From an uncultured Verrucomicrobiales bacterium (lineage in GTDB: Bacteria > Verrucomicrobiota > Verrucomicrobiia > Verrucomicrobiales > Akkermansiaceae), in contig CALFVF010000012.1 in NCBI GenBank assembly GCA_937928735.1, positions 62,001-126,000 of the forward strand: 64,000 bases of DNA, read 5' to 3'. Shown in pieces: positions 1 to 64,000 of the stretch; positions within the stretch are counted from its first letter, which is position 1, and every line of letters begins with the position of its first letter. The notes beneath the pieces were generated by a model. It was not told the DNA's origin. It made no database searches and saw only the letters and a list, made by a program, of their open reading frames with translations. The position numbers and the translations under genes were made by a program.

Positions 1-603
1 CGGAGCAGAAGTTGCCATTCTATCGAGAATCGTTAATTCTTCTGCTTTCGAGGGGTAATCCACGGTGACCTTTAGTAGGAAGCGGTCGAGCTGCGCCTCT
101 GGGAGTTGGTAGGTGCCTTCTTGGTCAATCGGGTTTTGGGTCGCGAGGACAAGAAATGGATCTGGTAGGGGGTAGGTCTGATCACCGATGGTGACTTGCT
201 GCTCCTGCATCGCCTCGAGTAGGGCAGATTGAACCTTGGCGGGAGCACGGTTAATCTCATCAGCAAGAATAAGGTTATTAAAAATAGGCCCTAACTTTGC
301 CGAAAATTGGGAATCCTGGGGATTGTAGATCATGGTGCCAACCAAGTCGGCGGGGAGTAGATCTGGGGTGAACTGTAAACGGGCAAAATCAGATTCTAGA
401 CAACCTGCAAGAGCGTTGATCGTGAGTGTTTTCGCCAAGCCAGGAACACCTTCTAGCAAAACATGGCCATTACTGAGCAAGGCGATGAGTAGACGATCAA
501 TGAGTTCACCTTGGCCGACGACGACCTTGCTCATTTCTTGTTTGAGGGCATCTATCCAGATTGATTTTTGCTGGATCGTTGCCGATAGTTCTTCATTATT
601 CAT
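1..603 (-). CDS. MoxR-family AAA+ ATPase (C-terminal part lies outside window)
   Basis: This is an open frame of 201 codons that starts at ATG 603 and runs off the left edge without a stop, so the gene is partial. It encodes the N-terminal AAA+ core of a MoxR ATPase: a Walker A segment GVPGLAKT, a Walker B region [13 protein letters not shown], and the sensor segment [23 protein letters not shown]. MoxR proteins act as chaperone-like ATPases that usually work with vWA-domain partners. It is a paralogue of the MoxR gene at 9164-10189, with very similar core motifs. Its own partner genes would lie to the left of the window. Family assignment is firm; the substrate is unknown. Confidence 0.93.
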
Positions 604-622
604 TGTTGTTTTGGTAGCGCTA

Positions 623-1114
623 TCAAAGTGACGCTTTGTTTTGGAGTGCTTCAAAAACTGGCTGTGGGACGTAGCGTCTGACAATGCTCTGCCACTGGTC
701 GGGGCCAATGAGGCTTTTCACCATGCTTGAAGAGAGTTCTGAAATATCTCGTGGCGGCATTAAGAAGGATGTAGTGATTTTGGGTGCCATGTCGCCATTG
801 ATGTGGCGCATCACACGCTCATATTCATAGTCTGCCTGAGAGCGAATACCTCTGAGAATGTAGTGAGCATCCACCTCGCGTGCGTAGTCGACGAGGTAGC
901 GATTATTGAAGTGGGAGATCGTTAAACGCTCGCAGGAGGGGATGCTTTCCTCGAGGAGTGTGATTCGCTCTTGGACAGAAAATGTATAGGATTTACTAGG
1001 ATTAGAGCCGATAGCTACGTAGAGATGATCGAAGAGCTCAAGGCCTTGTTGGATCATCCAGAGGTGTCCATTGGTCAGTGGGTCAAATGATCCTGCGTAT
1101 ATCGCTCTGCGCAT
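623..1114 (-). CDS. coaD: Phosphopantetheine adenylyltransferase
   Basis: The 163-residue product matches the usual length of bacterial CoaD. It transfers AMP from ATP to 4'-phosphopantetheine, the penultimate step of coenzyme A synthesis, in the cytoplasm. The N-terminal nucleotidyltransferase motif [12 protein letters not shown], containing the TNGH catalytic signature, is intact at residues 7-18. The C-terminal substrate-binding signature is present as [10 protein letters not shown] near residue 130. The gene ends 19 bp from the start of the upstream-edge moxR gene on the same strand, so the two may be cotranscribed, although their functions are unrelated. Confidence 0.96.
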
Positions 1115-1277
1115 GTCGGCAGACTAGACTAGCCTGGGAGTTTTGTCAGCCGCCCATTTTAAAAATTCACGTCGTGTGGTGATGAGTCAATATGGAGAGA
1201 TGAGAAAGAGGAAATGCAGGGCCTGGAGAATTCCATTGACTGATAAGCATGCAACTACTTAGTGTATACTCTACTTC

Positions 1278-1298
1278 GTATTGCCATGGAAACAATAC
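1278..1298. promoter_or_regulatory. Candidate autoregulatory operator of the TetR gene
   Basis: GTATTG and CAATAC form a perfect 6-bp inverted repeat around a 9-nt spacer. It lies 24 bp before ATG 1323 and just downstream of a TATACT hexamer at 1265-1270 that could be a -10 box. A TetR dimer bound here would cover the transcription start. The role is inferred from position only. Confidence 0.4.
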
Positions 1299-1322
1299 AT
1301 ACGTTTAATTCGTCCATCTTCT

Positions 1323-1940
1323 ATGAACACACGGGATCAAATTATAAAATCAGCCTGGAAACTCTTTAGTGATAAAGGTTTCGAGGGGGTCTCAGTGAGG
1401 GATGTGACCAATGCCGCAGGAGTGAATTTAGCCTCAGTGAGTTACCATTTTGGTAGTAAAGCCGGGCTGATTCAGGAAGTGGTGAAAATCGCGATGAATC
1501 CAGGCAATAAGCGCCGCTTAGAGCTGCTTGATATGTACATGAAGGAGTATGGTGATATCGAGTCTGTCCCAGATGAGAAAATTATTGAGGCCTTTGTGAG
1601 GCCGATTATTTTCCCTGAAGAGTATGGGGGCAATAAGGATATTCTCGCAAGAATATCGGCACGATATCTCATTGAGCGTGATTACGACATTCCAGAGGGA
1701 GTTTTAGCTCTATTCGGAGAGGTCTTTAAGGCCTTTGGCATGGCGCTGGGGCCTCGATTTCCGAAGTTAACCATGAGTCAGATTCAGGAGCGATTAATGT
1801 TCTGCTCAGGAGCGGCGATGCATATGCAGGCGTTTGGTGATATCGCAGCCAAGACGTTAGGAAAAGAACGCTTGGAAATCAGCCCAAAAGAAATGATGGA
1901 AGACCTCGTGCGTTTTTGTGCTGCGGGGTTCCACCAGTAG
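1323..1940 (+). CDS. TetR/AcrR family transcriptional regulator
   Basis: The 205-residue product has the standard N-terminal TetR helix-turn-helix at about residues 5-50, including the segments GVSVRDVTNAAGVNLASVSYHF and GSKAGL. The remainder is an all-helical ligand and dimer domain that resembles the CecR/DUF1956 type, although I cannot be certain of this. I chose ATG 1323 over an in-frame TTG at 1281 because the HTH then begins at the family's usual distance from the N terminus, and because a candidate operator palindrome at 1278-1298 would otherwise be translated. No obvious target operon is adjacent: coaD is divergent and the following gene is convergent. It may regulate itself and a distant efflux or stress gene. 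Confidence 0.88.
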   Translation: MNTRDQIIKSAWKLFSDKGFEGVSVRDVTNAAGVNLASVSYHFGSKAGLIQEVVKIAMNPGNKRRLELLDMYMKEYGDIESVPDEKIIEAFVRPIIFPEEYGGNKDILARISARYLIERDYDIPEGVLALFGEVFKAFGMALGPRFPKLTMSQIQERLMFCSGAAMHMQAFGDIAAKTLGKERLEISPKEMMEDLVRFCAAGFHQ

Positions 1941-2007
1941 GTAGAACTCTGTGGCTTAGATGGGTCCTGAATCGTTCTCAAGTCAGGATAAACTCGCAGT
2001 ATCTAGC

Positions 2008-2349
2008 CTAGCGAGCTGAGAAATACTGGAGGACTTCTATGTGCCATGGTGCGGACTCATCTGCGAGAGTTCGGGAACTCTGCATGATCGATTCAATTTC
2101 ATCGGCAATCTCAGGGGTGCAGATGAGAAGAATCTCGTCGAGTATCGGCAAAACAGCAACTGTGGCTGGATGCAGTGTGGCCGAGCAGAGGATCTGCCAG
2201 AGCTCATGACAGGCCTTCATAGCACGCTTGGATTTGCGCGAGGCGATGTCTTGGAGTAGTTTTGGGAACTTGCTGGCGACAGAGGTGTCTGGTTCATAGG
2301 TCTCCCACGCGATGTCTCGGAGGCGCATCCAGAGTGCATTTTGTCCCAT
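2008..2349 (-). CDS. Small conserved-looking helical protein, possibly HEAT-repeat-like
   Basis: This is a 113-residue soluble protein without signal peptide or membrane segment. The central part, with LWQILCSATLHPATVAVLPI followed by LDEILL, resembles the pattern of HEAT-like proteins that alternate a short helix, an H-P-A-T turn and an ALPFL-like helix. Such proteins are often small scaffolds or immunity-like partners, but no function can be assigned here. It is convergent with the TetR gene and lies downstream of clpX on the same strand, separated from it by a hairpin. The coding frame is supported by clean start context and composition, not by a recognised family. Confidence 0.6.
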   Translation of the reverse strand: MGQNALWMRLRDIAWETYEPDTSVASKFPKLLQDIASRKSKRAMKACHELWQILCSATLHPATVAVLPILDEILLICTPEIADEIESIMQSSRTLADESAPWHIEVLQYFSAR

Positions 2350-2459
2350 AGTTGAAGAGTCTTTAGCGAAATCAGGGGGTAGGGTAAAAGTGCGGAGTCA
2401 GCACAGAAAGTATTCCCAAAAAAACAGCACAGTAATAGTCTAACAGAGGTAAGTTACAT

Positions 2460-2483
2460 ACACCCAGTTTTTCAGCTGGGTGT
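2460..2483 (-). terminator. Terminator-like hairpin downstream of clpX
   Basis: ACACCCAG at 2460-2467 pairs perfectly with CTGGGTGT at 2476-2483 across an 8-nt loop. It begins 19 bp beyond the clpX stop codon. There is no long U tract on the minus strand, so termination may be inefficient. Confidence 0.55.
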
Positions 2484-2501
2484 GATTTCAACTGTTTCTA
2501 T

Positions 2502-3800
2502 TTAGGCGGCGTCAGCTCCTTTTCCCTTTTTGAGAGTCGGGGGCTTTTTGCCCTCAACGACTGGTCGATTGATCGTAACGCTCTCGATGTCCTTCGCACT
2601 TGGGATCTCATACATAATGTCGAGCATCATACGCTCAAAAATGGAGCGTAGTGCACGAGCACCAGTGCCACGGCGAATGGCTTCTTCAGCAAGAGCTGAG
2701 AGACCATCTTTGGTGACCTTGAGTTTAACGTTATTCATCCCAAGAAGCTTCTGGTATTGTTTCACCATAGCGTTCTTTGGCTCGGTGAGGATCTCGATGA
2801 GTTCTTTCTCCCGTAACTTGCGAAGTGAGGATATAATGGGAAGACGGCCGATGAATTCCGGAATTAGGCCAAAGTGAAGTAAGTCCTCAGGCTCGACTTT
2901 GGATAAGAAATTGACTTCTTCCTCGTGCTGGATTTCTTCTTTGGATTCTGTGCCGTGAAATCCCAGTGAGCGCTTACCAAGGCGCTTCTTTACGAGGTCT
3001 TCCATTCCAACAAAAGCACCGCCACAGATAAAGAGGACCTTTTCAGTATTCACTTGAATGTACTCTTGTTGTGGGTGTTTGCGCCCGCCCTGTGGTGGGA
3101 CATTACAGACTGTACCTTCGAGGATTTTCAGCAGAGCTTGTTGTACTCCTTCTCCTGAGACATCACGCGTGATGGAGACATTTTCTGTCTTGCGGCCAAT
3201 TTTATCAATTTCATCGACGTAGATGATGCCGCGCTCGGCCTTTTCGACATCAAAGTCGGCTGCTTGGAGTAAGCGCAGGATAATATTTTCAACATCCTCC
3301 CCCACATAGCCAGCTTCGGTGAGTGTGGTGGCATCGACAATGGTGAAGGGCACGTCGAGTACTTTAGCTAGTGTGCGAGCGAGAAGTGTTTTTCCTGATC
3401 CAGTGGGCCCGAGCATAAGAATATTGGACTTCTCAATCTCGACTTCATCAAGGCCTTCTTTATGGCTGACCTCAGCTTGGCGAAGGCGCTGGTAGTGATT
3501 ATAAACGGCGACTGCGAGAATCTTTTTGCCGTTTTCTTGGCCAATCACATATTCGTCGAGGCGCTGACAGATTTCCGCAGGTGTGAGTTGGCCGTGGCTC
3601 TGGCTAGATGGAGTGTCGTCTAGCTCTGCAGAGGGTATGGAGGCAGAGCCTGCTTGGCCGAGTTCTTTCTCAAGAATGGTGGAGCAGACATCGATACATT
3701 CATTACAAATATAGACTCCTGGCCCAGCAATAAGTTTTTTCACCTCCGAGTGGCTTTTACCACAGAAGGAACACATCGTTAAATTGGAAGCACGTGCCAT
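2502..3800 (-). CDS. clpX: ATP-dependent Clp protease ATP-binding subunit ClpX
   Basis: The 432-residue product is a full-length ClpX, the AAA+ unfoldase that feeds substrates to ClpP. The N-terminal zinc-binding domain has C10, C13, C32 and C35. The Walker A motif GPTGSGKT is at residues 131-138, the Walker B segment YVDEIDK follows, and the C-terminal domain carries the ARALRSIFE sensor-2 region. clpP is not in this window and would be expected elsewhere or in a separate unit. The gene is followed by a hairpin and preceded by about 170 bp of noncoding sequence, so it is probably transcribed alone or with the small gene downstream. Confidence 0.98.
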
Positions 3801-3971
3801 AATTATTTAGTTTTACTGTTTCTTAGGAAGAGTCTTCGGATAGGTTCGTTGACGAAGAGCTCATACGCAAGAGAGTAATTGAGGAATTACGTAGATTTTG
3901 ATGATTCCATGCTTTGGAGACTGGTTATGCCCCTCTAAAAATAATCTGGTATTCTCAAAAGGCCATAAATC

Positions 3972-6224
3972 CTAAAATGTGCCGTTAAGTTTCCTACCAA
4001 TCCAGAAGAGGCTCAGTAAGACGATACCTGTGATGATGGTGGGAAGCTGGGCCCAGATCTGGACTCGAGTTTCGAGGGGTTCGCGCTTCGGGAGGGCTGT
4101 GATTTTTTCGACAAGTGAGCTGATTTCAGAGGAATTAATGAGCTCCCCACGAGTGACGCGAGCGATTTCTTCGAGGACATCTGGCCGTGCTGGCTGTCCT
4201 GGGATTTCGAGCTCTCGACCTTGGACGATGATGGATGTCTCAAGGATCTGTGTGTCTGATTCAGAGGTTTTTGCAGAAATCTTCCACTGTCCGGGTTGGT
4301 GGACTTTAAAGCTCCCTGTGTAGGCTCCCCAGGTTTCTTCGGTTTTCTCAAGTTCAATGGTTTTTGCTGTCGTGCTGGATGTGCGCGCACCAGGTGGGGT
4401 GATTTGTACGGACACAGTACCTTTTTGAAGAGGTGCGCCGAATTGATCAAAAGCATTTGCACTAATGGAGATGCTATCACCGGGTTTCGGGCGCTCAGGT
4501 GTGTAGAAGAGTCGAACTCGCTCACCTGCGGCAATATTTCTCTGATAAGACATCCAGCGTGCGACTTGGCGCCAGAATCTGTAGTGATAGAGGTCTTCGA
4601 CACCGCGGCGCCAGCGCCAGGCGGAATCGTGGCCAAGGTAGAGCACTTTGCCACTCCCTGCTGTTTTAGTGACCAGAAGGGGGACTCTGCCATACTGGTT
4701 ACGGCGGTTCCCGTGAACGGCTAGCACGGAGGCACCACCCTTTTCCTTAATGACTGGGGCGAACCAGTAGAAGCCGGGGAGGTCTTTCCAGATTTGTGGG
4801 TTCTGTTCCTCATTTTCTGCGAGCATAGTCAGGAGGGAACCTCTACCTTCTGTGGTTAGAATGAGGGGTGAGGGAGTGGTTTCATAATGACCTTCTGGGA
4901 TATTTGTGTCTGTGATGACAGGGATGAGCTCCCCGAGGTCAGAGGAGAGGAGAGATTCTTGATGACCTTGAGAACCAGGGATGAAGACGATGCCACTAGC
5001 TTGATTCTCAACGAGACCTTTAAGTAGAGTGGCCTGTTCAGGAGTGAGCTGGCCGTCTTTGACCCCCACATCACCGAGGAATACGACATCGTATTTCTGC
5101 AAGCTATCGAGATTTTCTGGAAAACTCTGGATATAGTCGGGGCCATTGCCAGGGCCAATGGACTGGTGAAAGAGCAAGCAGTCCACATGCACGCCAGGGT
5201 CTCTGGAGAGGGCATTGCGAATAAAGCGGTACTCCCAGCGAGGCGTGCTCTCGATGACGAGCACACGAATGGATTCTTCTCGCCCTGCGACATTGAAGGT
5301 GTTTGAGTTATTGGACTTGATGAGCTCTCCAGTCGCTAGTGGGACAATGAGCTCAAGTGTGGAGGTACTCGCGTCCTCGATGTTCCAGAGAATCGAGTCG
5401 TAGTGTTCCTTATTGGCAGGAATGGTGATTTCTTTGGTCTTTTCGAGATTTGTTTTTTTATTTCGTAGGCGAACTGTTGTGGTGATATCACGGTCTAGTG
5501 AGGAGCGAATCGCGAAAGGAATCTGAATGGTTTCCCCAATGATTCCGTAGGTGGGCGCTGTGACATTCAGAAGATCGAGGTCTGGAAGGCGGCTCTCACT
5601 GCCAATAGGAATGGGAAAGACAGGGATGGAGCGAATCCGCATTTTTTGAGCAGAGCTCACAGGTGGCTCTCCAGCATTCCAGTCACCATCACTGAGCATA
5701 ATGACGGCGCGTAAATTATCATAATCACGGAGTGTCTCACTGAGGGCTTTATTCATGTCTGTGGTAGCGAGAGCGACCTCTTGATCCGTAGCGTCCTCAG
5801 GTACAGCAGAGAAGCTCTGTCTGAGTACCTTTGTTTCTCCTTGGTTGCTGAGGGTTTCCCAGTCAGGGAGAGACAGAATATTCTGAATAAACTCAGAGCG
5901 CTTCACCACTTCTTGTTTGAGGCTCATGAACTTAGGGAGCCTAGCATCTTCGGTGTCAGAAGACTTAGAGGCGTCCCAGAGAATCGCCACCACGGGTTCT
6001 TGCTCAGGGTGAATGGTCGTGCGCCATTCTGGTTTCCAGAGTAAGAGTACAATAAAGGTCACGCAGATTAGACGGAGGAGCTCAAGGAGGCCGGTTCTCC
6101 ATGGTCGGGTTGCCCTGCGCCAAGCCAGAAAACTCAATAGAGCTGTCGCGAAAATAGCGATGAGCCCCACGGTGAAAAACAGCGGGCTAGGGCTCAAATA
6201 GAGATTTGTTAGATGAAATTGCAT
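3972..6224 (-). CDS. Membrane vWA / glutamine-amidotransferase-like protein of the MoxR-Bat cluster
   Basis: The 750-residue product has two N-terminal transmembrane helices (about residues 15-33 and 48-63), then a vWA-like domain with a MIDAS motif at D84-x-S86-x-S88 and a later LSDGDWNAGEPP segment. A central region beginning VRVLVIESTPRWEYRFIRNAL looks like the class I amidotransferase-like fold found in related membrane vWA proteins. The C terminus ends with one more transmembrane helix. It is the last gene of a tight minus-strand operon (6-bp gap to its upstream neighbour). By analogy with Bat proteins it is probably a partner of the MoxR ATPase in envelope-related complex assembly; the exact role is unknown. 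Confidence 0.85.
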   Translation of the reverse strand: MQFHLTNLYLSPSPLFFTVGLIAIFATALLSFLAWRRATRPWRTGLLELLRLICVTFIVLLLWKPEWRTTIHPEQEPVVAILWDASKSSDTEDARLPKFMSLKQEVVKRSEFIQNILSLPDWETLSNQGETKVLRQSFSAVPEDATDQEVALATTDMNKALSETLRDYDNLRAVIMLSDGDWNAGEPPVSSAQKMRIRSIPVFPIPIGSESRLPDLDLLNVTAPTYGIIGETIQIPFAIRSSLDRDITTTVRLRNKKTNLEKTKEITIPANKEHYDSILWNIEDASTSTLELIVPLATGELIKSNNSNTFNVAGREESIRVLVIESTPRWEYRFIRNALSRDPGVHVDCLLFHQSIGPGNGPDYIQSFPENLDSLQKYDVVFLGDVGVKDGQLTPEQATLLKGLVENQASGIVFIPGSQGHQESLLSSDLGELIPVITDTNIPEGHYETTPSPLILTTEGRGSLLTMLAENEEQNPQIWKDLPGFYWFAPVIKEKGGASVLAVHGNRRNQYGRVPLLVTKTAGSGKVLYLGHDSAWRWRRGVEDLYHYRFWRQVARWMSYQRNIAAGERVRLFYTPERPKPGDSISISANAFDQFGAPLQKGTVSVQITPPGARTSSTTAKTIELEKTEETWGAYTGSFKVHQPGQWKISAKTSESDTQILETSIIVQGRELEIPGQPARPDVLEEIARVTRGELINSSEISSLVEKITALPKREPLETRVQIWAQLPTIITGIVLLSLFWIGRKLNGTF

Positions 6225-6229
6225 AGTAT

Positions 6230-8239
6230 CTAACTAGACGCAAGTTGGCTTGAGGGTGAATTTGTCTTTGCTGCTGACTTGAGCTCAGAGGGGCGTTTGG
6301 GCTGGAGGCAGAGAATGGCTTCAAGGATAAGACAGGCGAGCATGAACACTAAGATGGCCTGCCAGATTTCTTGAGTGAAAGAATCGTTTTCTTGAGAGCC
6401 TTGGTCTTCAAATAGCGTGTAATTTGTACCCTTAAAGAAAGTATCAAGGTTTTCGGAGCTAATCACTGTGGTGTTATCCTCAGTATATGGTCGATTAGTG
6501 GCGATGAGGCGGTCACCGAATTTCCAGACACCAGCAGAATAGTCATTATTAGAACTCAGTGTTTCACTGTAGTCATCCACTCGCTGGCGAATTTCGCCAG
6601 CAATGGGCAGGGCGGCGTCGCTGCCAACAGTCGCTGCTAGTCCTGAACCGAAGCGCTGCGAACCTGCCACGAGTCCACGCTGGATAAGGGGGACGAGAAT
6701 ATCGCCAGACTCGAGATTGGACCAGCTGTAGTCAGGCAGTGAGGAGACAAAAAAGAGTGTGCCCCTGCCGACAAATTTTCTACTAAGAAATGATGTTTCA
6801 TCATCCCAGGTCGCTAGCTGGCTACCATCTCCGAGGATGCCGGCGCGGCGAATGGCTTTGAGTTTCTGGATAGGGAGAGGTCTATCTTCGAGGCCATTTC
6901 GCAGGGGGCCGTCGTTCTTATTCCAGTTTGGCACCACAAAGAACATATTGGCAGCAGAAGACTCAGTGGCTTCCCAGCTGATACCCTGGAAACTACTCTC
7001 AGGCTGTGTGGTGGCGGGGAAGCAGATAACGACTCCACCTTGATTAAGGAAGTCAGTGAGTTTTTTAGCATTCGCTTCTGTGGGCAAGGGAGCTTGCCAG
7101 AGAATCAGCGAGGCTTGGTCTGTTGGTGTGGCTAACCATTCTGAGGGAGAAATGGTCGTGGATTTTTGTGAGTCTACTCCGGGCAGTGCTGCTGCGTGCT
7201 CGAGGGCGGCGCGGCTTTCACCGATTTCACTAACAATGATGGAGTGTGTATCCTTAGTTTCACCATAGGCGAAATAGGACACATTATCTCTGGGATTCGC
7301 ATCGGGGGTGAGGCTCACATAACCGTAGCCTGAGGTCGAGTCAGCGGGAATGGCAAAGCGCTCTTGGCGCACGAGAGTCTGTCCCTGCATCCTCACGGGA
7401 GTGGACGTGGAAGTACCATTAATATTGTAATTGAGAATCACATCCACCGGCTGCGTGCCCTGATTTTTGAAGAGCTGGATTTCTAGAATGAGTTCCTCAG
7501 CCTCTCTGCGTGAGGAGTTAATTTGGACAGAAATGTTAGATTTTGGCTTACCGAGTAGGGCGAGAACTCTCAGGGCATTTTCCTGAGGGAGTGTCTGAAG
7601 GGCAGCTCTTGCCGAGGCCCATTTCCCTTCATCGTGTTTCCAGTCGGCAGCTTGGAGGTCAGAAGCCACCCAGATCTCAGAGCGCCCTAGTTTCTGTGAG
7701 GTAATATGGTCGACTGCTTGAATAATGAGATCTGGAACATTAGCACTCGTGTCTGTGGGTTTGACAGCACTGAGTTCTTCAAGAATGTCTGGAGAGTCAA
7801 TGTCTTGGGCACTCCCTGAGGCCGAGTCCATTAAAATGAGTCTGGGGTTACCGATCTCGTCGAGAGAGCTTTTGACTCTCTGAATCACTGCAAGGCGCTT
7901 GCTCTCCGAGCTGCCTTCTGGAGCGATTTCCATGGAGACCGAGCGATCAAGGATTAGTACCACTGTGTCTAGCTGGCCACCATTCCAGCCAAAGAATCCT
8001 CCAATTAAGGGGCGTGCGGCCACCAGAGCAATCGCTAGTATGGCTAGTGTGCGACAGGTGAGAATGACGAGGTGTTTGAGTCGCTTCTGCCCTCTGGACT
8101 CTCTGGTGGCTTCTAGTAGAAAACTCATCGCCGCCCACTGCACTGTGCGGTGGCGGCGGCGATTCATCAGATGAATCAGAACAGGCAGGATAGCTGCCGC
8201 TAGTAGCCAGAGGACACCTTGTTGGAGAAAACTAATCAT
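6230..8239 (-). CDS. BatA-like aerotolerance-type membrane protein with vWA domain
   Basis: The 669-residue product begins with the BatA N-terminal region: a first membrane helix, the basic segment LMNRRRHRTVQWAAMSFL and a second helix near residue 60-75. A vWA domain follows with MIDAS residues D98-x-S100-x-S102 in DRSVSM. The long remainder is a predicted extracytoplasmic region with beta-rich and amidotransferase-like stretches, closed by a C-terminal membrane helix at about 630-650. It sits 5 bp after the DUF58 gene and 6 bp before the second vWA gene, so cotranscription is likely. Bat clusters have been linked to stress tolerance and envelope function in Bacteroides and Leptospira; the function here is inferred. 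Confidence 0.87.
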   Translation of the reverse strand: MISFLQQGVLWLLAAAILPVLIHLMNRRRHRTVQWAAMSFLLEATRESRGQKRLKHLVILTCRTLAILAIALVAARPLIGGFFGWNGGQLDTVVLILDRSVSMEIAPEGSSESKRLAVIQRVKSSLDEIGNPRLILMDSASGSAQDIDSPDILEELSAVKPTDTSANVPDLIIQAVDHITSQKLGRSEIWVASDLQAADWKHDEGKWASARAALQTLPQENALRVLALLGKPKSNISVQINSSRREAEELILEIQLFKNQGTQPVDVILNYNINGTSTSTPVRMQGQTLVRQERFAIPADSTSGYGYVSLTPDANPRDNVSYFAYGETKDTHSIIVSEIGESRAALEHAAALPGVDSQKSTTISPSEWLATPTDQASLILWQAPLPTEANAKKLTDFLNQGGVVICFPATTQPESSFQGISWEATESSAANMFFVVPNWNKNDGPLRNGLEDRPLPIQKLKAIRRAGILGDGSQLATWDDETSFLSRKFVGRGTLFFVSSLPDYSWSNLESGDILVPLIQRGLVAGSQRFGSGLAATVGSDAALPIAGEIRQRVDDYSETLSSNNDYSAGVWKFGDRLIATNRPYTEDNTTVISSENLDTFFKGTNYTLFEDQGSQENDSFTQEIWQAILVFMLACLILEAILCLQPKRPSELKSAAKTNSPSSQLASS

Positions 8240-8244
8240 AGGAG

Positions 8245-9147
8245 CTAGGCTTTCCCTCCTTTTTTACTGAGACGATCAATGAGGAAATCCCGTAAAATAT
8301 CCTCGTATGGCCTATCCGTGGTGATGAGATTATAGCTCGAATTCGTATCGTAAGCACGGGTACGAATATCCGCCAAGAATGCCTTCATCGCCTGGATATA
8401 CTCATCAGCGATCAGAGAGGGCTCCGCCACAATAGAGGTGTCATCCTCCATATCAACAAAGCGGTGTGGGCGCTCGAAGTGAAAGTCAATCTCCTGACGA
8501 TCTAGCAGATGAAAGAGCGCGACATCATGCTTGCGGTATCTGAGGTGCTGGAGAGCTTCACTAAAGGCCTCCATGTCACAGAAAAAATCAGAAAGAACCA
8601 CCACGAGTGCTCTCTGAGGGATTTTCTCAGCGACATCGTGCATAGCCCCAACTAGTCCCGTATTCCCCTTTGGCTCAATGTCATTGAGAGTGTGGAAAAT
8701 CTGCTGTAAGTGGCTGGCTCTTCGCCGAGGCGGTATTTCTAAGTGGAGTTTTTCGTGACAGAGAGAGAGGCCAGCGGCATCACCTTGGTCAACGGTGAGG
8801 TAGGCGAGACTCGCAGCGATTTGTTTCGCATAGTCGATGCGTGTCATACTTTCTCCATGGGAGAACTGCATGGAACCACTTGTATCGACAATGAAATACG
8901 CACGTAAGTTTGTATCCGCTTCGAATTCCTTAATATAGTAGCGGTCTGAGCGAGCATAAGCCTTCCAGTCGAGACGACGAGTATCATCCCCCGCGACATA
9001 CTCTCTGTATTCAGCGAATTCTACCGAAGAGCCTCTGTGGGGAGAGCGGTGCCGACCCGCAGCACTACCCACCATAGGATGGCGCGCCTCAAGAGGAATC
9101 GCAGCTAACCTCGCAAGGATAGCAGAATCTATAAACGAGTACTTCAA
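8245..9147 (-). CDS. DUF58 domain protein (vWA-like)
   Basis: The 300-residue product is a typical DUF58 protein. The family signature SVEFAEYREYVAGDD plus RRLDWKAYARS is at about residues 41-67, and a vWA-like MIDAS occurs at D88-x-S90-x-S92 in DTSGSM. DUF58 proteins are usually encoded directly after MoxR ATPases and are thought to be their partners. The start is TTG at 9147; there is no upstream in-frame ATG before the moxR stop, and the alternative internal Met would remove part of the conserved N terminus. The gap to moxR is 16 bp. Confidence 0.92.
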   Translation of the reverse strand: MKYSFIDSAILARLAAIPLEARHPMVGSAAGRHRSPHRGSSVEFAEYREYVAGDDTRRLDWKAYARSDRYYIKEFEADTNLRAYFIVDTSGSMQFSHGESMTRIDYAKQIAASLAYLTVDQGDAAGLSLCHEKLHLEIPPRRRASHLQQIFHTLNDIEPKGNTGLVGAMHDVAEKIPQRALVVVLSDFFCDMEAFSEALQHLRYRKHDVALFHLLDRQEIDFHFERPHRFVDMEDDTSIVAEPSLIADEYIQAMKAFLADIRTRAYDTNSSYNLITTDRPYEDILRDFLIDRLSKKGGKA

Positions 9148-9163
9148 GAGTTATTCCACACCA

Positions 9164-10189
9164 TTAGTCTTCTCGCATCTCCTCAATAAGACGCTCCACC
9201 ACCTTATCAGAAGTCATTCCCTGAGACTCAGCCGCGAAGTTCGTGAGAACACGGTGGCCAAGTACTGGACTGGCGGCAGCCTCGATGTCCTCCATGCGTG
9301 CCATGTAGGAACCATGTAGAGCGGCGCGGGCTTTCGCACCGAGAATGAGATACTGCACAGCACGAGGGCCAGCACCCCAGCCAACGTATTCTTTGATCCA
9401 GTCTGGAGCGTCAGCAGAGTTCGGCCGCGTCTTGCGCACGATCTCGACTGCGTAATCGTAAATATGGTCAGGGACGGGGATGCGACGAACGAGTTCTTGG
9501 TAGTCGATGACCTGCTGCCCACTGAGAACCGCGTGAATGGTCTCACGCAGAGCTCCCGTCGTCTCTCTGGCGATTCGTTTCTCTTCTTCAGCTGTCGGAT
9601 AGTCGACTTGGATGAGGAACATGAAGCGGTCTAGCTGGGCTTCGGGGAGAGGGTAGGTGCCTTCTTGCTCAACGGGGTTTTGAGTCGCAAGTACAAAGAA
9701 TGGAGGCTCAAGTGGATACGTTTTCCCAAGTACTGTGACATGGCGCTCCTGCATGGCCTCGAGAAGTGCTGCTTGGGTCTTCGCTGGAGCACGGTTAATC
9801 TCATCAGCGAGGAGGAGATTAGAAAAGATAGGCCCCTTAGCGAACTCAAAGGCACGTTTGCCCTGTTCGTTTTCTTGAATGATATCTGTCCCTGTGATGT
9901 CCGCAGGCATGAGATCAGGGGTAAACTGGATACGGTTAAAGCTCTGATCGAGAGTTTTCGCTACAGAAGAGACTAAGAGGGTCTTCGCCAAACCTGGAAC
10001 CCCCATCAGGAGGGCGTGGCCACGGGCAAACAGGCAAATTGCTAGCTGCTCAATCACTTGCTCTTGGCCGATGATAGACTTAGCGAGCTCTGTCTTGAGG
10101 GCTTGATAAGAGCGACCGAGTTCGTCAATAGCGGCGACATCGTCACTAGGGAGAGTGGTTTGATTTGGGTCTTCAGTAATGGTATCCAT
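9164..10189 (-). CDS. MoxR-family AAA+ ATPase
   Basis: The 341-residue product is a full-length MoxR ATPase. The Walker A motif GVPGLAKT is at residues 63-70, the Walker B region [12 protein letters not shown] follows at about 127-137, and the [22 protein letters not shown] segment carries sensor 1. The C-terminal AAA lid is complete. It is the first gene of the minus-strand moxR-DUF58-batA-vWA operon running to 3972, the standard arrangement in which MoxR acts on vWA and DUF58 proteins at the membrane. A paralogue is cut by the left edge of the window. Confidence 0.96.
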   Translation of the reverse strand: MDTITEDPNQTTLPSDDVAAIDELGRSYQALKTELAKSIIGQEQVIEQLAICLFARGHALLMGVPGLAKTLLVSSVAKTLDQSFNRIQFTPDLMPADITGTDIIQENEQGKRAFEFAKGPIFSNLLLADEINRAPAKTQAALLEAMQERHVTVLGKTYPLEPPFFVLATQNPVEQEGTYPLPEAQLDRFMFLIQVDYPTAEEEKRIARETTGALRETIHAVLSGQQVIDYQELVRRIPVPDHIYDYAVEIVRKTRPNSADAPDWIKEYVGWGAGPRAVQYLILGAKARAALHGSYMARMEDIEAAASPVLGHRVLTNFAAESQGMTSDKVVERLIEEMRED

Positions 10190-10375
10190 GAAAAGAGTGA
10201 CTTTCTTGAGTCTGTATCAAATTACTTAGGAGGGAAGGTTTGTCGAGGTGAGTTTCGTGAGAATAGAAGGTTTTTTAGCAGAAAGAGAGTGTTAGAGCTT
10301 GTGCAGGGCTGTGTGAGTCTAGAGGAAGGGGGAAATATTCTTTAAGAAAGATGGATTTCAAACGTTAATGAGACA

Positions 10376-10786
10376 ATGAAGCAGCAAGGGGCAGATAAGA
10401 AACAGCACGCATTAGATTCTTCTCCCATAGAACAAAATTTAGAGAAACACGTGGCTCACTGCGAAGTGCTCCTGGGAGCTGGGAAAGGGCACTTAGGAGT
10501 GATCAATTACTTACGAAAGTGCCGTATCGAGGAGGAGAGACTTGACACACTCTCCAGAGACATTTTTGAGAGGGCGAATCAGCGCCTCTATCGTAGCCAG
10601 CTGCCACTACGTCTCATAGCTGGATCCTTGATACTCATAGGAATACTTGTGCCAGCTGCATTCTATCTGACAGGAGACGGTATTCCAGTCATCACCATTG
10701 TCCCCATGTTCATGGGAATGGTGCTACGGACAAAAGTACTTCGACCAAAAGCACTGCCTAGCACTCTGCCTCAAGTGCAGAAGTAA
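10376..10786 (+). CDS. Small membrane protein of unknown function
   Basis: I do not recognise this 136-residue protein. Residues 1-75 are hydrophilic and mostly helical, with a basic and acidic mix. Two hydrophobic helices follow, at about 79-98 and 103-119, separated by a short turn, and the C-terminal tail is basic. The layout predicts a cytoplasmic N-terminal domain with a hairpin membrane anchor. It is divergent from the moxR operon and convergent with the lipoprotein gene downstream, so it probably forms its own transcription unit. Confidence 0.6.
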   Translation: MKQQGADKKQHALDSSPIEQNLEKHVAHCEVLLGAGKGHLGVINYLRKCRIEEERLDTLSRDIFERANQRLYRSQLPLRLIAGSLILIGILVPAAFYLTGDGIPVITIVPMFMGMVLRTKVLRPKALPSTLPQVQK

Positions 10787-10829
10787 AGCTAGAGGAGTAC
10801 AGTGGGGAAATGAAGAAGATAAAGGATGA

Positions 10830-11285
10830 CTAGAGTGAGGGCTTCTTGGCGCCAATCGCTTCATCTGGGTTTGTCGAGCCTCGAGAGACGCCAGCAGGTA
10901 GCCATTCTTTTGGGAGAGGCTGAATCGTGGGCTCGGGAGGCTCCTCGAGTTCGGGAATTTCGGACTCTTTGGCAGCAGCGGCAGCGAGTTCTTCCTCAGT
11001 GGGGCCTGGGGAGATAGTCTGTTCTAGTTTTTGCTTCTGTTTGTTAAAGGAGTCCCTCAACTTGCTGGTGAAAGAGTCGACGACTGTCTGTGGTTCCTGA
11101 GATTCTGTTTCCTCTGAGCTATCGGAATTCTCAGCGCCATCTTCACCTTCTTCGCCCTCTGCTGTAGAGGCATTCTCTGTGTTTGTTGTTAATAAGTCGC
11201 AGCTGGTGTTGAACACTGAAAAACCAATGATCAAAGTGGCGAGGATCCATGGATATAGGATGCGTTGAGTGAGTCGTTTTTGCAT
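10830..11285 (-). CDS. Acidic putative lipoprotein
   Basis: From ATG 11285 the product is 151 residues. I preferred this start to the upstream ATG 11321 because it gives a compact signal peptide: basic MQKR, a hydrophobic core, and a lipobox-like FNTSC with the lipidated Cys at residue 29. The mature protein is highly acidic (Glu, Asp and Ser rich at about 35-65), followed by a helical segment and a Pro/Glu-rich region. It looks like an unstructured periplasmic or outer-membrane-tethered protein. It is divergent from the penicillin-binding protein gene, which also has a very acidic tail, but no functional link is shown. Confidence 0.6.
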   Translation of the reverse strand: MQKRLTQRILYPWILATLIIGFSVFNTSCDLLTTNTENASTAEGEEGEDGAENSDSSEETESQEPQTVVDSFTSKLRDSFNKQKQKLEQTISPGPTEEELAAAAAKESEIPELEEPPEPTIQPLPKEWLPAGVSRGSTNPDEAIGAKKPSL

Positions 11286-11496
11286 AGTATGTTGAAAGTA
11301 CTCGACTCTAAAATTATTCATAAATGACGAGCTGTGTCTAGGCTATTGTCTGTCAGAGACTCATCGTCGAGAGCGTGCATGGCGTAACATGTAGCTCACG
11401 CCTTGAAAAAGCTCTCCAGCAGAAGAAGGCTAAAAACACGAAATTCTCTCGAAAACACCATTGGCAGAGTGCTCAAAGGCCACTAGTCTACTTGCA

Positions 11497-13824
11497 ATGA
11501 AGGGCGTATGGATCATTCTTAGAGGCATTATTTTCTGCATTGCAGCAGAGTGTGGAGCTTATGCCCAAGATGCGGCGTCTGTCGCAGATCTAGCCGCGAA
11601 AGCAGCAGAAAATGCCCTAAAAAGTGACCCAACCATCGCGCAACCCAGCCGACAGAATCTGTCACTAGATGCCTCTGGTGGGGCGAGTGCCGCCGAGCAA
11701 GCGAGTGCATCTGCCTCGGGTGCATCTGCTTCAGCTGCCAATCGCTCCGCAGAGGATGCGTCTATCTACACTCGACGTGATGCGAGGACGATGACCTTAT
11801 CCATACCGGGGCCGCGCGGCCAGATTACAGACCGCTACGGGAAGTCATTTGCGCAGAATAAAGTGGTCTGGTACCCAGCACTTCTCTTTGGCCAGCTTGA
11901 GAATGCGGATAGAGAATTTGTCATCAGTTGGGCACGTGAGCGAATCGGTATTGCGAATTCATTATTTGGCACACAGTGGAAGGTCTCAGATGATCAATTG
12001 TGGGAGCATTACCGCCACCGACGCTGGTTACCTATGCCATACGCCCACGTAGTGGATGAATTTCGGCGTGAGCAGTTGGCTCCTAAGCTAGTGGACGGTC
12101 TTATTCTTCATCCTCGCTACATGAGACTCTACCCACAGGCCAAGACCGCAGCACACATTGTCGGATACGTAGGGAATGCAGGGAAGCTAGAAAAAGGGCC
12201 CATTAACTATGGTGATCCTCTCTTTGAGCGCACAGAAGGTAGAGCAGGACTAGAGAAGTTTTTTGACCAGCAGCTCACCGGAGTGGAGGGACTGCGCAAG
12301 CTCCAGTACGACTCAAATGGCGTGCTTCTTGAGCGAAAAGAAACCAGAAGGCCGAAGCCTGGTGGTACTGTAGTGACGACCATTGATATGGAATGGCAGC
12401 AGCGTGCTGAGCGACTGCTGGCGAAGAAGACCTCGCGCGGTGCCATGGTTGTAGTCGATGTGCAGAGCGGGGAGGTGCTTGTTTTGGCCTCGAATCCAAG
12501 CTACGACTTGAATCAGTGGGTGCCATTTATGCCAACTGAGAACTACAAGGCGCTCAATGAAGACCCTGCAAAGCCACTATTTGCGCGAGCCTTTCAGGGA
12601 GTGTATCCACCAGCTTCTACCTTTAAGCCGATCACAGCGCTCGCGAGTCTCAAAGAAGGGCAGCTGGATGGTCAGCGCAAAATCAACTGCCCTGCCTACA
12701 TTCAACTTGGTAAGCATAAATTTAATGACTGGTCTCGCAGTGCGCGGGGTTTGTTAGATCTTAATCGAGCGATGGCGCTTTCTAATAACCCGTTCTTTAT
12801 TAAAATCGCCTTAGAGATCGGCTCTAATAAATTATTGGACATGGCGCGCCAAGTCGGCTTTGGCTCACGCACGGGCTTACCACTTAACGATGCTGCGGGA
12901 CTCGTGCCCACGCGTGAGTGGATGCTAAAGAATGAGCGCCGTACCTTTAAGGATGGAGACACCGCTAACATGGCGATTGGTCAGGGAGTGATTCTTGTCA
13001 CCCCCCTGCAGGTAGCCCAGGCTATGGCTGCGGTGGCAAACGGAGGTGAGTTACCGAAGTTACAGCTTATCAAACAAATTCAGGATGCGGAGGGTAGAGT
13101 GCTTGTCGCGAGTCGTCCGTCCGTGCGAAATAGAACAGGTGTGAACCCTGTACACGCAGGACTCGTACAAGAAGGGATGATGAATGTCGTCAACTCATCC
13201 TATGGCACAGGGAAATCTGCCTCACTGAGCTATTCGATTGTCTGTGGTAAGACTGGCACTGGAGAATGGGGGCCCAAATCAAAGAAAAAATATGTCGGTT
13301 GGTTCTCTGGGTTTTTCCCGCTCGATAATCCAAGGTTTGCCTTCGCGATCGTCTATGAAGGGAAAGAAAACGAAGAGATCTCTGGTGGTCGCGTAGCGGG
13401 CCCTCTAGTGCCGGAGTTTTTTGAGCCGATTCGTGAAGAAGTGGAAAGTCTCATTAACCCACCAGCGAGAGCACTCGTGATTGAGGAGGAGAGCGAGTCT
13501 GGGGATGACCCTGCTGACCAACTACCTTCTGGAACGAGTCGCGCCATACTTGTGGAGGAAGATCCCGTGCCAGATGAATTACCAGACTCGATTGTCGCGC
13601 CACGAGCTGCCATTGTCGTGGAAGATGATGAAGACTATGAGGTAGAGTCGAGTGATCTAAGTTTTAGAGAACAAGAGACTCTAGAGCCTGCTAGTGAATC
13701 GCCGACACCAGATGAAGGTGCTGAGACAGAACGTGAAGAGCCCGGCGGTGAACTTCCTGAAGAACAAACAGTATCTGAAGACAATAACCCTGGGCCTGCG
13801 AGAGCTCTCATTATTGAAGAATAA
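11497..13824 (+). CDS. Class B penicillin-binding protein (PBP2/MrdA-like transpeptidase) with acidic repeat tail
   Basis: From ATG 11497 the product is 775 residues. It crosslinks peptidoglycan stem peptides at the outer face of the inner membrane. All three transpeptidase motifs are intact: S374-T-F-K377, S429-N-N431 and K585-T-G. A PBP dimer domain precedes them (PRGQITDRYGK and following). The N terminus is a hydrophobic signal segment ending AYAQDA, then an Ala/Ser-rich linker at about 60-85. The last 120 residues are an acidic, Pro-rich tail with four copies of an RA-hydrophobic-E[ED] motif starting at R658, R682, R703 and R769, the last at the extreme C terminus. Such a tail is not part of ordinary PBP2. 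The yggS-like gene follows 3 bp later. A TTG at 11461 is an alternative start. Confidence 0.9.
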   Translation: MKGVWIILRGIIFCIAAECGAYAQDAASVADLAAKAAENALKSDPTIAQPSRQNLSLDASGGASAAEQASASASGASASAANRSAEDASIYTRRDARTMTLSIPGPRGQITDRYGKSFAQNKVVWYPALLFGQLENADREFVISWARERIGIANSLFGTQWKVSDDQLWEHYRHRRWLPMPYAHVVDEFRREQLAPKLVDGLILHPRYMRLYPQAKTAAHIVGYVGNAGKLEKGPINYGDPLFERTEGRAGLEKFFDQQLTGVEGLRKLQYDSNGVLLERKETRRPKPGGTVVTTIDMEWQQRAERLLAKKTSRGAMVVVDVQSGEVLVLASNPSYDLNQWVPFMPTENYKALNEDPAKPLFARAFQGVYPPASTFKPITALASLKEGQLDGQRKINCPAYIQLGKHKFNDWSRSARGLLDLNRAMALSNNPFFIKIALEIGSNKLLDMARQVGFGSRTGLPLNDAAGLVPTREWMLKNERRTFKDGDTANMAIGQGVILVTPLQVAQAMAAVANGGELPKLQLIKQIQDAEGRVLVASRPSVRNRTGVNPVHAGLVQEGMMNVVNSSYGTGKSASLSYSIVCGKTGTGEWGPKSKKKYVGWFSGFFPLDNPRFAFAIVYEGKENEEISGGRVAGPLVPEFFEPIREEVESLINPPARALVIEEESESGDDPADQLPSGTSRAILVEEDPVPDELPDSIVAPRAAIVVEDDEDYEVESSDLSFREQETLEPASESPTPDEGAETEREEPGGELPEEQTVSEDNNPGPARALIIEE

Positions 13825-13827
13825 AAG

Positions 13828-14532
13828 ATGTCATCCATGGAGGTAGTTAGAAATTGGCAGCGAGTGAGAGAGGCCATAGCTAGGCGCGCTAGCTTAAGTG
13901 GCCGCTCTGAGTCTAGTGTGCGCCTTATCGCTGTCTCAAAGACCTGGCCGCGTGAGCATATAGAGCCGGTGGTCGAGGCTGGGCAGCTTCTGTTAGGTGA
14001 AAATAAGCTCCAAGAAGGAGAGGAGAAAATACCTGCAATGTCAGAGTCCATAGAGTGGCACTACATTGGGGGGCTTCAGCGCAATAAGGTGCGTAAGGTA
14101 CTCTCTCTCTTCTCCGTTATCCATAGTATCGATTCTCTCAAGCTCGCACTCTACACAGACCGAGTGGCTGCGGAACTCGGTATTAAGGCGAAGGTTCTAC
14201 TCCAGATCAACATAGGAGCGGAAGAGCAGAAGAAAGGCTTTAGCCCAGCGGCATTAAAAGAGAGTATTCCAGATTTGTTAGAATGTCAGCATCTCGATAT
14301 CCAAGGACTCATGTGTATCCCACCCGCCGTGAGTGAGCCCGAGCTAGCTCGTCCCTATTTTCGCCAGCTTAGAGAATTCAGAGATGAGTTAGAGCAGATG
14401 CATGATTGCCATTTGCCGGAGTTAAGTATGGGGATGAGTCTTGACTACGAAGTCGCTATTGAAGAAGGGGCGACATTGGTGCGAGTTGGTTCTTCGATAT
14501 TTGGTGCACGCTCCTATGAGGCTAAGAAATAG
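13828..14532 (+). CDS. YggS-family pyridoxal phosphate homeostasis protein
   Basis: The 234-residue product is a PROSC/YggS family protein, a single-domain fold type III PLP-binding protein that buffers free pyridoxal phosphate and affects amino acid pools. The PLP lysine is K38 in LIAVSKTWP, followed by the family segments LLLGENKLQE and LMCIPP, and the C-terminal LSMGMSLDYEVAIEEG plus RVGSSIFG phosphate-binding region. It starts 3 bp after the penicillin-binding protein gene and is followed by the DUF971 gene after 6 bp, so it is in a compact operon with them. Confidence 0.95.
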   Translation: MSSMEVVRNWQRVREAIARRASLSGRSESSVRLIAVSKTWPREHIEPVVEAGQLLLGENKLQEGEEKIPAMSESIEWHYIGGLQRNKVRKVLSLFSVIHSIDSLKLALYTDRVAAELGIKAKVLLQINIGAEEQKKGFSPAALKESIPDLLECQHLDIQGLMCIPPAVSEPELARPYFRQLREFRDELEQMHDCHLPELSMGMSLDYEVAIEEGATLVRVGSSIFGARSYEAKK

Positions 14533-14538
14533 AAAATC

Positions 14539-14838
14539 ATGATTAGAGTAGACAATATCGCCTGTATTAATAATGAGCTCGCCATAGTCTGGAGTGATCA
14601 AGAGGAAAGTTACATTTCACTGGAGGCTCTGCGCAAGGCCTGCCCCTGTGCGAACTGCCAGGGAGAGCCAGATGCGACTGGTAGAGTCGTGCGGCCAAAG
14701 GTGGTTCACGGAGCTGGTTCTTTCATGCTCAGTCGCTGGGAAGTTGTCGGTGGATACGCAGTGCAGTTTATGTGGAGAGATGGTCACTCTACTGGTATCT
14801 ACTCCTATGATTACTTACGCCGCTTAGGGGCAAACTAA
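14539..14838 (+). CDS. DUF971 protein (gamma-butyrobetaine hydroxylase N-terminal-like)
   Basis: The 99-residue product is a stand-alone DUF971 domain, the small zinc-binding-type N-terminal domain found in gamma-butyrobetaine dioxygenase. The Cys motif CPCANCQGE lies at residues 35-43. In bacteria this domain often occurs alone near Mrp/ApbC or iron-sulfur genes, and an mrp homologue does occur about 4 kb away at 18979. Its biochemical role is not established. It lies between yggS (6-bp gap) and the dGTPase gene (20-bp gap). Confidence 0.9.
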   Translation: MIRVDNIACINNELAIVWSDQEESYISLEALRKACPCANCQGEPDATGRVVRPKVVHGAGSFMLSRWEVVGGYAVQFMWRDGHSTGIYSYDYLRRLGAN

Positions 14839-14858
14839 AGCAGAGTCATACCGTATTG

Positions 14859-16130
14859 ATGAATCAGTTTTATAATGCTTTTGACTGTGAGCGCCGAGCT
14901 CCTTGGGGGAAATCTGAGGATTACCGCTCAGCCTTCCAGATCGATCGAGACCGAGTACTCTACACGCCGACATTTCGTAGCATGCAGAGTAAGACTCAGG
15001 TGTTCTGGAGTGGAGAATATGATTTCTATCGCACTCGTCTGACCCACTCTCTGGAGGTCGCCCAGATTGGTAAAGCGATTTGTCAGTGGTTAGCGCATAG
15101 TGCAGAGCAGCTCAGTGCGGACTTTTATATCGATACAGATCTCGTAGAGGCGACGTGTCTTTCCCATGACATAGGCCACCCTCCATTTGGCCATGCAGGC
15201 GAGAAGACACTCAATGAGCTGACAGCTCACTGTGGTGGCTTTGAGGGGAATGCTCAGACCCTGCGTTTACTCACAGAGAGGATATTCTCAACGAGTCGCT
15301 CGGGGATGAACCCTAGCAGAGCCTTTCTTGATGGTGTGCTGAAATACAAAACACTCTGGTCAGAGTTGAAAAAAGGCGAACAAGCTCCCAAGAACCATTT
15401 TCTCTATGACGAGCAGGTGCAGTTTCTAGACTGGGTTTTTGATGGGGTGGATTTCCCCGTAGAGCTCACACCGGGAAACTCGAGAGATCAGTTTCGCTCC
15501 ATAGAGTGCCAAATCATGGACTGGGCGGATGACACAGCGTATTCGCTCAATGATCTCTCCGATAGCGCGCGTGCAGGATTCTTATCACTGCGCAAGGTAG
15601 AAGAATGGGCTGAGAAGCAAGACCTCACAGCCATACAGAGTCAAGCCATCGAGCGTCTGCTAGATGCGATTAGAAATCAGAAAGTCGAACTGATGAGTGG
15701 GCGAAAGATCGGCCAGTACATCCAGTCTGTGGGACTAAAGGAAGAGAATAACTTCATGAGTGCTGTGACTAACCGCTATCGCTACCGACTCGCTCTGGAT
15801 GAGGCCGTGAAAGAAGAGTTAGAGGTCTACAAGAAATTAACCTTTGAGGTGGTCTTTCTCTCCGCAGAATTAAATCAGTTAGAATATAAAGGCGACTATA
15901 TGCTAAAGAAACTATGGTCTGTCTTTCATAAACGCTACGTGGAGGAGCAGAAAGGACTGAACCTTTTGCCACCATCCATTGCTGAAGAAATGCAGGAGAC
16001 GACAGAGGACAGGCACAAAGAGAGACTACTCTGTGATTTCTTAGCGAGTTTGAGTGATGCTGCGGCAAGTCGTCTCTACCGCCGCTTGTTTGTCTCTGAC
16101 TATGGCTCTATCGGTGATTTAATCAGTTAG
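14859..16130 (+). CDS. dgt: Deoxyguanosinetriphosphate triphosphohydrolase-like protein
   Basis: From ATG 14859 the product is 423 residues; a TTG three bases upstream is in frame and less likely. It is an HD-domain dNTP triphosphohydrolase. The metal-binding residues are visible in LTHSLEVAQIG and in the CLSHDIGHPPFGHAGE segment, with the third site in IMDWADDTAYSLNDL. The RDRVLYTPTFRSMQSKTQVF segment is the usual family N terminus. It hydrolyses dNTPs to nucleosides and triphosphate and so controls dNTP pools. The recQ gene follows after 12 bp, so coexpression with a repair helicase is plausible. Confidence 0.93.
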   Translation: MNQFYNAFDCERRAPWGKSEDYRSAFQIDRDRVLYTPTFRSMQSKTQVFWSGEYDFYRTRLTHSLEVAQIGKAICQWLAHSAEQLSADFYIDTDLVEATCLSHDIGHPPFGHAGEKTLNELTAHCGGFEGNAQTLRLLTERIFSTSRSGMNPSRAFLDGVLKYKTLWSELKKGEQAPKNHFLYDEQVQFLDWVFDGVDFPVELTPGNSRDQFRSIECQIMDWADDTAYSLNDLSDSARAGFLSLRKVEEWAEKQDLTAIQSQAIERLLDAIRNQKVELMSGRKIGQYIQSVGLKEENNFMSAVTNRYRYRLALDEAVKEELEVYKKLTFEVVFLSAELNQLEYKGDYMLKKLWSVFHKRYVEEQKGLNLLPPSIAEEMQETTEDRHKERLLCDFLASLSDAAASRLYRRLFVSDYGSIGDLIS

Positions 16131-16142
16131 AAGAAAGACACT

Positions 16143-18263
16143 GTGGCTACACTATTACAAGAACCCGAGAGCGCGCTGAAGCAATACTTCGGCTTTGATG
16201 GCTTTCTGGATGGGCAGGATCAAGTGGTTCGCCAAATCTTGAGCGGTCAGGACGGCCTTGTGGTGATGCCCACAGGGGGAGGTAAGTCACTCTGCTTCCA
16301 GCTACCCGCCCTCTGCCTCTCAGGGGTGACTCTCGTGGTGAGCCCTTTAATTGCCTTGATGAAGGATCAGGTTGATGCTCTGTTAGAAAAGGGCATCGCT
16401 GCCACGATGATTAACTCCACGCTGAGTTATGCGGAGCAGCGTGAGCGCATATCACGCATGCGAGCTGGTGAATTTAAACTCGTCTATATAGCACCTGAGC
16501 GGTTTCGCTCAGAGAGTTTTATGAGCGCACTCAGAGAGGTGGAGGTCTCTCTATTCGCCGTGGATGAGGCGCACTGCCTGAGTCAGTGGGGGCATGACTT
16601 CCGGCCAGACTACATGCGCTTGGGGCGCTCATTAGAGGCCTTGGGCTCACCTCAGTGTGTGGCTCTGACTGCGACGGCGACACCCGTGGTGCGCCAAGAC
16701 ATTCTCGCAGTGCTGAATCTCCGTCAGCCCTTTGAGATAGTAGAGGGGTTTTCGCGGCCTAATTTGTCTCTATCTATCACAGCAGTGGAGAAGAAGACGC
16801 AGAAATACCGCAAGATCAAAGAAATCATCCAGCAGCATAAAACAGGGATTATCTACTGTGCGACCCGCCGGCGGGTGGAAGAAGTCTCAGAGATGCTCCA
16901 CAGCTGGAATGTCTCCTGCATTTCCTATCATGGCGGTATGAGTGATAGTCAGCGCGAGGAGACTCAAACTATCTTTACTCAGAAAAAAGCTGACATTGCT
17001 GTGGCGACAAATGCCTTTGGCATGGGGATTGATCGCTCAGATGTTCGTTTTGTGATCCACTTCGAGATCCCTGGGAGTGTGGAAGCTTACTATCAGGAGG
17101 CGGGGCGCGCTGGGCGTGATGGTGAGGCGGCAGTCTGTGAGATGCTCTTTAACTACGCAGACACGCGCACGCAGGAGTTTTTCATCGAAGGGGCGAATCC
17201 CAGCTATGCGGTGATAGCCTCAGTCTATCAATATCTACAAAATCAGGCGAACCGTGACTACGAAGTCATCGAGAGTCTAGAGATGATTAGTAAGGGTGCG
17301 GACGTGAAGAATGGCATGAGCACGGGGAGTGCTCTGAGCATTCTCGCCAAACACGGCTACATAGAGCGCTATGATATCACGGGGCAGCGTATTCGTGGAA
17401 CTCGCCTGCTGAAACCACATATTCTAACCAGTAAACTCGATATAGAGAGGGGTGAGTTAGAGGAGAAGGAGCAGCGCGATCGAGATAAACTAGCGGCGAT
17501 GGTGGAGATGTCCTACGCCAAGATCTGTAGACAGCAGTGGATCTTGCAGTATTTCGGCGAAGCCGAGGCGCCGCACTGCGGGACGTGCGATATCTGTCTG
17601 AGTGAATCTCGTGGTGAACTGCGCGAGGGGAGTGAGGAGGAGGTTTTGATTTTAAAAAAGGCACTCAGCGGGGTGGCTCGGATGTGTGTGAAAACAGCTG
17701 CAGGCAGAAAAGGGCGCTTTGGTAGAGCGCGTGTCGTTCAGATGCTACTGGGCAGCCGCTCCCAAGAAATTCTGAAGCATAAGCTCAATGAACTCAGCAC
17801 CTATGGTCTACTCAAACCTCAAGGCAGTGCCTATGTGAATGAGCTCTTTCGCTCGATGCATGAGATCGGGCTGATTCGTACAGAACAAGGGGAGTACCCA
17901 CTCTTAGTGCTCACTGAGCGCGGTGAGAAAGTCATGTTAGACCAAGTAGAGGCCTCTCTGGTGTGGCCAGAGGATCGTGCAGGCCAGACAGAATCGAGGG
18001 AGGATTCGTCTGCTGTGGCGATGGAGGAACTCGGTTTTGATGCCCAGCTTTATGCGAAGTTAAAGGACTTGCGCAATCAAATGGCTGAGCGCGAGAAGTT
18101 ACCCTTGTTTGCGATTTTTCCCAATAAGACACTGGAGTTATTCACGAAGCTACAGCCCGAGGATGTGGAATCTGGTAGGCGAATCCGTGGTGTGGGCGAG
18201 ATCAAAGCAGAGAAGTATCTCCCTGAGTTTATTCAGGTGATTCAAAGCTATAAACAGAGCTAG
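16143..18263 (+). CDS. recQ: ATP-dependent DNA helicase RecQ
   Basis: The 706-residue product starts at GTG 16143, preceded by a purine-rich AGAAGAAAG. It has the SF2 helicase core with Walker A PTGGGKS at residues 43-49 and DEAH at 141-144 followed by the RecQ-specific aromatic-rich CLSQWGHDFRPDY. The zinc-binding and winged-helix RQC region contains CRQQWILQYF and CGTCDIC, and an HRDC domain occupies about the last 80 residues (KLKDLRNQMAEREKLPLFAI onward). It is about 100 residues longer than E. coli RecQ, with the extra length in the RQC-HRDC linker. The stop overlaps the convergent membrane-protein gene by 4 bp. Confidence 0.97.
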   Translation: MATLLQEPESALKQYFGFDGFLDGQDQVVRQILSGQDGLVVMPTGGGKSLCFQLPALCLSGVTLVVSPLIALMKDQVDALLEKGIAATMINSTLSYAEQRERISRMRAGEFKLVYIAPERFRSESFMSALREVEVSLFAVDEAHCLSQWGHDFRPDYMRLGRSLEALGSPQCVALTATATPVVRQDILAVLNLRQPFEIVEGFSRPNLSLSITAVEKKTQKYRKIKEIIQQHKTGIIYCATRRRVEEVSEMLHSWNVSCISYHGGMSDSQREETQTIFTQKKADIAVATNAFGMGIDRSDVRFVIHFEIPGSVEAYYQEAGRAGRDGEAAVCEMLFNYADTRTQEFFIEGANPSYAVIASVYQYLQNQANRDYEVIESLEMISKGADVKNGMSTGSALSILAKHGYIERYDITGQRIRGTRLLKPHILTSKLDIERGELEEKEQRDRDKLAAMVEMSYAKICRQQWILQYFGEAEAPHCGTCDICLSESRGELREGSEEEVLILKKALSGVARMCVKTAAGRKGRFGRARVVQMLLGSRSQEILKHKLNELSTYGLLKPQGSAYVNELFRSMHEIGLIRTEQGEYPLLVLTERGEKVMLDQVEASLVWPEDRAGQTESREDSSAVAMEELGFDAQLYAKLKDLRNQMAEREKLPLFAIFPNKTLELFTKLQPEDVESGRRIRGVGEIKAEKYLPEFIQVIQSYKQS

Positions 18264-18922
18264 TGGGAGTCTAACGACTTGGATGATTTTCCTGTCTCAG
18301 CAGAGGAAGATTCTTCAGTTGTTGATTCTGAGGCCTCAAGTTCATCGAGGATGTGCTGGGGGATTTCCATCTCGATAAATTCGTCACCTTCTTTGATCCT
18401 GCGAATGGTGTTAAAGGTGTAGATGAGCATAAAGCCACAGGTGAAAAACCCGATCTCCATAAAGAGAGGAGAGGAGAAAAATCCTACCAGCAGCTTACTA
18501 AACTCTCCCAAGAATCCCGTGGCGTGGCGCGCTGTGAATGTGAGAGTACCAAAGACGCCAAAGAAGAGAATAGCGATGAGGCTCACAGCCCAGATGAGTT
18601 GTTTATTCCAGAGTAACTCCTCTGGGTGAGTTTGTGCGCTGAGTCGCTTCAGCTTCCAGATCCAGACTATACTAAATAGGAGGATATAGGCAATGGTGAT
18701 GATCTTTGTACGCAGCGGAGAGAATGTCGCGACGAGTTCACCCGCAAATGCAGAAGTCGTCCCACCATCAATTTTTGCCAGTGGAAGGGCTGCGGTATAG
18801 AGGAAGGTGAGTGCGAGATAGAACCCTAGGCCTAAGAGTAGTGAGCTTCTCATCGTACGCGCAGTGATCAGGCGCACAGTGAGAGCGACTGCGAGGACGA
18901 TAAGAATGATTGTTAGACTCAT
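18260..18922 (-). CDS. Multispanning membrane protein of unknown function
   Basis: The 220-residue product has about five hydrophobic helices between residues 1 and 170, then a cytoplasmic-looking acidic and Ser-rich tail containing EEGDEF-like and EELEASESTTEESS-like stretches. I do not recognise a family. It lies between the convergent recQ and the mrp gene on the same strand. The overlap of its stop with the recQ stop is only 4 bp, which is ordinary for convergent genes in a compact genome. Confidence 0.7.
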   Translation of the reverse strand: MSLTIILIVLAVALTVRLITARTMRSSLLLGLGFYLALTFLYTAALPLAKIDGGTTSAFAGELVATFSPLRTKIITIAYILLFSIVWIWKLKRLSAQTHPEELLWNKQLIWAVSLIAILFFGVFGTLTFTARHATGFLGEFSKLLVGFFSSPLFMEIGFFTCGFMLIYTFNTIRRIKEGDEFIEMEIPQHILDELEASESTTEESSSAETGKSSKSLDSH

Positions 18923-18978
18923 GATGGATAAAAATTCTAGCTTAGTTCACCTAACCTAGAGGTAGCTAGAGGTAGTTG

Positions 18979-20034
18979 CTAACCAGAGACTGTATTCAGG
19001 CGCTCGATGAGCTGGGCAGCGCATTGCTCAAAGGCAGCACTCACTTTACTCTTGCTAGCTGGGAGTAGGGCAACTGGGGTGCCATGATCTGCACACTCTC
19101 TGGTGTAGGTATCAATCGGGAGTTGACCAAGTAAAGGTACTTTGAGGCGCTCTGCCTCACGCACACCGCCACCTTCTCCAAAGATCGGGTATTTCTTACC
19201 AGCATCGCACTCGAACCAAGACATATTCTCAATGACACCAAGAATATCGACATTGACCTTAGCAAACATCGAGACCGCCTTACGCGCATCAATGAGTGCG
19301 ACTTCCTGTGGTGTGGTGACAATTACTGTGCCATCAAGGGCGAGTGTCTGGACAATAGTGAGCTGAATATCGCCAGTGCCTGGAGGGAGATCGAGAATGA
19401 GGTAGTCGAGCACTCCCCATTCGACTTGGCGTAAGAACTGCTGGGTGTAGCGAGTGGCGAGTGGCCCACGCACGATGACGGGTGAATTCTCCTCAAGAAG
19501 GAAGCCCATGGACATGAGTTTGACTCCGTGGCGCTTAATCGGGATGATTTCATCTTGTTCATTGGCCATTGGTTTCTCGTCGGTGCCAAACATGATGGCA
19601 GTGGAGGGGCCGTAGAGATCACAGTCACAGAGGCCGACTTTAGCACCCGTTTTTGCCAGTGCGACAGCGAGATTTGAAGAGACAGTGGACTTGCCGACGC
19701 CACCTTTTCCTGAACTCACCGCTATAATATGCTTCACGCCGGGGATGCTTTCCTTATCAGAGGAAGCTCCCGAGGCACCACCACTAGCATCTGGGCTTTT
19801 CACATCGATATTGACTCGTGTGGCGCCAATGGCCTGGATTTGATTGAGCGCGTCTTGGCTGTCTTTGTAAATTTGTTCGGGGACTTTCGGGTCTTTGGTC
19901 TGAACACTAATAGTCACCTCAACATCACTGCCCTCAATACGAACATCTTTCACGAGACCAAAGGCGACGATGTCACGAGAGAATCCTGGGTACTTGACCG
20001 AGGCGAGAGCTTCTAAAATAGTTTCCTTTGTCAT
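18979..20034 (-). CDS. mrp: Mrp/ApbC-family P-loop iron-sulfur carrier ATPase
   Basis: From ATG 20034 the product is 351 residues. An upstream in-frame start at 20175 would add 47 residues that do not resemble the family, so I reject it. Residues 1-80 form a MIP18/DUF59 domain and the ParA-like ATPase follows, with the deviant Walker A GKGGVGKST at 109-117 and the segments LCDCDLYGPS and LILDLPPGTGD. Mrp proteins bind and transfer iron-sulfur clusters. The gene is divergent from a nitrate assimilation operon that needs several clusters, but such proteins are general and the link is only positional. Confidence 0.95.
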   Translation of the reverse strand: MTKETILEALASVKYPGFSRDIVAFGLVKDVRIEGSDVEVTISVQTKDPKVPEQIYKDSQDALNQIQAIGATRVNIDVKSPDASGGASGASSDKESIPGVKHIIAVSSGKGGVGKSTVSSNLAVALAKTGAKVGLCDCDLYGPSTAIMFGTDEKPMANEQDEIIPIKRHGVKLMSMGFLLEENSPVIVRGPLATRYTQQFLRQVEWGVLDYLILDLPPGTGDIQLTIVQTLALDGTVIVTTPQEVALIDARKAVSMFAKVNVDILGVIENMSWFECDAGKKYPIFGEGGGVREAERLKVPLLGQLPIDTYTRECADHGTPVALLPASKSKVSAAFEQCAAQLIERLNTVSG

Positions 20035-20205
20035 AGCGTAATAGCTGCTCAGGGAGCAATAATAGCTCGGGGAGCGCTGCCCACAGATAGACGTGGAAGA
20101 AGGAAACGTCCAGAGAGATTTGAGACCTCTCAGGAGGGTATCTATCCTCAGGAGCCTCCATGGAGTCTCAAACATGGAATGGATGAGGAGATTTCATGGG
20201 TTAGT

Positions 20206-20214
20206 TGGTATACT
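20206..20214 (+). promoter_or_regulatory. Candidate extended -10 promoter for the nitrate reductase operon
   Basis: TGGTATACT matches an extended -10 element (TGn followed by TATACT) and ends 20 bp before ATG 20235. No convincing -35 box is visible at the normal distance, which is typical of extended -10 promoters or of activator-dependent ones. Confidence 0.35.
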
Positions 20215-20234
20215 CTGTGCTCCTAGTGTTTTAG

Positions 20235-21851
20235 ATGGCTAGCCTAGTAACGCAAGAATACTCCCTGATTGATGAGTTGTTGAAAGAGCAGAATGAACTC
20301 TCTGCCGTGGAGCGATTTAGCCAGCACTACACGGACTATCAAGGGCCTGCCCAGCAGCCGCATTACAGGGACTTATTACCCATTAAAAAACCCTCAACAG
20401 GTGAACAATACTCCTTTGAGGTGGATCTAGACTCCTGCACTGGCTGCAAGGCCTGTGTGACAGCGTGTCATAGTCTCAATGGACTCCATGACAGTGAGGC
20501 CTGGCGAGATGTTGGTGTGATACGGGGTGCTGAGGATGGTCAGGTTCGCCAGCAGACAGTCACCTCAGCCTGCCACCATTGTGCCGATCCAGCCTGTCTG
20601 AGTGGTTGCCCGGTGGAGGCGTATGAGAAGTTAGACAATGGTGTTGTGAAACATCTGGATGATCAGTGCATAGGCTGTCAGTATTGCTCGCTCAAATGCC
20701 CCTACGACGTGCCAAAGTACGATAAGTCTCTGGGCATTGTCAGAAAATGTGACATGTGCCATGAGCGGCTAGAAGAAGGAGAAGCTCCCGCCTGTGTGCA
20801 AGCTTGTCCAAATGGTGCGATATCGATCCGTGTGGTGAAGGTAGACAAGATTAAGGAGCGCGCTCAGGCTAGTCAGAGCATGATCGCAGGTGCCTACCGC
20901 TCCGATTACACGCTGCCCTCGACCAATTTTAAATCAAAGCGGCCACTACCTGCGACTATGGAAGCAGCTGACGCGCATTGTCTGGAGCCATCCCACCAGC
21001 ACACACCACTTGTCTGGATGCTCACACTCACTCAGCTCGCAGTCGGAGTGACCCTTGCGAATACAGTACTTGCTCTCATTTCTCCTGAGTTAAGTCAGTT
21101 ACTTGAGTTTCCGATGCTTATTGTGGCTATTATTTTGGGAAAAATTGGTCTTGTCGCTAGTGTGTTTCACCTTGGGAGTCCCTTGGGGGCTTGGCGCGTC
21201 TTTTTGGGACTAAAGACTTCTTGGCTCAGTCGTGAGGTGGTTGGTTTTGGCGCTTGGATGCCCTTGCTGATTCTCCACACTCTGATAGTTTCGCCTCTCG
21301 CTGAGATGTTTGGCTTAGAAGGGGTGTTACCTCTGGCACAAATCGCGGTGGCATCTCGCTGGATATTGTTAGGAGTTGGGCTCGCCGCAGTGTTTACCTC
21401 TGTGATGGTCTACGTGGATACGCACAGAGAGTTCTGGAGAATGAGTCTCACAGGCTCGAAGTTCTATGGTTCTGTCTTACTGGGTGGTGCTGCGAGCCTG
21501 GCCTCAGTCGCTGCTATGTCTGGGCACTGGTCTGATTCGATGGCGCTGATTGTTCTCTTCGCAGGAACTCTTAAGCTCTCTCTCGAATGGAAAGGAGTAC
21601 GCCCGGCCTTTGATCAAGACTGGAGCTTGGCGAAGCAGAGTGGTCTCATTCAGTGGCACACTCTAGGCTCTGTACTAAGCACTCGGATCGGCCTTCTTGT
21701 ACTAGGTGTATTAGGGATAACACTGGGTATGGTCGCTCCACTTTGTGCCGTACTTGGAGCGTTAATCATAGTTGTAGGAGAACTATGGGAGCGAAGACTA
21801 TTCTTCCAGTCTGTAGTGACACTTAAAATGCCAGGTTCGATTCCATCATGA
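20235..21851 (+). CDS. Fused DmsB-like iron-sulfur and DmsC-like membrane anchor subunit
   Basis: The 538-residue product fuses two subunits that are usually separate. Residues about 60-215 form a four-cluster ferredoxin domain with the Cys motifs [35 protein letters not shown] and [16 protein letters not shown]. From about residue 255 to the end there are some eight transmembrane helices of the DmsC anchor type. In DMSO-reductase family enzymes these parts pass electrons from membrane quinol to a molybdenum subunit. The gene overlaps the nitrate reductase gene by 4 bp (ATGA). No Tat or signal peptide is seen, so the clusters should face the cytoplasm. I infer a quinol-linked donor for the adjacent nitrate reductase. 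Confidence 0.9.
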
Positions 21852-24067
21852 AACAGTTATTAATATCCACAAATTTTCAGTTGCGCCAGCTCGATGGACC
21901 AAAGACACGCCGCCTTGTGCGCCGACCTGGCCAGTTTGGCCTAGGGCAGATCCCTAGTGAGAAAGCTCCCGACGCGACAACAACGTCTGTCTGTGGCTTC
22001 TGCTCGACAGGCTGTGGACTTAATGTGCATTTAAAAGAAGGAGAAGCGATTAATCTAACACCAGCGACTCATTATCCAGTGAATCTCGGTATGGCCTGCC
22101 CGAAAGGCTGGGAAGCACTCACACCACTGGACGCGGATGATAGGGCGACAAGTCCGATGTACCGCCCGCAGCGTGGTCAGTCCGCGGAAGCCATTCCATG
22201 GAATGAGGCAGCAGGGCATTTTAGTGAGCGGTTTCAAGCCATTCAGAAAGAACACGGAGATGACTCTGTCGCCTTTATTAGTACTGGGCAGATCGTCACG
22301 GAGGAGATGGCGTTTCTGGGCGCTCTTGCGAAGTTTGGCATGGGAATAAAGCATGGTGATGGCAATACACGCCAGTGCATGGCGACAGCTGTGGTCGCCT
22401 ACAAGCAGAGTTTTGGCTTTGACTCACCTCCCTACACTTATCAGGACTTTGAGGAGTCTGATGTGATTGTTCTTGTGGGGTCAAATCTCTGTATAGCGCA
22501 TCCTATCATGTGGCAGAGAGTGGAGCGTAATCCTCATAACCCGGAGATTATTGTCGTAGACCCTAGGCGTACAGAGACAGCGGTTGCTGCAACTCAGCAC
22601 TATCCGATCAGGCCGAAGTCTGATCTCATCTTTTTCTACGGTCTTGCGAAACGCTTGATCGAACTAGGAGCGATTGATCAGAGTTTCATTGATCAGCATA
22701 CAAATGAATTTGACGACTTTGCCAATCACGTAGCAAGCTATGATGCAGCGCGTGTTGAGGCGCAATCAGGTATCACTGAGGCCGAGCTCAACAAACTCGC
22801 TCAAACCATCGCCGATGGTCAGCGAGTTTCATTCTGGTGGACGATGGGTGTGAACCAAGGCCACGAGGCGACGCGAACCGCGCAGTCGATTATTAACCTC
22901 GCCCTGATGACAGGTAACATCGGGCGCCCAGGCACTGGAGCGAATTCGATTACAGGGCAGTGTAATGCTATGGGTTCTCGCTTATTTAGTAATACGACAG
23001 GCCTGTTAGGCGGGCATGATTTTGCCAATCAAGAGCACAGAGAAAAGGTCGCAAACATCCTAGGAATCGAGGAGGAGAGAATCCCCCAAGAGCCGAGCAT
23101 GGCGTATGACCAAATTATTGAGAATATCCACGCCGGTAAGATCCGTGGACTCTGGGTGATTGCGACCAATGGCGCGCACTCCTGGATTCATCAAGACCGC
23201 TACCGAGAGGCGATGGAGAAGTTAGACTTCCTTGTCGTGCAGGATATGTATGGCAATACAGAAACGGCGGAAATGGCCGACCTGATACTTCCCGCAGCTG
23301 CGTGGGGAGAGAAAGAAGGGATTTTTATCAATTCTGAGCGCCGTCTAGGAGTCGTGAAAAAGGTGCATAAGGCACCAGGACAAGCACTCTCTGACTTTAA
23401 TATCTTTCGACTGTTAGCGCAGGCGTGGGGCTGTGGTGAGATGTTTGCGAAGTGGCAGAGTCCAGCGGCTGCCTTTGAGATTCTAAAAGAACTTAGTGCA
23501 GGTCAGCCCTGTGATATCACAGGAATTGAGAGTTATCAGCACCTCGATGAGTTAGGTGGTGTGCAGTGGCCATGCACAGGGACGCAGGCAAGTGCCCGCA
23601 AGGAGGAGAATCAATGTCGCCTCTTTGAAGATCGCCAATTTTATCACCCAGACAAGCGCGCGAAATTCCTCTTTGCTGATCCTCTAGCACCGAGTGAATG
23701 GGCAGATGAAGACTACCCCTTGATCTTGCTAACAGGGAGAGGGACTTCAGCGCAGTGGCACACACAGAGCCGAACCTCAAAGTCTGAGGTGCTCAAAAAG
23801 CTCTACCCGCAGAAGGCCTACGTCGAAGTTCACCCTGAGGACGCGGAGCACTGGCAGCTTAAAGATGGAGATAAAGTCATCGTTTCTTCTCGGCGAGCAG
23901 AGATCACAGTGGTCGCTCATCTCACCCCGATTGTTCAGCGTGGGCAGGTATTTATGTCGATGCATTACCCAGAGGTGAATCGTCTCACACATGCGTCCTT
24001 TGACCCATACTCACGCCAGCCCAGCTACAAATGCAGTGCTGTATCACTGAGAAAGGCTCTTTCTTGA
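21848..24067 (+). CDS. nasA: Assimilatory-type nitrate reductase catalytic subunit (NasA/NarB-like)
   Basis: The 739-residue product is a molybdopterin oxidoreductase of the NasA/NarB/Nap group. The N-terminal 4Fe-4S site is C49, C52, C56 and C84, and the Mo-bis-MGD domains follow through the C-terminal [23 protein letters not shown] segment typical of nitrate reductases. There is no Tat signal, so it acts in the cytoplasm, reducing nitrate to nitrite. There is no C-terminal 2Fe-2S extension. The partner genes are the upstream DmsBC fusion (4-bp overlap) and the downstream nitrite reductase. Formate dehydrogenase is the main alternative, but no Sec/Cys active-site motif of that kind is seen and nitrite reductase is adjacent. 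Confidence 0.9.
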
Positions 24068-24098
24068 GGTGATCGGGGTCGTTTTTTCAATACGGCAT

Positions 24099-24249
24099 TG
24101 ATGAGGAGTTTTACTCATCAGATTACCGCTGCTCACATAATTCATGAGTTTGGCTCATAGAATGTACGAAGCCTTGGTATAGCCCTTGCTGTGGTTAGTC
24201 GCCAGTTCGCGGCTACAGGTAGTCTCTAAAAGGAAAGCAGAGCTTTTAG
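24099..24249 (+). promoter_or_regulatory. Structured leader upstream of the nitrite reductase gene
   Basis: The 200-bp gap between nasA and nirA holds several hairpins. TGATGAG pairs with CTCATCA (24099-24105 with 24114-24120). TAGTCGC pairs with GCGGCTA around a 6-nt loop (24196-24202 with 24209-24215, one G-U pair). CTAAAAG pairs perfectly with CTTTTAG around a 10-nt loop (24226-24232 with 24243-24249), ending 3 bp before the GAAGGA ribosome-binding site. Such leaders control nitrate genes in other bacteria through antitermination, but I do not see the standard ANTAR-protein double hexaloop with its fixed bases, so the mechanism is open. Confidence 0.45.
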
Positions 24250-24268
24250 CGCGAAGGATGGCGAGGAC

Positions 24269-26038
24269 ATGGTTTTCATGGTTTTCATGGTTATGGAAGG
24301 ATTTACAATAGAACAACAGCAGTACCTAAAGGGCTTCACGAGTGGCATCGCCGCTCACAGGGATCTTCCTTTTCTGGGGCAAAATGCCCGCGGCCAATTT
24401 ACCAATGCACCAGAGGAGTCGGTAGAGCCGACAGTCTATGGCACTCCCGTGGATGAGCTCTCGAAGGAGGAAAGCATCAAGTATGAGCAAAATGGCCTAG
24501 ACTGCTGGGATAGTCTCATGAGTCAGGCGCAGAAAGGTGAATTTGCTGAGGGGGGGGATCTATTTCGTTTTAAGTTCTATGGCTTGTTTCACGTGAAGCC
24601 TGCGCAGGACTCCTATATGCTGCGCGCCCGCATACCAGGTGGGCAGATGACTTCGGCCCAGTTTCGTGGTATGGCAGAGGTGGCAGAAGACTGGGGTGGT
24701 GGCTTCTGTGATCTAACAAATCGCAATAATCTTCAAATTCGAGAAATCATGCCAGAGAACACAATCCATGTTCTCAATAAAATTGTGAACCTCGGCCTAA
24801 CCTCACGAGGCTCGGGAGCGGATAATGTGCGTAATATCACAGCCACTCCGACCACGGGATTTGATCAGCAGGAGCTGATAGACGTGACTCCATACGCACT
24901 TGGAATGCATCACGCGATTTTGAATAACCGCGATCTCTATGGATTACCGAGGAAGTTTAATATCGCCTTTGACTCTGGTGGCGTGATTTCAGCTTGTGCA
25001 GATACCAATGACATAGGTTTCTACGCTGTTGAGTTAAAGGAGGGAGAGCATGGGCTTGATGCTGGTGTTTACTTTAGAATGCAGCTCTGTGGAATCACGG
25101 GCCATAAGCAGTTCGCCTCTGATTCAGGTGTACTGCTCAAACCCGATGAGGCGATACCAGTCGCTGCCGCGCTGATGCGTGTGTTTATCGAGCATGGGAA
25201 TCGTACCAATCGCAAAAAAGCTCGTCTCAAGTACTTAGTGGATGACTGGGGAGTGCAGAAACTACTCGATGAGACACAGAAGAAATTGGCATTTCCACTG
25301 TGCTATTTAGAAGAGGATGCTTGTGTGAAAATGAAGCCTAAAGTGAAGCACAGCCACCTCGGAGTGTATGAGCAGAAGGATGGTCAGTACTATGTCGGCC
25401 TTAGTATTGATGAAGCTAGAATGAATAGTGAGAGCATGAAGCTCATAGCAGATCTAGCAGAAAGATATGGACGCGGTGAAATCCGTCTCACGGTGTGGAA
25501 GAGCCTGATCATTCCAGGAGTTGCTGAAGAAGATCTCGAAGCACTGAAGAAAGGAATTGTAGACGCTGGTTATTACTACAGTGGGACGGCTATTTCAGGA
25601 GGGCTGATTGCTTGCACAGGAAATACGGGCTGTAAATTTGCCGCGACCAATACCCGCGGTCAGGCGACAGAGATTAAAGAATATTTAGACGGTAAGGTAG
25701 AGCTCGATCAGCCGATTAATATCCATCTAACAGGTTGTAATCACTCATGTGCACAGCACTATATTGGCGATATCGGCATGATGGGTGTGAAATTGAAGGA
25801 TGAGGATGGAAACTCGCTGGAAGGCTACAATATCGTACTAGGAGGAGGTGTGGATGATGACCAATACGTCGCTAGAGATGCCTTTAAGAGCATCCCCTTT
25901 GAGAAAGTACCACCATTGATCGAATCTTTACTGAACTACTATCTTACCAATCGCCAGGGCAAAGAGACCTTTGCGCAATTTAGCCGAACTATGGACCTCG
26001 AAGCCTTCCAAGAAACTCAGAATAAAATCGCATCATGA
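24269..26038 (+). CDS. nirA: Ferredoxin/flavodoxin-dependent nitrite reductase (siroheme)
   Basis: The 589-residue product belongs to the siroheme nitrite/sulfite reductase family and is of NirA size. The siroheme-4Fe-4S ligands are visible as C449 and C455 (CTGNTGC) and C490 and C494 (TGCNHSC). It reduces nitrite to ammonia with six electrons. The start is ambiguous: ATG occurs at 24269, 24278, 24287 and 24293 within a 9-bp repeat; I chose 24269 because GAAGGA lies 10 bp upstream. The stop overlaps the start of a flavodoxin gene by 4 bp. A sulfite reductase role is possible in principle, but the neighbouring nitrate reductase favours nitrite. Confidence 0.92.
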
Positions 26039-26637
26039 ATATCCCGACTTTACCGACAAATGCACCGTTCAGTGAAGAGCAGCGTGCATGGCTGAATGGT
26101 TATCTTGCCTCATTTTTGCCGAGTATCTTGAGTTCCGCTGCAAGTGGGGGCGCGACTATAGCAGAAGAAGCTGTATCTAGTAGTGGTGGTGGCCAAGCTG
26201 TCACAGTTGCCTTTGGCTCACAAACAGGAAACAGTGAAGGCCTTGCCAAGAAGCTCGTGAAAAAACTAACAGCCAGTGGGCATAGTCCGAGCCTGGTGGA
26301 TATGGCGGATCTCAGTGTCGAGGGGCTCAAAGAGATCACAAATCTCTTTATCATTACCTCAACCTATGGAGATGGTGAAGCACCCGATAATGCAGAGGAT
26401 TTTCACTCGACACTTCTAGCGAGTGAGGAAAAGTTAGAGAATGTAAACTATAGTGTACTGGCCTTAGGGGATAGTGAATACCCTGATTTTTGTCAGTGCG
26501 GCATAGAAATTGACGCGAAGCTTACTGAGTTAGGTGCGACTCGTGTTTCGCCAAGAATAGACTGTGATGTCGAATTTGATGATGAGTTTATCGCTTGGTC
26601 AGAACTACTGATCGCTCAGCTAGCTCAAGTCTCCTAA
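26035..26637 (+). CDS. CysJ-type flavodoxin domain protein, likely electron donor to nitrite reductase
   Basis: The 200-residue product begins with a CysJ-like N-terminal segment ([20 protein letters not shown]), then an Ala/Ser/Gly linker, and a flavodoxin domain with the FMN phosphate-binding loop GSQTGNSEG at about residues 60-68, the [12 protein letters not shown] loop and [13 protein letters not shown]. It is therefore the flavodoxin third of a sulfite-reductase flavoprotein, without the FAD/NADPH domains. The ATGA overlap with nirA suggests translational coupling and a dedicated role in electron transfer to NirA. This is inferred from context; free ferredoxin could also serve. Confidence 0.88.
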
Positions 26638-26762
26638 TCAAGATTATTGTGTGATAGCGGGGTGTGTGCGGAGGCATGCATCTCGTATATATGATGTCTC
26701 CCATTGCTACTATTGTTTACAGAGAGTTTAGCTTCTTATATCAACTCAAAAACTAACTGGTA

Positions 26763-27602
26763 TTAAAACGATCTGCTGGGGAGATTAGCAATGAGCTCTC
26801 GTGGGTCTTTACCCTCATCACGATATTGGGCAAGTGAGTAGGCTTGGTTGCGCTTGGCGAGTCTAGTTCCTTGTATGTCAGTAATGAGCGGATGGTGAAT
26901 ATACTCCGGACAGGGGAGATCTAGCAGTTCTTGTAAGACGCGGTGAATGTGTGTGGAGTGCAGTAGGTCTTCTCCGCGTGTTACGTGTGAAATGTGTTGG
27001 TAGGCGTCATCCAAGACGACTGCAATATGGTAGCTAGTGCCGATATCCTTACGTGCTAAAATAATATCTCCGAGAAGACCTGGTTTTACAGTGACCTTGC
27101 CGTGTCTGTGATCGTTAAAGAAGAGGGTAGGGAGGCGGTTTTTGAGCGCCTGTGTATTGAGTCTCCATGAGGGGAGTTCACCAGCGTGGATTCGATCTAT
27201 ACGCTCGGATTCGCTCCTTCGCAGACAAGTGCCCGGGTAGTGTGTGCCCTCTGGGCCATGGGGGGCATTGAGGATGCCTCGGAGCTCGTTTTCAATGTCT
27301 TTGCGTGTGCAGAAACATGGATAGAGGACTCCTAGTGCCTTTAGCCTATCTAGGGCTTCCTGATACTGTGTTTGGCGTGAAGACTGGCGAAGTACAGGGC
27401 TTTGCCATTCTAAGCCTAACCAGTGGAGGTCTTCTTCGATATATCGATAAAATGAATCACGAACCCGAGAGTGATCAATATCTTCCATTCTGAGTAGAAA
27501 TTCTCCATGGTGCTGGTTCGCTAAATCTCTAGCAACAAGAGCAGAGTAGGCATGACCTAAATGTAGGTGTCCAGTTGGTGAAGGCGCGAATCGTGTTCTC
27601 AC
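26763..27602 (-). CDS. gluQ: Glutamyl-Q tRNA(Asp) synthetase
   Basis: The 279-residue product is a truncated glutamyl-tRNA synthetase paralogue without an anticodon-binding domain, the size expected for GluQ/YadB. It attaches glutamate to queuosine at position 34 of tRNA(Asp). The HIGH-type motif is APSPTGHLHLGHA at about residues 7-19, a KMSKS-like GTRLAKRNQ is near residue 250, and Cys residues in YPCFCTRKD and GTCLRR could form the zinc site. It is a lone gene on the minus strand, convergent with the flavodoxin gene. Confidence 0.94.
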   Translation of the reverse strand: MRTRFAPSPTGHLHLGHAYSALVARDLANQHHGEFLLRMEDIDHSRVRDSFYRYIEEDLHWLGLEWQSPVLRQSSRQTQYQEALDRLKALGVLYPCFCTRKDIENELRGILNAPHGPEGTHYPGTCLRRSESERIDRIHAGELPSWRLNTQALKNRLPTLFFNDHRHGKVTVKPGLLGDIILARKDIGTSYHIAVVLDDAYQHISHVTRGEDLLHSTHIHRVLQELLDLPCPEYIHHPLITDIQGTRLAKRNQAYSLAQYRDEGKDPRELIANLPSRSF

Positions 27603-27986
27603 GCCCTCTATCTAGAGGATGTGCACGAGCTTGTGGAGATGAATCTATGAAAATGAAATGACCTAGTCACACAGATCCATACACTCGCTGCCTAAATGAA
27701 TACCAGTGAAGGAAGCTATTTGGCAGAATTCATGAGATCCTTGAGGGAATAGAATCGTCCTAGCTGTGTAGAAAACAACTCAAATTGGTGTTACAGCTAG
27801 ATATAAAATAAAATGCAGTCAAAGAGCAAAAACATTGCCCTATGACTGCTCATGTTCCGAGAGTACTTTGAGAGATCTTTCTCTGCGAGAACGAGATGAA
27901 ATTCAGTCAACGCAAACTTAAGCGTGAGAGAACTTCAGTATCATGATAGATGGGAAATAAACTATTCCCCGACTCGGTACCTAGCC
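27603..27986. other. Gene-poor stretch with a long inverted repeat
   Basis: No credible gene is seen. CTAGCTGT at 27760-27767 and ACAGCTAG at 27793-27800 are a perfect 8-bp inverted repeat with a 25-nt loop. A second small hairpin (27952-27969, GGGAAATA with TATTCCC, one bulge) lies directly downstream of the small lipoprotein gene and could be its terminator. Confidence 0.4.
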
Positions 27987-28100
27987 TCATCCACCGCCAC
28001 TAAATGGAGAAGGAGGGGTGGTAACTTGTGTGCAGCTAGAGACCACCATAGCTGAGGTGATCACAGCGATCGCAAATAGAATGACTTTGGGAATATTCAT
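27987..28100 (-). CDS. 37-residue putative lipoprotein
   Basis: A short minus-strand frame of 37 codons encodes a classic lipoprotein precursor: MNIPK, a hydrophobic core of about 15 residues, the lipobox VSSC with Cys at residue 23, and a short mature tail of Thr, Pro, Ser and Gly ending in GGG. The size recalls entericidin-like micro-lipoproteins but the sequence is not one I recognise. It stands alone in an 890-bp gene-poor region. No strong ribosome-binding site is visible, so expression is uncertain. Confidence 0.5.
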   Translation of the reverse strand: MNIPKVILFAIAVITSAMVVSSCTQVTTPPSPFSGGG

Positions 28101-28495
28101 AGCTAATGGCTAAGATAGAGAGGAGTAGCACTTTATTCCTGAAATAATGGTAGGGAAGTGTGGATTTTTGATTTTTAGTGAATTTGGACGAGTGGATGAA
28201 TAGATCTTTTAAAGCGAGATATGAGGCAGAAGGTCATGCTAGTTGGTTTGATTTTTTCGGTTGAGGTTTGACGCTCTGCAAGAAGAGTGAATGATTTGAA
28301 CCCAGATTATACATTTAGATTTCGAGAAATGCTGCCATCTCTGTAGACATAAGTCCGTTGGCTGATTGTTCCATTCACCGATGGGGTGACGTCACTTTTA
28401 TCGAAACATAAACGTTGAGACCTTGTGTTTTTTGACCTGACAATATTTCTTTCAAAATCCAATGCATAGTCCGGGTTAAACGTGGATAATAGAAT
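28101..28495. other. Noncoding stretch upstream of the MATE gene
   Basis: I see no credible coding frame and no riboswitch I can name. A TTGACC hexamer at 28432-28437 could be part of a promoter for the MATE gene, but no good -10 box sits at the right spacing. Confidence 0.3.
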
Positions 28496-29902
28496 ATGAG
28501 ATCAACGACACAGAGCGGAGAGGTGATTGTCCCTAGCAAGGTTGAGCTAGGTGGCCGGCTTGCTGGGATGTCGATTCCGAAGCAAGTTTTTCTATTAGCT
28601 AGTTGGCCGTTTTTACAAAACCTCTTAGGAGTGATTGTGAGCTTTGTGGATCGGATGATCGCTGGGAGAATGGTCGGTGTCGATCAAGCCGCTTTGATGG
28701 ATATGATGGGGCTGGCGATGTATATGAACTGGCTAATGATGATCATGCAGGGGTCTGTGGCGACTGGTGGTCAGGCACTCATATCTCGTGCTATCGGTGG
28801 CGCTGATGAGCAGCTTGCCCAGCGCAGTTTAGGCCAGTCACTGACCTTGGGAGCTCTCGCAGGAGTTCTGGCTGGAGGTCTTGTGTGGTTACTTGTGCCT
28901 TTTTTAACCCCTCTCTTTGGCCTTAGTGAGAAGGCGGCTGATTATGCTGAGATATATATGGGTATTGTGGCACTTTCTTCACCACTCCTTGGTGTGATAG
29001 TGGTGGCCAATGCTTGCCTTAAGGGGGCGGGGGACACAAAAAGCCCATTCATTGCGATGGTTGTGGTGAATCTAGTGAATCTAGCTATGAGCTTCTGGTT
29101 TGTCTTCGGGCTAGGCTGGGGTATCGCGGGACTGGCTTGGGGAACCTTTGTTGGATGGTTAGTGGGAACACTAGTCATCCTCTGGATCATGCGACCGAAC
29201 TCGAAGTCCTCGGCTTTGAGAATGAAACTCGCTTACTTAACACTAGAGGCAAAGCTCAGCCGTAGGATTCTGCGCATATCCTATCCACAACTCATTGAGA
29301 TTTTGGGAATGTGGGCGATCCACGCCTACACATTCCGAGTGATTGGTCAGCTAGGGCAATCAGGTGCTCTAGGAGCACACGGCGTGGTGGTTCAGTTAGA
29401 AGCGCTGAGTTTTATGCCAGGCTTTGCCATTGGGAGTGCCGCCGCCACATTAGCGGGGCAGTATCTGGGTGCTAAGGCGCCAGAGGTGGCGATGAAAGCC
29501 GTGCGAATGTGCTGGTACACAGGGATGGCGATGATGGGGACAGCTGGACTCGTACTGTTTCTTTTTGCGGAACCCCTGGTGCACTTCATCTTACCGTTGG
29601 GTGGAGAACAGGCAGAACTTGCAGTGCCTGTGGTGCAACTCTGCGCCTTTGCCCAGCCATTCTTTGCTACGGCAATGGTGTTAAAAATGTCGATGCGCGG
29701 AGCTGGTGCGACACGACTCGTGATGACTTATTCCTTTAGTGTTATGATACTGATCAAAGTCATAGCACTCTCACTGTCACTTCACTATTTTGAGCCCAGT
29801 CTCTGGGATCTCTGGGCGATTATGATGTGTGACTTTGTGGTGCAGGCGATTGTCTTTGTCTATCTTCACTATAAGGGGAAATGGACAGAAGCTGTGGTTT
29901 AG
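28496..29902 (+). CDS. MATE-family multidrug/cation exporter
   Basis: The 468-residue product has twelve predicted membrane helices in the two-lobed MATE arrangement, with repeated motifs such as GAGDTKSPF at the end of the first lobe and MRGAGATRLVM in the second. MATE proteins export organic cations or drugs by Na+ or H+ antiport in the inner membrane. It is monocistronic, with a long noncoding leader. The substrate cannot be predicted from the sequence. Confidence 0.93.
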   Translation: MRSTTQSGEVIVPSKVELGGRLAGMSIPKQVFLLASWPFLQNLLGVIVSFVDRMIAGRMVGVDQAALMDMMGLAMYMNWLMMIMQGSVATGGQALISRAIGGADEQLAQRSLGQSLTLGALAGVLAGGLVWLLVPFLTPLFGLSEKAADYAEIYMGIVALSSPLLGVIVVANACLKGAGDTKSPFIAMVVVNLVNLAMSFWFVFGLGWGIAGLAWGTFVGWLVGTLVILWIMRPNSKSSALRMKLAYLTLEAKLSRRILRISYPQLIEILGMWAIHAYTFRVIGQLGQSGALGAHGVVVQLEALSFMPGFAIGSAAATLAGQYLGAKAPEVAMKAVRMCWYTGMAMMGTAGLVLFLFAEPLVHFILPLGGEQAELAVPVVQLCAFAQPFFATAMVLKMSMRGAGATRLVMTYSFSVMILIKVIALSLSLHYFEPSLWDLWAIMMCDFVVQAIVFVYLHYKGKWTEAVV

Positions 29903-30035
29903 GGAGATGACTCGTGATGAGTTTTCAAGGTGCTTGGAAGGTTTCTGGCTGCGTGGGTGTGGTAGATAAATTCAGTGCTGTAGTTATTGAGGTGAACACT
30001 GTTACTAAATAAGAGTGTGCGTAGGAGAAATAAAA

Positions 30036-30060
30036 AAAGCATACCGTGACGGTATGCTTT
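30036..30060 (-). terminator. Rho-independent terminator of the PEP-CTERM gene
   Basis: AAAGCATACCG (30036-30046) and CGGTATGCTTT (30050-30060) form a perfect 11-bp stem with a 3-nt loop. On the minus strand it is followed by a run of seven T, 33 bp beyond the stop of the PEP-CTERM gene. It could also stop plus-strand transcripts of the MATE gene. Confidence 0.85.
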
Positions 30061-30093
30061 ATAAGTTTTATAGATTTATTTTAAACTGATTTA

Positions 30094-30924
30094 TTATTGG
30101 CGACGCCTTCTGCTCAAACCGAGTCCGAGACCAAGTGCGAGTAAGGCGCTAGAGGAAGGTTCTGGGACAACGGTGAATTCTGTAAATTCGAAGTTATCAA
30201 AAGTAAGCACACTGCGAGCTTGATCCGCAAAAACCTGTAAGACAATTGTATCAACTGCTGCGGGAGCTGTGCCTGCACCAGTGACATTGGTTTGATTTGC
30301 TCCACCGCTAAGACTATCGTTTACAAAGAGTTCAAAAGCGTTGTTATCGAGGGTTCTTGTTGTCCCATCTGGTGCTAAGTAACTAAAGCTAGTACCACTA
30401 GTATTAAAGATGTAATCAATACTGACAAAATCTAAGGGTTCGCCAAGAGCTGTTGAGAGAGCGTCTAAACTAAGATTATCGTTAAAGCCTGGAACGGCTG
30501 CTGCTCCCGTACCGGCGCTTCGCTCTGGCCCTGATACAAGCTGAATGAAGAGACTTGGATTATCTGAGCTCATATCGCCCATTGTTCCAATAGGAACTGG
30601 AGTGGCTGAGGTGTCAACAAATCGAGAGTAATCAAATGAGTAACTCCCTGCGACAGCTCCTGCTGCTGACTCTAGCTCAAATCGATCTGAGCCTCCATCC
30701 GGTGTGATTCGTATTCCTCCATTAAAAAATGAGACATTCCCTGTGACATCGAGGTTCTGCCCAGACCCAGCAGCTGACCCTGTAATAGCTCTATCTGCAG
30801 CCGCGCCATCAGCGTCACCGAAAGATTCCGTGAATACAGTAGTCATGTTTGTAATGACCGCAGATGCAGAAATTGCAGAAGATAATAGACAACTGCCCAA
30901 AGCAATAAAGTGTTTCTTAGACAT
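30094..30924 (-). CDS. PEP-CTERM sorting-domain secreted protein
   Basis: The 276-residue product has an N-terminal signal peptide (about residues 1-22, ending in SASA) and a C-terminal PEP-CTERM anchor: VPEPSSSALLALGLGLG followed by basic SRRRRQ. Proteins of this type are sorted by an exosortase that removes the anchor; no exosortase gene is in the window. The mature part is Gly, Ala, Ser and Thr rich with beta-strand character, probably surface or matrix exposed. Its precise function is unknown. It has its own strong terminator. Confidence 0.92.
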   Translation of the reverse strand: MSKKHFIALGSCLLSSAISASAVITNMTTVFTESFGDADGAAADRAITGSAAGSGQNLDVTGNVSFFNGGIRITPDGGSDRFELESAAGAVAGSYSFDYSRFVDTSATPVPIGTMGDMSSDNPSLFIQLVSGPERSAGTGAAAVPGFNDNLSLDALSTALGEPLDFVSIDYIFNTSGTSFSYLAPDGTTRTLDNNAFELFVNDSLSGGANQTNVTGAGTAPAAVDTIVLQVFADQARSVLTFDNFEFTEFTVVPEPSSSALLALGLGLGLSRRRRQ

Positions 30925-31072
30925 AAGTCGTACTATGTCTTTGAAGTGTTATGAATCAATCAGAAAAGACGATATTTTGTAAAAGTTATATTATCCTGAA
31001 GTAGATTTTTTGCAAAAAGATGTTTTTATTCTAAGTTGTGATAATGGTGTTCCATTTTCTAATGAAATGCTA

Positions 31073-31954
31073 TCACTTCAGAGCTTCCACAATGATTGCG
31101 GCATTGGTGCGAAACATGGTTTCGATCGAGTTTGATCCGTCAGCAATGAGGGGCTTACCGATTTTTGCGCCAGTGGCTTTTGAGATGGCTTGGAGTGACT
31201 TCGGGTTCGCGCGCTGCTCAGGGAAGATGGCGGCAACTTTCTTTTCTTTAATTGTCTCAATAGCGACTGCGAGGTACTTGGATGTCGCGGCTTGTTCTTT
31301 AGAGATGCCCTGTACGGGTATGGATTTGAAGCGAAATTCTTTACAGAAATAGGCGAAAGCGGCGTGCGCTGTTGCGAGGTTACGCTGCTTGCTAGGTATT
31401 GCTGAAAAGCTGATTTTAAGTTGGCTCGCGAGTGTCTTCATGCGGGCGCGAAATGCTTTGGCATTGGCTTTGTAATGAGCGGCATTCTGGGGGTCGAGCT
31501 TGGCGAATTCATTGGCGACATTCTGGGCAGCACGGCGCCATGCATCTGTGGAGTGCCACCAGTGAGGGTCGATTTTCCCAGCTCCTGCGTGTGCAGGGCA
31601 GCAGGCGTAAATAGCGGTGTCATCACCAAATGTGAGACTCGGTAATGGGCGGCCTACTTCGTAAACGTGAGTTTGCGTGCCAAGACTAGACCTTAGTTTT
31701 TCTAAATAAGGCTCGAGTCCCTTGCCAGCTGTAAGATAGATGCGAGCACCCTTCGCTTTGGCGAGTGTGCTTGAGGAGGGGTTAAAGGTGTGGGGGTCAC
31801 CTTTTCCTATGAGGTCGACCACTTGGACGTGTGAGCCACCGAGTTGTTTGGCTAAATCAGTGAGTAGTGGGTGCAGTGTCGCGACTTTAAGATCAGCCAT
31901 TGAGCTGTGTAAAGTACTGAAGAAGAGAGTAAAGAGTAGGCAAGAAAATTTCAT
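31073..31954 (-). CDS. znuA: Zinc/metal ABC transporter substrate-binding protein (ZnuA-like)
   Basis: From ATG 31954 the product is 293 residues, with a signal peptide at 1-19. A longer frame up to 32125 has no family-like N terminus and would run through the divergent gene's start, so it is rejected. The cluster A-1 metal ligands appear as H55 (GDPHTFNPS), H131 (DPHWWHS) and H197 (ATAHAAF), the ZnuA pattern. There is only a short stretch with AHAGAGK, not the long His-rich loop of enterobacterial ZnuA. The permease and ATPase genes are absent here. It is divergent from a porin and shares a Zur-like palindrome with it. Manganese is an alternative substrate. Confidence 0.87.
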   Translation of the reverse strand: MKFSCLLFTLFFSTLHSSMADLKVATLHPLLTDLAKQLGGSHVQVVDLIGKGDPHTFNPSSSTLAKAKGARIYLTAGKGLEPYLEKLRSSLGTQTHVYEVGRPLPSLTFGDDTAIYACCPAHAGAGKIDPHWWHSTDAWRRAAQNVANEFAKLDPQNAAHYKANAKAFRARMKTLASQLKISFSAIPSKQRNLATAHAAFAYFCKEFRFKSIPVQGISKEQAATSKYLAVAIETIKEKKVAAIFPEQRANPKSLQAISKATGAKIGKPLIADGSNSIETMFRTNAAIIVEALK

Positions 31955-32015
31955 GATCAAGGTGGTGTGAGCTAATGTGAAAGTACGCTGACAAAAGAGA
32001 GGGTTCAAGTTGTTT

Positions 32016-32032
32016 TTGCAAATTAGTTGCAA
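32016..32032. promoter_or_regulatory. Candidate Zur/Fur-family operator between znuA and the porin gene
   Basis: TTGCAA, five bases, TTGCAA makes a 17-bp near-perfect palindrome in the 122-bp divergent region, 62 bp from the znuA start and 45 bp from the porin start. Its size and symmetry match operators of Fur-family regulators such as Zur, although the exact sequence is not a consensus I can name. A single site could control both genes. Confidence 0.5.
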
Positions 32033-32076
32033 TAATGGATTGACGGGAGAGAGGTTTTCAGAAAATAAATACCGCG

Positions 32077-33246
32077 ATGAGACATTCGATATTACCCTAT
32101 TTGTTATTAGCGTGTTCGGCACCATTCGCGCATGCCCAAAATTTTTTCCAACCTGCAGAACAGACTCCCACTATTTGGATAACAGCTCATTTAAATGTTG
32201 TCGCTGGTGAGAGTAGCACTGAACTTGATGAATTAAGCAACCATGAGCATGATCCTAATGATGAGTTCACGGTTCAAGGCCTCGAGATAGATGCGAACTT
32301 CAAACTCACAGAAAATTTCAAAGGTTTTGTGAACGCGTTATTCTTTGTGGATGAAGAAGATGCTGTGGAAACAGAGATCGAGGAGGCGTTTTTACGCTAT
32401 GATTTCACAGATTCGTGGAGCCTTCGCGGGGGTCGACTTCTGAATCGCGTTGGCATTCAAAATGACAAGCACCTGCATGCATGGGACTTTGTGGATTCTA
32501 ACTTAAGTACGGCTCTCTTTCTTGGGGAAGAGGGACTCGTGACAGAGAGTGGTGAACTCACATGGCAGAAGCGTGGTCTGTCATGGACGACTGCGATCTC
32601 AGCCTCTTATGGTGAGGTTCTGCCTCATGAGGAGGAAGAAGAGGAAGAGGAGGGTGGTCCTGAGTTTGAGGAGGCCTTTATTAGTGATGATGTGATCACT
32701 TCGAGAGTGATGTTTATTTATCACCCGAATGATTTCCACCAGCATACATTTGGTTTTAATACCGCATTTGGTGATAATGGTTACGACCGTGATACAAATA
32801 TATTTTCTTTTGATTATGCCTACACTTGGCGTGAAAATGGCCAGGAGGAAGGTCGTTTCCTCACCACTGGTCTGGAGTACTTCTACCGTGATGTCGAATG
32901 GGTGAGTGAGGCTGATCCGAGTGTAAGCGGCTCTACTGGTCAATCAAGTTACTTAGCGTATGCGAACTACGGCTTTGCGAAAGACTGGATCCTAGGTATG
33001 CGCTATGAATACCTCGAAGGTGTCGAGGGTGGCGAGGTTGTGACTGGTGGTGAGTCGGAGTTTGCGTTCTCTACGGAGAGAAGGCAGCGCGCTAGTTTAG
33101 CTCTTACGCGCTGGCATACCTTTGATGATGACTGGAGTGCGTACTTACGCTTGCAGTATAATTATGATGATATTGCTGGGCGTGGTAATGAAGATTCTGT
33201 GTTCTTACAGCTTGGCATTAACCTAGGAGGTGGAGAAATCCGCTAG
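32077..33246 (+). CDS. Outer-membrane porin-like protein, probably zinc-regulated
   Basis: The 389-residue product has a signal peptide (cleavage near AHAQN at residue 21) and a beta-barrel-like pattern of alternating strands through to the C terminus. Two features stand out: an early NHEHDPNDEF segment and a central run of eight glutamates (HEEEEEEEEGG at about residues 184-194), both likely in extracellular loops and able to bind cations. It is divergent from znuA with a shared palindrome. I infer an outer-membrane channel that helps take up zinc or another divalent metal. A strong terminator follows. Confidence 0.75.
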   Translation: MRHSILPYLLLACSAPFAHAQNFFQPAEQTPTIWITAHLNVVAGESSTELDELSNHEHDPNDEFTVQGLEIDANFKLTENFKGFVNALFFVDEEDAVETEIEEAFLRYDFTDSWSLRGGRLLNRVGIQNDKHLHAWDFVDSNLSTALFLGEEGLVTESGELTWQKRGLSWTTAISASYGEVLPHEEEEEEEEGGPEFEEAFISDDVITSRVMFIYHPNDFHQHTFGFNTAFGDNGYDRDTNIFSFDYAYTWRENGQEEGRFLTTGLEYFYRDVEWVSEADPSVSGSTGQSSYLAYANYGFAKDWILGMRYEYLEGVEGGEVVTGGESEFAFSTERRQRASLALTRWHTFDDDWSAYLRLQYNYDDIAGRGNEDSVFLQLGINLGGGEIR

Positions 33247-33268
33247 AATTACCTTCTCATAGTTCTCG

Positions 33269-34147
33269 TCATGTAGAATGCTCCAGTGTTTGTTGGAGCA
33301 TTTTTTTATCTTCGTCGAGGCTCATGTAGCGCGCCGTGATAGAGCGCTTGCCACCTTGGTAGTCAATGACCACATAGCCCGCTTGCTGGGCAGGGTTTTC
33401 AGAGAGCATCCCGCAGGAACCACTATTGACACTATTTCCTAGCACCCAGCGCTGGTGCTTGTGTCCGTGGAGATAGAGGGTGGGTTTGTAGGTTTCAAGA
33501 ATCTGCTGAAGTTTCTCTTTGTGCAGGAGAATATGGTGACCTTGCTGGGCAACTTCCTCTGGATAGTAGACAGGGTAGTGGCCGACAAGAATCACTTCAT
33601 TGCCTAACTTTTGCTGAGTGTCTAATATGTCTGTTAGTCTGTCTGCTAGGTGGCTTGTGAATTCACCATTCGAGCGAAAGCAGAATGCCCGGGAGGCGTC
33701 TATGCCGACCAGAGTAATGTGAGAATGGTTAGGCGTCTGTAGTGTCTGAATACAAATCCCGTCTTCCATCTTAGCATATGGGAAAGAGGACTCATACCAC
33801 TGAGCGGCGATAGATCTTGGGGAATAGCGATCATGGTTACCAGGGATAGCAAAAAACCTCTCCCCCCACTTCTCGCGAATAGGAGCGAAGAGCTCTGCAC
33901 ACTTCTGGAACTCAGCTGGGTGAGACGCTGTTGTCATATCACCGGAAAAAATAACAAGATCAGCTTCTTGCTTGAGAATGTCATTGAGGACAGCGCGGCC
34001 GAGCTCTGGTGGGAACTTCTGGCGGCGGTGAAGCAGTAAGTTAAGGCCGCCTAAGATGCGCTTGGGGTAAAAGAAGTCTGACCACAGAGGGCTCGCCTGC
34101 CAGATATGGATATCGCTGAAGTGGATGATCTTGAGTTGCTCTGGCAT
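33269..34147 (-). CDS. Calcineurin-like metallophosphoesterase
   Basis: The 292-residue product carries all the metal-binding motifs of the calcineurin-like superfamily: FSDIHIW near the N terminus, IFSGDMTTA, IPGNHDRYS, VGHYPVYY and LHGHKHQRW. It is probably a cytoplasmic phosphodiesterase or phosphatase; cyclic nucleotide or lipid-headgroup hydrolysis are possible, but no specific substrate can be named. Its 3' end contains the terminator of the convergent porin gene. Confidence 0.9.
   Translation of the reverse strand: MPEQLKIIHFSDIHIWQASPLWSDFFYPKRILGGLNLLLHRRQKFPPELGRAVLNDILKQEADLVIFSGDMTTASHPAEFQKCAELFAPIREKWGERFFAIPGNHDRYSPRSIAAQWYESSFPYAKMEDGICIQTLQTPNHSHITLVGIDASRAFCFRSNGEFTSHLADRLTDILDTQQKLGNEVILVGHYPVYYPEEVAQQGHHILLHKEKLQQILETYKPTLYLHGHKHQRWVLGNSVNSGSCGMLSENPAQQAGYVVIDYQGGKRSITARYMSLDEDKKMLQQTLEHST
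33277..33307 (+). terminator. Rho-independent terminator of the porin gene, embedded in the convergent coding sequence
   Basis: AATGCTCCA (33277-33285) and TGGAGCATT (33294-33302) form a perfect 9-bp stem, with T continuing to 33307. It lies 30 bp after the porin stop and inside the last codons of the phosphoesterase gene on the other strand. Confidence 0.88.
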
Positions 34148-34256
34148 TATGTTAGAATGTCGTTTTCAGTCTATGGCTTTCTCTGTTAGTCTATAGTTAC
34201 ACCATCTCTATCGTATTTCTAGAATCGAGATGTGTGCTAGTTAGAGTGAGAGACTC

Positions 34257-35405
34257 TTAATGTGTGGGAGAATGTGTGCCGAGCCACTGGCGAAACTGAT
34301 TCGCATCCTTGAGGACGTCTTCTTGAGTGTCTGCCAGGAAGGTGACGTGACCGAGCTTTCGGCGGCCTTTGATCCATTCTTTCTCGTAGAGGTGCCAGGC
34401 TGTTTTCTGTGAACCTGTTCGCTCTGCACTGAGTATTCCGGGATCAGAGGGCGACCATTGGTCGCTGAGTAAGTTCACCATGACAGTGGGCTTAAGAAGC
34501 TCTGGTGAAATGAGAGGGAGCCCTGTAATCGCTCGAACGTGATTCTCAAACTGTGATCCGACACAAGCATTGATGGTATGGTGGCCAGAGTTATGCGGGC
34601 GTGGGGCTAGTTCATTAATAAGGACTTGGCCATCCTCTGTGACAAAGGTCTCCACGGCGAGAAGGCCGATGTAGTCGAGTTCCTCTGCGAGAGTTTGGCC
34701 GATGTGTTTGATACGTTCTAGCACATCTGGCTGGACTCGAGCAGGTACGATGGAAGCATCGAGCACGTGGTGTCTGTGAATGTTTTCCGCAGGATCATAA
34801 ACGACAGTTTCTCCCGTGGCACTACGAGCGACCAAGACGGAAACCTCGCGCTCAAAGGTAATGAACTTCTCGACCACAAGTTCGTGCTTGCCGCGCTCTG
34901 AGAGACAGGTGGCGCAGTCAGCCTTTGAGCGGATTCTCCACTGCCCCTTACCATCGTAGCCCTCACGAGCTGTCTTGGCAACACAGTCTCCTAGTGCTTC
35001 ATAGGCGGCTTCGAGATCCTCTGCGGTGTTCACTACGCGGAATGATGTTTGCTCAAGGCCGGTCTTGGCGATGAATTCTCTCTCTAAGCGGCGATCTCCT
35101 GCAATACGCACGGCCTGTGATCTAGGGCGCAAGATATCTTTTCCAACAAATTTTTCCAGAAGCTCGATAGCGATATTCTCTGTCTCCACTGTAATCACAT
35201 CACAACGATCTAACATCTGCTGGAGAGCAGACGCGTCTGTGAATGGTTTCTCAATCACGTCACCGGCAACATGGCGAGTCGGGGAGGCATCCCCCCCTCC
35301 AGACCAACAGAGAGTCTTGTAGCCTAGGCTCTGAGCGGCGTGTGATGTCATGCGTGCTAGCTGACCTGCACCGAGGAATCCGATCGTGCTTCCGTGTTTT
35401 AACAT
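34257..35405 (-). CDS. purK: N5-carboxyaminoimidazole ribonucleotide synthase
   Basis: The 382-residue product is an ATP-grasp enzyme of purine synthesis that carboxylates AIR with bicarbonate and ATP. The N-terminal GFLGAGQLARM dinucleotide-like loop, the central EGYDGKGQ segment and the ELAPRPHNSGHHTI signature of PurK are intact. It is encoded after purE with a 72-bp gap on the same strand, the standard purEK arrangement. Confidence 0.97.
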   Translation of the reverse strand: MLKHGSTIGFLGAGQLARMTSHAAQSLGYKTLCWSGGGDASPTRHVAGDVIEKPFTDASALQQMLDRCDVITVETENIAIELLEKFVGKDILRPRSQAVRIAGDRRLEREFIAKTGLEQTSFRVVNTAEDLEAAYEALGDCVAKTAREGYDGKGQWRIRSKADCATCLSERGKHELVVEKFITFEREVSVLVARSATGETVVYDPAENIHRHHVLDASIVPARVQPDVLERIKHIGQTLAEELDYIGLLAVETFVTEDGQVLINELAPRPHNSGHHTINACVGSQFENHVRAITGLPLISPELLKPTVMVNLLSDQWSPSDPGILSAERTGSQKTAWHLYEKEWIKGRRKLGHVTFLADTQEDVLKDANQFRQWLGTHSPTH

Positions 35406-35477
35406 TTTTGGAAAATGAGAATGTGAAAGGCGAGAATAGTGAAATAGAATAAATAGGAACGTACTCTATAGAGGCTG

Positions 35478-35978
35478 TTAGTCTGGCAGGTCTGTGAGTT
35501 CCATAGCGTCGACTTTATCAATGAGCTGTTCTCGATACGCTTTGAGCTTTGCCGCGAGCTCTGGGCTGCTGAGAGCGAGAATGCTTACAGCAGTGAGAGC
35601 GGCATTACCTGCACCTGCCTCACCGATTGCGAAGGTGGGCACTGGAATGCCCTTTGGCATCTGCACAATAGAGAGTAGAGAGTCTTGACCACTGAGAGCT
35701 CGAGATTGGACTGGGCAGCCAAGCACTGGCAGAGTGGTGAGGGCAGCGACCATGCCCGGCAAGTGAGCGGCACCACCAGCACCTGCAATAATGATTTTAA
35801 ACCCATTTGATTCTGCCGATTTCGCGAAGTCGTACATTTTATCAGGTGTGCGGTGGGCGCTGACAACTTCCGCGTGATAGGAAATACCAAATTCTGCGAG
35901 AATCTCTGCTGCGTGGCGCATTGTTGGCCAATCTGAGTTACTACCCATAATAATGGCGACTTCGGCTTGCTTACTCAT
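35478..35978 (-). CDS. purE: N5-carboxyaminoimidazole ribonucleotide mutase
   Basis: The 166-residue product matches class I PurE. The substrate-binding motifs [10 protein letters not shown] (residues 11-20), SAHRTPDKM (about 40-48) and the [14 protein letters not shown] loop are intact. It converts N5-CAIR, the product of PurK, to CAIR. It is the first gene of the purEK pair and is divergent from the porin at 36184. Confidence 0.98.
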
Positions 35979-36183
35979 GGCCGCAGTCTCTGGATTCCAA
36001 CTGTGAGTGTCAAGACTAGGGCGAGGGCAGAATGGATGCTTTTATAGGAAAAGCACTTGTAGCGAAAAAAATAAATTATTTCTTGCTATTGAGACTCTGT
36101 ATCAATAAAAGAATGCATCGTTCAACAAGATAACTGCCATTTGGCGAAATTCTTACCAAGTTGAGCGCTGTACAAACACCACT

Positions 36184-37509
36184 ATGAAAACAATGTACCA
36201 ACATATCAAAAAGAGCGCAGCCCTAGTGGCCATGGGCTCTGTGATGCTAGGAGCAGCACACGCAGATTCTCTAGAAGAGAGAGTAGAGCGCTTAGAAAGG
36301 CTACTGACTGAAGAGCGCTCAAGAAACCAGATTCTCAATGAAGCGGCAGAGAACCGTATGGACGAGCTCGAAGCGCGCTTGAGAACAAATAGAGGCCCTG
36401 CAGCGCCTAGTGATGCTGTGGCTCGCTGGGAAAATCGTGTCGTTCAGCTCGAGACACAACTTGCTGACGTGAAGAATGGAGACTATCTAGATAATGCCAC
36501 AGCGCGCTGGTTCGATAAGACCTCGATTGGTGCTTATGGTGAATTCACCTTTGGAATTGACCGCAGTGGTGAAGACGAAGTGGATTTCCAGAGATTTGTG
36601 ATCTTCCTAAACCACGAGTTTAATGACCGCTTGCGCTTTGTCTCTGAACTAGAGTTTGAGCACGCTTTTGTGGATGGAGGAGGAGATTCTCCAGGTGCGG
36701 TAGAGCTAGAGCAGGCATTTATTGAGTATGATATTCAGCCTGACTTCCAGGTGCGTGCAGGTCTTTTCCTTGTACCAGTTGGTTTAATCAATGAGATTCA
36801 TGAGCCGCCGACATTCTTTGGTGTCGAGCGCCCGAGAGTAGAGGGTGATATTATCCCTACCACATGGAGAGAAAACGGAGTAGGCATTACCAAGAAGTTC
36901 CAGAATGGCCTCTCCTTTGATGGAACACTCACCACAGGCCTTGATCTTGACGAAGGAAATGGAGATATCCGCTCTTCTCGTACCAATGGAGCTCAGGCAG
37001 ATGCTGATTCCGCTGCACTCACAGGACGTGTCGCCTACACAGGTATCGAAGGTCTACGTTTAACAGCCTTTGGACAGTACAATACTAACATCAGTCGTGG
37101 CTCGAACGAAGACGGGACACTCTATGGTGCGACATTAGAGTACAATCGCGGTGGCTTTGATTTCCGCGCCCTCTTTGCGAAGTGGGATATCGACGGTCTT
37201 GATGCTGAATCAGGTATTTCTGTAGATCCAGATGATAGTCTCTCTAGTGTGGATGAGCAGTATGGTTGGTATGTTCAGCCTTCCTACACATGGTATCTGA
37301 GCGAAGAATCAAAAGTTGGTGTATTCGCACGCTACAGTGAGTCTGAGTTCTTTGAAGGCGGACAGCGTGTCGAAGAAGAAGTTCTCACTATCGGTGTGAA
37401 CTACTGGCCAGTGGAAAATGTCGTGTTAAAAGCTGATTACCAGGTGGCTGATGAAGAAGAGGATGACAATGCTGAGCAATTTAACCTCGGCTTTGGCTTC
37501 CAGTTCTAA
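36184..37509 (+). CDS. Porin with N-terminal coiled coil
   Basis: The 441-residue product has a signal peptide (residues 1-27, ending AAHA), a coiled-coil segment (about 28-70, starting DSLEERVERLERLL), and then a long beta-barrel region ending in the aromatic FNLGFGFQF typical of outer-membrane proteins. The barrel start, AYGEFTFGID, resembles phosphate-selective OprP/OprO-type porins. The coiled coil probably forms a periplasmic trimer stalk. It precedes genes for FMN-dependent extracytoplasmic redox proteins. Confidence 0.85.
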   Translation: MKTMYQHIKKSAALVAMGSVMLGAAHADSLEERVERLERLLTEERSRNQILNEAAENRMDELEARLRTNRGPAAPSDAVARWENRVVQLETQLADVKNGDYLDNATARWFDKTSIGAYGEFTFGIDRSGEDEVDFQRFVIFLNHEFNDRLRFVSELEFEHAFVDGGGDSPGAVELEQAFIEYDIQPDFQVRAGLFLVPVGLINEIHEPPTFFGVERPRVEGDIIPTTWRENGVGITKKFQNGLSFDGTLTTGLDLDEGNGDIRSSRTNGAQADADSAALTGRVAYTGIEGLRLTAFGQYNTNISRGSNEDGTLYGATLEYNRGGFDFRALFAKWDIDGLDAESGISVDPDDSLSSVDEQYGWYVQPSYTWYLSEESKVGVFARYSESEFFEGGQRVEEEVLTIGVNYWPVENVVLKADYQVADEEEDDNAEQFNLGFGFQF

Positions 37510-37543
37510 GTGAGCTAAATCAATAAGCTAAAAAATCTCTTCC

Positions 37544-37570
37544 AGGAAGGGGGAGAATGTCTCCCTTCCT
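37544..37570 (+). terminator. Terminator-like hairpin after the porin gene
   Basis: AGGAAGGG (37544-37551) pairs with CCCTTCCT (37563-37570) across an 11-nt loop, 34 bp past the stop. There is no clear U tract, so it may only stabilise the transcript end or terminate partially. Confidence 0.5.
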
Positions 37571-37589
37571 TCATTGATATATAATACCT

Positions 37590-38162
37590 ATGATTGTTTC
37601 TCTAGCATTACAGCAGTCCGTAGATTTCTATCAAAAGAAGCACAGAGTCCGCAGTTTCTGCAGGCTCTGTGTCCTCTTTTTGAGTCTTGCGAGTTTATTA
37701 CCCTCAAGTGCGTGGGCGACGAAGGTCTATCAGCAGCCAGATGATTTCCTACGTGAAGTGATGCCCTCTGCCTCACCGAAAGTCTTGACTCTCACCGCAC
37801 CGATCAAATCACGCATCAATGCTCTCAATGGTGGGAATTATCGCCCGAGTCGCATGAGGTACTGGAAAGAAGGCACACGTACTGTGTGGATTCTAGAGGA
37901 AATCGGTAAAACCCTACCCATTACGGTGGGCTATGTCGTTGATAAGGGAAAGATTTCACAGGTGAAGGTACTGATCTACCGTGAGAGCCATGGCTATGAG
38001 GTATCCTATACCTATTTTACGAAGCGCTTCCGCAAGATGTACCTAAAGAAAGGTGAGAAGCTCAATAAACGAGTCTCCAATATTGCCGGGGCAACTCTCT
38101 CTGTACGCGCCATGACAAAAATGGCACGTGTCGCCCTGCTGCTAGACCAGCAAGTTCAGTAA
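37590..38162 (+). CDS. Secreted FMN-binding domain protein
   Basis: The 190-residue product has a signal peptide (hydrophobic core at about 26-40, cleavage near AWA at 43) and a single FMN-binding domain. The flavinylation motif is NIAGAT near the C terminus, with Thr169 as the expected FMN-phosphoester site that ApbE would modify. An ApbE gene lies 1.0 kb downstream, and a PepSY membrane protein lies between. I infer a periplasmic electron carrier; the natural donor is not shown. Confidence 0.85.
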   Translation: MIVSLALQQSVDFYQKKHRVRSFCRLCVLFLSLASLLPSSAWATKVYQQPDDFLREVMPSASPKVLTLTAPIKSRINALNGGNYRPSRMRYWKEGTRTVWILEEIGKTLPITVGYVVDKGKISQVKVLIYRESHGYEVSYTYFTKRFRKMYLKKGEKLNKRVSNIAGATLSVRAMTKMARVALLLDQQVQ

Positions 38163-38281
38163 TGAATCGTGGCGCATAGTAATCTGAGGTTGCCGAAGGA
38201 GTCCTGAGTTGACCTTGAATCTGGGTGAAAAAGAGGCACTCGTGATTTGCTTCGCCCTAAAAAGTAGTTCAAGCTCCCCTC

Positions 38282-39118
38282 GTGCCATTCCCTAAATTTA
38301 GCGATAAATACCTAAAGTTCCGTTCTCCCAAAGTATTTTGGAGAAATTGGCACGGCTTATTAGGGGTATTGATCGCACTACCACTGATTTTTCTCACAGT
38401 GACTGGAGTGCTGCTCAATCACTCAGATGCATTCCAGCTCAGGCAGAAACAAGTGCATTCTCCCTGGGTTCTGGAGAAGTATGGCTTTGAGCAAGGTGAG
38501 ATCAGCACAGCTGCTAGTCTAGTCGGAGGTGGCTATGTGGCGCAGTCAGAAGATGCGATTATTTACCGAGGTGAAGTAGTGGCGACCACTCTTGGCGAGC
38601 TAGTCGGCGGGGCGAAGGTGCAGAACGGCTACTGCCTAGTGACGACCAAGGAAGTGCATTACTTCGGAAGTGATGGGGGACTGATCGAAACTCTAGGCTC
38701 CACCGTACTACCCAGTGGTGAAATTCTTCGAGCAGGTGTCGATCAAGGGAAACTGTTAGTTCTAGAACTAGAGGGAGAAGAAGGCCAAAAGACGCTGAGG
38801 TTTGACCAAGATATGGTGGCTCCTGTGGAGGAGCATGTTACTGATGTCAAGTGGAGTGAAACTAAGGCATTAAGTGCGACAGAGCAGCAACAAGTCTACC
38901 AAGCACTCAGTGGAGAGGGCATTCCCCTAGATCGTGTGATACTCGACCTGCATTCTGGGAATCTATTTGGTGCTGCTGGAAAGTGGACGCTCACTTTCTT
39001 TAGTCTAGTGATTCTTGTCGTGAGTGTTTCAGGCGTCTTTTTATTCGTTAAGAACCGCACTCGCCGCCGTAAAGACTGCCTGAAGGAATGTGCCTCTGTA
39101 TGTCAGGATTTCGAGTAA
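38282..39118 (+). CDS. PepSY-associated membrane protein
   Basis: The 278-residue product starts at GTG 38282. It has a membrane helix at about 25-45 (NWHGLLGVLIALPLIFLTVT) with the conserved WHR/WHG-type His, a large periplasmic region and a second helix at about 235-260, followed by a basic and Cys-containing tail (CLKECASVC). PepSY-type membrane proteins with this architecture are linked to transmembrane electron transfer to flavin or iron. It overlaps the open reading frame of the next gene, although the real ApbE start is probably downstream of its stop. Confidence 0.8.
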   Translation: MPFPKFSDKYLKFRSPKVFWRNWHGLLGVLIALPLIFLTVTGVLLNHSDAFQLRQKQVHSPWVLEKYGFEQGEISTAASLVGGGYVAQSEDAIIYRGEVVATTLGELVGGAKVQNGYCLVTTKEVHYFGSDGGLIETLGSTVLPSGEILRAGVDQGKLLVLELEGEEGQKTLRFDQDMVAPVEEHVTDVKWSETKALSATEQQQVYQALSGEGIPLDRVILDLHSGNLFGAAGKWTLTFFSLVILVVSVSGVFLFVKNRTRRRKDCLKECASVCQDFE

Positions 39119-39150
39119 GAGCAGTGACTAGTTGGAGGGGAGTTTCACTG

Positions 39151-40125
39151 TTGAGAAACTCGCTATGGAAGTTCTTGTTGCGGGCATTATGCGTGCTTGT
39201 GGCAGGTGTATGTCTAGCGGCCTGCCAGTCAGAGAGAGAGCCATGGGTTTATCGCTCACTAGGGATGGACGCTGCCGTGGAGGTGCAGATTGCTGACGCA
39301 CTAACAGAGCGTCAGAAAAAAGAACTTAGCCTCGCACTTTCAGAAGAAATAGAGCGCGTGGAAGCACTCATTAGCCTACAGAAAAAGGACTCGGTATTAA
39401 ATTACTGGAACAGTGAGCGCTCCATCGTGGCTACTGATCCGCAGGCCAAGGAACTGCTCCGTATCATTGAGCGCTGTTTTCTCTTTCATGAGCAGACACA
39501 GGGGCTTTTTGACATCACAGTGCAGCCTCTTTGGCAGTGGTACTGGCAGCAGTCTCAGCTGGAAGAAGAGAATCAGAGCACAGGCATCCCCGAAGACATT
39601 CTGACACGTATCGGTATGGAGCACATCGAGTGCAGTGAGCAGAAGCTATCATTTCGCCATAGTGAGACCCTCGTAACACTCAATGGCATAGGCCAAGGCC
39701 TTGTGACAGACGCACTCTATAGAGTGTTAGAAAACTATGGTATCGAATCTGCCCTGATTGATGCTGGAGAATACCGAGCACTTGGAGAGGCCCCATGGGA
39801 GGTGAAGTTACGCTCTACCCACGAGGATGGCAGTCAGCACCTATGGGGAAGTGTGAGCTTATCTGCTGGGCGAGCTCTCGCCGTGTCTTCAGGAAATGGC
39901 TACATATTCTCTCAGATCAAAGCACGGCCAAAGCACATCATGCACCCGAAGGGAAGCCATAGCTCATCCAGTGAAGCATGGCCAAGAACTCTTGCCGTCC
40001 TCGCAGAGGATGCCACAAGTGCGGATGCCATGGCGACAGCGCTCTGTCTCGCAACAGCGACACAGCGAGAGCAGATCATCACTCAGTTCGACTCTGTGGA
40101 GGTGCTGGTTGATCCTTCGGAGTGA
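39151..40125 (+). CDS. apbE: FAD:protein FMN transferase (ApbE), lipoprotein
   Basis: I chose TTG 39151: GGAGGGGAG at 39133-39141 is a strong ribosome-binding site 9 bp upstream, and the product then has a compact signal peptide with the lipobox CLAAC (Cys25). The longer frame from ATG 39088 would overlap the PepSY gene by 31 bp. The 324-residue protein has the ApbE core with NGIGQGLVTDAL and ALIDAGEYRALG, and the C-terminal AEDATSADAMATAL metal/FAD region. It attaches FMN to Ser/Thr of FMN-binding proteins, here probably the protein at 37590. Confidence 0.92.
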   Translation: MRNSLWKFLLRALCVLVAGVCLAACQSEREPWVYRSLGMDAAVEVQIADALTERQKKELSLALSEEIERVEALISLQKKDSVLNYWNSERSIVATDPQAKELLRIIERCFLFHEQTQGLFDITVQPLWQWYWQQSQLEEENQSTGIPEDILTRIGMEHIECSEQKLSFRHSETLVTLNGIGQGLVTDALYRVLENYGIESALIDAGEYRALGEAPWEVKLRSTHEDGSQHLWGSVSLSAGRALAVSSGNGYIFSQIKARPKHIMHPKGSHSSSSEAWPRTLAVLAEDATSADAMATALCLATATQREQIITQFDSVEVLVDPSE

Positions 40126-40154
40126 CCTTCAGAGTGATGAGGGTTTAACCCAGA

Positions 40155-41873
40155 TTAGTTCTCTTGAGTGGAGTCACCCTGCCACTGTTCCTCAATATCT
40201 GCTGAGTAAGAGCGCATCACAGCGCGAATCATAGCGCGGCCAGACTGTTCCTCATCATTGAGAATATGGTGAAAACCCGCTGCCTTTAAACTACCGATTC
40301 CCTCGACAAACTTAGAGCGCGCGTAGAGTCGTATTTCGGGATTCAGCGTCTGTGCGACATGCGCTGTCGCGAGAGCTGTCTGATTATCTGGGAAAGTAAT
40401 CGCGAGACCTCGTGCGCGCTCGAGATTAACAAGTTGCATGGCCTCGATAGTTTGTGAATCCGCAAAGAGACAAGCCACTCCTTGTGAGTGTAGTTCGGTC
40501 ACAGTCTTTGGGTTGAGCTCAAGAATGACTGTGGAAATATTCGCTTTGAGAAGGTTCTGGTGGAGGTTTCTCCCCACAGGGCCATAGCCACAGATGACGA
40601 TATGGTCTTCTAAATTAGAGATATCCTCGATGATAGTGAGACTCTCAGCACAGTAGGCGGGTGCGATATTGAGGCGCTGCTTAAGCTTTGCGCTCAGAGC
40701 TTGTGCGCGCTTCATGAGAGTCGGAACAAGCGCCATCGTGATAGCTGTTGACGCTAAGATGATCTGCTCCCAAATTGGCGTGAGAACGGAGAAATCAGAT
40801 AGTCGATTCAGCAGCACAATAGAAAACTCCCCAGTGCTTGCGAGAGCTGCTGCTGTAGTGAGCCAGGCGACACCACAGAGCCCAGAGAGCCGTGCCGCTA
40901 GCGCGACAATGCTGCCTTTAATGATCAATATAGTCAGAGAACACAGGCCGATAGTGAGCCAGTGCTCGGTGAGGAGATCTGTATCGATCAAGAGGCCGAC
41001 AGAGACAAAGAAGATGGTTAAAAAGACATCTTTAAAGGGTAAAATATCCGAGAGAACTCGGTGCGAATAAATCGACTCACTCACCACAAGTCCCGCCGCA
41101 AAGGCACCGAGAGCAGGGCTGAGATTCAGCAAACTACTCACCATGGCAACGGCAGCACAGAGACCCACGACAGTCACTGTAAATAGCTCCCTCGAGCGTG
41201 TCTGGGCGACAGCATCCAGCATCTGTGGGAGGCCAAATCGACTAAAAGCCACCACAGCCATAGTGAAGCCAAGTCCCTTACCAAGAGCCTCCATAATACT
41301 TCTCGTGCTATCGCCTTCTTGACTCAATAGTGCAGGGATAAGCACCATAAATAAAATAGCCGCTAGATCCTGGAAGATCGCAATACCCAGAGTCACTCGT
41401 GCCTGAGGGCTCTCTGGCTGGCCAAGATCCTGAAAGCTCTTAAGAGAGACAGCCGTGGAGCTCAAAGAGAATGCAAAGCCCAGAGCCAGCGCATGGGAGA
41501 AAGATAGACCAAGCACGAACATGCCTAACAGAAGTGCTGCGAGTATAGAGAGTGAGACTTGAATGCCACCGCCTAGGAGAGCTGCGCGCCTGAGGGACTT
41601 GAGCTCACGAATCGAAAACTCAATTCCCAGAGTAAAGAGTAGTAGAATCACTCCTGTGTCAGAGAGTGACTGGATGAGAGCTGTATCGCCAACACCTGCT
41701 TTATCCAGAAAGCCGCCACTAGAAAGAGCGACTCCACATAGGAAATAGCCCACTAAGAGTGACTGGCGAAACTTCGCTAGTACTAGAGACACGACGACCA
41801 CAGCACTTAAAACAAGCGCTAGTAGGGCAAAGAATGGAGGAATAGAGTCTCCAGCTGCTAGAAATAGCATCAC
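40155..41873 (-). CDS. Kef-type monovalent cation/proton antiporter with RCK domain
   Basis: The 572-residue product combines a CPA2 sodium/proton exchanger domain of about twelve membrane helices (residues 1-385) with a C-terminal TrkA-N Rossmann domain starting VICGYGPVGRN and the acidic NAD-binding end LELNPKTVTE. It exports K+ or Na+ in exchange for protons in the inner membrane, under nucleotide control. KefB/KefC and YbaL are the closest types. No ancillary KefF/G gene is adjacent. Confidence 0.92.
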   Translation of the reverse strand: MMLFLAAGDSIPPFFALLALVLSAVVVVSLVLAKFRQSLLVGYFLCGVALSSGGFLDKAGVGDTALIQSLSDTGVILLLFTLGIEFSIRELKSLRRAALLGGGIQVSLSILAALLLGMFVLGLSFSHALALGFAFSLSSTAVSLKSFQDLGQPESPQARVTLGIAIFQDLAAILFMVLIPALLSQEGDSTRSIMEALGKGLGFTMAVVAFSRFGLPQMLDAVAQTRSRELFTVTVVGLCAAVAMVSSLLNLSPALGAFAAGLVVSESIYSHRVLSDILPFKDVFLTIFFVSVGLLIDTDLLTEHWLTIGLCSLTILIIKGSIVALAARLSGLCGVAWLTTAAALASTGEFSIVLLNRLSDFSVLTPIWEQIILASTAITMALVPTLMKRAQALSAKLKQRLNIAPAYCAESLTIIEDISNLEDHIVICGYGPVGRNLHQNLLKANISTVILELNPKTVTELHSQGVACLFADSQTIEAMQLVNLERARGLAITFPDNQTALATAHVAQTLNPEIRLYARSKFVEGIGSLKAAGFHHILNDEEQSGRAMIRAVMRSYSADIEEQWQGDSTQEN

Positions 41874-41947
41874 AGGTGGAGATTAGGAATTGACCCAGTG
41901 ATATCAACTCCTAAATACCGTGCTCTCGGAGGAAATATTTGGACAGG

Positions 41948-42517
41948 TTAGCTCTTGGGCTCTGTTTTCGGCGTGAAATTCATGCCGACTTTTTTGGGAA
42001 ATAAGTAGCAGATAGCGTAAACAAGAGGGTAGGAAATAGCCGATAAGAATACAGCAGAGGCGACGACTCCCAAGATCAGGGCTCCGGTGTGAAAGTCCTC
42101 AGGGATGCGAAGATACTCCCTGGTCGTTGCCACGAGCTGGAAGCGGTCGAGAAAATCACAGAAATTATGTTCGATATGGAAGATATCCTCGATCCATTCA
42201 CCAAAACTCTCTTGAAGGATGAGAATAGGTAGAATAGTAAAAGGATTGGACATCCAGCAGGCAAAAAGGGTGAAGGGGATATTTCCACGAACTTTCGCGG
42301 AGAGAGCACACGCCAGTAGCATCTGCCCGGGCAGAGGAATCATGGAGAAGAACATACCAATACTCAGTCCCTTGGCGACAGATTCCTTACATGGTCGCCA
42401 GAGTTCTCTAGAGAAGAGAGGGCGGATGAGGTTCTGTAGCCAGCCGATTTTGCGCAAGCGTTTGTTGCGCAGTGAGCGGTATGACTGGCGGACAAGTTTG
42501 AGGTAGCGTTTCTTCAT
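41948..42517 (-). CDS. DUF2062 membrane protein
   Basis: The 189-residue product has a basic N terminus, the DUF2062 signature with KGLSIGMFFSMIPLPGQMLL at about 45-65 and CWMSNPFTILPIL, and three membrane helices. DUF2062 proteins are small inner-membrane proteins sometimes fused to glycosyltransferases; their function is not established. It lies 14 bp after the NifU-like gene on the same strand. Confidence 0.87.
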   Translation of the reverse strand: MKKRYLKLVRQSYRSLRNKRLRKIGWLQNLIRPLFSRELWRPCKESVAKGLSIGMFFSMIPLPGQMLLACALSAKVRGNIPFTLFACWMSNPFTILPILILQESFGEWIEDIFHIEHNFCDFLDRFQLVATTREYLRIPEDFHTGALILGVVASAVFLSAISYPLVYAICYLFPKKVGMNFTPKTEPKS

Positions 42518-42531
42518 GCCAGCCGCCGGAG

Positions 42532-43032
42532 CTAATCGTTGTCTATCGGGACAATGCGGATGTTACCCTTAGTTTGATTCGAGATGGACTCAATCAATGT
42601 CGGGGAAGCTGCTGAGGATGTAGGTGTAGTGTCTGAAGATTGCGTAGAGGCGTTTGTGTTAGAGTCTCCCTCAAGAGCATTCTTGAGAGCGCCTTGGACG
42701 AGCTCACCGCAGTGAATCTTCATGGGAGGGAGCTCGCCGAGTTCTCCACTGAGAGCTTGAGCGTCGAGCTTAGCGGCCTCCTGAGCTGTTTTCCCCTTGA
42801 GTAACTCTGTGGCCATAGAGGCGACAGCGATGGCTGTCTGGCAGCCAAAACTCTGGAATGTAGCGCGGTCGATGACTTTTTTTCCATCCTTTTCGGTGAA
42901 TTTGAGCCACATACGCAGCATGTCTCCACAGTCAGGGGAGCCGACAGTGCCGACGCTATCAGCATCAGTCATTTCTCCTTGGTTCTGAGGGTTAGAGAGA
43001 GCTTGGCGCACGTTGTTTTCAAAATCACTCAT
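42532..43032 (-). CDS. IscU/NifU-like iron-sulfur scaffold protein
   Basis: From ATG 43032 the product is 166 residues; the upstream extension to 43137 is not family-like. The three scaffold cysteines are present in SPDCGDMLRMWL, FGCQTAIAVAS and KIHCGELVQGAL, so it is a NifU N-terminal/IscU domain that can assemble Fe-S clusters. Residues about 120-150 form a Ser/Thr-rich linker, and the C-terminal SNQTKGNIRIVPIDND is short. No IscS or other isc gene is adjacent. Confidence 0.88.
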   Translation of the reverse strand: MSDFENNVRQALSNPQNQGEMTDADSVGTVGSPDCGDMLRMWLKFTEKDGKKVIDRATFQSFGCQTAIAVASMATELLKGKTAQEAAKLDAQALSGELGELPPMKIHCGELVQGALKNALEGDSNTNASTQSSDTTPTSSAASPTLIESISNQTKGNIRIVPIDND

Positions 43033-43145
43033 TAGCTGTCGAAGTCTCTTCTCGGATAGAGGAACTTGCAAGGTTGATTTCTCTAAAAACAAGGGAATTG
43101 CTGGCTTGTCAAAACAAGAGATTCTCCAGAGACTCACATCACACT

Positions 43146-43904
43146 ATGCCTCACCATCCAACTAGTGATCCACAGTCTAGCGAAAGCCCAGAAAGTGCTA
43201 GCAGCACTCGTAGTGCTCGTAGCGCCAAGAGTCGCCGTTCACGTGAGGTTCGTAGTAGTAGCCTTCACGAGATAGGAGGAAGGTGTATCGGCTGGATGAT
43301 GCAGCTCATCGGCATGACGCTGAATCTTGAGTTTAAGCAGAGAGAGCAGTTAGCGCAGTATTTAGAAACAACACCTGTCGTCTACGCACTCTGGCACAAT
43401 CGTCTATTTGTACTACCCTATGCGTGGAAGAAATTCTTCCCAGAGCGCACGATGGTGGCACTCGCCAGTGCGAGTAAAGATGGGGCCGTGGTAGAAGCTG
43501 CTGTGAAAAATTTTAATATCGATATTGCTCGTGGAAGTAGCTCGCGGCGCGGAGTGGCAGGACTTGTGGCCCTAAAAAAAGCGGCGCAGTCCGGTCTCGA
43601 TGTCGCGATCACCCCAGATGGTCCACGTGGCCCCCTCTACACCGTGCAGCCAGGTATTGTGAAACTCGCACAGAGCACAAAGCACCCCATTGTCGTCGTG
43701 CATGTCCAGTACCATGGAGTCTGGACGATTGGTTCGTGGGATAAGTTCTGCATTCCACGACCATTCTCCACTGTAGAACTCTCGATTGAAATCTGCCCAG
43801 TTCCCGAAAAACTCGATGACGAAGAGTTCACTCAGAGGAGGGATGATTTAGAAACGATGATGAGAACGGTAAGTGACAACGATGGCATCTCGTCAAAGAT
43901 CTAG
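43146..43904 (+). CDS. DUF374-family lysophospholipid acyltransferase
   Basis: From ATG 43146 the product is 252 residues. A TTG at 43074 would add 24 residues and is less likely. The catalytic LWHNRLF (H-x4-D-like acyltransferase motif of this family) is at about residue 83, and the ITPDGPRGPLYTVQPGI block is diagnostic for DUF374/LPLAT enzymes. These acylate lipid A precursors or lysophospholipids at the inner membrane. The N terminus is rich in Arg-Ser dipeptides (about residues 20-42), unusual for the family. It is divergent from the scaffold gene. Confidence 0.9.
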   Translation: MPHHPTSDPQSSESPESASSTRSARSAKSRRSREVRSSSLHEIGGRCIGWMMQLIGMTLNLEFKQREQLAQYLETTPVVYALWHNRLFVLPYAWKKFFPERTMVALASASKDGAVVEAAVKNFNIDIARGSSSRRGVAGLVALKKAAQSGLDVAITPDGPRGPLYTVQPGIVKLAQSTKHPIVVVHVQYHGVWTIGSWDKFCIPRPFSTVELSIEICPVPEKLDDEEFTQRRDDLETMMRTVSDNDGISSKI

Positions 43905-43927
43905 CGAATTCGACTAGTTCGTTTTTT
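43904..43927 (+). terminator. Terminator after the acyltransferase gene
   Basis: GCGAAT (43904-43909) pairs with GTTCGT (43917-43922) with two G-U pairs, followed by a T run to 43927. The hairpin starts on the last base of the stop codon. Confidence 0.5.
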
Positions 43928-44018
43928 GAGTTGGTATTACACGGCAGAAGAGGGCAAAGAAAAAGAAAGTCACAAGAGAGCGAGAATATAGGAAAACCAT
44001 AGCGAAACCAAGAAGACG

Positions 44019-44888
44019 ATGATTAAGATAGATGGAAAACAAGTAGCAGCAAAAGTACTCGAAGAGGCGAAAACCGCAATTTCTGAACTAAAAGCACAAG
44101 GCCTGACACCGGGACTCGCCGTCGTGCTCATCGGAGAAGACCCCGCCTCAAAGGTCTATGTGAACTCCAAGGTCAAAAAGTGCGCTGAACTTGGCCTCCA
44201 TTCTGAAAAAATCGTACTCCCTAGTGATGCCTCTCAGCAAGATGTGCTCGATGTGGTGAAGCGCTTGAATGAAGACGCCCAGATTCATGGTATTCTCGTC
44301 CAGTCACCACCACCACCCCAGATTGATGAAGACGCTATTGTTAGAGCGATTGATCCACGAAAAGATGTGGATGGCTTTCACCCAGAAAATGTCGCCAAAT
44401 TAGCCCTCGAAGACCCCACAGGTTACGTGCCATGCACACCAGCGGGCTGCATGCGCCTGCTCAAGGACACAGGCATAGAGACCTCAGGGGCAGAAGCTGT
44501 CGTGATAGGGCGAAGCATGATTGTTGGCAAACCCATGGCACTACTACTCATGGGCAAAGAAGGAAATGCGACAGTCACTGTGGCACATTCGAGGACAAAA
44601 GATCTCGCTGAGGTCTGCCGCCGGGCTGACATCATCATTGCAGCCATTGGGAAAGCAGAGTTTGTCACCGCAGATATGGTGAAAGAAGGAGCTGTAGTGA
44701 TTGACGTGGGAATTAATCGCGTGGAGGACTCCTCTAGAGAAAAGGGGTATCGCCTAGCTGGCGATGTGGCCTACGAGGAAGTCGCTGCAAAGTGTAGTGC
44801 CATTACACCAGTTCCTGGTGGAGTCGGCCCTATGACAATTGCGATGCTGATCCAGAATACCGTGAAAGCGGCGAAGCAGAGTATTTAA
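44019..44888 (+). CDS. folD: Bifunctional methylenetetrahydrofolate dehydrogenase/cyclohydrolase
   Basis: The 289-residue product is FolD, which interconverts 5,10-methylene-, methenyl- and 10-formyl-tetrahydrofolate. It has the catalytic YVNSKVKKC segment at about 52-60 with the active-site Lys, the ILVQSPPPP block, the NADP-binding [14 protein letters not shown] and the C-terminal [14 protein letters not shown] signature. It is monocistronic. It supports purine synthesis, for which purEK and guaBA are also in the window, but it is not clustered with them. Confidence 0.98.
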
Positions 44889-44907
44889 GCGCAGGTACTT
44901 AAAATAC
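44881..44907 (+). terminator. Hairpin overlapping the folD stop codon
   Basis: GTATTTAAG (44881-44889) pairs with CTTAAAATAC (44898-44907) with one bulged base and an 8-nt loop. The left arm contains the stop codon. No U tract follows. Confidence 0.4.
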
Positions 44908-44996
44908 AGAGTGTTTAGCGACACAGAGAGGAGACATAGAGCGGAAATATAGATTTCTATTTGTTGCTCTTGATTGTTGTTTCTATCAGACGGTGA

Positions 44997-45488
44997 CTAG
45001 CCTTGGTTCTGTAGATCAATGGCATGAATTTTCCAGTTTCCTTCCACTTTTTGGAAAGAAAAGGTACTGCGGAGATTCATTTTATGATCAGGCTCATGTT
45101 TGACTTTCGTATCGATACGAAGTGTTGTGGACAGCTGCGCGCTATTATCTGAAATTGAATTTACCTCAATTGAATCGTACTGGATAGAGACATATTTAGC
45201 CTGAGTGACCAGATAGCCGTGGCCTGAGCGCATCTCATCGGCTGAGAGCTCGCGGTTGATCCTCTGGATAGGTGCAGAGATATTCACAGTATCCGCTAAG
45301 TGAGAGTAGAATGTGTCTGTCTGGAATGTGCGCAGCATCGGCCCTTTATTGGCATCGAATGTCATGGAAGTTAAAAATGATTTGAGCTGGCGCTTGAGGA
45401 CATTTTGCGCAGAGAAATGCCAGTTAAGAAACAGACCAGTAAGAAGCAGAAGTGCCGCAGCAGAGAGGAGAATGAGTTTACGAGACAT
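44997..45488 (-). CDS. Membrane-anchored or secreted small protein, NTF2-like pattern
   Basis: From ATG 45488 the product is 163 residues. It starts MSRK and has one hydrophobic helix at about 5-22 that could be a signal anchor. The remainder alternates helix then four to five beta strands, ending FQKVEGNWKIHAIDLQNQG, a pattern common in NTF2-like domains. I do not recognise a family with confidence. The gene stands between convergent folD and the DUF1508 gene. Confidence 0.6.
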   Translation of the reverse strand: MSRKLILLSAAALLLLTGLFLNWHFSAQNVLKRQLKSFLTSMTFDANKGPMLRTFQTDTFYSHLADTVNISAPIQRINRELSADEMRSGHGYLVTQAKYVSIQYDSIEVNSISDNSAQLSTTLRIDTKVKHEPDHKMNLRSTFSFQKVEGNWKIHAIDLQNQG

Positions 45489-45557
45489 AGTGATAATACA
45501 TAGATGGTATACCAACTTACCATTCTATCGAGTCGAATGATGAAGTATTTTGATCAT

Positions 45558-45593
45558 AAAAAAAGCTCCCTTCGAGAGAGGTCGAGAGGAGCT
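45558..45593 (-). terminator. Rho-independent terminator of the DUF1508 gene
   Basis: On the minus strand AGCTCC pairs with GGAGCT (45588-45593 with 45564-45569) around an 18-nt loop that itself contains a small stem, followed by seven T. It lies 39 bp after the stop. Confidence 0.8.
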
Positions 45594-45632
45594 GAAAGTT
45601 ATTTAGAGAAATGAGCTATGGGGGCTCTCAAG

Positions 45633-45959
45633 TTAGGTGAGGTCTTTGATCTTGTCTGTGGTGCAGTTTTTACCGACAGAGGCGATGCCATTTTTGAGAC
45701 CAGACTCAGATTTATACATCTGGCTCTGGCCGATGATTTGGCCATTGCCTGCCTTAAGCACAAAGTAGTGGCGACCGTCTTTGGCCTCTTTAATCTCAAA
45801 CTTGGACTCATCAGTACCATTGGTCTTTACAGAATCGACGCCATTTTCACAGCCACCTTTATCCTTGTAGCCTTGGCCTGTGAGGATGATTTCTCCGTTA
45901 CCAGCTTTGAGACGAAAATGGAATTTTTTGGTGCTTTCGCTTTGATAGATTTCAAACAT
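45633..45959 (-). CDS. DUF1508 (YegP-like) two-repeat protein
   Basis: From ATG 45959 the product is 108 residues and consists of two tandem DUF1508 repeats: FHFRLKAGNGEIILTGQGY in the first and HYFVLKAGNGQIIGQSQMY in the second, each followed by a conserved GxxNGxxSV element. The fold is a small beta-rich repeat; YegP-type proteins are stable cytoplasmic proteins of unknown function. It has its own strong terminator. Confidence 0.92.
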   Translation of the reverse strand: MFEIYQSESTKKFHFRLKAGNGEIILTGQGYKDKGGCENGVDSVKTNGTDESKFEIKEAKDGRHYFVLKAGNGQIIGQSQMYKSESGLKNGIASVGKNCTTDKIKDLT

Positions 45960-46096
45960 TGTAGAGTATGGGTTGTGTATCAATTAGTGTATAGATTTAG
46001 GCAATCTACAAGTACTACAGATAGTGGGTGGGTTAGAAATAGTCACTCTAAAACCTAAAAATATTTTGGAGCTTGGATTCAAACCGGAAGTACCCT

Positions 46097-47248
46097 CTAG
46101 CGCTTCACGATCTTGTGAATTCTCCCATCGTGACTCACGAGATACATTTCACCATGGCTGTCCACACCATAGGAGCAAATGGTGGTGATTTTTCCATCTA
46201 AGCCTTCATTGAAGCGGTCTGTCCAGTCTTGGAATTCTGTGGCTTTGCCATTGTTCATGTGAATTGACCAAGTGCGGTGCCTGTTCCAGTCTGAGAAAAA
46301 ATAATGTCCTTGGAGCTCTTTTATAGATCCTTGGTAGACGACACCACCCGTGATAGAGAGACCTTCATTGTCCTTTGTGCCATGCTTGTAGACATAAACA
46401 GGCTCTGTGGTTGTAGATTGGGTCTGATTGAGATCATCGTATTTCGGGCGCTCTAGGAGGCCTTCATGGATTCTCCAGCCGAAGTTCGCTCCTTTGAGTT
46501 TCTGCTGCGGTAACCAGTTGATTTCTTCCCAGAGTTTTTGACCGACATCAGCAATGTAGAATTCGTTTTTTTCCAAATCCCAGAAACAGCGCCATGGGTT
46601 TCTCAGACCAAAGGCGTAGATCTCAGGCTGGGCAGGCTTATAGGTTGTGAATGGATTACCTTTTGTGGTGTAGGAGTCTTCACCGATTACATTGAGGCGG
46701 AGAATCTTGCCAAGTAGACTTGTTAGGTCTTGGGCTCTCGCTTTAGGGTCATCCCCTGAGCCGCCATCTCCCGTGGCGATGTAGAGAGCCTTATCTGGGC
46801 CAAAGCCTATCCAGCCACCATTGTGATTTCTAAAATCTTGCTTGAAGGTAAGTAGCTGCTTCATGCTGCTCTGCTTCGCTTTATTACCCTTGCCCTCATA
46901 GCGAAGGATTTCGGTATCACCTTTCGTGTTTGTTAGGTAGAGATAGAAGCGGCCATTCTTCTGGTAATCTGGCTCAAATGCCATTCCGAGAAGTCCTTGC
47001 TCGTTCATTCTGATTTTAATCTTATTGCGAATATCAAGAAAGGGTTCTTCGAGAAGAGTCTCAGATGTGGTGTCGTAGATGCGCACACGACCAGCCTTCT
47101 CGAGGATGAAAAGACGGGTCGAGTCCCCTGGGGCAGCTCCCAGCCAGACAGGTTGATCTAGTCCCTCAGAGAGAATGAGTTTAGCTCCTATGCTAGCATG
47201 TAGGGAGCTCGTCGTGAACATGCAGAGTAATAGTAGTAATCGCATCAT
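46097..47248 (-). CDS. PQQ-dependent sugar dehydrogenase-like beta-propeller (GSDH/YliI family)
   Basis: The 383-residue product has a signal peptide (residues about 1-18) and the six-bladed propeller of soluble aldose dehydrogenases: LDQPVWLGAAPGDSTRLFILEKAGRV at the start, then ALYIATGDGGSGDDP, YAFGLRNPWR and GANFGWRIHEG, all typical of the GSDH family. Family members oxidise sugars in the periplasm with PQQ. Many homologues in this phylum lack proven activity, so the substrate is open. Confidence 0.88.
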   Translation of the reverse strand: MMRLLLLLCMFTTSSLHASIGAKLILSEGLDQPVWLGAAPGDSTRLFILEKAGRVRIYDTTSETLLEEPFLDIRNKIKIRMNEQGLLGMAFEPDYQKNGRFYLYLTNTKGDTEILRYEGKGNKAKQSSMKQLLTFKQDFRNHNGGWIGFGPDKALYIATGDGGSGDDPKARAQDLTSLLGKILRLNVIGEDSYTTKGNPFTTYKPAQPEIYAFGLRNPWRCFWDLEKNEFYIADVGQKLWEEINWLPQQKLKGANFGWRIHEGLLERPKYDDLNQTQSTTTEPVYVYKHGTKDNEGLSITGGVVYQGSIKELQGHYFFSDWNRHRTWSIHMNNGKATEFQDWTDRFNEGLDGKITTICSYGVDSHGEMYLVSHDGRIHKIVKR

Positions 47249-47357
47249 GGCGGCTACTATAATGCGTCTTTACCCAATTGCAATGAAGAGGTCAGTTCTT
47301 CAGATATTCATTAAACTGTCTACTTTCAAGACCCTAGATATGGCTTGTTGAGAGGAT

Positions 47358-47393
47358 AAAAAAAACTCGATGCCAGCGCGTGTGACATCGAGT
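47358..47393 (-). terminator. Rho-independent terminator of the aminotransferase gene
   Basis: ACTCGATG (47365-47372) and CATCGAGT (47386-47393) form a perfect 8-bp stem extended by CA/TG after one mismatch; eight T follow on the minus strand. It lies 63 bp after the stop at 47456. Confidence 0.88.
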
Positions 47394-47455
47394 AAAATGT
47401 GTGTTCCAGATGACCTAAATCAGAGAACCTATACTGTTCTACTGATCTAGAGTGA

Positions 47456-48538
47456 TTAGGCGGAGAGAAACTCAGGAATCACGTCATCAAGAGCTGTGAT
47501 AAGTTCCTGAATGGATTCTTCCGTTTCATTACCCATGTTAGAGATACGGAAGGTGATTCCCTTGATCTTTCCGTAACCACCATTAATGAGGATATTGTGT
47601 TTCGCGCGCACAGCTTTCACAAAGCCTGGGACATCTAGATTACCAGCCTTGAAGGTAACGAGAGTCTTTGACTGAGCTCCCTCAGGGGCGATGTTTTCGA
47701 GGCCGTGCTTGGCACCCCATGCTTGGATCATGGCATTGAGTTTAGCGTGGCGCGCGTAGCGGTTTTCGAGACCTTCCTCAATGATGCTATTAACCTTCTC
47801 ACGCAGGGCGTAAATGAGGGCGATCGCTGGAGTCGATGGCGTGTTGTTTGCCTTATCAGCTTTCGCAAACTCTAGGAAATCAAAATAATATCCGCGGTCT
47901 GGAGTGGTTGCGGCGCGCTCAAGTGCTGCTTCAGAGACGCCAAAAATGGAGAGACCTGGAGGTAGCGCGAGTGCTTTTTGGACACCAGCAAGAAGAACAT
48001 CGATCCCGAGCTCATCCATCGGAGTCGCTACTGCGGAGAATGAGGACACAGTGTCGACGACAAGGAGAACACCCTCGAAGCTCTTCACCACTTCTGCAAT
48101 TTCCTTGAGAGGATTGAGCACACCAGTGGAAGTTTCATTGTGAACGAGTGTCACAGTGTCAAAGCCACCTTCTTCGAGCTTGGCTTTCACGGCAGCAGGA
48201 TCAATCGCCTCACCCCATTCTACCTGGATTTTCTCAGCGTCTTTGCCGCAAGCTTTAGCGACTGAGAACCACTTGTCAGAAAAAGCTCCACAGCAGAGGT
48301 TAAGCACCTTCTTCTGCACTAAGTTACGAATAGAGGCCTCCATCACACCCCATGCAGATGAGGTAGAGAGAAAGACATTATTGGATGTGCCAGCAATTTG
48401 CTTGAGAGCAGGCTGTACACTAGCGTAGAGAGCCTCGAAGTCGGCACCGCGGTGGCCGATCATGGGCTCAGCCATGGCACTGTATGTTTCTTTAGAAATC
48501 TCGACTGGTCCTGGAATATATAATTTTGGCAGACTCAT
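47456..48538 (-). CDS. Class V aminotransferase (serine-pyruvate/alanine-glyoxylate type)
   Basis: The 360-residue product is a fold type I PLP enzyme of class V. The PLP lysine is K188 in AGVQKALALPPG, and the pyridine-nitrogen Asp is D162 in VDTVSS. The N-terminal YIPGPVEISKETYSAMAEP is typical of serine-pyruvate and alanine-glyoxylate aminotransferases, and of the class V phosphoserine aminotransferases found in some bacteria. The natural amino donor and acceptor cannot be decided from the sequence. It is followed by a strong terminator. Confidence 0.88.
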   Translation of the reverse strand: MSLPKLYIPGPVEISKETYSAMAEPMIGHRGADFEALYASVQPALKQIAGTSNNVFLSTSSAWGVMEASIRNLVQKKVLNLCCGAFSDKWFSVAKACGKDAEKIQVEWGEAIDPAAVKAKLEEGGFDTVTLVHNETSTGVLNPLKEIAEVVKSFEGVLLVVDTVSSFSAVATPMDELGIDVLLAGVQKALALPPGLSIFGVSEAALERAATTPDRGYYFDFLEFAKADKANNTPSTPAIALIYALREKVNSIIEEGLENRYARHAKLNAMIQAWGAKHGLENIAPEGAQSKTLVTFKAGNLDVPGFVKAVRAKHNILINGGYGKIKGITFRISNMGNETEESIQELITALDDVIPEFLSA

Positions 48539-48699
48539 TATGAGAGTGAGGTAGCGCAGCGAGCTCTCTCTTGCAATACTGGATTAGTTGAATTTCGTCA
48601 GAATGTGGCCGCAGAAACTCCATTGGAGAGTGGCTGGCGAGAATAAGCGTGATCTGGGTGAAAAGAAGTCAAATTAGGATCGAAGAGTGCCTCTAGAAG

Positions 48700-49905
48700 T
48701 TAGTAGGCGTCTTCTTCTTCCTCTCGGCGGTCTTTGATCTGGGCGAGTGTCCAGTGGTACTCTTCTGCGAGCTGGTCTTCGATATTGCGCTGCATATTAT
48801 CAGGGAGGACACCCCAAGTGTAGGTCTCCATTTCCAAGTGTCGGCAAGCTTCGGGTAAAATAGCGAGAATCTCAAAAATGTCCTCTACATGACTACGGGT
48901 CGAGCCCATGGGTGACAAGGGGTTGGCATAGAGAGGGATATGAAAATGCACTCGAGTTTCTGTGAGACTCTCGATGAGCTGCGGAATCATCTCTATGGTT
49001 TGAAAAAACTCTGGTAAATCACGGTAGCGAGTGATGGTGCCGGCTTTATCTTTGGTGATGACTTGGTGCAGGTAGGTGGGTTCTTCAAATTGCTTGAGCA
49101 GCTGCAGTGCCTCTGGATGCTGAAGATCAATGGTTAGAGCGTTGGAGAGGTGGATTTTTGAAATACGCAGCCCAGCCTCAGCAAGAGCTGCGAGGGATTC
49201 TTTCGCATTCTCAAATTCCAGCGCGAAGTGGCATGAGTCGTAGTTAATGCCGATGTGCTGATAAATCAGCTCAGGATCTGGTGCCCATGCGAGAAAACGT
49301 GCAAAGAACTCAAGAGTTTCCTCCGTGTTTTCAAAATGTCCCAGAGGCTCTGGCTCAAGTCCTAGGTGGAGGTCTTTCCCTGTTTGTTTTGCGAGTTGGG
49401 AGATATGCTGGGCGCATTGATAGAGTAGGTGAAACATCTCGGTTTCATCCGCCTCGAATTCTTTAAATGACCCGGGAAGTGAAGAGACAGAGCCGCCGCA
49501 GTCCTTTGGGCAAAGTTGGGCGATGATGTCAAAGAGCTGGCAAGTGTAGTCGAGGCGTTGCAGGGAAGTCCAGTCTGGGAGATAGACATTTTCTTTCACA
49601 CTGGTGTCGTGGAATTTTCCATAGGGGAAGCCATTAATGGTGAAGACATAGCAATTCTCGTCTTTGAGCCACTGCTGGAATTCCTCAAGGTGATTCTCCT
49701 TGAGAAGCTCCTTGGCAGCCTGAGCGGAAAGCCTGAGCCCAATAGCAAAGGGTTCTATTAGGAAAGATTCTTTTTGAGTGGTTTGGAGAACTTTATCTCG
49801 GACAGCAAGGGTGTGGATTTTGAGAGCTTCCCAGGTTTCCGCCCAGCTCTCAGCAGGGTGGATATTGGTGCAGTAGGCGAGATGGTTGATGTCATTGAGT
49901 TTCAT
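48700..49905 (-). CDS. eboE: EboE-like metabolite traffic protein (TIM-barrel)
   Basis: The 401-residue product resembles the EboE family: HLAYCTNIHPAESWAETW near the N terminus, the IGLRLSAQAAKEL segment, and GFPYGKFHD, in a sugar-phosphate isomerase/epimerase-like TIM barrel. EboE is encoded in multi-gene eboABCDEF clusters that move unknown precursors from cytoplasm to periplasm in algae and diverse bacteria. Here no other ebo gene is next to it, so it may act with a distant cluster or alone. Metal-binding His and Glu residues of the barrel are visible in GINYDSCHFALEFE. Confidence 0.8.
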   Translation of the reverse strand: MKLNDINHLAYCTNIHPAESWAETWEALKIHTLAVRDKVLQTTQKESFLIEPFAIGLRLSAQAAKELLKENHLEEFQQWLKDENCYVFTINGFPYGKFHDTSVKENVYLPDWTSLQRLDYTCQLFDIIAQLCPKDCGGSVSSLPGSFKEFEADETEMFHLLYQCAQHISQLAKQTGKDLHLGLEPEPLGHFENTEETLEFFARFLAWAPDPELIYQHIGINYDSCHFALEFENAKESLAALAEAGLRISKIHLSNALTIDLQHPEALQLLKQFEEPTYLHQVITKDKAGTITRYRDLPEFFQTIEMIPQLIESLTETRVHFHIPLYANPLSPMGSTRSHVEDIFEILAILPEACRHLEMETYTWGVLPDNMQRNIEDQLAEEYHWTLAQIKDRREEEEDAY

Positions 49906-50281
49906 AGTGTCAAATTCGTCTGTCGCAAGATTACAGGGTGTGTGAAAAAGAAAAGACGCTTCTACTGGTTCTTAAAAAATAGAAATTCTTTCCTTTTTCT
50001 ATGGACAATTCTCCTACGTGATGCTTAACTAATTCTCAGCCACCTTGAGGCTAATAAAGCAAAACGACACACACACTTGGGGGATGGAGAGTTTCAGCTC
50101 TCCATCCCTTTTTGCTTCCCATAGAGAGACTCTTCAATCGTTCTCACGTTCTCATTTCTCAATAACGCATAAAGTAGAGGTTCATTAGAAAAGGGAGGTG
50201 GATGTCTGGCTCATCGTTTAGAAACGGAGTGAAACACAGAGTTCAATTTCTGTGACAATGTCTTGGGAGAATGAACAATGA
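49906..50281 (+). other. Intergenic region holding an orphan terminator and possibly a small RNA
   Basis: There is no credible protein gene on either strand here. The main feature is a strong plus-strand terminator at 50081-50113. The nearest upstream plus-strand gene is more than 5 kb away, so the terminator must end either a small RNA starting in this region or an attenuated hrpA leader. No -10/-35 pair is convincing. Confidence 0.4.
50081..50113 (+). terminator. Strong rho-independent terminator with no same-strand gene upstream
   Basis: GGGATGGAGAG (50081-50091) and CTCTCCATCCC (50098-50108) make a perfect 11-bp stem with a 6-nt loop, followed by five T. The minus strand has no U tract after the stem, so it acts on the plus strand. 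Confidence 0.85.
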
Positions 50282-53200
50282 ATGGTAGTGAACTCAGAGC
50301 CAAGGCACGCATTCACCATCATGGAAGCATTAGGAGACAATTCATACCCAGATTTACCAGTATCCAAAGAGCGCAAACGTATCTTAAGTGCGCTGGAGTC
50401 GAACCAAGTGATCGTGGTCGTGGGGGATACTGGCTCAGGGAAGACCACTCAGCTACCCAAGATGGCACTGGAGCTCGCGAATCAAAAGGGGCTAAAACAC
50501 GGCCGTGTGGGCTGTACCCAACCTCGCCGCATTGCCGCGGCGAGCGTCTCCAAGCGAGTGGCCGAAGAGCTCTCCGTACGCGTCGGGGAAGAAGTCGGCT
50601 ATCACGTGCGTTTCCAAGAAACCTATAGCAAGCAGACGAAGCTCAAATTCATGACAGACGGGATCTTGCTGGCTGAGACGCAGGGAGACCCAATGCTGAA
50701 GCAATACCATACAATCATCATCGATGAGGCGCATGAGCGTAGCTTAAATATCGACTTTCTCTTAGGCTATCTAAAGAGTTTGCTCAAGAAGCGGCGCGAC
50801 CTGAAAGTCGTAATCTCCTCAGCCACCATGGACGCGGGGAGTTTTTCCGAATTCTTTGGCGGCGCTCCAGTGGTTAACGTGGAGGGAAGAACCTTTCCTG
50901 TGGAGACACACTATTTACCACGGACCAATGAAGAAGACCTACCACGCCACATCAGCCGAGCTCTTGAGTGGATTTCCAAAACAGATGCCCTCGGGGACGT
51001 CTTAGTCTTTCTGCCAGGGGAGCGAGAAATTCGCGAATGTGCGGATGTCTTGGAGGGAAGAAATTGGCGCAATACCGAAATACTCGCACTCTTTGCACGT
51101 CTTGGGCTACAGGAGCAGCAGCGCGTCTTTCAGCCCCAAGAAGGTAAACGGCGAGTCGTACTTGCCACCAACGTGGCAGAAACTTCACTCACGATCCCGG
51201 GCATTGTCTATGTGATTGATACAGGGACGGCACGCGTGAATCGCTGGAATCCCGCCCGCCAGATTCAGAGACTGCAGATTGAGAAAATTTCCCAAGCCAG
51301 TGCTCGCCAGCGCAAGGGTCGCTGCGGCAGGGTCTCAGAGGGAATCTGTGTGCGCCTGTACGAAGAAGATGATTTCCTAGAGCGCCCCGAATACACAGAT
51401 CCTGAGATACGGCGCTCATCACTCGCAGGCGTGATCCTCAGAATGAAAGCACTGCGCTTACCTGAGATCAGCGAATTCCCCTTTCTGAATCCACCATCCT
51501 CCAAGCACATTAGTGAAGGCTACAGGACACTGCGTGAAATCGGCGCGCTCGATGAGATCGATGAATTGACAAATATGGGCCGCGATATCGCACGCCTGCC
51601 TGTAGAGCCTCGACTGGCACGCATTTTGTTAGAAGCGCAGCAGCAGAGGTGTTTGCCAGAGCTCTTAGTAATCGTGTCTGGCCTCAGTGTGATGGATCCA
51701 CGTGAGCGCCCAGCAGAGAGGCAGAAAGAGGCGGATGAAGCCCAAAAGATATGGAATGATAAAGAGAGTGATTTCATGTCCATTCTCCATATGTGGACGA
51801 GTCTCACGGAGTGCCGATCAGGCGGGAAGTGGCAGCGCAATCAGCTGCGCAAACTCTGTAAAAACCGTTATCTGAATTTCCGCAGAGTGCTCGAATGGGA
51901 TAATCTCAGGCGTGAGCTCACCTCTCTGGGGCGTGATGTCTTTCACTGGCCAAAGCAAGAGCTTGCCCCCAAGTCCACACAGTGGGCGAGTTATGAGGTG
52001 ATTCATAAGACCTTACTCACTGGCATGCCCAAGCAGATCGGCCTCTTCGAGCGAAAGACAAAAAGCTATAAGGCCACTCAGGGTGGCGAGTTCGCTATAT
52101 TCCCAGGCTCAGGGGTCTTTGGCCAAAAGCGAATCGAGTGGATTCTCGCCTTTGAGATGGTGGATACCTCTCGCCTGTGGGCGCGCAGAGTCGCCGCAAT
52201 TCAGCCAGAATGGGTGGAGGAAGTCGCCCCGCACTTATGCCGCAAGCGCTACCACAGTGCCAGCTGGGATAAGGGGCAGGGGGCTGTGTACGGGAAAGAG
52301 AATATCCAGTGTGGGCAGCTCACTTTGATAGCGAATCGTAAGGTGCACTATGGTCGTGTGGACGCGAAGCTGGCGCGCAGTGTGATGATTCGAGATGGCC
52401 TCTTAGTGGGTGAGATCAAAGGTCAATTCGCTTTCTCGGGGCGAGTGAAAGAACTGAGAGAAGAAGTTGCTAGTATGGAGCAGAAGCTACTGCGCGTGGA
52501 TGGTATCTGGTCAGATGAGGCGCTCCTGGACTTTGTGGAGAAGCATCTGCCAGACTACATATGTACGGAGAAATCGCTGAAAAAATGGCTCTCAAAGAAG
52601 AATCATGAAACCCTGTTTTTACCAAGTCTCTCTGATGTTATCTATGAAGACACAGAAGAACTCGCCCTCGAAGACTACCCCGATGAGCTCTCCCATGGTG
52701 AGGACACCTACACACTCTACTACAATGCCAATGCCGGGGACTGGGACTACGGGGTAACGATCGCACTCTATCTAGATCAGTTGGGCAGTCTGCCAAGCTG
52801 GCTACCCAGCTGGGGAGTACCTGGGCGCCTAGAGGAGCGCGCACTACTTCTGATTCGTAGCTTGCCTAAGGCGCAGCGCGTGGCCTGTCATCCTGTGGCG
52901 CAGAGTGCAGAAGCCTTTGCGAGTGAGTGGCTCGGGAAAGCACCCAGTGGAGAAATGTTAGATCGTCTTGCGGAGTTTCTCCAGCAGAAAACAGGGATGC
53001 CAATTGAGTCCTCCATGTTTCAGCCTGATCGCCTGCCAGAGGAGTTTGTCACAAAAATCTGGGTGTGTGATACCGAGGGGAATGAACTAGCAAAAGGAAC
53101 TAGTGTACTCAGTCTGAGAGAAGAGTTAGGCCAGCTCATCACCAGCCACTTTGAGGAGTCCACAGGCCAAGAATGGGTGCAGAGTGGTATGAAGTGCTGG

Positions 53201-54025
53201 GAGGCGCCAGCACTTCCTGCGTCTATTGATACCCCTAGAGGAAGTGCTTATCCAGCACTGGTGGATGAGGGTACCACTGTGGGTGTTAAGGTCTACGCGG
53301 ATGAAGAGAAGGCCAAGCTGTCTCACAAGGAAGGAGTCATTCGCCTCTATCTTCTCGAATGCGCCCAGCACGTGAAGTACATGCTTAAGAACATGCCTCT
53401 GGGGATAGAGACAAAGATGTATTTGCCATTGTTAGGAGAGAAAGGAGTATTGATACAGGACGTACTGCACCTAGCGATCGAGGGGGCATTGGGTGCTGTG
53501 TTGCCAAGAGATAAGGAGAGCTTTCAGAAGTCTTGTGACCAAGTCAGGGGAGATCTCCACTCCAGTCTCTGCGAGCTCGCAGAGTGGCTAGAGAAAATGA
53601 TAGGGAGTTATCGACGCATTGAGGAGGTGTTAGAGAGCCAGCGGGGTGATGCCAATAAAGAGGAGATAAGAGAAGATATTGAGGAAGAAATTCGCTGGTT
53701 GCTGCGAGCAGGCTTTATGAAGCAGGGCGGCTGGCATGGGATCAAACAATACCCTAGGTACTTCCAGGCGATCGAGGAGCGCCTCGAGCGTCTCGAGAGT
53801 TTACCCATTCTGCGTGATTTAGAAAAGATGGATCGAATCTGTGAGCTGTGGATACCGTGGTACGCCTACTGGAGAGAATCTCCAGAACGACCACAGGCGA
53901 ATTCAATTGGATTTATGTTAGAAGAGCTCAGAGTGATCCAGTTCGCTCCAAATACACCCTCGGTGAAAAAAGTGTCTACAAAATCTGTTCGCAAAAAACT
54001 AGAGAGCCTCGGTGTCATCGCGTAG
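50282..54025 (+). CDS. hrpA: ATP-dependent RNA helicase HrpA
   Basis: The 1247-residue product is a full-length HrpA, close to the 1300 residues of the E. coli protein. It has a DEAH-box core with Walker A GDTGSGKT at 48-55 and DEAH at 148-151, SSATMD, and the QGRC-type motif VI with RKGRCGRVSEG, followed by HA2, OB-fold and a long C-terminal DUF3418 region. It remodels RNA, including ribosome or mRNA processing complexes. The annotated ATG 50282 may be replaced by the ATG at 50321, which begins closer to the conserved core. Confidence 0.96.
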   Translation: MVVNSEPRHAFTIMEALGDNSYPDLPVSKERKRILSALESNQVIVVVGDTGSGKTTQLPKMALELANQKGLKHGRVGCTQPRRIAAASVSKRVAEELSVRVGEEVGYHVRFQETYSKQTKLKFMTDGILLAETQGDPMLKQYHTIIIDEAHERSLNIDFLLGYLKSLLKKRRDLKVVISSATMDAGSFSEFFGGAPVVNVEGRTFPVETHYLPRTNEEDLPRHISRALEWISKTDALGDVLVFLPGEREIRECADVLEGRNWRNTEILALFARLGLQEQQRVFQPQEGKRRVVLATNVAETSLTIPGIVYVIDTGTARVNRWNPARQIQRLQIEKISQASARQRKGRCGRVSEGICVRLYEEDDFLERPEYTDPEIRRSSLAGVILRMKALRLPEISEFPFLNPPSSKHISEGYRTLREIGALDEIDELTNMGRDIARLPVEPRLARILLEAQQQRCLPELLVIVSGLSVMDPRERPAERQKEADEAQKIWNDKESDFMSILHMWTSLTECRSGGKWQRNQLRKLCKNRYLNFRRVLEWDNLRRELTSLGRDVFHWPKQELAPKSTQWASYEVIHKTLLTGMPKQIGLFERKTKSYKATQGGEFAIFPGSGVFGQKRIEWILAFEMVDTSRLWARRVAAIQPEWVEEVAPHLCRKRYHSASWDKGQGAVYGKENIQCGQLTLIANRKVHYGRVDAKLARSVMIRDGLLVGEIKGQFAFSGRVKELREEVASMEQKLLRVDGIWSDEALLDFVEKHLPDYICTEKSLKKWLSKKNHETLFLPSLSDVIYEDTEELALEDYPDELSHGEDTYTLYYNANAGDWDYGVTIALYLDQLGSLPSWLPSWGVPGRLEERALLLIRSLPKAQRVACHPVAQSAEAFASEWLGKAPSGEMLDRLAEFLQQKTGMPIESSMFQPDRLPEEFVTKIWVCDTEGNELAKGTSVLSLREELGQLITSHFEESTGQEWVQSGMKCWEAPALPASIDTPRGSAYPALVDEGTTVGVKVYADEEKAKLSHKEGVIRLYLLECAQHVKYMLKNMPLGIETKMYLPLLGEKGVLIQDVLHLAIEGALGAVLPRDKESFQKSCDQVRGDLHSSLCELAEWLEKMIGSYRRIEEVLESQRGDANKEEIREDIEEEIRWLLRAGFMKQGGWHGIKQYPRYFQAIEERLERLESLPILRDLEKMDRICELWIPWYAYWRESPERPQANSIGFMLEELRVIQFAPNTPSVKKVSTKSVRKKLESLGVIA

Positions 54026-54074
54026 CGTCAGTATTCGAGGTTGAGTTTGTCAGGCTCTGTGCTACATCGAGCGC

Positions 54075-54395
54075 ATGGAATTCTCGAACGTTACAGCAAA
54101 AGCGACAGCGAATATTTATTTTGAAGGGAAAGTGGTGTCTCACCAAATCATTCTCGCAGATGGTCAGACAAAGACCATGGGAGTGATCTTTGCTGGTGAC
54201 TACCACTTTGGCACGGAGCGCGCTGAGCGCATGGAAATCACTGAGGGGAGTTGTAAGGTGAAGCTGGATGGATCTGAGGAAGTGCAGAGCTATGAGGGTG
54301 GTACGTACTTCGATGTGCCAGCGAACTCAGGCTTTTCCATCGAGGTGGCTACAGGAGTCTGTCAGTATGTCTGCTCCTACATTGACGCTTCCTAG
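54075..54395 (+). CDS. ppnP: Pyrimidine/purine nucleoside phosphorylase
   Basis: The 106-residue product matches the PpnP (DUF1255, YaiE) family, a small cupin-fold enzyme that phosphorolyses diverse nucleosides. Family features include the GVIFAGDYHFGT block, the AERMEITEGSCKV strand pair and the PANSGFSIEV C-terminal region. The gene follows hrpA by 49 bp on the same strand and precedes uppP. Confidence 0.95.
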   Translation: MEFSNVTAKATANIYFEGKVVSHQIILADGQTKTMGVIFAGDYHFGTERAERMEITEGSCKVKLDGSEEVQSYEGGTYFDVPANSGFSIEVATGVCQYVCSYIDAS

Positions 54396-54506
54396 TCGCT
54401 ATTGGGCAACATGAAAACCCCCTTGCACTTCCTCATAGAGCCGATAGGATTTCCGCTCGCGGTAAGTGAGTGGCAGGAGTAGCTCACGAGCTGAGAACAC
54501 ACGAAT

Positions 54507-55349
54507 ATGTCTATCTGGAATGCGATTATTGTAGGAGTGGTACAGGGATTGGCTGAGTTTTTGCCGATATCTTCTTCTGGCCACATTGTACTCACACAGT
54601 TTCTGCTAGGAATCCGTGAGGAAGGTGCAGAGTTTCAGCCCGATTTGGGGTTTGAGGTGATCTTGCATGTGGGTACACTTTTGAGTGTCTTAATCTTCTT
54701 TCGCAAGAGCTTGCTGAACCTCTGCTGCTCCCTCTACACGGCCTCAATGAAGGAAGAGCGTAAGATGATCCTCTGGCTCGGAGTCGCGACAGTGCCCGCG
54801 GTGATTGCCGTGAAGTTATTCCAGGATCAGTTCGAGTCTGCCTATCAGTCTCCTTTTTTAGTGTCGGGGCTGCTTTTAGTCACTGGTGCGCTACTCTTTG
54901 TGCCGAGATGGTTAGCCGGGAAAGCGCAAGAAATTGGCCTGAAGAGCTCAGTGATTATGGGCTGTGCTCAGGCTCTGGCGATTCTGCCTGGAATCTCGCG
55001 CTCAGGCTCAACCATTGCCGCAGGACTAGTCTCTGGGGTGAAGCCAGAAAAGGCGGCGGAGTTTTCTTTTCTCATGTCGATTCCCGCCATTTTAGGCGGT
55101 GTTGTCCTGACGCTCAAAGACCGCGTGGAGGTTAATATGGAGGAAGGTTCTGCTATCGGTGAGGCTCTGAAAGAAGCCTGTTTGTCCTGTCTCAGTGCCT
55201 CTTATGTGAGTGGTGCTCTGGCAGCGGCCATTGTGGGATTACTTGCTATTTATTTAGTCATGGGAGCTGTGAAGAAGGGGAAGTTAGAGTACTTTTCTTA
55301 CTATTGTTTTCTCGCAGGAATTTCTGGGATGATTTATTTTTCACGCTAA
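54507..55349 (+). CDS. uppP: Undecaprenyl-diphosphatase
   Basis: The 280-residue product is UppP/BacA, the inner-membrane phosphatase that recycles undecaprenyl diphosphate for cell-wall synthesis and confers bacitracin tolerance. The two catalytic motifs are intact: GVVQGLAEFLPISSSGH at about residues 8-24 and LPGISRSGSTIAAGL near 163-177, with about eight membrane helices. An M23 peptidase gene follows after 16 bp, a possible envelope operon. Confidence 0.97.
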   Translation: MSIWNAIIVGVVQGLAEFLPISSSGHIVLTQFLLGIREEGAEFQPDLGFEVILHVGTLLSVLIFFRKSLLNLCCSLYTASMKEERKMILWLGVATVPAVIAVKLFQDQFESAYQSPFLVSGLLLVTGALLFVPRWLAGKAQEIGLKSSVIMGCAQALAILPGISRSGSTIAAGLVSGVKPEKAAEFSFLMSIPAILGGVVLTLKDRVEVNMEEGSAIGEALKEACLSCLSASYVSGALAAAIVGLLAIYLVMGAVKKGKLEYFSYYCFLAGISGMIYFSR

Positions 55350-55365
55350 CTCTACACTGAAGTCG

Positions 55366-55998
55366 ATGTTGATGCGTTTATGGATAGTCTGTTTTCTCGT
55401 GTGCTATAGTGGCTCAGTGATACAGGCGGCGTCTGTGAAGTTGGCAGATGGCTTTGACTTTCCTGTTGGTAAACCAGATGCCAAGAAGTACTACAAAGCA
55501 CGCGGCATGCGCCTGCGACCTCCCGTGCACTTTGGCGAAGACTGGAATGGCAAGGGTGGTGGAAACACCGACTTAAATGACCCTATCTATACTTGTGCCA
55601 GCGGGATCGTGGTGTTTGCCCATGATTGTCGAGGAGGTTGGGGGCGTGTGCTGATCATACGCCACGCCTACCGTGGTAGTGATGGGAAAGTGAAGTACTG
55701 TGATTCTCTCTATGGACATCTTCGCACGATGTCTGTGAAACTCGGTGATACTGTTGAGCGTGGTCAGCAAGTGGGCACTATGGGTAATAACAGAGGGATG
55801 TATGCCGCCCACCTGCATTTCGAAATTCGCCATAACCTCTCCATTGGAATGCACCGAGAGAGTGTGCCGCGCAATACCACCAATTGGGCAGATCCGACAG
55901 GCTTCATACGCAAGCACCGAACCCTAAAAAGCGGGTTTAAGAAGGTGAAATTACCAATGGGAACATTTAAAGAGTACAAGGGCTCAAAAGGACTCTAA
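55366..55998 (+). CDS. Secreted M23-family (LytM-like) metallopeptidase
   Basis: The 210-residue product has a signal peptide (residues 1-21, ending QAA) and a LytM domain. The zinc site appears as H55 and D59 (VHFGEDW) and the H149-L-H151 pair (AAHLHFEIR), with H118 in LYGHLRT as the catalytic His. It probably cuts peptidoglycan crosslinks or is a regulator of amidases. It follows uppP and precedes a nuclease gene by 18 bp. Confidence 0.92.
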   Translation: MLMRLWIVCFLVCYSGSVIQAASVKLADGFDFPVGKPDAKKYYKARGMRLRPPVHFGEDWNGKGGGNTDLNDPIYTCASGIVVFAHDCRGGWGRVLIIRHAYRGSDGKVKYCDSLYGHLRTMSVKLGDTVERGQQVGTMGNNRGMYAAHLHFEIRHNLSIGMHRESVPRNTTNWADPTGFIRKHRTLKSGFKKVKLPMGTFKEYKGSKGL

Positions 55999-56016
55999 AA
56001 CTTAATTTTCAAATCT

Positions 56017-56766
56017 ATGGCAAAGAAGCAGAATATCTCAAAGGGGCGCATCGTGCTGACAATCGTCATCGCCGTTGCCGCTTGGTACTTTAATGAGCAG
56101 AAGAAGACGGATAAGGAAGCCGCCCAGTATGCCGATAGTTCCCAAGGATCAGAGTTATCTTCAGAAGCTCAGCAGGGAGGCTCATCCAGCGTGTCTGTGG
56201 ATGTAGCAAAAGGAAATGAGGGTGGTGTGAAAGTCAAATTCACTCAGCCGAAAATCAGCTCAAAAAAATGGGATGTCCTAGATGGCTGCCAGCTCGTGAA
56301 GCATAGGCATAATGATGGCGACAGCTTCCACGTGATCGATGGAGGAGGAAAGAAAACGGAGTTTCGACTCTACTTTGTTGATACGCCAGAGAGTCGCCTA
56401 CACCAGTACAATGGAGAGCGTCTTGATGAACAGGCACAGTACTTTCAGACAGACCGCGATGCGGTGATTGGCGTGGGAAAGGCCGCGAAGGCATTTGTCC
56501 TGGACCTTTTAGAAAAAGAACCATTCCAAGTGGTGACTCAGTGGGAGAATGTCTACGGCCCCGAGCGGAAGTACTGCTACGTGATTGTGAAGTGGGGTGG
56601 TCAAGAGGTCTATCTGCACGAGCTTCTTGTTTCAAAAGGCCTCGTTCGGATTCACACAAAGCCAATGACTCTGCCTGATAACACCTCAAGTAGTCGCCAG
56701 CGCAAGCGCCTCTATGAGATACAGGATAAGGCAAAGTCTGCCGGTATCGGCGGCTGGGGCGTTTAG
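56017..56766 (+). CDS. Membrane-anchored staphylococcal-type nuclease
   Basis: The 249-residue product has an N-terminal signal anchor (about 12-26), a Ser/Gln-rich linker (about 30-75) and an SNase domain. Catalytic segments are visible in HNDGDSFHVI, FRLYFVDTPESR (Arg and Asp) and the C-terminal ELLVSKGLVRIH block. It probably degrades extracytoplasmic nucleic acid and is tethered to the inner membrane. A small membrane-protein gene follows. Confidence 0.9.
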   Translation: MAKKQNISKGRIVLTIVIAVAAWYFNEQKKTDKEAAQYADSSQGSELSSEAQQGGSSSVSVDVAKGNEGGVKVKFTQPKISSKKWDVLDGCQLVKHRHNDGDSFHVIDGGGKKTEFRLYFVDTPESRLHQYNGERLDEQAQYFQTDRDAVIGVGKAAKAFVLDLLEKEPFQVVTQWENVYGPERKYCYVIVKWGGQEVYLHELLVSKGLVRIHTKPMTLPDNTSSSRQRKRLYEIQDKAKSAGIGGWGV

Positions 56767-56824
56767 GGAAAAGGAACATGAAAATTTCCTTTGATCTCTC
56801 CCTGACTTGTGCCAAGTTCGTGCT

Positions 56825-57088
56825 ATGAGATTTATGATGGTAAAGCTTGCTGCGGTCTCTTCTTTCTTTGCGGCATTATTTTCAATAGCGATAGGCTTTG
56901 GCTACTTGGTCGGTGGTTCACCGGGAATTGGGCTTCTTGTCTGGGTATTCGCCACACCGACTTTATTTGGGCTCTCCGTCGTGTTTGACTGGGTCAAATA
57001 TCAACTCCAGAAGGAACTCGCCGCCGATAAAGGCATTATTGATATCGAGCCTGAGCGCATCTTCACAAAGTTTGGAGGTGGCGGATGA
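56825..57088 (+). CDS. Small two-helix membrane protein of unknown function
   Basis: From ATG 56825 the product is 87 residues with two hydrophobic helices at about 5-27 and 31-50, then a cytoplasmic amphipathic tail ending FTKFGGGG. An upstream TTG at 56807 is a weak alternative. I do not recognise a family. It closes the plus-strand run that starts with ppnP. Confidence 0.6.
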   Translation: MRFMMVKLAAVSSFFAALFSIAIGFGYLVGGSPGIGLLVWVFATPTLFGLSVVFDWVKYQLQKELAADKGIIDIEPERIFTKFGGGG

Positions 57089-57100
57089 GGAGTGTGAATA

Positions 57101-57119
57101 GACTCTAAGTTTTAGAGTC
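57101..57119 (+). terminator. Compact hairpin after the membrane protein gene
   Basis: GACTCTAA (57101-57108) pairs perfectly with TTAGAGTC (57112-57119) around a 3-nt loop, 12 bp after the stop. No U tract follows, so termination is uncertain. Confidence 0.45.
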
Positions 57120-57270
57120 AGTAACAATATTTTAAGTAGTAGTTTAACCCTCCCTTAACCTTAACTCACTCGCTTGCGTCTGTGAGTGAACTTGGTTTCA
57201 GGTTATCACGATCAAACAGCCAATCTATAGCAATTCGGAGTGAGTCATGGATTTAGTGTCGCGTCTCGTT

Positions 57271-57726
57271 CTACTTTCCTTTGGTTTGGTTTTCAAATGT
57301 AGAGGTCACTCCCCAACGAATCTGCTTAGATTCAAAAAAATCAGCCCACTTGTTTGACCAATATCCACCTTCACCTTCGCACAACTCAAATCCTTTGAAA
57401 TTAGTTTGAGCTAGTTTCAAAATAGAGCATTCATCACTATCGACATTGTATCCTTGATGACTGAGTGCCTGACATAAGTGGTGCACATCTAGCAGCATTC
57501 GGGCTAGTTGATAACGTGACTCTCCATCTAAGATAACAGTCGAGTCTTTAACCTTCAGCGAGCAAAGGTAAGAGATCGGATGCTCGTGCTTTGTGACAAT
57601 ATCATATGATGAAGCCAGACCCTCGACATGTACTGCAAGACCTTTTGATGGTATGCCTCTCTGATCCTCGCCAAAAGTATGTGATACAAGTAATAGCGCG
57701 ATACCGACAAGGGCGAGAAGTTTCAT
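57271..57726 (-). CDS. Secreted small Cys-containing protein of unknown function
   Basis: The 151-residue product has a signal peptide (hydrophobic core at about 3-15, cleavage near TFGED). The mature part contains four Cys (in SYLCSLK, HHLCQAL, DECSILK and FELCEGE), which could form two disulfides, and a helix-rich middle. I do not recognise a family. It is the last gene of the minus-strand run below the carboxypeptidase. Confidence 0.65.
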   Translation of the reverse strand: MKLLALVGIALLLVSHTFGEDQRGIPSKGLAVHVEGLASSYDIVTKHEHPISYLCSLKVKDSTVILDGESRYQLARMLLDVHHLCQALSHQGYNVDSDECSILKLAQTNFKGFELCEGEGGYWSNKWADFFESKQIRWGVTSTFENQTKGK

Positions 57727-57768
57727 TTTTTTGAGAGAACTAAATAAGACTGCGTTGGCTCAACTACT

Positions 57769-58488
57769 CTAGTGAGAATGCGACAAGGAATGAGAGAGTG
57801 AAATCTCGTGAAGCTCTGGTGCACTGCTATGCTCTGGAAATTCTCTCAGGTACTCCCAGTGAGTGGCCTGATCAGAGACAGAGATTCGGCTAGTGCTCCA
57901 TGTCTGGGCATCATCTCTGAGCATTCTCACAGTATACGCACTAGAGGTGCTGTCTTCCCGACCACGGTGATAGCTCCAGTGTTCTGCGGCTGAGTTAGGG
58001 GTGATGGGTTGATAGTCTCTGAGGCGACTTTTGGCCACATCTTGGAAGCGGTAGGATGAGCTGGTGAGTGGAGGTGAGGGTGTGACTTCAGTGACTTCTG
58101 TGCCATTCCACTCATAGGCACGGATACAGGAATGATCCAGGGCGACGATGGTGAAGGGGCGGGTGTGCTGGAGAGAGTGAAGATGAGAAGAGAGTTCTTT
58201 GGCACTCTGGAGGTCTGCGAGACTGAGTACGAGCTGGCCTCGGCTGAGAGTTTGCTTTGTAGTGCCACCTTGCTGGTGCCATAGGTTGAGTAGAGCGATG
58301 GTCACGCCGTAGTGATTACTCAGCATCCATGTGCCACCAGCATCGGGGTCGGTGGGTGCGAGGAAGCGCGTTGAGTCCTCAGTGGTCTGAAGTGTGGGTG
58401 GGAGAGCTTCGCTGCGAGTTTTTAGCTCATCTCGATTAAAGAGTACGTGATAGCCCTCGGACTCACGCCACCATGTCATGGTACACAT
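57769..58488 (-). CDS. NRDE-domain (TANGO2-like) protein
   Basis: The 239-residue product begins with MCTMTWWRESEGYHVLFNRDE, giving the N-terminal Cys and the NRDE motif that define this family; a further hallmark is GGTWMLSNHYGV. Family members resemble N-terminal nucleophile hydrolases and eukaryotic TANGO2, which is linked to haem and lipid handling; bacterial roles are unknown. It starts 10 bp after the stop of the candidate selenoprotein gene on the same strand, so the two are likely cotranscribed. Confidence 0.88.
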   Translation of the reverse strand: MCTMTWWRESEGYHVLFNRDELKTRSEALPPTLQTTEDSTRFLAPTDPDAGGTWMLSNHYGVTIALLNLWHQQGGTTKQTLSRGQLVLSLADLQSAKELSSHLHSLQHTRPFTIVALDHSCIRAYEWNGTEVTEVTPSPPLTSSSYRFQDVAKSRLRDYQPITPNSAAEHWSYHRGREDSTSSAYTVRMLRDDAQTWSTSRISVSDQATHWEYLREFPEHSSAPELHEISLSHSLSHSH

Positions 58489-58497
58489 AAAGGATAT

Positions 58498-58833
58498 TTA
58501 TTGAGAATTCTTAGAAGAGCTACCAAGGCTAGGGGCTTGGGTAGAGTCTGGAGCTTGAGGCTCCTTTGCTGCCGTAGCTGTGGTTTCTGATGTCTGAGTT
58601 GAGTCGACCGACTCACAGGATCCAGACATTCAGGTGGAAACGCCCATGGCAGGCAGTATCCAGAGCTGAAGCGCGAAGTAGAAGGCGAAAGCTCCGATGA
58701 TAAAGAGCAGAGAGAGTCCTTCTGAGCCAGTTTTTGGTGGATCGGCTGCAGCTTGGGCTGAGGCTGAGTCTTGAGAGGTAGACTCTGCTGCTTGAGTACC
58801 GTGAGAATCAGAAGTGTGAGAATCTGAAGTCAT
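58498..58833 (-). CDS. Candidate selenoprotein: small membrane protein with in-frame UGA (Sec-x4-Cys)
   Basis: The frame runs from ATG 58833 to TAA 58500, interrupted by one in-frame TGA at 58632-58630 (codon 68). Read as selenocysteine, the product is 111 residues: a Ser/Thr/Gln/Ala-rich N terminus (1-38), one membrane helix (about 41-61), then WILPAMGVST, Sec68, MSGSC with Cys73, and a Ser/Thr/Gln-rich tail. Composition is continuous across the TGA and there is no frameshift. Directly after the TGA lies a SECIS-like hairpin (separate entry). Sec-x4-Cys next to a membrane helix suggests a redox role. If the TGA is a true stop, the product is a 67-residue membrane protein followed by a re-initiated 43-residue frame with ATG immediately after the stop. 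The selenoprotein reading is an inference from sequence and structure. Confidence 0.62.
58590..58629 (-). promoter_or_regulatory. Candidate bacterial SECIS element immediately after the in-frame UGA
   Basis: On the minus strand, a lower 7-bp stem ATGTCTG/CAGACAT (58629-58623 with 58596-58590) starts at the first base after the UGA. An upper 6-bp stem TGAGTC/GACTCA (58615-58610 with 58605-58600) carries the tetraloop GGTC (58609-58606). The loop is 20 nt from the UGA, inside the 16-37 nt window of known bacterial SECIS elements, and the GGUC loop matches the E. coli fdhF apical loop sequence that SelB reads. Confidence 0.6.
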
Positions 58834-59018
58834 GAGAAAAATAGTAGATTAGAAGACTGAGGTAGAAAAGACTGAGGTCGCTTGTAAGATGCTCTCCGCG
58901 GGCAGCTTATTCTCGAAAATCAGAATGACCAGCAGGAAATATATGCTGAAAACACGCGGTTTTTGTAGAGTCATTGAGCAAGATCTAGAGAAGAAGCGCC
59001 CCGTTTTAGGGGAAGTTT

Positions 59019-60494
59019 CTAATCAAGGTAGCGGTTTTTGATGTGCTCGAGGTGGTAGCTTGGGTTTGTGGTCTCGCCAGTGGCTGCTTGCATGAGATCT
59101 TGTGGCAGGAGGGTGGATCCACGTTGATGGATCTCTCTGCGCATGAATTCGAGAAGTGAGCGGTAGTCTGCTTTCTGGAAATCCTTAGCTATGGAAGGGT
59201 CTTTAGTCGCTGTCGCGAAGAGCTGTGAGGCATTGAGATTCCCTAGTGTGTAGGTCGCGAAGTAGCCGAGTCCTCCCATGGACCAGTGGATGTCCTGTAG
59301 ACAGCCTTCGCTATGGTTTTTCGGGCAGAGTCCAAAGTAATGTTCAAAGAGCTGGTTCCAAGTGTCTGGGATGTCGTTGACCTGAATTTCCTCATTGAGG
59401 ATCATCCGCTCAATCTGGAAGCGCAGCATGATGTGGAGATCGTAAGTCGCTTCATCCGCATCGACTCGAATCATCGAGTAGCGCGCACGGTTGATCTTGC
59501 GTAGGATATCTTGGGCGTCCCAGAGTTCGAGCTGGGGGAAGAGCTCCTTGATGCGTGGCATCCAATGTCGCCAGAATGGGAGTGAGCGGCCGACGTGTGC
59601 CTCCCAGAGCAAAGACTGAGATTCGTGAATGCCTAGGCTAATGGCGTGCCCGATAGGGAGATGCGCGTGCTCAGTGGGCAGACCTTGCTCATAGAGTCCG
59701 TGGCCTGTCTCATGCATGACTCCAAATAGCGAGGACGTGAAGTCTGACGCATCGTAGCGAGTGGTCAGGCGGCAGTCCATAGGGCCTAGTGTGGTGCAAA
59801 AAGGGTGCTCAGTGGTATCGATTCTCCCCTTGGAGAAATCAAAGCCGAGGGACTGGGCGACTTCTCGGTTAAGAATTTTTTGCTGCTCTATGGGGAAGAG
59901 ATCTGTGAACTCCAGTACCTCTTTCTGCTGAGAATGGGCCACTGCCTCAGCGGCGAGCGCTTTTAATTTAGGAGCGAAGTTATTGAAAATAGCGACCACA
60001 TCGCGTGTCTTTGCCCCTCGCTCATAGCACTGGAGCAGGGCATCGTAGGGCTCATCTTGGTAGCCCCAGTGCTCAGCCTTTTCTCTGGCGATCTGTATTG
60101 TTTGTTCCAGCAGTGGGGCGAAGTGGGAGAACTCACCTGTTTCTTTCGCCTGTGCCCAGGCGGCTTTCGCGAGCGAGGAGGTTTTTGAGTCTCTCGTGAC
60201 GAGTTCGTCTGGGAGCTTCGTGGCGAGGTCATAGTGGTGGCGCCACTCGCGTAAATTCGCGAGCTCGGCGGGTGAATCTGAGCCTTCGCTCTCTGCTTGC
60301 TGGAGTAGTTCGCCGAATCGGGTGCTAGTTTTTAGGCCGTGAATTTTACTGGTGAGGTAGGAGAGTTGCTCCGCCCTGTGCTCGAGAGCACCAGAGGGCA
60401 TGTAAGTTTCCTGATCCCAGGAAAGGTTAGCGTTGATGCTGCTGAGAAGATGGATTTCTTTTGAAGTGTCAGTGAGTTGAGAATAAGCGCGCAT
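59019..60494 (-). CDS. M32-family carboxypeptidase (Taq-type)
   Basis: The 491-residue product is a metallocarboxypeptidase of family M32, close to the usual 500 residues. The HEXXH zinc motif is HETGH in VMHETGHGLYEQGLP, followed by the ISLGIHESQSLLWE block with the third ligand Glu, and DEATYDLHI further on. It releases C-terminal amino acids in the cytoplasm. It is divergent from guaB and lies upstream of the candidate selenoprotein gene, with a 185-bp gap. Confidence 0.95.
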   Translation of the reverse strand: MRAYSQLTDTSKEIHLLSSINANLSWDQETYMPSGALEHRAEQLSYLTSKIHGLKTSTRFGELLQQAESEGSDSPAELANLREWRHHYDLATKLPDELVTRDSKTSSLAKAAWAQAKETGEFSHFAPLLEQTIQIAREKAEHWGYQDEPYDALLQCYERGAKTRDVVAIFNNFAPKLKALAAEAVAHSQQKEVLEFTDLFPIEQQKILNREVAQSLGFDFSKGRIDTTEHPFCTTLGPMDCRLTTRYDASDFTSSLFGVMHETGHGLYEQGLPTEHAHLPIGHAISLGIHESQSLLWEAHVGRSLPFWRHWMPRIKELFPQLELWDAQDILRKINRARYSMIRVDADEATYDLHIMLRFQIERMILNEEIQVNDIPDTWNQLFEHYFGLCPKNHSEGCLQDIHWSMGGLGYFATYTLGNLNASQLFATATKDPSIAKDFQKADYRSLLEFMRREIHQRGSTLLPQDLMQAATGETTNPSYHLEHIKNRYLD

Positions 60495-60582
60495 GGATAA
60501 GATAAACTAGAGGGTAGGATCTTGGCTTGGCAACTCTGCGAGAGAGAAATTTTACAAATAAAGGGATAGAAAATGGTCAAGT

Positions 60583-60671
60583 GAGAGAGTTCGGAAGAAA
60601 GTGTCAGAGTGAAGGCGTGTTTTTTGGCTCTTCCTTGTAATTCGGCTTGAAATTCGTGCCGGAACTCTCTC
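60583..60671 (+). promoter_or_regulatory. Long-range inverted repeat in the guaB leader
   Basis: GAGAGAGTTC (60583-60592) is perfectly complementary to GAACTCTCTC (60662-60671). The right arm ends 9 bp before the guaB ATG, at the ribosome-binding position, which otherwise has no clear Shine-Dalgarno. The intervening 69 nt can form smaller stems. A regulatory role is speculative. Confidence 0.3.
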
Positions 60672-60680
60672 TACTCCGCC

Positions 60681-62132
60681 ATGGCAGAGATCAATCTCGG
60701 ACTTTCTTTTGATGACGTTTTACTGGTTCCCCAGCTCAGTGCTGTGATTCCTAATGAAACAGACATTTCTTCTTCTCTTAATCAGGAAATAGGCCTCAAT
60801 ATTCCAGTCGTGTCTGCGGCTATGGATTCTGTCTCCGAATCAGAGCTAGCCATCGCTCTTGCACGTGAGGGCGGTATCGGGGTGATTCACAGGAATAACA
60901 CCATCGAGCAGCAGGCAGCTATGGTCGCGAAAGTAAAGCGCGCGGAGACTGCCGTGATTCTGGATCCTGTCACAGTGACTAAGGACATGAAAGTCGCTAA
61001 AATCCGCGAGATCATTGATTTTGAAGGGTTTTCTGGATTTCCAGTGGTGGATGCAGAGAATAAGTTAGAAGGAATGGTGACTGGGCGTGATGTTCGCTAC
61101 ACAGCACACCAAGACCGCTCAGTAGCCGAAGTCATGACCCCATTTGACAAGCTCGTTACAGGCAACTCAGATACGACAATCGAGGAAGCTCGCCGCATTC
61201 TCTACATGAATCGCATAGAGAAATTACCTCTGATTGATGAAGAGGGGAAGCTCACCGGCCTCATTACAGGCTCAGACATTGAAAAGCGCCTCACATTCAC
61301 AAGTTCTGCCAAAGACGCCCAAGGGCGCTTGCGCTGCGGAGCCGCCGTGGGCCCTGGCCCCGATCATATGCAGAGAGCTCAGGCACTCGTGGACGCGGGG
61401 GTGGATGCCTTATTTATTGATGCCGCGACTGGGCACACGACCGTGGTGATAGAGGTTGTTAAGAATCTAACGACACTAGGAGTGCCCGTGGTGGCTGGAA
61501 ATGTCGTGACAGCTCAGGGAGCGAAAGACCTCTGTGATGCAGGAGTCTCTGCGGTGAAAGTCGGCGTAGGGCCAGGCTCTATCTGCACCACACGAGTGAT
61601 CGCAGGAGTGGGTATGCCGCAGTTTAGCGCGATTGAGAATGTCGCGAGTGTCTGCCGAGATCGCGGAGTGATCGTGATCGCTGATGGTGGTATTCGCTAC
61701 TCTGGAGATATTGTCAAAGCCATGGCAGCTGGAGCTGATCTAGTGATGTTAGGCTCACTCTTAGCAGGAACACGCGAATCTCCCGGGAAGACAGTGCACT
61801 TCCAAGGGCGCCGCTTTAAGACCTATCGTGGGATGGGATCACTCGGGGCGATGAAAAAAGGCTCGAAAGATCGCTACAGTCAGAATGCCTCTGGCAAAAT
61901 GGTCGCAGAGGGCGTGGAAGGCCGAGTTCCATACAAGGGAGCACTCGCGGATGTGGTCTTTCAACTGATGGGCGGTCTACGCTCAGGCTTAGGCTATGTC
62001 GGGGCGAACAATTTAGCAGAACTCCGTGAGCGCGCACAGTTCACCCAGATCACGGCAGGAGGACTCAGAGAGTCACACGCCCACGATATCACCATCACTG
62101 AGGAGCCGACAAACTATCAGCCGCTTGGTTAG
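60681..62132 (+). CDS. guaB: Inosine-5'-monophosphate dehydrogenase
   Basis: The 483-residue product is a full-length IMPDH that oxidises IMP to XMP with NAD. The N-terminal [13 protein letters not shown] is typical, two CBS domains occupy about residues 90-205, and the catalytic Cys is C302 in GPGSICTTR. The flap with [10 protein letters not shown] and [10 protein letters not shown] follows. It precedes guaA by 95 bp on the same strand, giving the standard route from IMP to GMP. Confidence 0.98.
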
Positions 62133-62227
62133 AAATAGGGTTAGGGCTAGGTGATTGGCCTGCTCGTATAGGGAGGTGGGCTGACTGCCTGCTTTGTTAG
62201 ATTTATTATTCGATTCATTATCATTTC

Positions 62228-63751
62228 ATGGAAGAGATTCAACATGTCGCCGTTCTAGATTTCGGCTCTCAGTACACTCAGCTCATCGTTCGCCGCGTGC
62301 GCGAGCTTGGCTATTTTGCGAAACTATACTTACCAGAGCAGCTGGATCAAATCGGTGAGCCCGGAGCGATCATTCTCTCTGGCGGGCCAAAGAGCACGAG
62401 TGACGCAGACGCGCCGGATATCGACTTTGAGCGACTCCAGTCCTACCAAGTCCCAGTCCTTGGTGTGTGCTACGGCATGCAGCTGCTCAATATCAAGTTC
62501 GGTGGCTCCGTGAAGAAATCCAACCACCGCGAGTACGGTCAAGCAGGACTCTTTCCCGTACAGCAAGAAGGCTTGTACAAAGATATTTCTATGGAGAGCC
62601 AAGTGTGGATGAGTCATTCAGACACAGTGGATGACCTTGGAGAAAACTGCCAAGTAATCGCAAACAACCAGCACGGTACACCAGTGTCTCTGCAGTGGGG
62701 AGAGCGGTTTTTTGGAATCCAATACCACCCCGAAGTCACCCATTCTCACGAGGGAACTCAGATTTTAAGTAACTTCTTAGCCTATGCAGGAGAGCTCGCT
62801 GCGTTTCAAATTGAAGACTTTAAGCGAGAGCTCATTGAGGGGATTCGTCAGCGCGTGGGGCAGAAACAAGTGGTCTGTGGCGTCTCTGGCGGCGTGGACT
62901 CGACAGTACTCGCTGTACTGCTCAATGAAGCAGGCGTGAATGTCAGAGCGATCTATGTCGATCAAGGTCTCATGCGCAAGAATGAGACCGCTGAGGTGGA
63001 GGCGAACTTTAAGAGAATGGGCGTTCCCATAGAGGTAGTGGATGCCTCAGAGCGTTTTCTCACCGCATTGGCTGGTGAGGCTGACCCTGAGAAAAAGCGC
63101 AAAATTATTGGAAACCTCTTTATTGATGTCTTCTGGGATGCAGTGGGGGATGCGGAAATACTCGCACAGGGGACACTCTATCCAGATGTGATAGAATCTG
63201 CTTCTAACGAAAACTCAAAAGCCTCTACCATTAAGACACACCATAACCGCGTGGATCGTATCCTTGAGATGCAAAAACAAGGAAAAGTGTTAGAACCTCT
63301 GGCAGAACTCTTCAAAGACGAAGTCCGTGAACTCGGAGCGACCATGGGAATCCAGCAGGATATTCTTGATCGCCATCCTTTCCCAGGACCAGGACTTGCC
63401 GTGCGCTGCCCTGGAGCACTCACCAAGGAGAAGCTCGATATCATCCGTGACTGCGATGCGATTTTTATCGAAGAGCTTAAAGCGAGTGGATGGTACCAGA
63501 AGACATGGCAGGCCTACGCAGGTCTCATACCTGTGAAGACAGTCGGTGTGAAAGGGGATGAACGTTCCTACGAATACGCGACCAACCTGCGAGCAGTGAT
63601 CTCAGAGGATGCCATGACCGCAGACTGGGTGGATCTGCCGACACCACTTCTGCGTAAGGTTTCCAGTAGGATTCTCAATGAAGTGTCAGGGATTAACCGT
63701 GTACTCTATGATATCTCCTCGAAGCCGCCAGCGAGTATAGAGTGGGAGTAG
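62228..63751 (+). CDS. guaA: GMP synthase (glutamine-hydrolysing)
   Basis: The 507-residue product converts XMP to GMP. The class I glutamine amidotransferase domain has the nucleophile C81 in GVCYGMQL and the HPEVTHS triad segment near residue 167. The ATP pyrophosphatase P-loop SGGVDST is at 220-226, and the C-terminal dimerisation domain ends normally in GISSKPP-like IEWE. It is the second gene of the guaBA pair. Confidence 0.98.
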   Translation: MEEIQHVAVLDFGSQYTQLIVRRVRELGYFAKLYLPEQLDQIGEPGAIILSGGPKSTSDADAPDIDFERLQSYQVPVLGVCYGMQLLNIKFGGSVKKSNHREYGQAGLFPVQQEGLYKDISMESQVWMSHSDTVDDLGENCQVIANNQHGTPVSLQWGERFFGIQYHPEVTHSHEGTQILSNFLAYAGELAAFQIEDFKRELIEGIRQRVGQKQVVCGVSGGVDSTVLAVLLNEAGVNVRAIYVDQGLMRKNETAEVEANFKRMGVPIEVVDASERFLTALAGEADPEKKRKIIGNLFIDVFWDAVGDAEILAQGTLYPDVIESASNENSKASTIKTHHNRVDRILEMQKQGKVLEPLAELFKDEVRELGATMGIQQDILDRHPFPGPGLAVRCPGALTKEKLDIIRDCDAIFIEELKASGWYQKTWQAYAGLIPVKTVGVKGDERSYEYATNLRAVISEDAMTADWVDLPTPLLRKVSSRILNEVSGINRVLYDISSKPPASIEWE

Positions 63752-63823
63752 GTCATTATTTTCTCCTGTGATTTCACTGTAATTAGGGGAAATAAATTCC
63801 CCCTGGAGTGTCTCATACTCTGC

Positions 63824-64000
63824 ATGAAGACACCATTTCACTCTGCCTACACCGCACTAAGAGCGTCATCCTTGTTACTCCTCGTATGCTCCTTGTGGAT
63901 GAGTGGTGCTGCTGTGGCGCAAGAGAGAGGTGTCAAAGGCCAGTCCGCAAAAAGCTGGGAAGCGGACAAGTGGATCCAGCTTCCCGAGGGAAAGAAGTCA
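63824..64000 (+). CDS. Start of a secreted protein, possibly redoxin-like (cut by window edge)
   Basis: An ATG at 63824 opens a frame of 59 codons without stop to the window end. It has a clear signal peptide (basic and hydrophobic residues up to about AAVAQE at 33) and the mature start SWEADKWIQLPEGKKS. The W-x-LPEGKKS pattern recalls the N terminus of secreted thioredoxin/peroxiredoxin-like proteins, but the catalytic part lies beyond the window. The signal peptide is firm, the family is a guess. Confidence 0.6.
   Translation, partial: MKTPFHSAYTALRASSLLLLVCSLWMSGAAVAQERGVKGQSAKSWEADKWIQLPEGKKS

Follow-up and report, generated by a model that had tools for sequence, protein, structure and literature searches.

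One gene on the minus strand of the window (the whole 64-kb stretch of DNA that was analyzed) very probably encodes a selenoprotein, in which an in-frame UGA is read as selenocysteine (Sec). This reading, already proposed in a first-pass annotation of the same DNA, is supported by the relatives of the gene, by homologues that have Cys in place of Sec, by a SECIS hairpin, and by selA, selC and selD in the genome. The reading frame was confirmed as uninterrupted over 112 codons, with a single internal stop (TGA) and a TAA end (Table 1). Gene finders would cut the protein short at the UGA; read mechanically, 58630-58833 is a 67-aa ORF. Residues around the UGA are ILPAMGVST-U-MSGSC, so that the Sec-x4-Cys motif described earlier (U-M-S-G-S-C) is present, and the tail past MSGSC is of low complexity and without conservation. 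Using AlphaFold2 with a 6-row alignment, a single confident helix was predicted at residues 38-63, with the rest at low confidence (mean pLDDT 60), in agreement with the membrane helix that had been placed ahead of the UGA.

Table 1. Coordinates of the putative selenoprotein gene, its recoding signals, its neighbor and selD
Feature	Position	Strand	Details
Selenoprotein gene (very probable)	58833..58498	minus	111 residues including Sec68, ends in TAA; low-complexity N-terminal segment, predicted helix ~38-63, U-M-S-G-S-C, Ser/Thr/Gln-rich tail
In-frame UGA, codon 68, inferred Sec	58630..58632	minus	UGA at this motif position in 78 loci, Cys in 3
Bacterial SECIS-like element	58590..58629	minus	Fold, covariation in relatives, slide control
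SECIS upper stem, 6 bp	58615-58610 with 58605-58600	minus	GGUC loop 58609-58606
TANGO2-like (NRDE) gene	57769..58488	minus	Pfam PF05742, E 1.5e-09, above cut-off
selD	L130 1501-2427 (own genome G000:C18:50248-51174)	+	TGA 1531-1533, CGG-U-ASKLDP

The first 45 nt past the window TGA were predicted to fold at −14.9 kcal/mol. The hairpin consists of an 8-pair lower stem (7 Watson-Crick pairs and 1 G-U), an asymmetric internal loop, and a 6-bp upper stem (TGAGTC/GACTCA) closed by a GGTC loop that starts after 20 nt. The nested hairpin of the first-pass annotation was therefore recovered in its asymmetric loop, its upper stem and the place of its GGTC; the lower stem has 8 pairs, not 7. The loop of the E. 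coli fdhF SECIS is also GGUC. In the published bacterial SECIS model, as given in PMC13188914, a loop of 3-9 nt, with G in the first two places, sits on a stem of 4-16 bp, 16-37 nt from the UGA, with an MFE ≤ −7.5, and the window hairpin fits this model in its loop, stem, distance and energy. Taken alone, the fold is moderately unusual when compared with mononucleotide shuffles (z −3.20 for 45 nt and −1.97 for 55 nt). When every TGA on both strands of the window was scanned, four were followed by a family-type loop on a stem of at least 5 bp, and of these only the TGA of the window gene has a long open frame on either side (72 codons ahead of it and 44 to the next stop). The other three have 0, 4 and 12 open codons ahead of them. 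An Rfam search of 14 kb around the gene returned no SECIS match and only one chance lncRNA hit.

Among relatives of the window gene, the UGA was found at the same motif position in 78 loci from 75 genomes of four taxonomic families (f1, f2, f6 and f94). Among 39 genomes, the window's own included, that were searched with Cys in place of the UGA, 14 had matches and 12 had the gene with a UGA at the same place; matches without the motif (G005 at two places, a second place in G022, and G025) were excluded from this count. Within the window's taxonomic family, 66 of 260 genomes had a match (65 in the UGA form and 1 in the Cys form). The order-level search gave members in two f6 and seven f2 genomes (64 of 386 genomes matched, one of them, G463, spuriously; it lacks the motif and was dropped before counting). 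Outside the order, where 17 of 384 genomes matched, members were present in three f94 genomes, as one UGA form (G833, GLRTUMSDGCSVEQ) beside two Cys forms. When genomes were drawn evenly across the phylum and searched with an earlier profile, 5 of 387 matched, one of them doubtful, so the UGA-bearing membrane family looks concentrated in the window's part of the phylum; a G199 match in that draw was dropped for want of the motif. The most divergent member, G011, was matched in the family search (5.3e-5) and not in the order-level search. A match in Salipiger thiooxidans (L026, from a contig scan of named genomes) covered only a short QAAADPPKT with no membrane or UGA motif and was put down to chance. 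Most of the genomes sampled are drafts.

Conservation across the 78 loci is strong ahead of the UGA, and a few residues are conserved beyond it. The frame stays open past the UGA in all 78, mostly with an MSGxC-like sequence or a further UGA. Three genomes have Cys at the UGA position, namely G383 (GVPTCASGAC), G944 (GVRTCMSCCC) and G782 (GVQTCMSCCC); all three read straight through and keep the Cys at +5, as had been put forward as support for Sec. A third residue at this position was not found among the relatives kept. Homologues that end at the UGA position, which had been named as evidence against Sec, were absent from the matches, though so short a piece would score weakly.

The recoding hairpins were then compared over the 116 UGAs judged to be Sec codons, a set in which only the first TGA of the f2 and f94 loci was counted and in which the number of Sec per locus was assigned partly by reading of the sequence. 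SECIS geometry (a stem of at least 4 bp, G in the first two loop places, and a start 17-26 nt after the UGA, inside the 16-37 nt of the model) was found at 109 of the 116, and at 102 when the energy limit was added. For control TGAs in any frame, the corresponding counts were 1895 and 1136 of 4000, and geometry alone is thus a permissive test. Hairpin stability was more discriminating, with a ΔG ≤ −5 kcal/mol at 97/116 UGAs vs 260/4000 controls. Seven UGAs failed the coded geometry, six in genus g215 (unbroken stem shorter than 4 bp) and UGA 2 of G004. The loop was of a recognized type in 103 of the 107 contexts that were looked at first (GGTC 49, AGGTG 23, CGGGT 13, AGTT 8 and others 10).

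Pairing was preserved across different sequences. In stem-loops picked by loop letters alone, positions 2-6 paired at 92% (437/475), compared with 40-62% when the 3′ arm was slid. For the tetraloop hairpins, 43 distinct stem-loops with at least 3 pairs were tabulated, such that pairs 1-3 are paired by selection and pairs 4-6 are free. Pairs 4, 5 and 6 counted from the loop were standard in 38, 32 and 39 of the 43, and the sixth pair occurred as C-G, A-T, G-C, T-A, G-T and T-G, that is, as all six standard types. Synonymous-codon shuffling of the sequence after the UGA gave a mean z of 1.74, with 48 of 105 distinct contexts at or below 0.05, as against z values of −0.25 (4/63), −0.14 (5/64) and 0.33 (6/65) at shifted control places, which indicates a hairpin stronger than the protein requires. 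The RNA also leaves its mark on the protein. A recurrent Pro-Val-Gly motif (CCGGTCGG) results from in-frame translation of the SECIS loop, and its conservation was taken as RNA-driven for that reason. In genus g9, most loci have a first stem whose 3′ arm reaches into the second UGA (TGTCCTC-AGGTG-GAGGATG-A, e.g., L040 9479-9514), so the first hairpin must open before the second UGA is decoded.

The Sec machinery that was to be looked for in the window's own genome was present in three of its four parts. These are selA (493.8 bits), tRNA-Sec (selC, 59.8 bits, anticodon UCA by reading) and selD (372.7 bits); the last carries an in-frame UGA in a UxxK context, and the selenophosphate synthetase of this genome is thus itself a probable selenoprotein. 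Neither the TIGR00475 profile, for which the best match was EF-Tu, nor a search with the SelB of a relative recovered the fourth, selB, from the assembly, which is 93.9% complete in 40 contigs. An assembly gap is the likeliest cause, given the completeness, the 40 contigs and the presence of the other three parts. Across the 260 genomes of the taxonomic family, 59 had both the UGA form and selB, 6 the UGA form only, 10 selB only and 185 neither. Thus selB was present in 59 of the 65 UGA-bearing genomes, with the window's own counted among the 65 (Fisher p about 1e-40, a value that overstates independence because the genomes are related). Completeness of the five other UGA-only genomes is 65-88%, and SelB-matching fragments occur in two of these (G590 and G591). 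In the Cys genome G383 (96% complete), the relative's SelB query gave no match above EF-Tu level (~30% identity, best 94.6 bits).

Two other readings of the UGA were weighed against Sec. Were it a genuine stop, the product would be a membrane peptide of 67 residues, and the frame that follows would be open by chance or as a remnant. The mechanical ORF call, the missing selB and the low-complexity tail would all suit such a peptide, but it would leave unexplained a frame that stays open in 78 loci and mostly runs into MSGxC-like sequence or another UGA, a covarying hairpin held within a narrow distance range after the UGA, three Cys homologues that read through, and a genome that still has selA, tRNA-Sec and a selD with a UGA of its own. 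We consider a genuine stop very improbable. Decoding as some other residue, through Trp or near-cognate readthrough or a changed code, is harder to address by the open frame, which cannot by itself identify the residue inserted. It is, however, opposed by the ordinary use of TGA in the window, where this codon terminates 7 of the 48 ORFs of at least 150 aa in the mechanical list, which argues against a changed code. All three UGA-less homologues found have Cys, the UGA form tracks selB, and the hairpin obeys bacterial SECIS rules, and this second alternative was accordingly given almost no weight. Reading of the UGA as Sec is retained in what follows.

Family proteins are 47-111 residues long, depending on the start chosen, and have one helix. 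In most members, the helix is followed by P-x-x-[GS]-[VIL]-x-x-U and then by a tail without predicted fold that extends 17-69 residues past the first Sec. The family proved broader than the first-pass annotation had allowed; its selenoprotein reading stood, and it missed members with two, three and four UGAs as well as the Sec-Sec counterpart of U-x4-C. Among 77 loci, one Sec was counted in 42, two in 33, three in G004 and four in G565. In G565 (L098, G565:C82), QSGSTU is repeated three times at 12-residue (36-nt) steps and each of the four UGAs is followed by a hairpin, which marks the unit as a tandem cassette. G004 (L124, G004:C55) has three in-frame UGAs, the second without a clear SECIS. 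The second UGA of G011 is uncertain, lying three codons before a TAG. Several later in-frame TGAs were rejected as Sec codons (among them those in APU/TPU contexts in g215 and the last TGA in G270, G021, G018, G562, G599, G029 and G036) and taken as true stops because the TANGO2 gene or unconserved sequence comes next.

In order to identify a partner for the first Sec, Cys was sought within +9 or −8 and a further Sec within +30. Over the 77 loci, which predate G833 (a locus with Cys at +5), the partner was Cys at +5 in 37, Cys at +6 in 1, Cys at −5 in 4 and a further Sec, at +10 to +29, in 35, a tally that uses the Sec numbers assigned partly by reading. The four Cys −5 loci (G552, G554, G556 and G560) belong to one genus and have no Cys at +5. 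Within the stretches searched, the kinds of partner never overlapped and no locus was without one; of all the evidence, this mutually exclusive pattern speaks most strongly for a redox pair. A selenylsulfide or diselenide pair beside a single membrane helix therefore seems probable from the residue pattern. Charge gave little indication of topology: K+R were in excess ahead of the helix in 26 loci and behind it in 17, and balanced in 34.

The TANGO2-like gene begins 9 nt past the selenoprotein stop codon on the same strand and is a probable operon partner of the window selenoprotein. BLAST clustering placed such a gene downstream at 29 of the 70 loci examined, from 7 genera and on the same strand in all 29; by motif search, the count is 24 of 70, with some loci cut by contig ends. 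The TANGO2-like neighbor is therefore not fixed across the family. A VTT-domain gene lies downstream in 18 genomes, a DoxX gene upstream in 3, and an AhpC/TSA gene downstream in G029. In 11 genomes of genus g12 (e.g., L038), a truncated haemoglobin-like gene (Bac_globin) lies just upstream on the same strand, and no downstream TANGO2-like gene was seen at these loci. Elsewhere in the window, a 151-aa uncharacterized protein with a signal-peptide-like start by eye (57271-57726, minus) is the next gene beyond the TANGO2-like one on the same strand; on the plus strand, 55366-55998 resembles an M23-type peptidase and 56017-56766 a thermonuclease, both by eye only.

A sequence of events can be proposed for the window gene. 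On arrival of the ribosome at UGA codon 68, the downstream hairpin with its GGUC loop would recruit SelB with Sec-tRNA, and translation would run on to the TAA; these steps are the ones that the sequence supports. The N-terminal part would then anchor the protein through its single helix, and the tail would probably lie on the non-cytoplasmic side. Sec would lie a few residues past the membrane, where it could pair reversibly with the Cys at +5 as a selenylsulfide or, in relatives that have a second Sec, with that residue as a diselenide. Such a protein may serve as a selenol/thiol redox relay or scavenger that is tethered to the membrane and partnered with the TANGO2-like protein, and a TANGO2-linked membrane redox role is offered as a working guess. 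For the family as a whole, we lean toward a model in which the number of Sec has grown by tandem copying of the SECIS hairpin together with the next UGA, as in G565, giving membrane-tethered tails with one to four Sec. In this model, the 3′ arm of a stem may enter the next UGA, the loop (CCGGUCGG) imposes a spurious Pro-Val-Gly on the protein, and the tails would serve as diselenide/selenylsulfide devices for a TANGO2-linked membrane process.

Two other functions were considered. Animal selenoprotein P serves in selenium carriage and storage, and Sec here might likewise serve to carry or store selenium or a metal, with extra Sec copies carrying more selenium. The variation from one to four Sec, the three further UGAs of G565 at regular steps, a modeled tail of low confidence without a fold, and the lack of a known domain in the 12 members scanned would fit this. 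Most loci, however, have only one Sec (42/77) or two (33/77), and both the exclusive Cys-or-Sec partner, which is never missing, and the C-x4-C of the Sec-less relatives fit redox better, which leaves storage or carriage quite unlikely. A place in a haem-handling pathway, where the protein would protect or reduce haem or cytochrome c at the membrane together with the TANGO2-like protein (and with a globin in another genus), is suggested by the downstream TANGO2-like genes in 7 genera, by the upstream Bac_globin in g12, and by the bacterial TANGO2 homologue HtpA, for which haem binding and an aid to cytochrome c maturation are reported (PMC10470608). The haem role of TANGO2 is nevertheless disputed, with bioenergetic failure and oxidative stress proposed instead (PMC12782551); other loci adjoin DoxX or AhpC/TSA genes, and a shared neighborhood is a hint only. 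Haem handling was judged unlikely, and the selenylsulfide/diselenide pair remains the preferred reading.

The family had been called undescribed in the first pass, and as far as was searched it is apparently new. With Cys put for Sec, 12 members gave no credible Pfam or NCBIfam match, the best scores (NCBIfam E 0.0041, 17.6 bits against a cut-off of 47; Pfam E 0.045) coming from one member each and from unrelated families. None of the 119 families in Table 1 of a 2026 review (PMC13188914, the table being compared by names, domain ids and motifs, not by sequences) was a fitting counterpart. A UGA-bearing membrane family of this kind was not found described in the titles and opening abstract lines of the literature searched, a set with few subscription papers and no preprints, and it is not mentioned in text passages of PMC12013277, PMC1088965, PMC2398784 and PMC4807772.

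Bacterial selenoproteins are often found via their Cys homologues, and in the deep-Sep approach proteins without such homologues may be filtered out (PMC12013277). The Cys-homologue route would tend to miss this family, which has a very short frame, lacks a known domain and showed 78 UGA loci but 3 Cys forms. Its description adds a selenoprotein family to a bacterial group in which selB was present in 69 of the 260 genomes sampled, and links selenium to the disputed TANGO2 proteins. Related short genes with one to four UGA-SECIS units form a natural series for testing how SelB decodes closely spaced UGAs, and the alternative partners (Cys at +5, Cys at −5 or a second Sec) make selenylsulfide and diselenide chemistry comparable on one scaffold.

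The family was compared with several described systems. For GOS_A and GOS_B, Cys forms outnumber UGA forms (155 vs 2 and 125 vs 11, respectively; PMC2398784), the opposite of what is seen here; GOS_A itself is not in Table 1 of PMC13188914. As in bacterial SECIS selenoproteins such as FdhF/FdhA, a hairpin whose small loop contains G directly follows the UGA, and Sec-synthesis genes are present, but the window family has no known enzyme domain or thioredoxin fold, only one helix and a tail. It differs likewise from thioredoxin-like selenoproteins (UxxC/CxxU) in its UxxxxC spacing and its one helix, as modeled by AlphaFold2 (mean pLDDT 60). The SGGGUG of the family's two-Sec members resembles the SGUG of the two-Sec selenobacteriocin (TIGR04081), although none of the 12 scanned members matched that profile at E up to 1. 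A small subset of prokaryotic families has two or three Sec, according to PMC13188914, where Table 1 includes a UxxU Prx-like protein, MbdU, TsoB with UxxxxU, and an arsenite methyltransferase/AhpD fusion with three Sec. The window family shares with these more than one Sec per chain, and differs in reaching four (at one locus) and in a number that varies among very short proteins; most of its UGAs have their own hairpin. Eukaryotic selenoproteins K and S are likewise small and cross the membrane once, and their Sec sits in a disordered tail rich in Gly and Ser (GGxUG-like motifs). Their decoding differs in its use of a SECIS in the 3′UTR, and the likeness of the window family to them is probably convergent.
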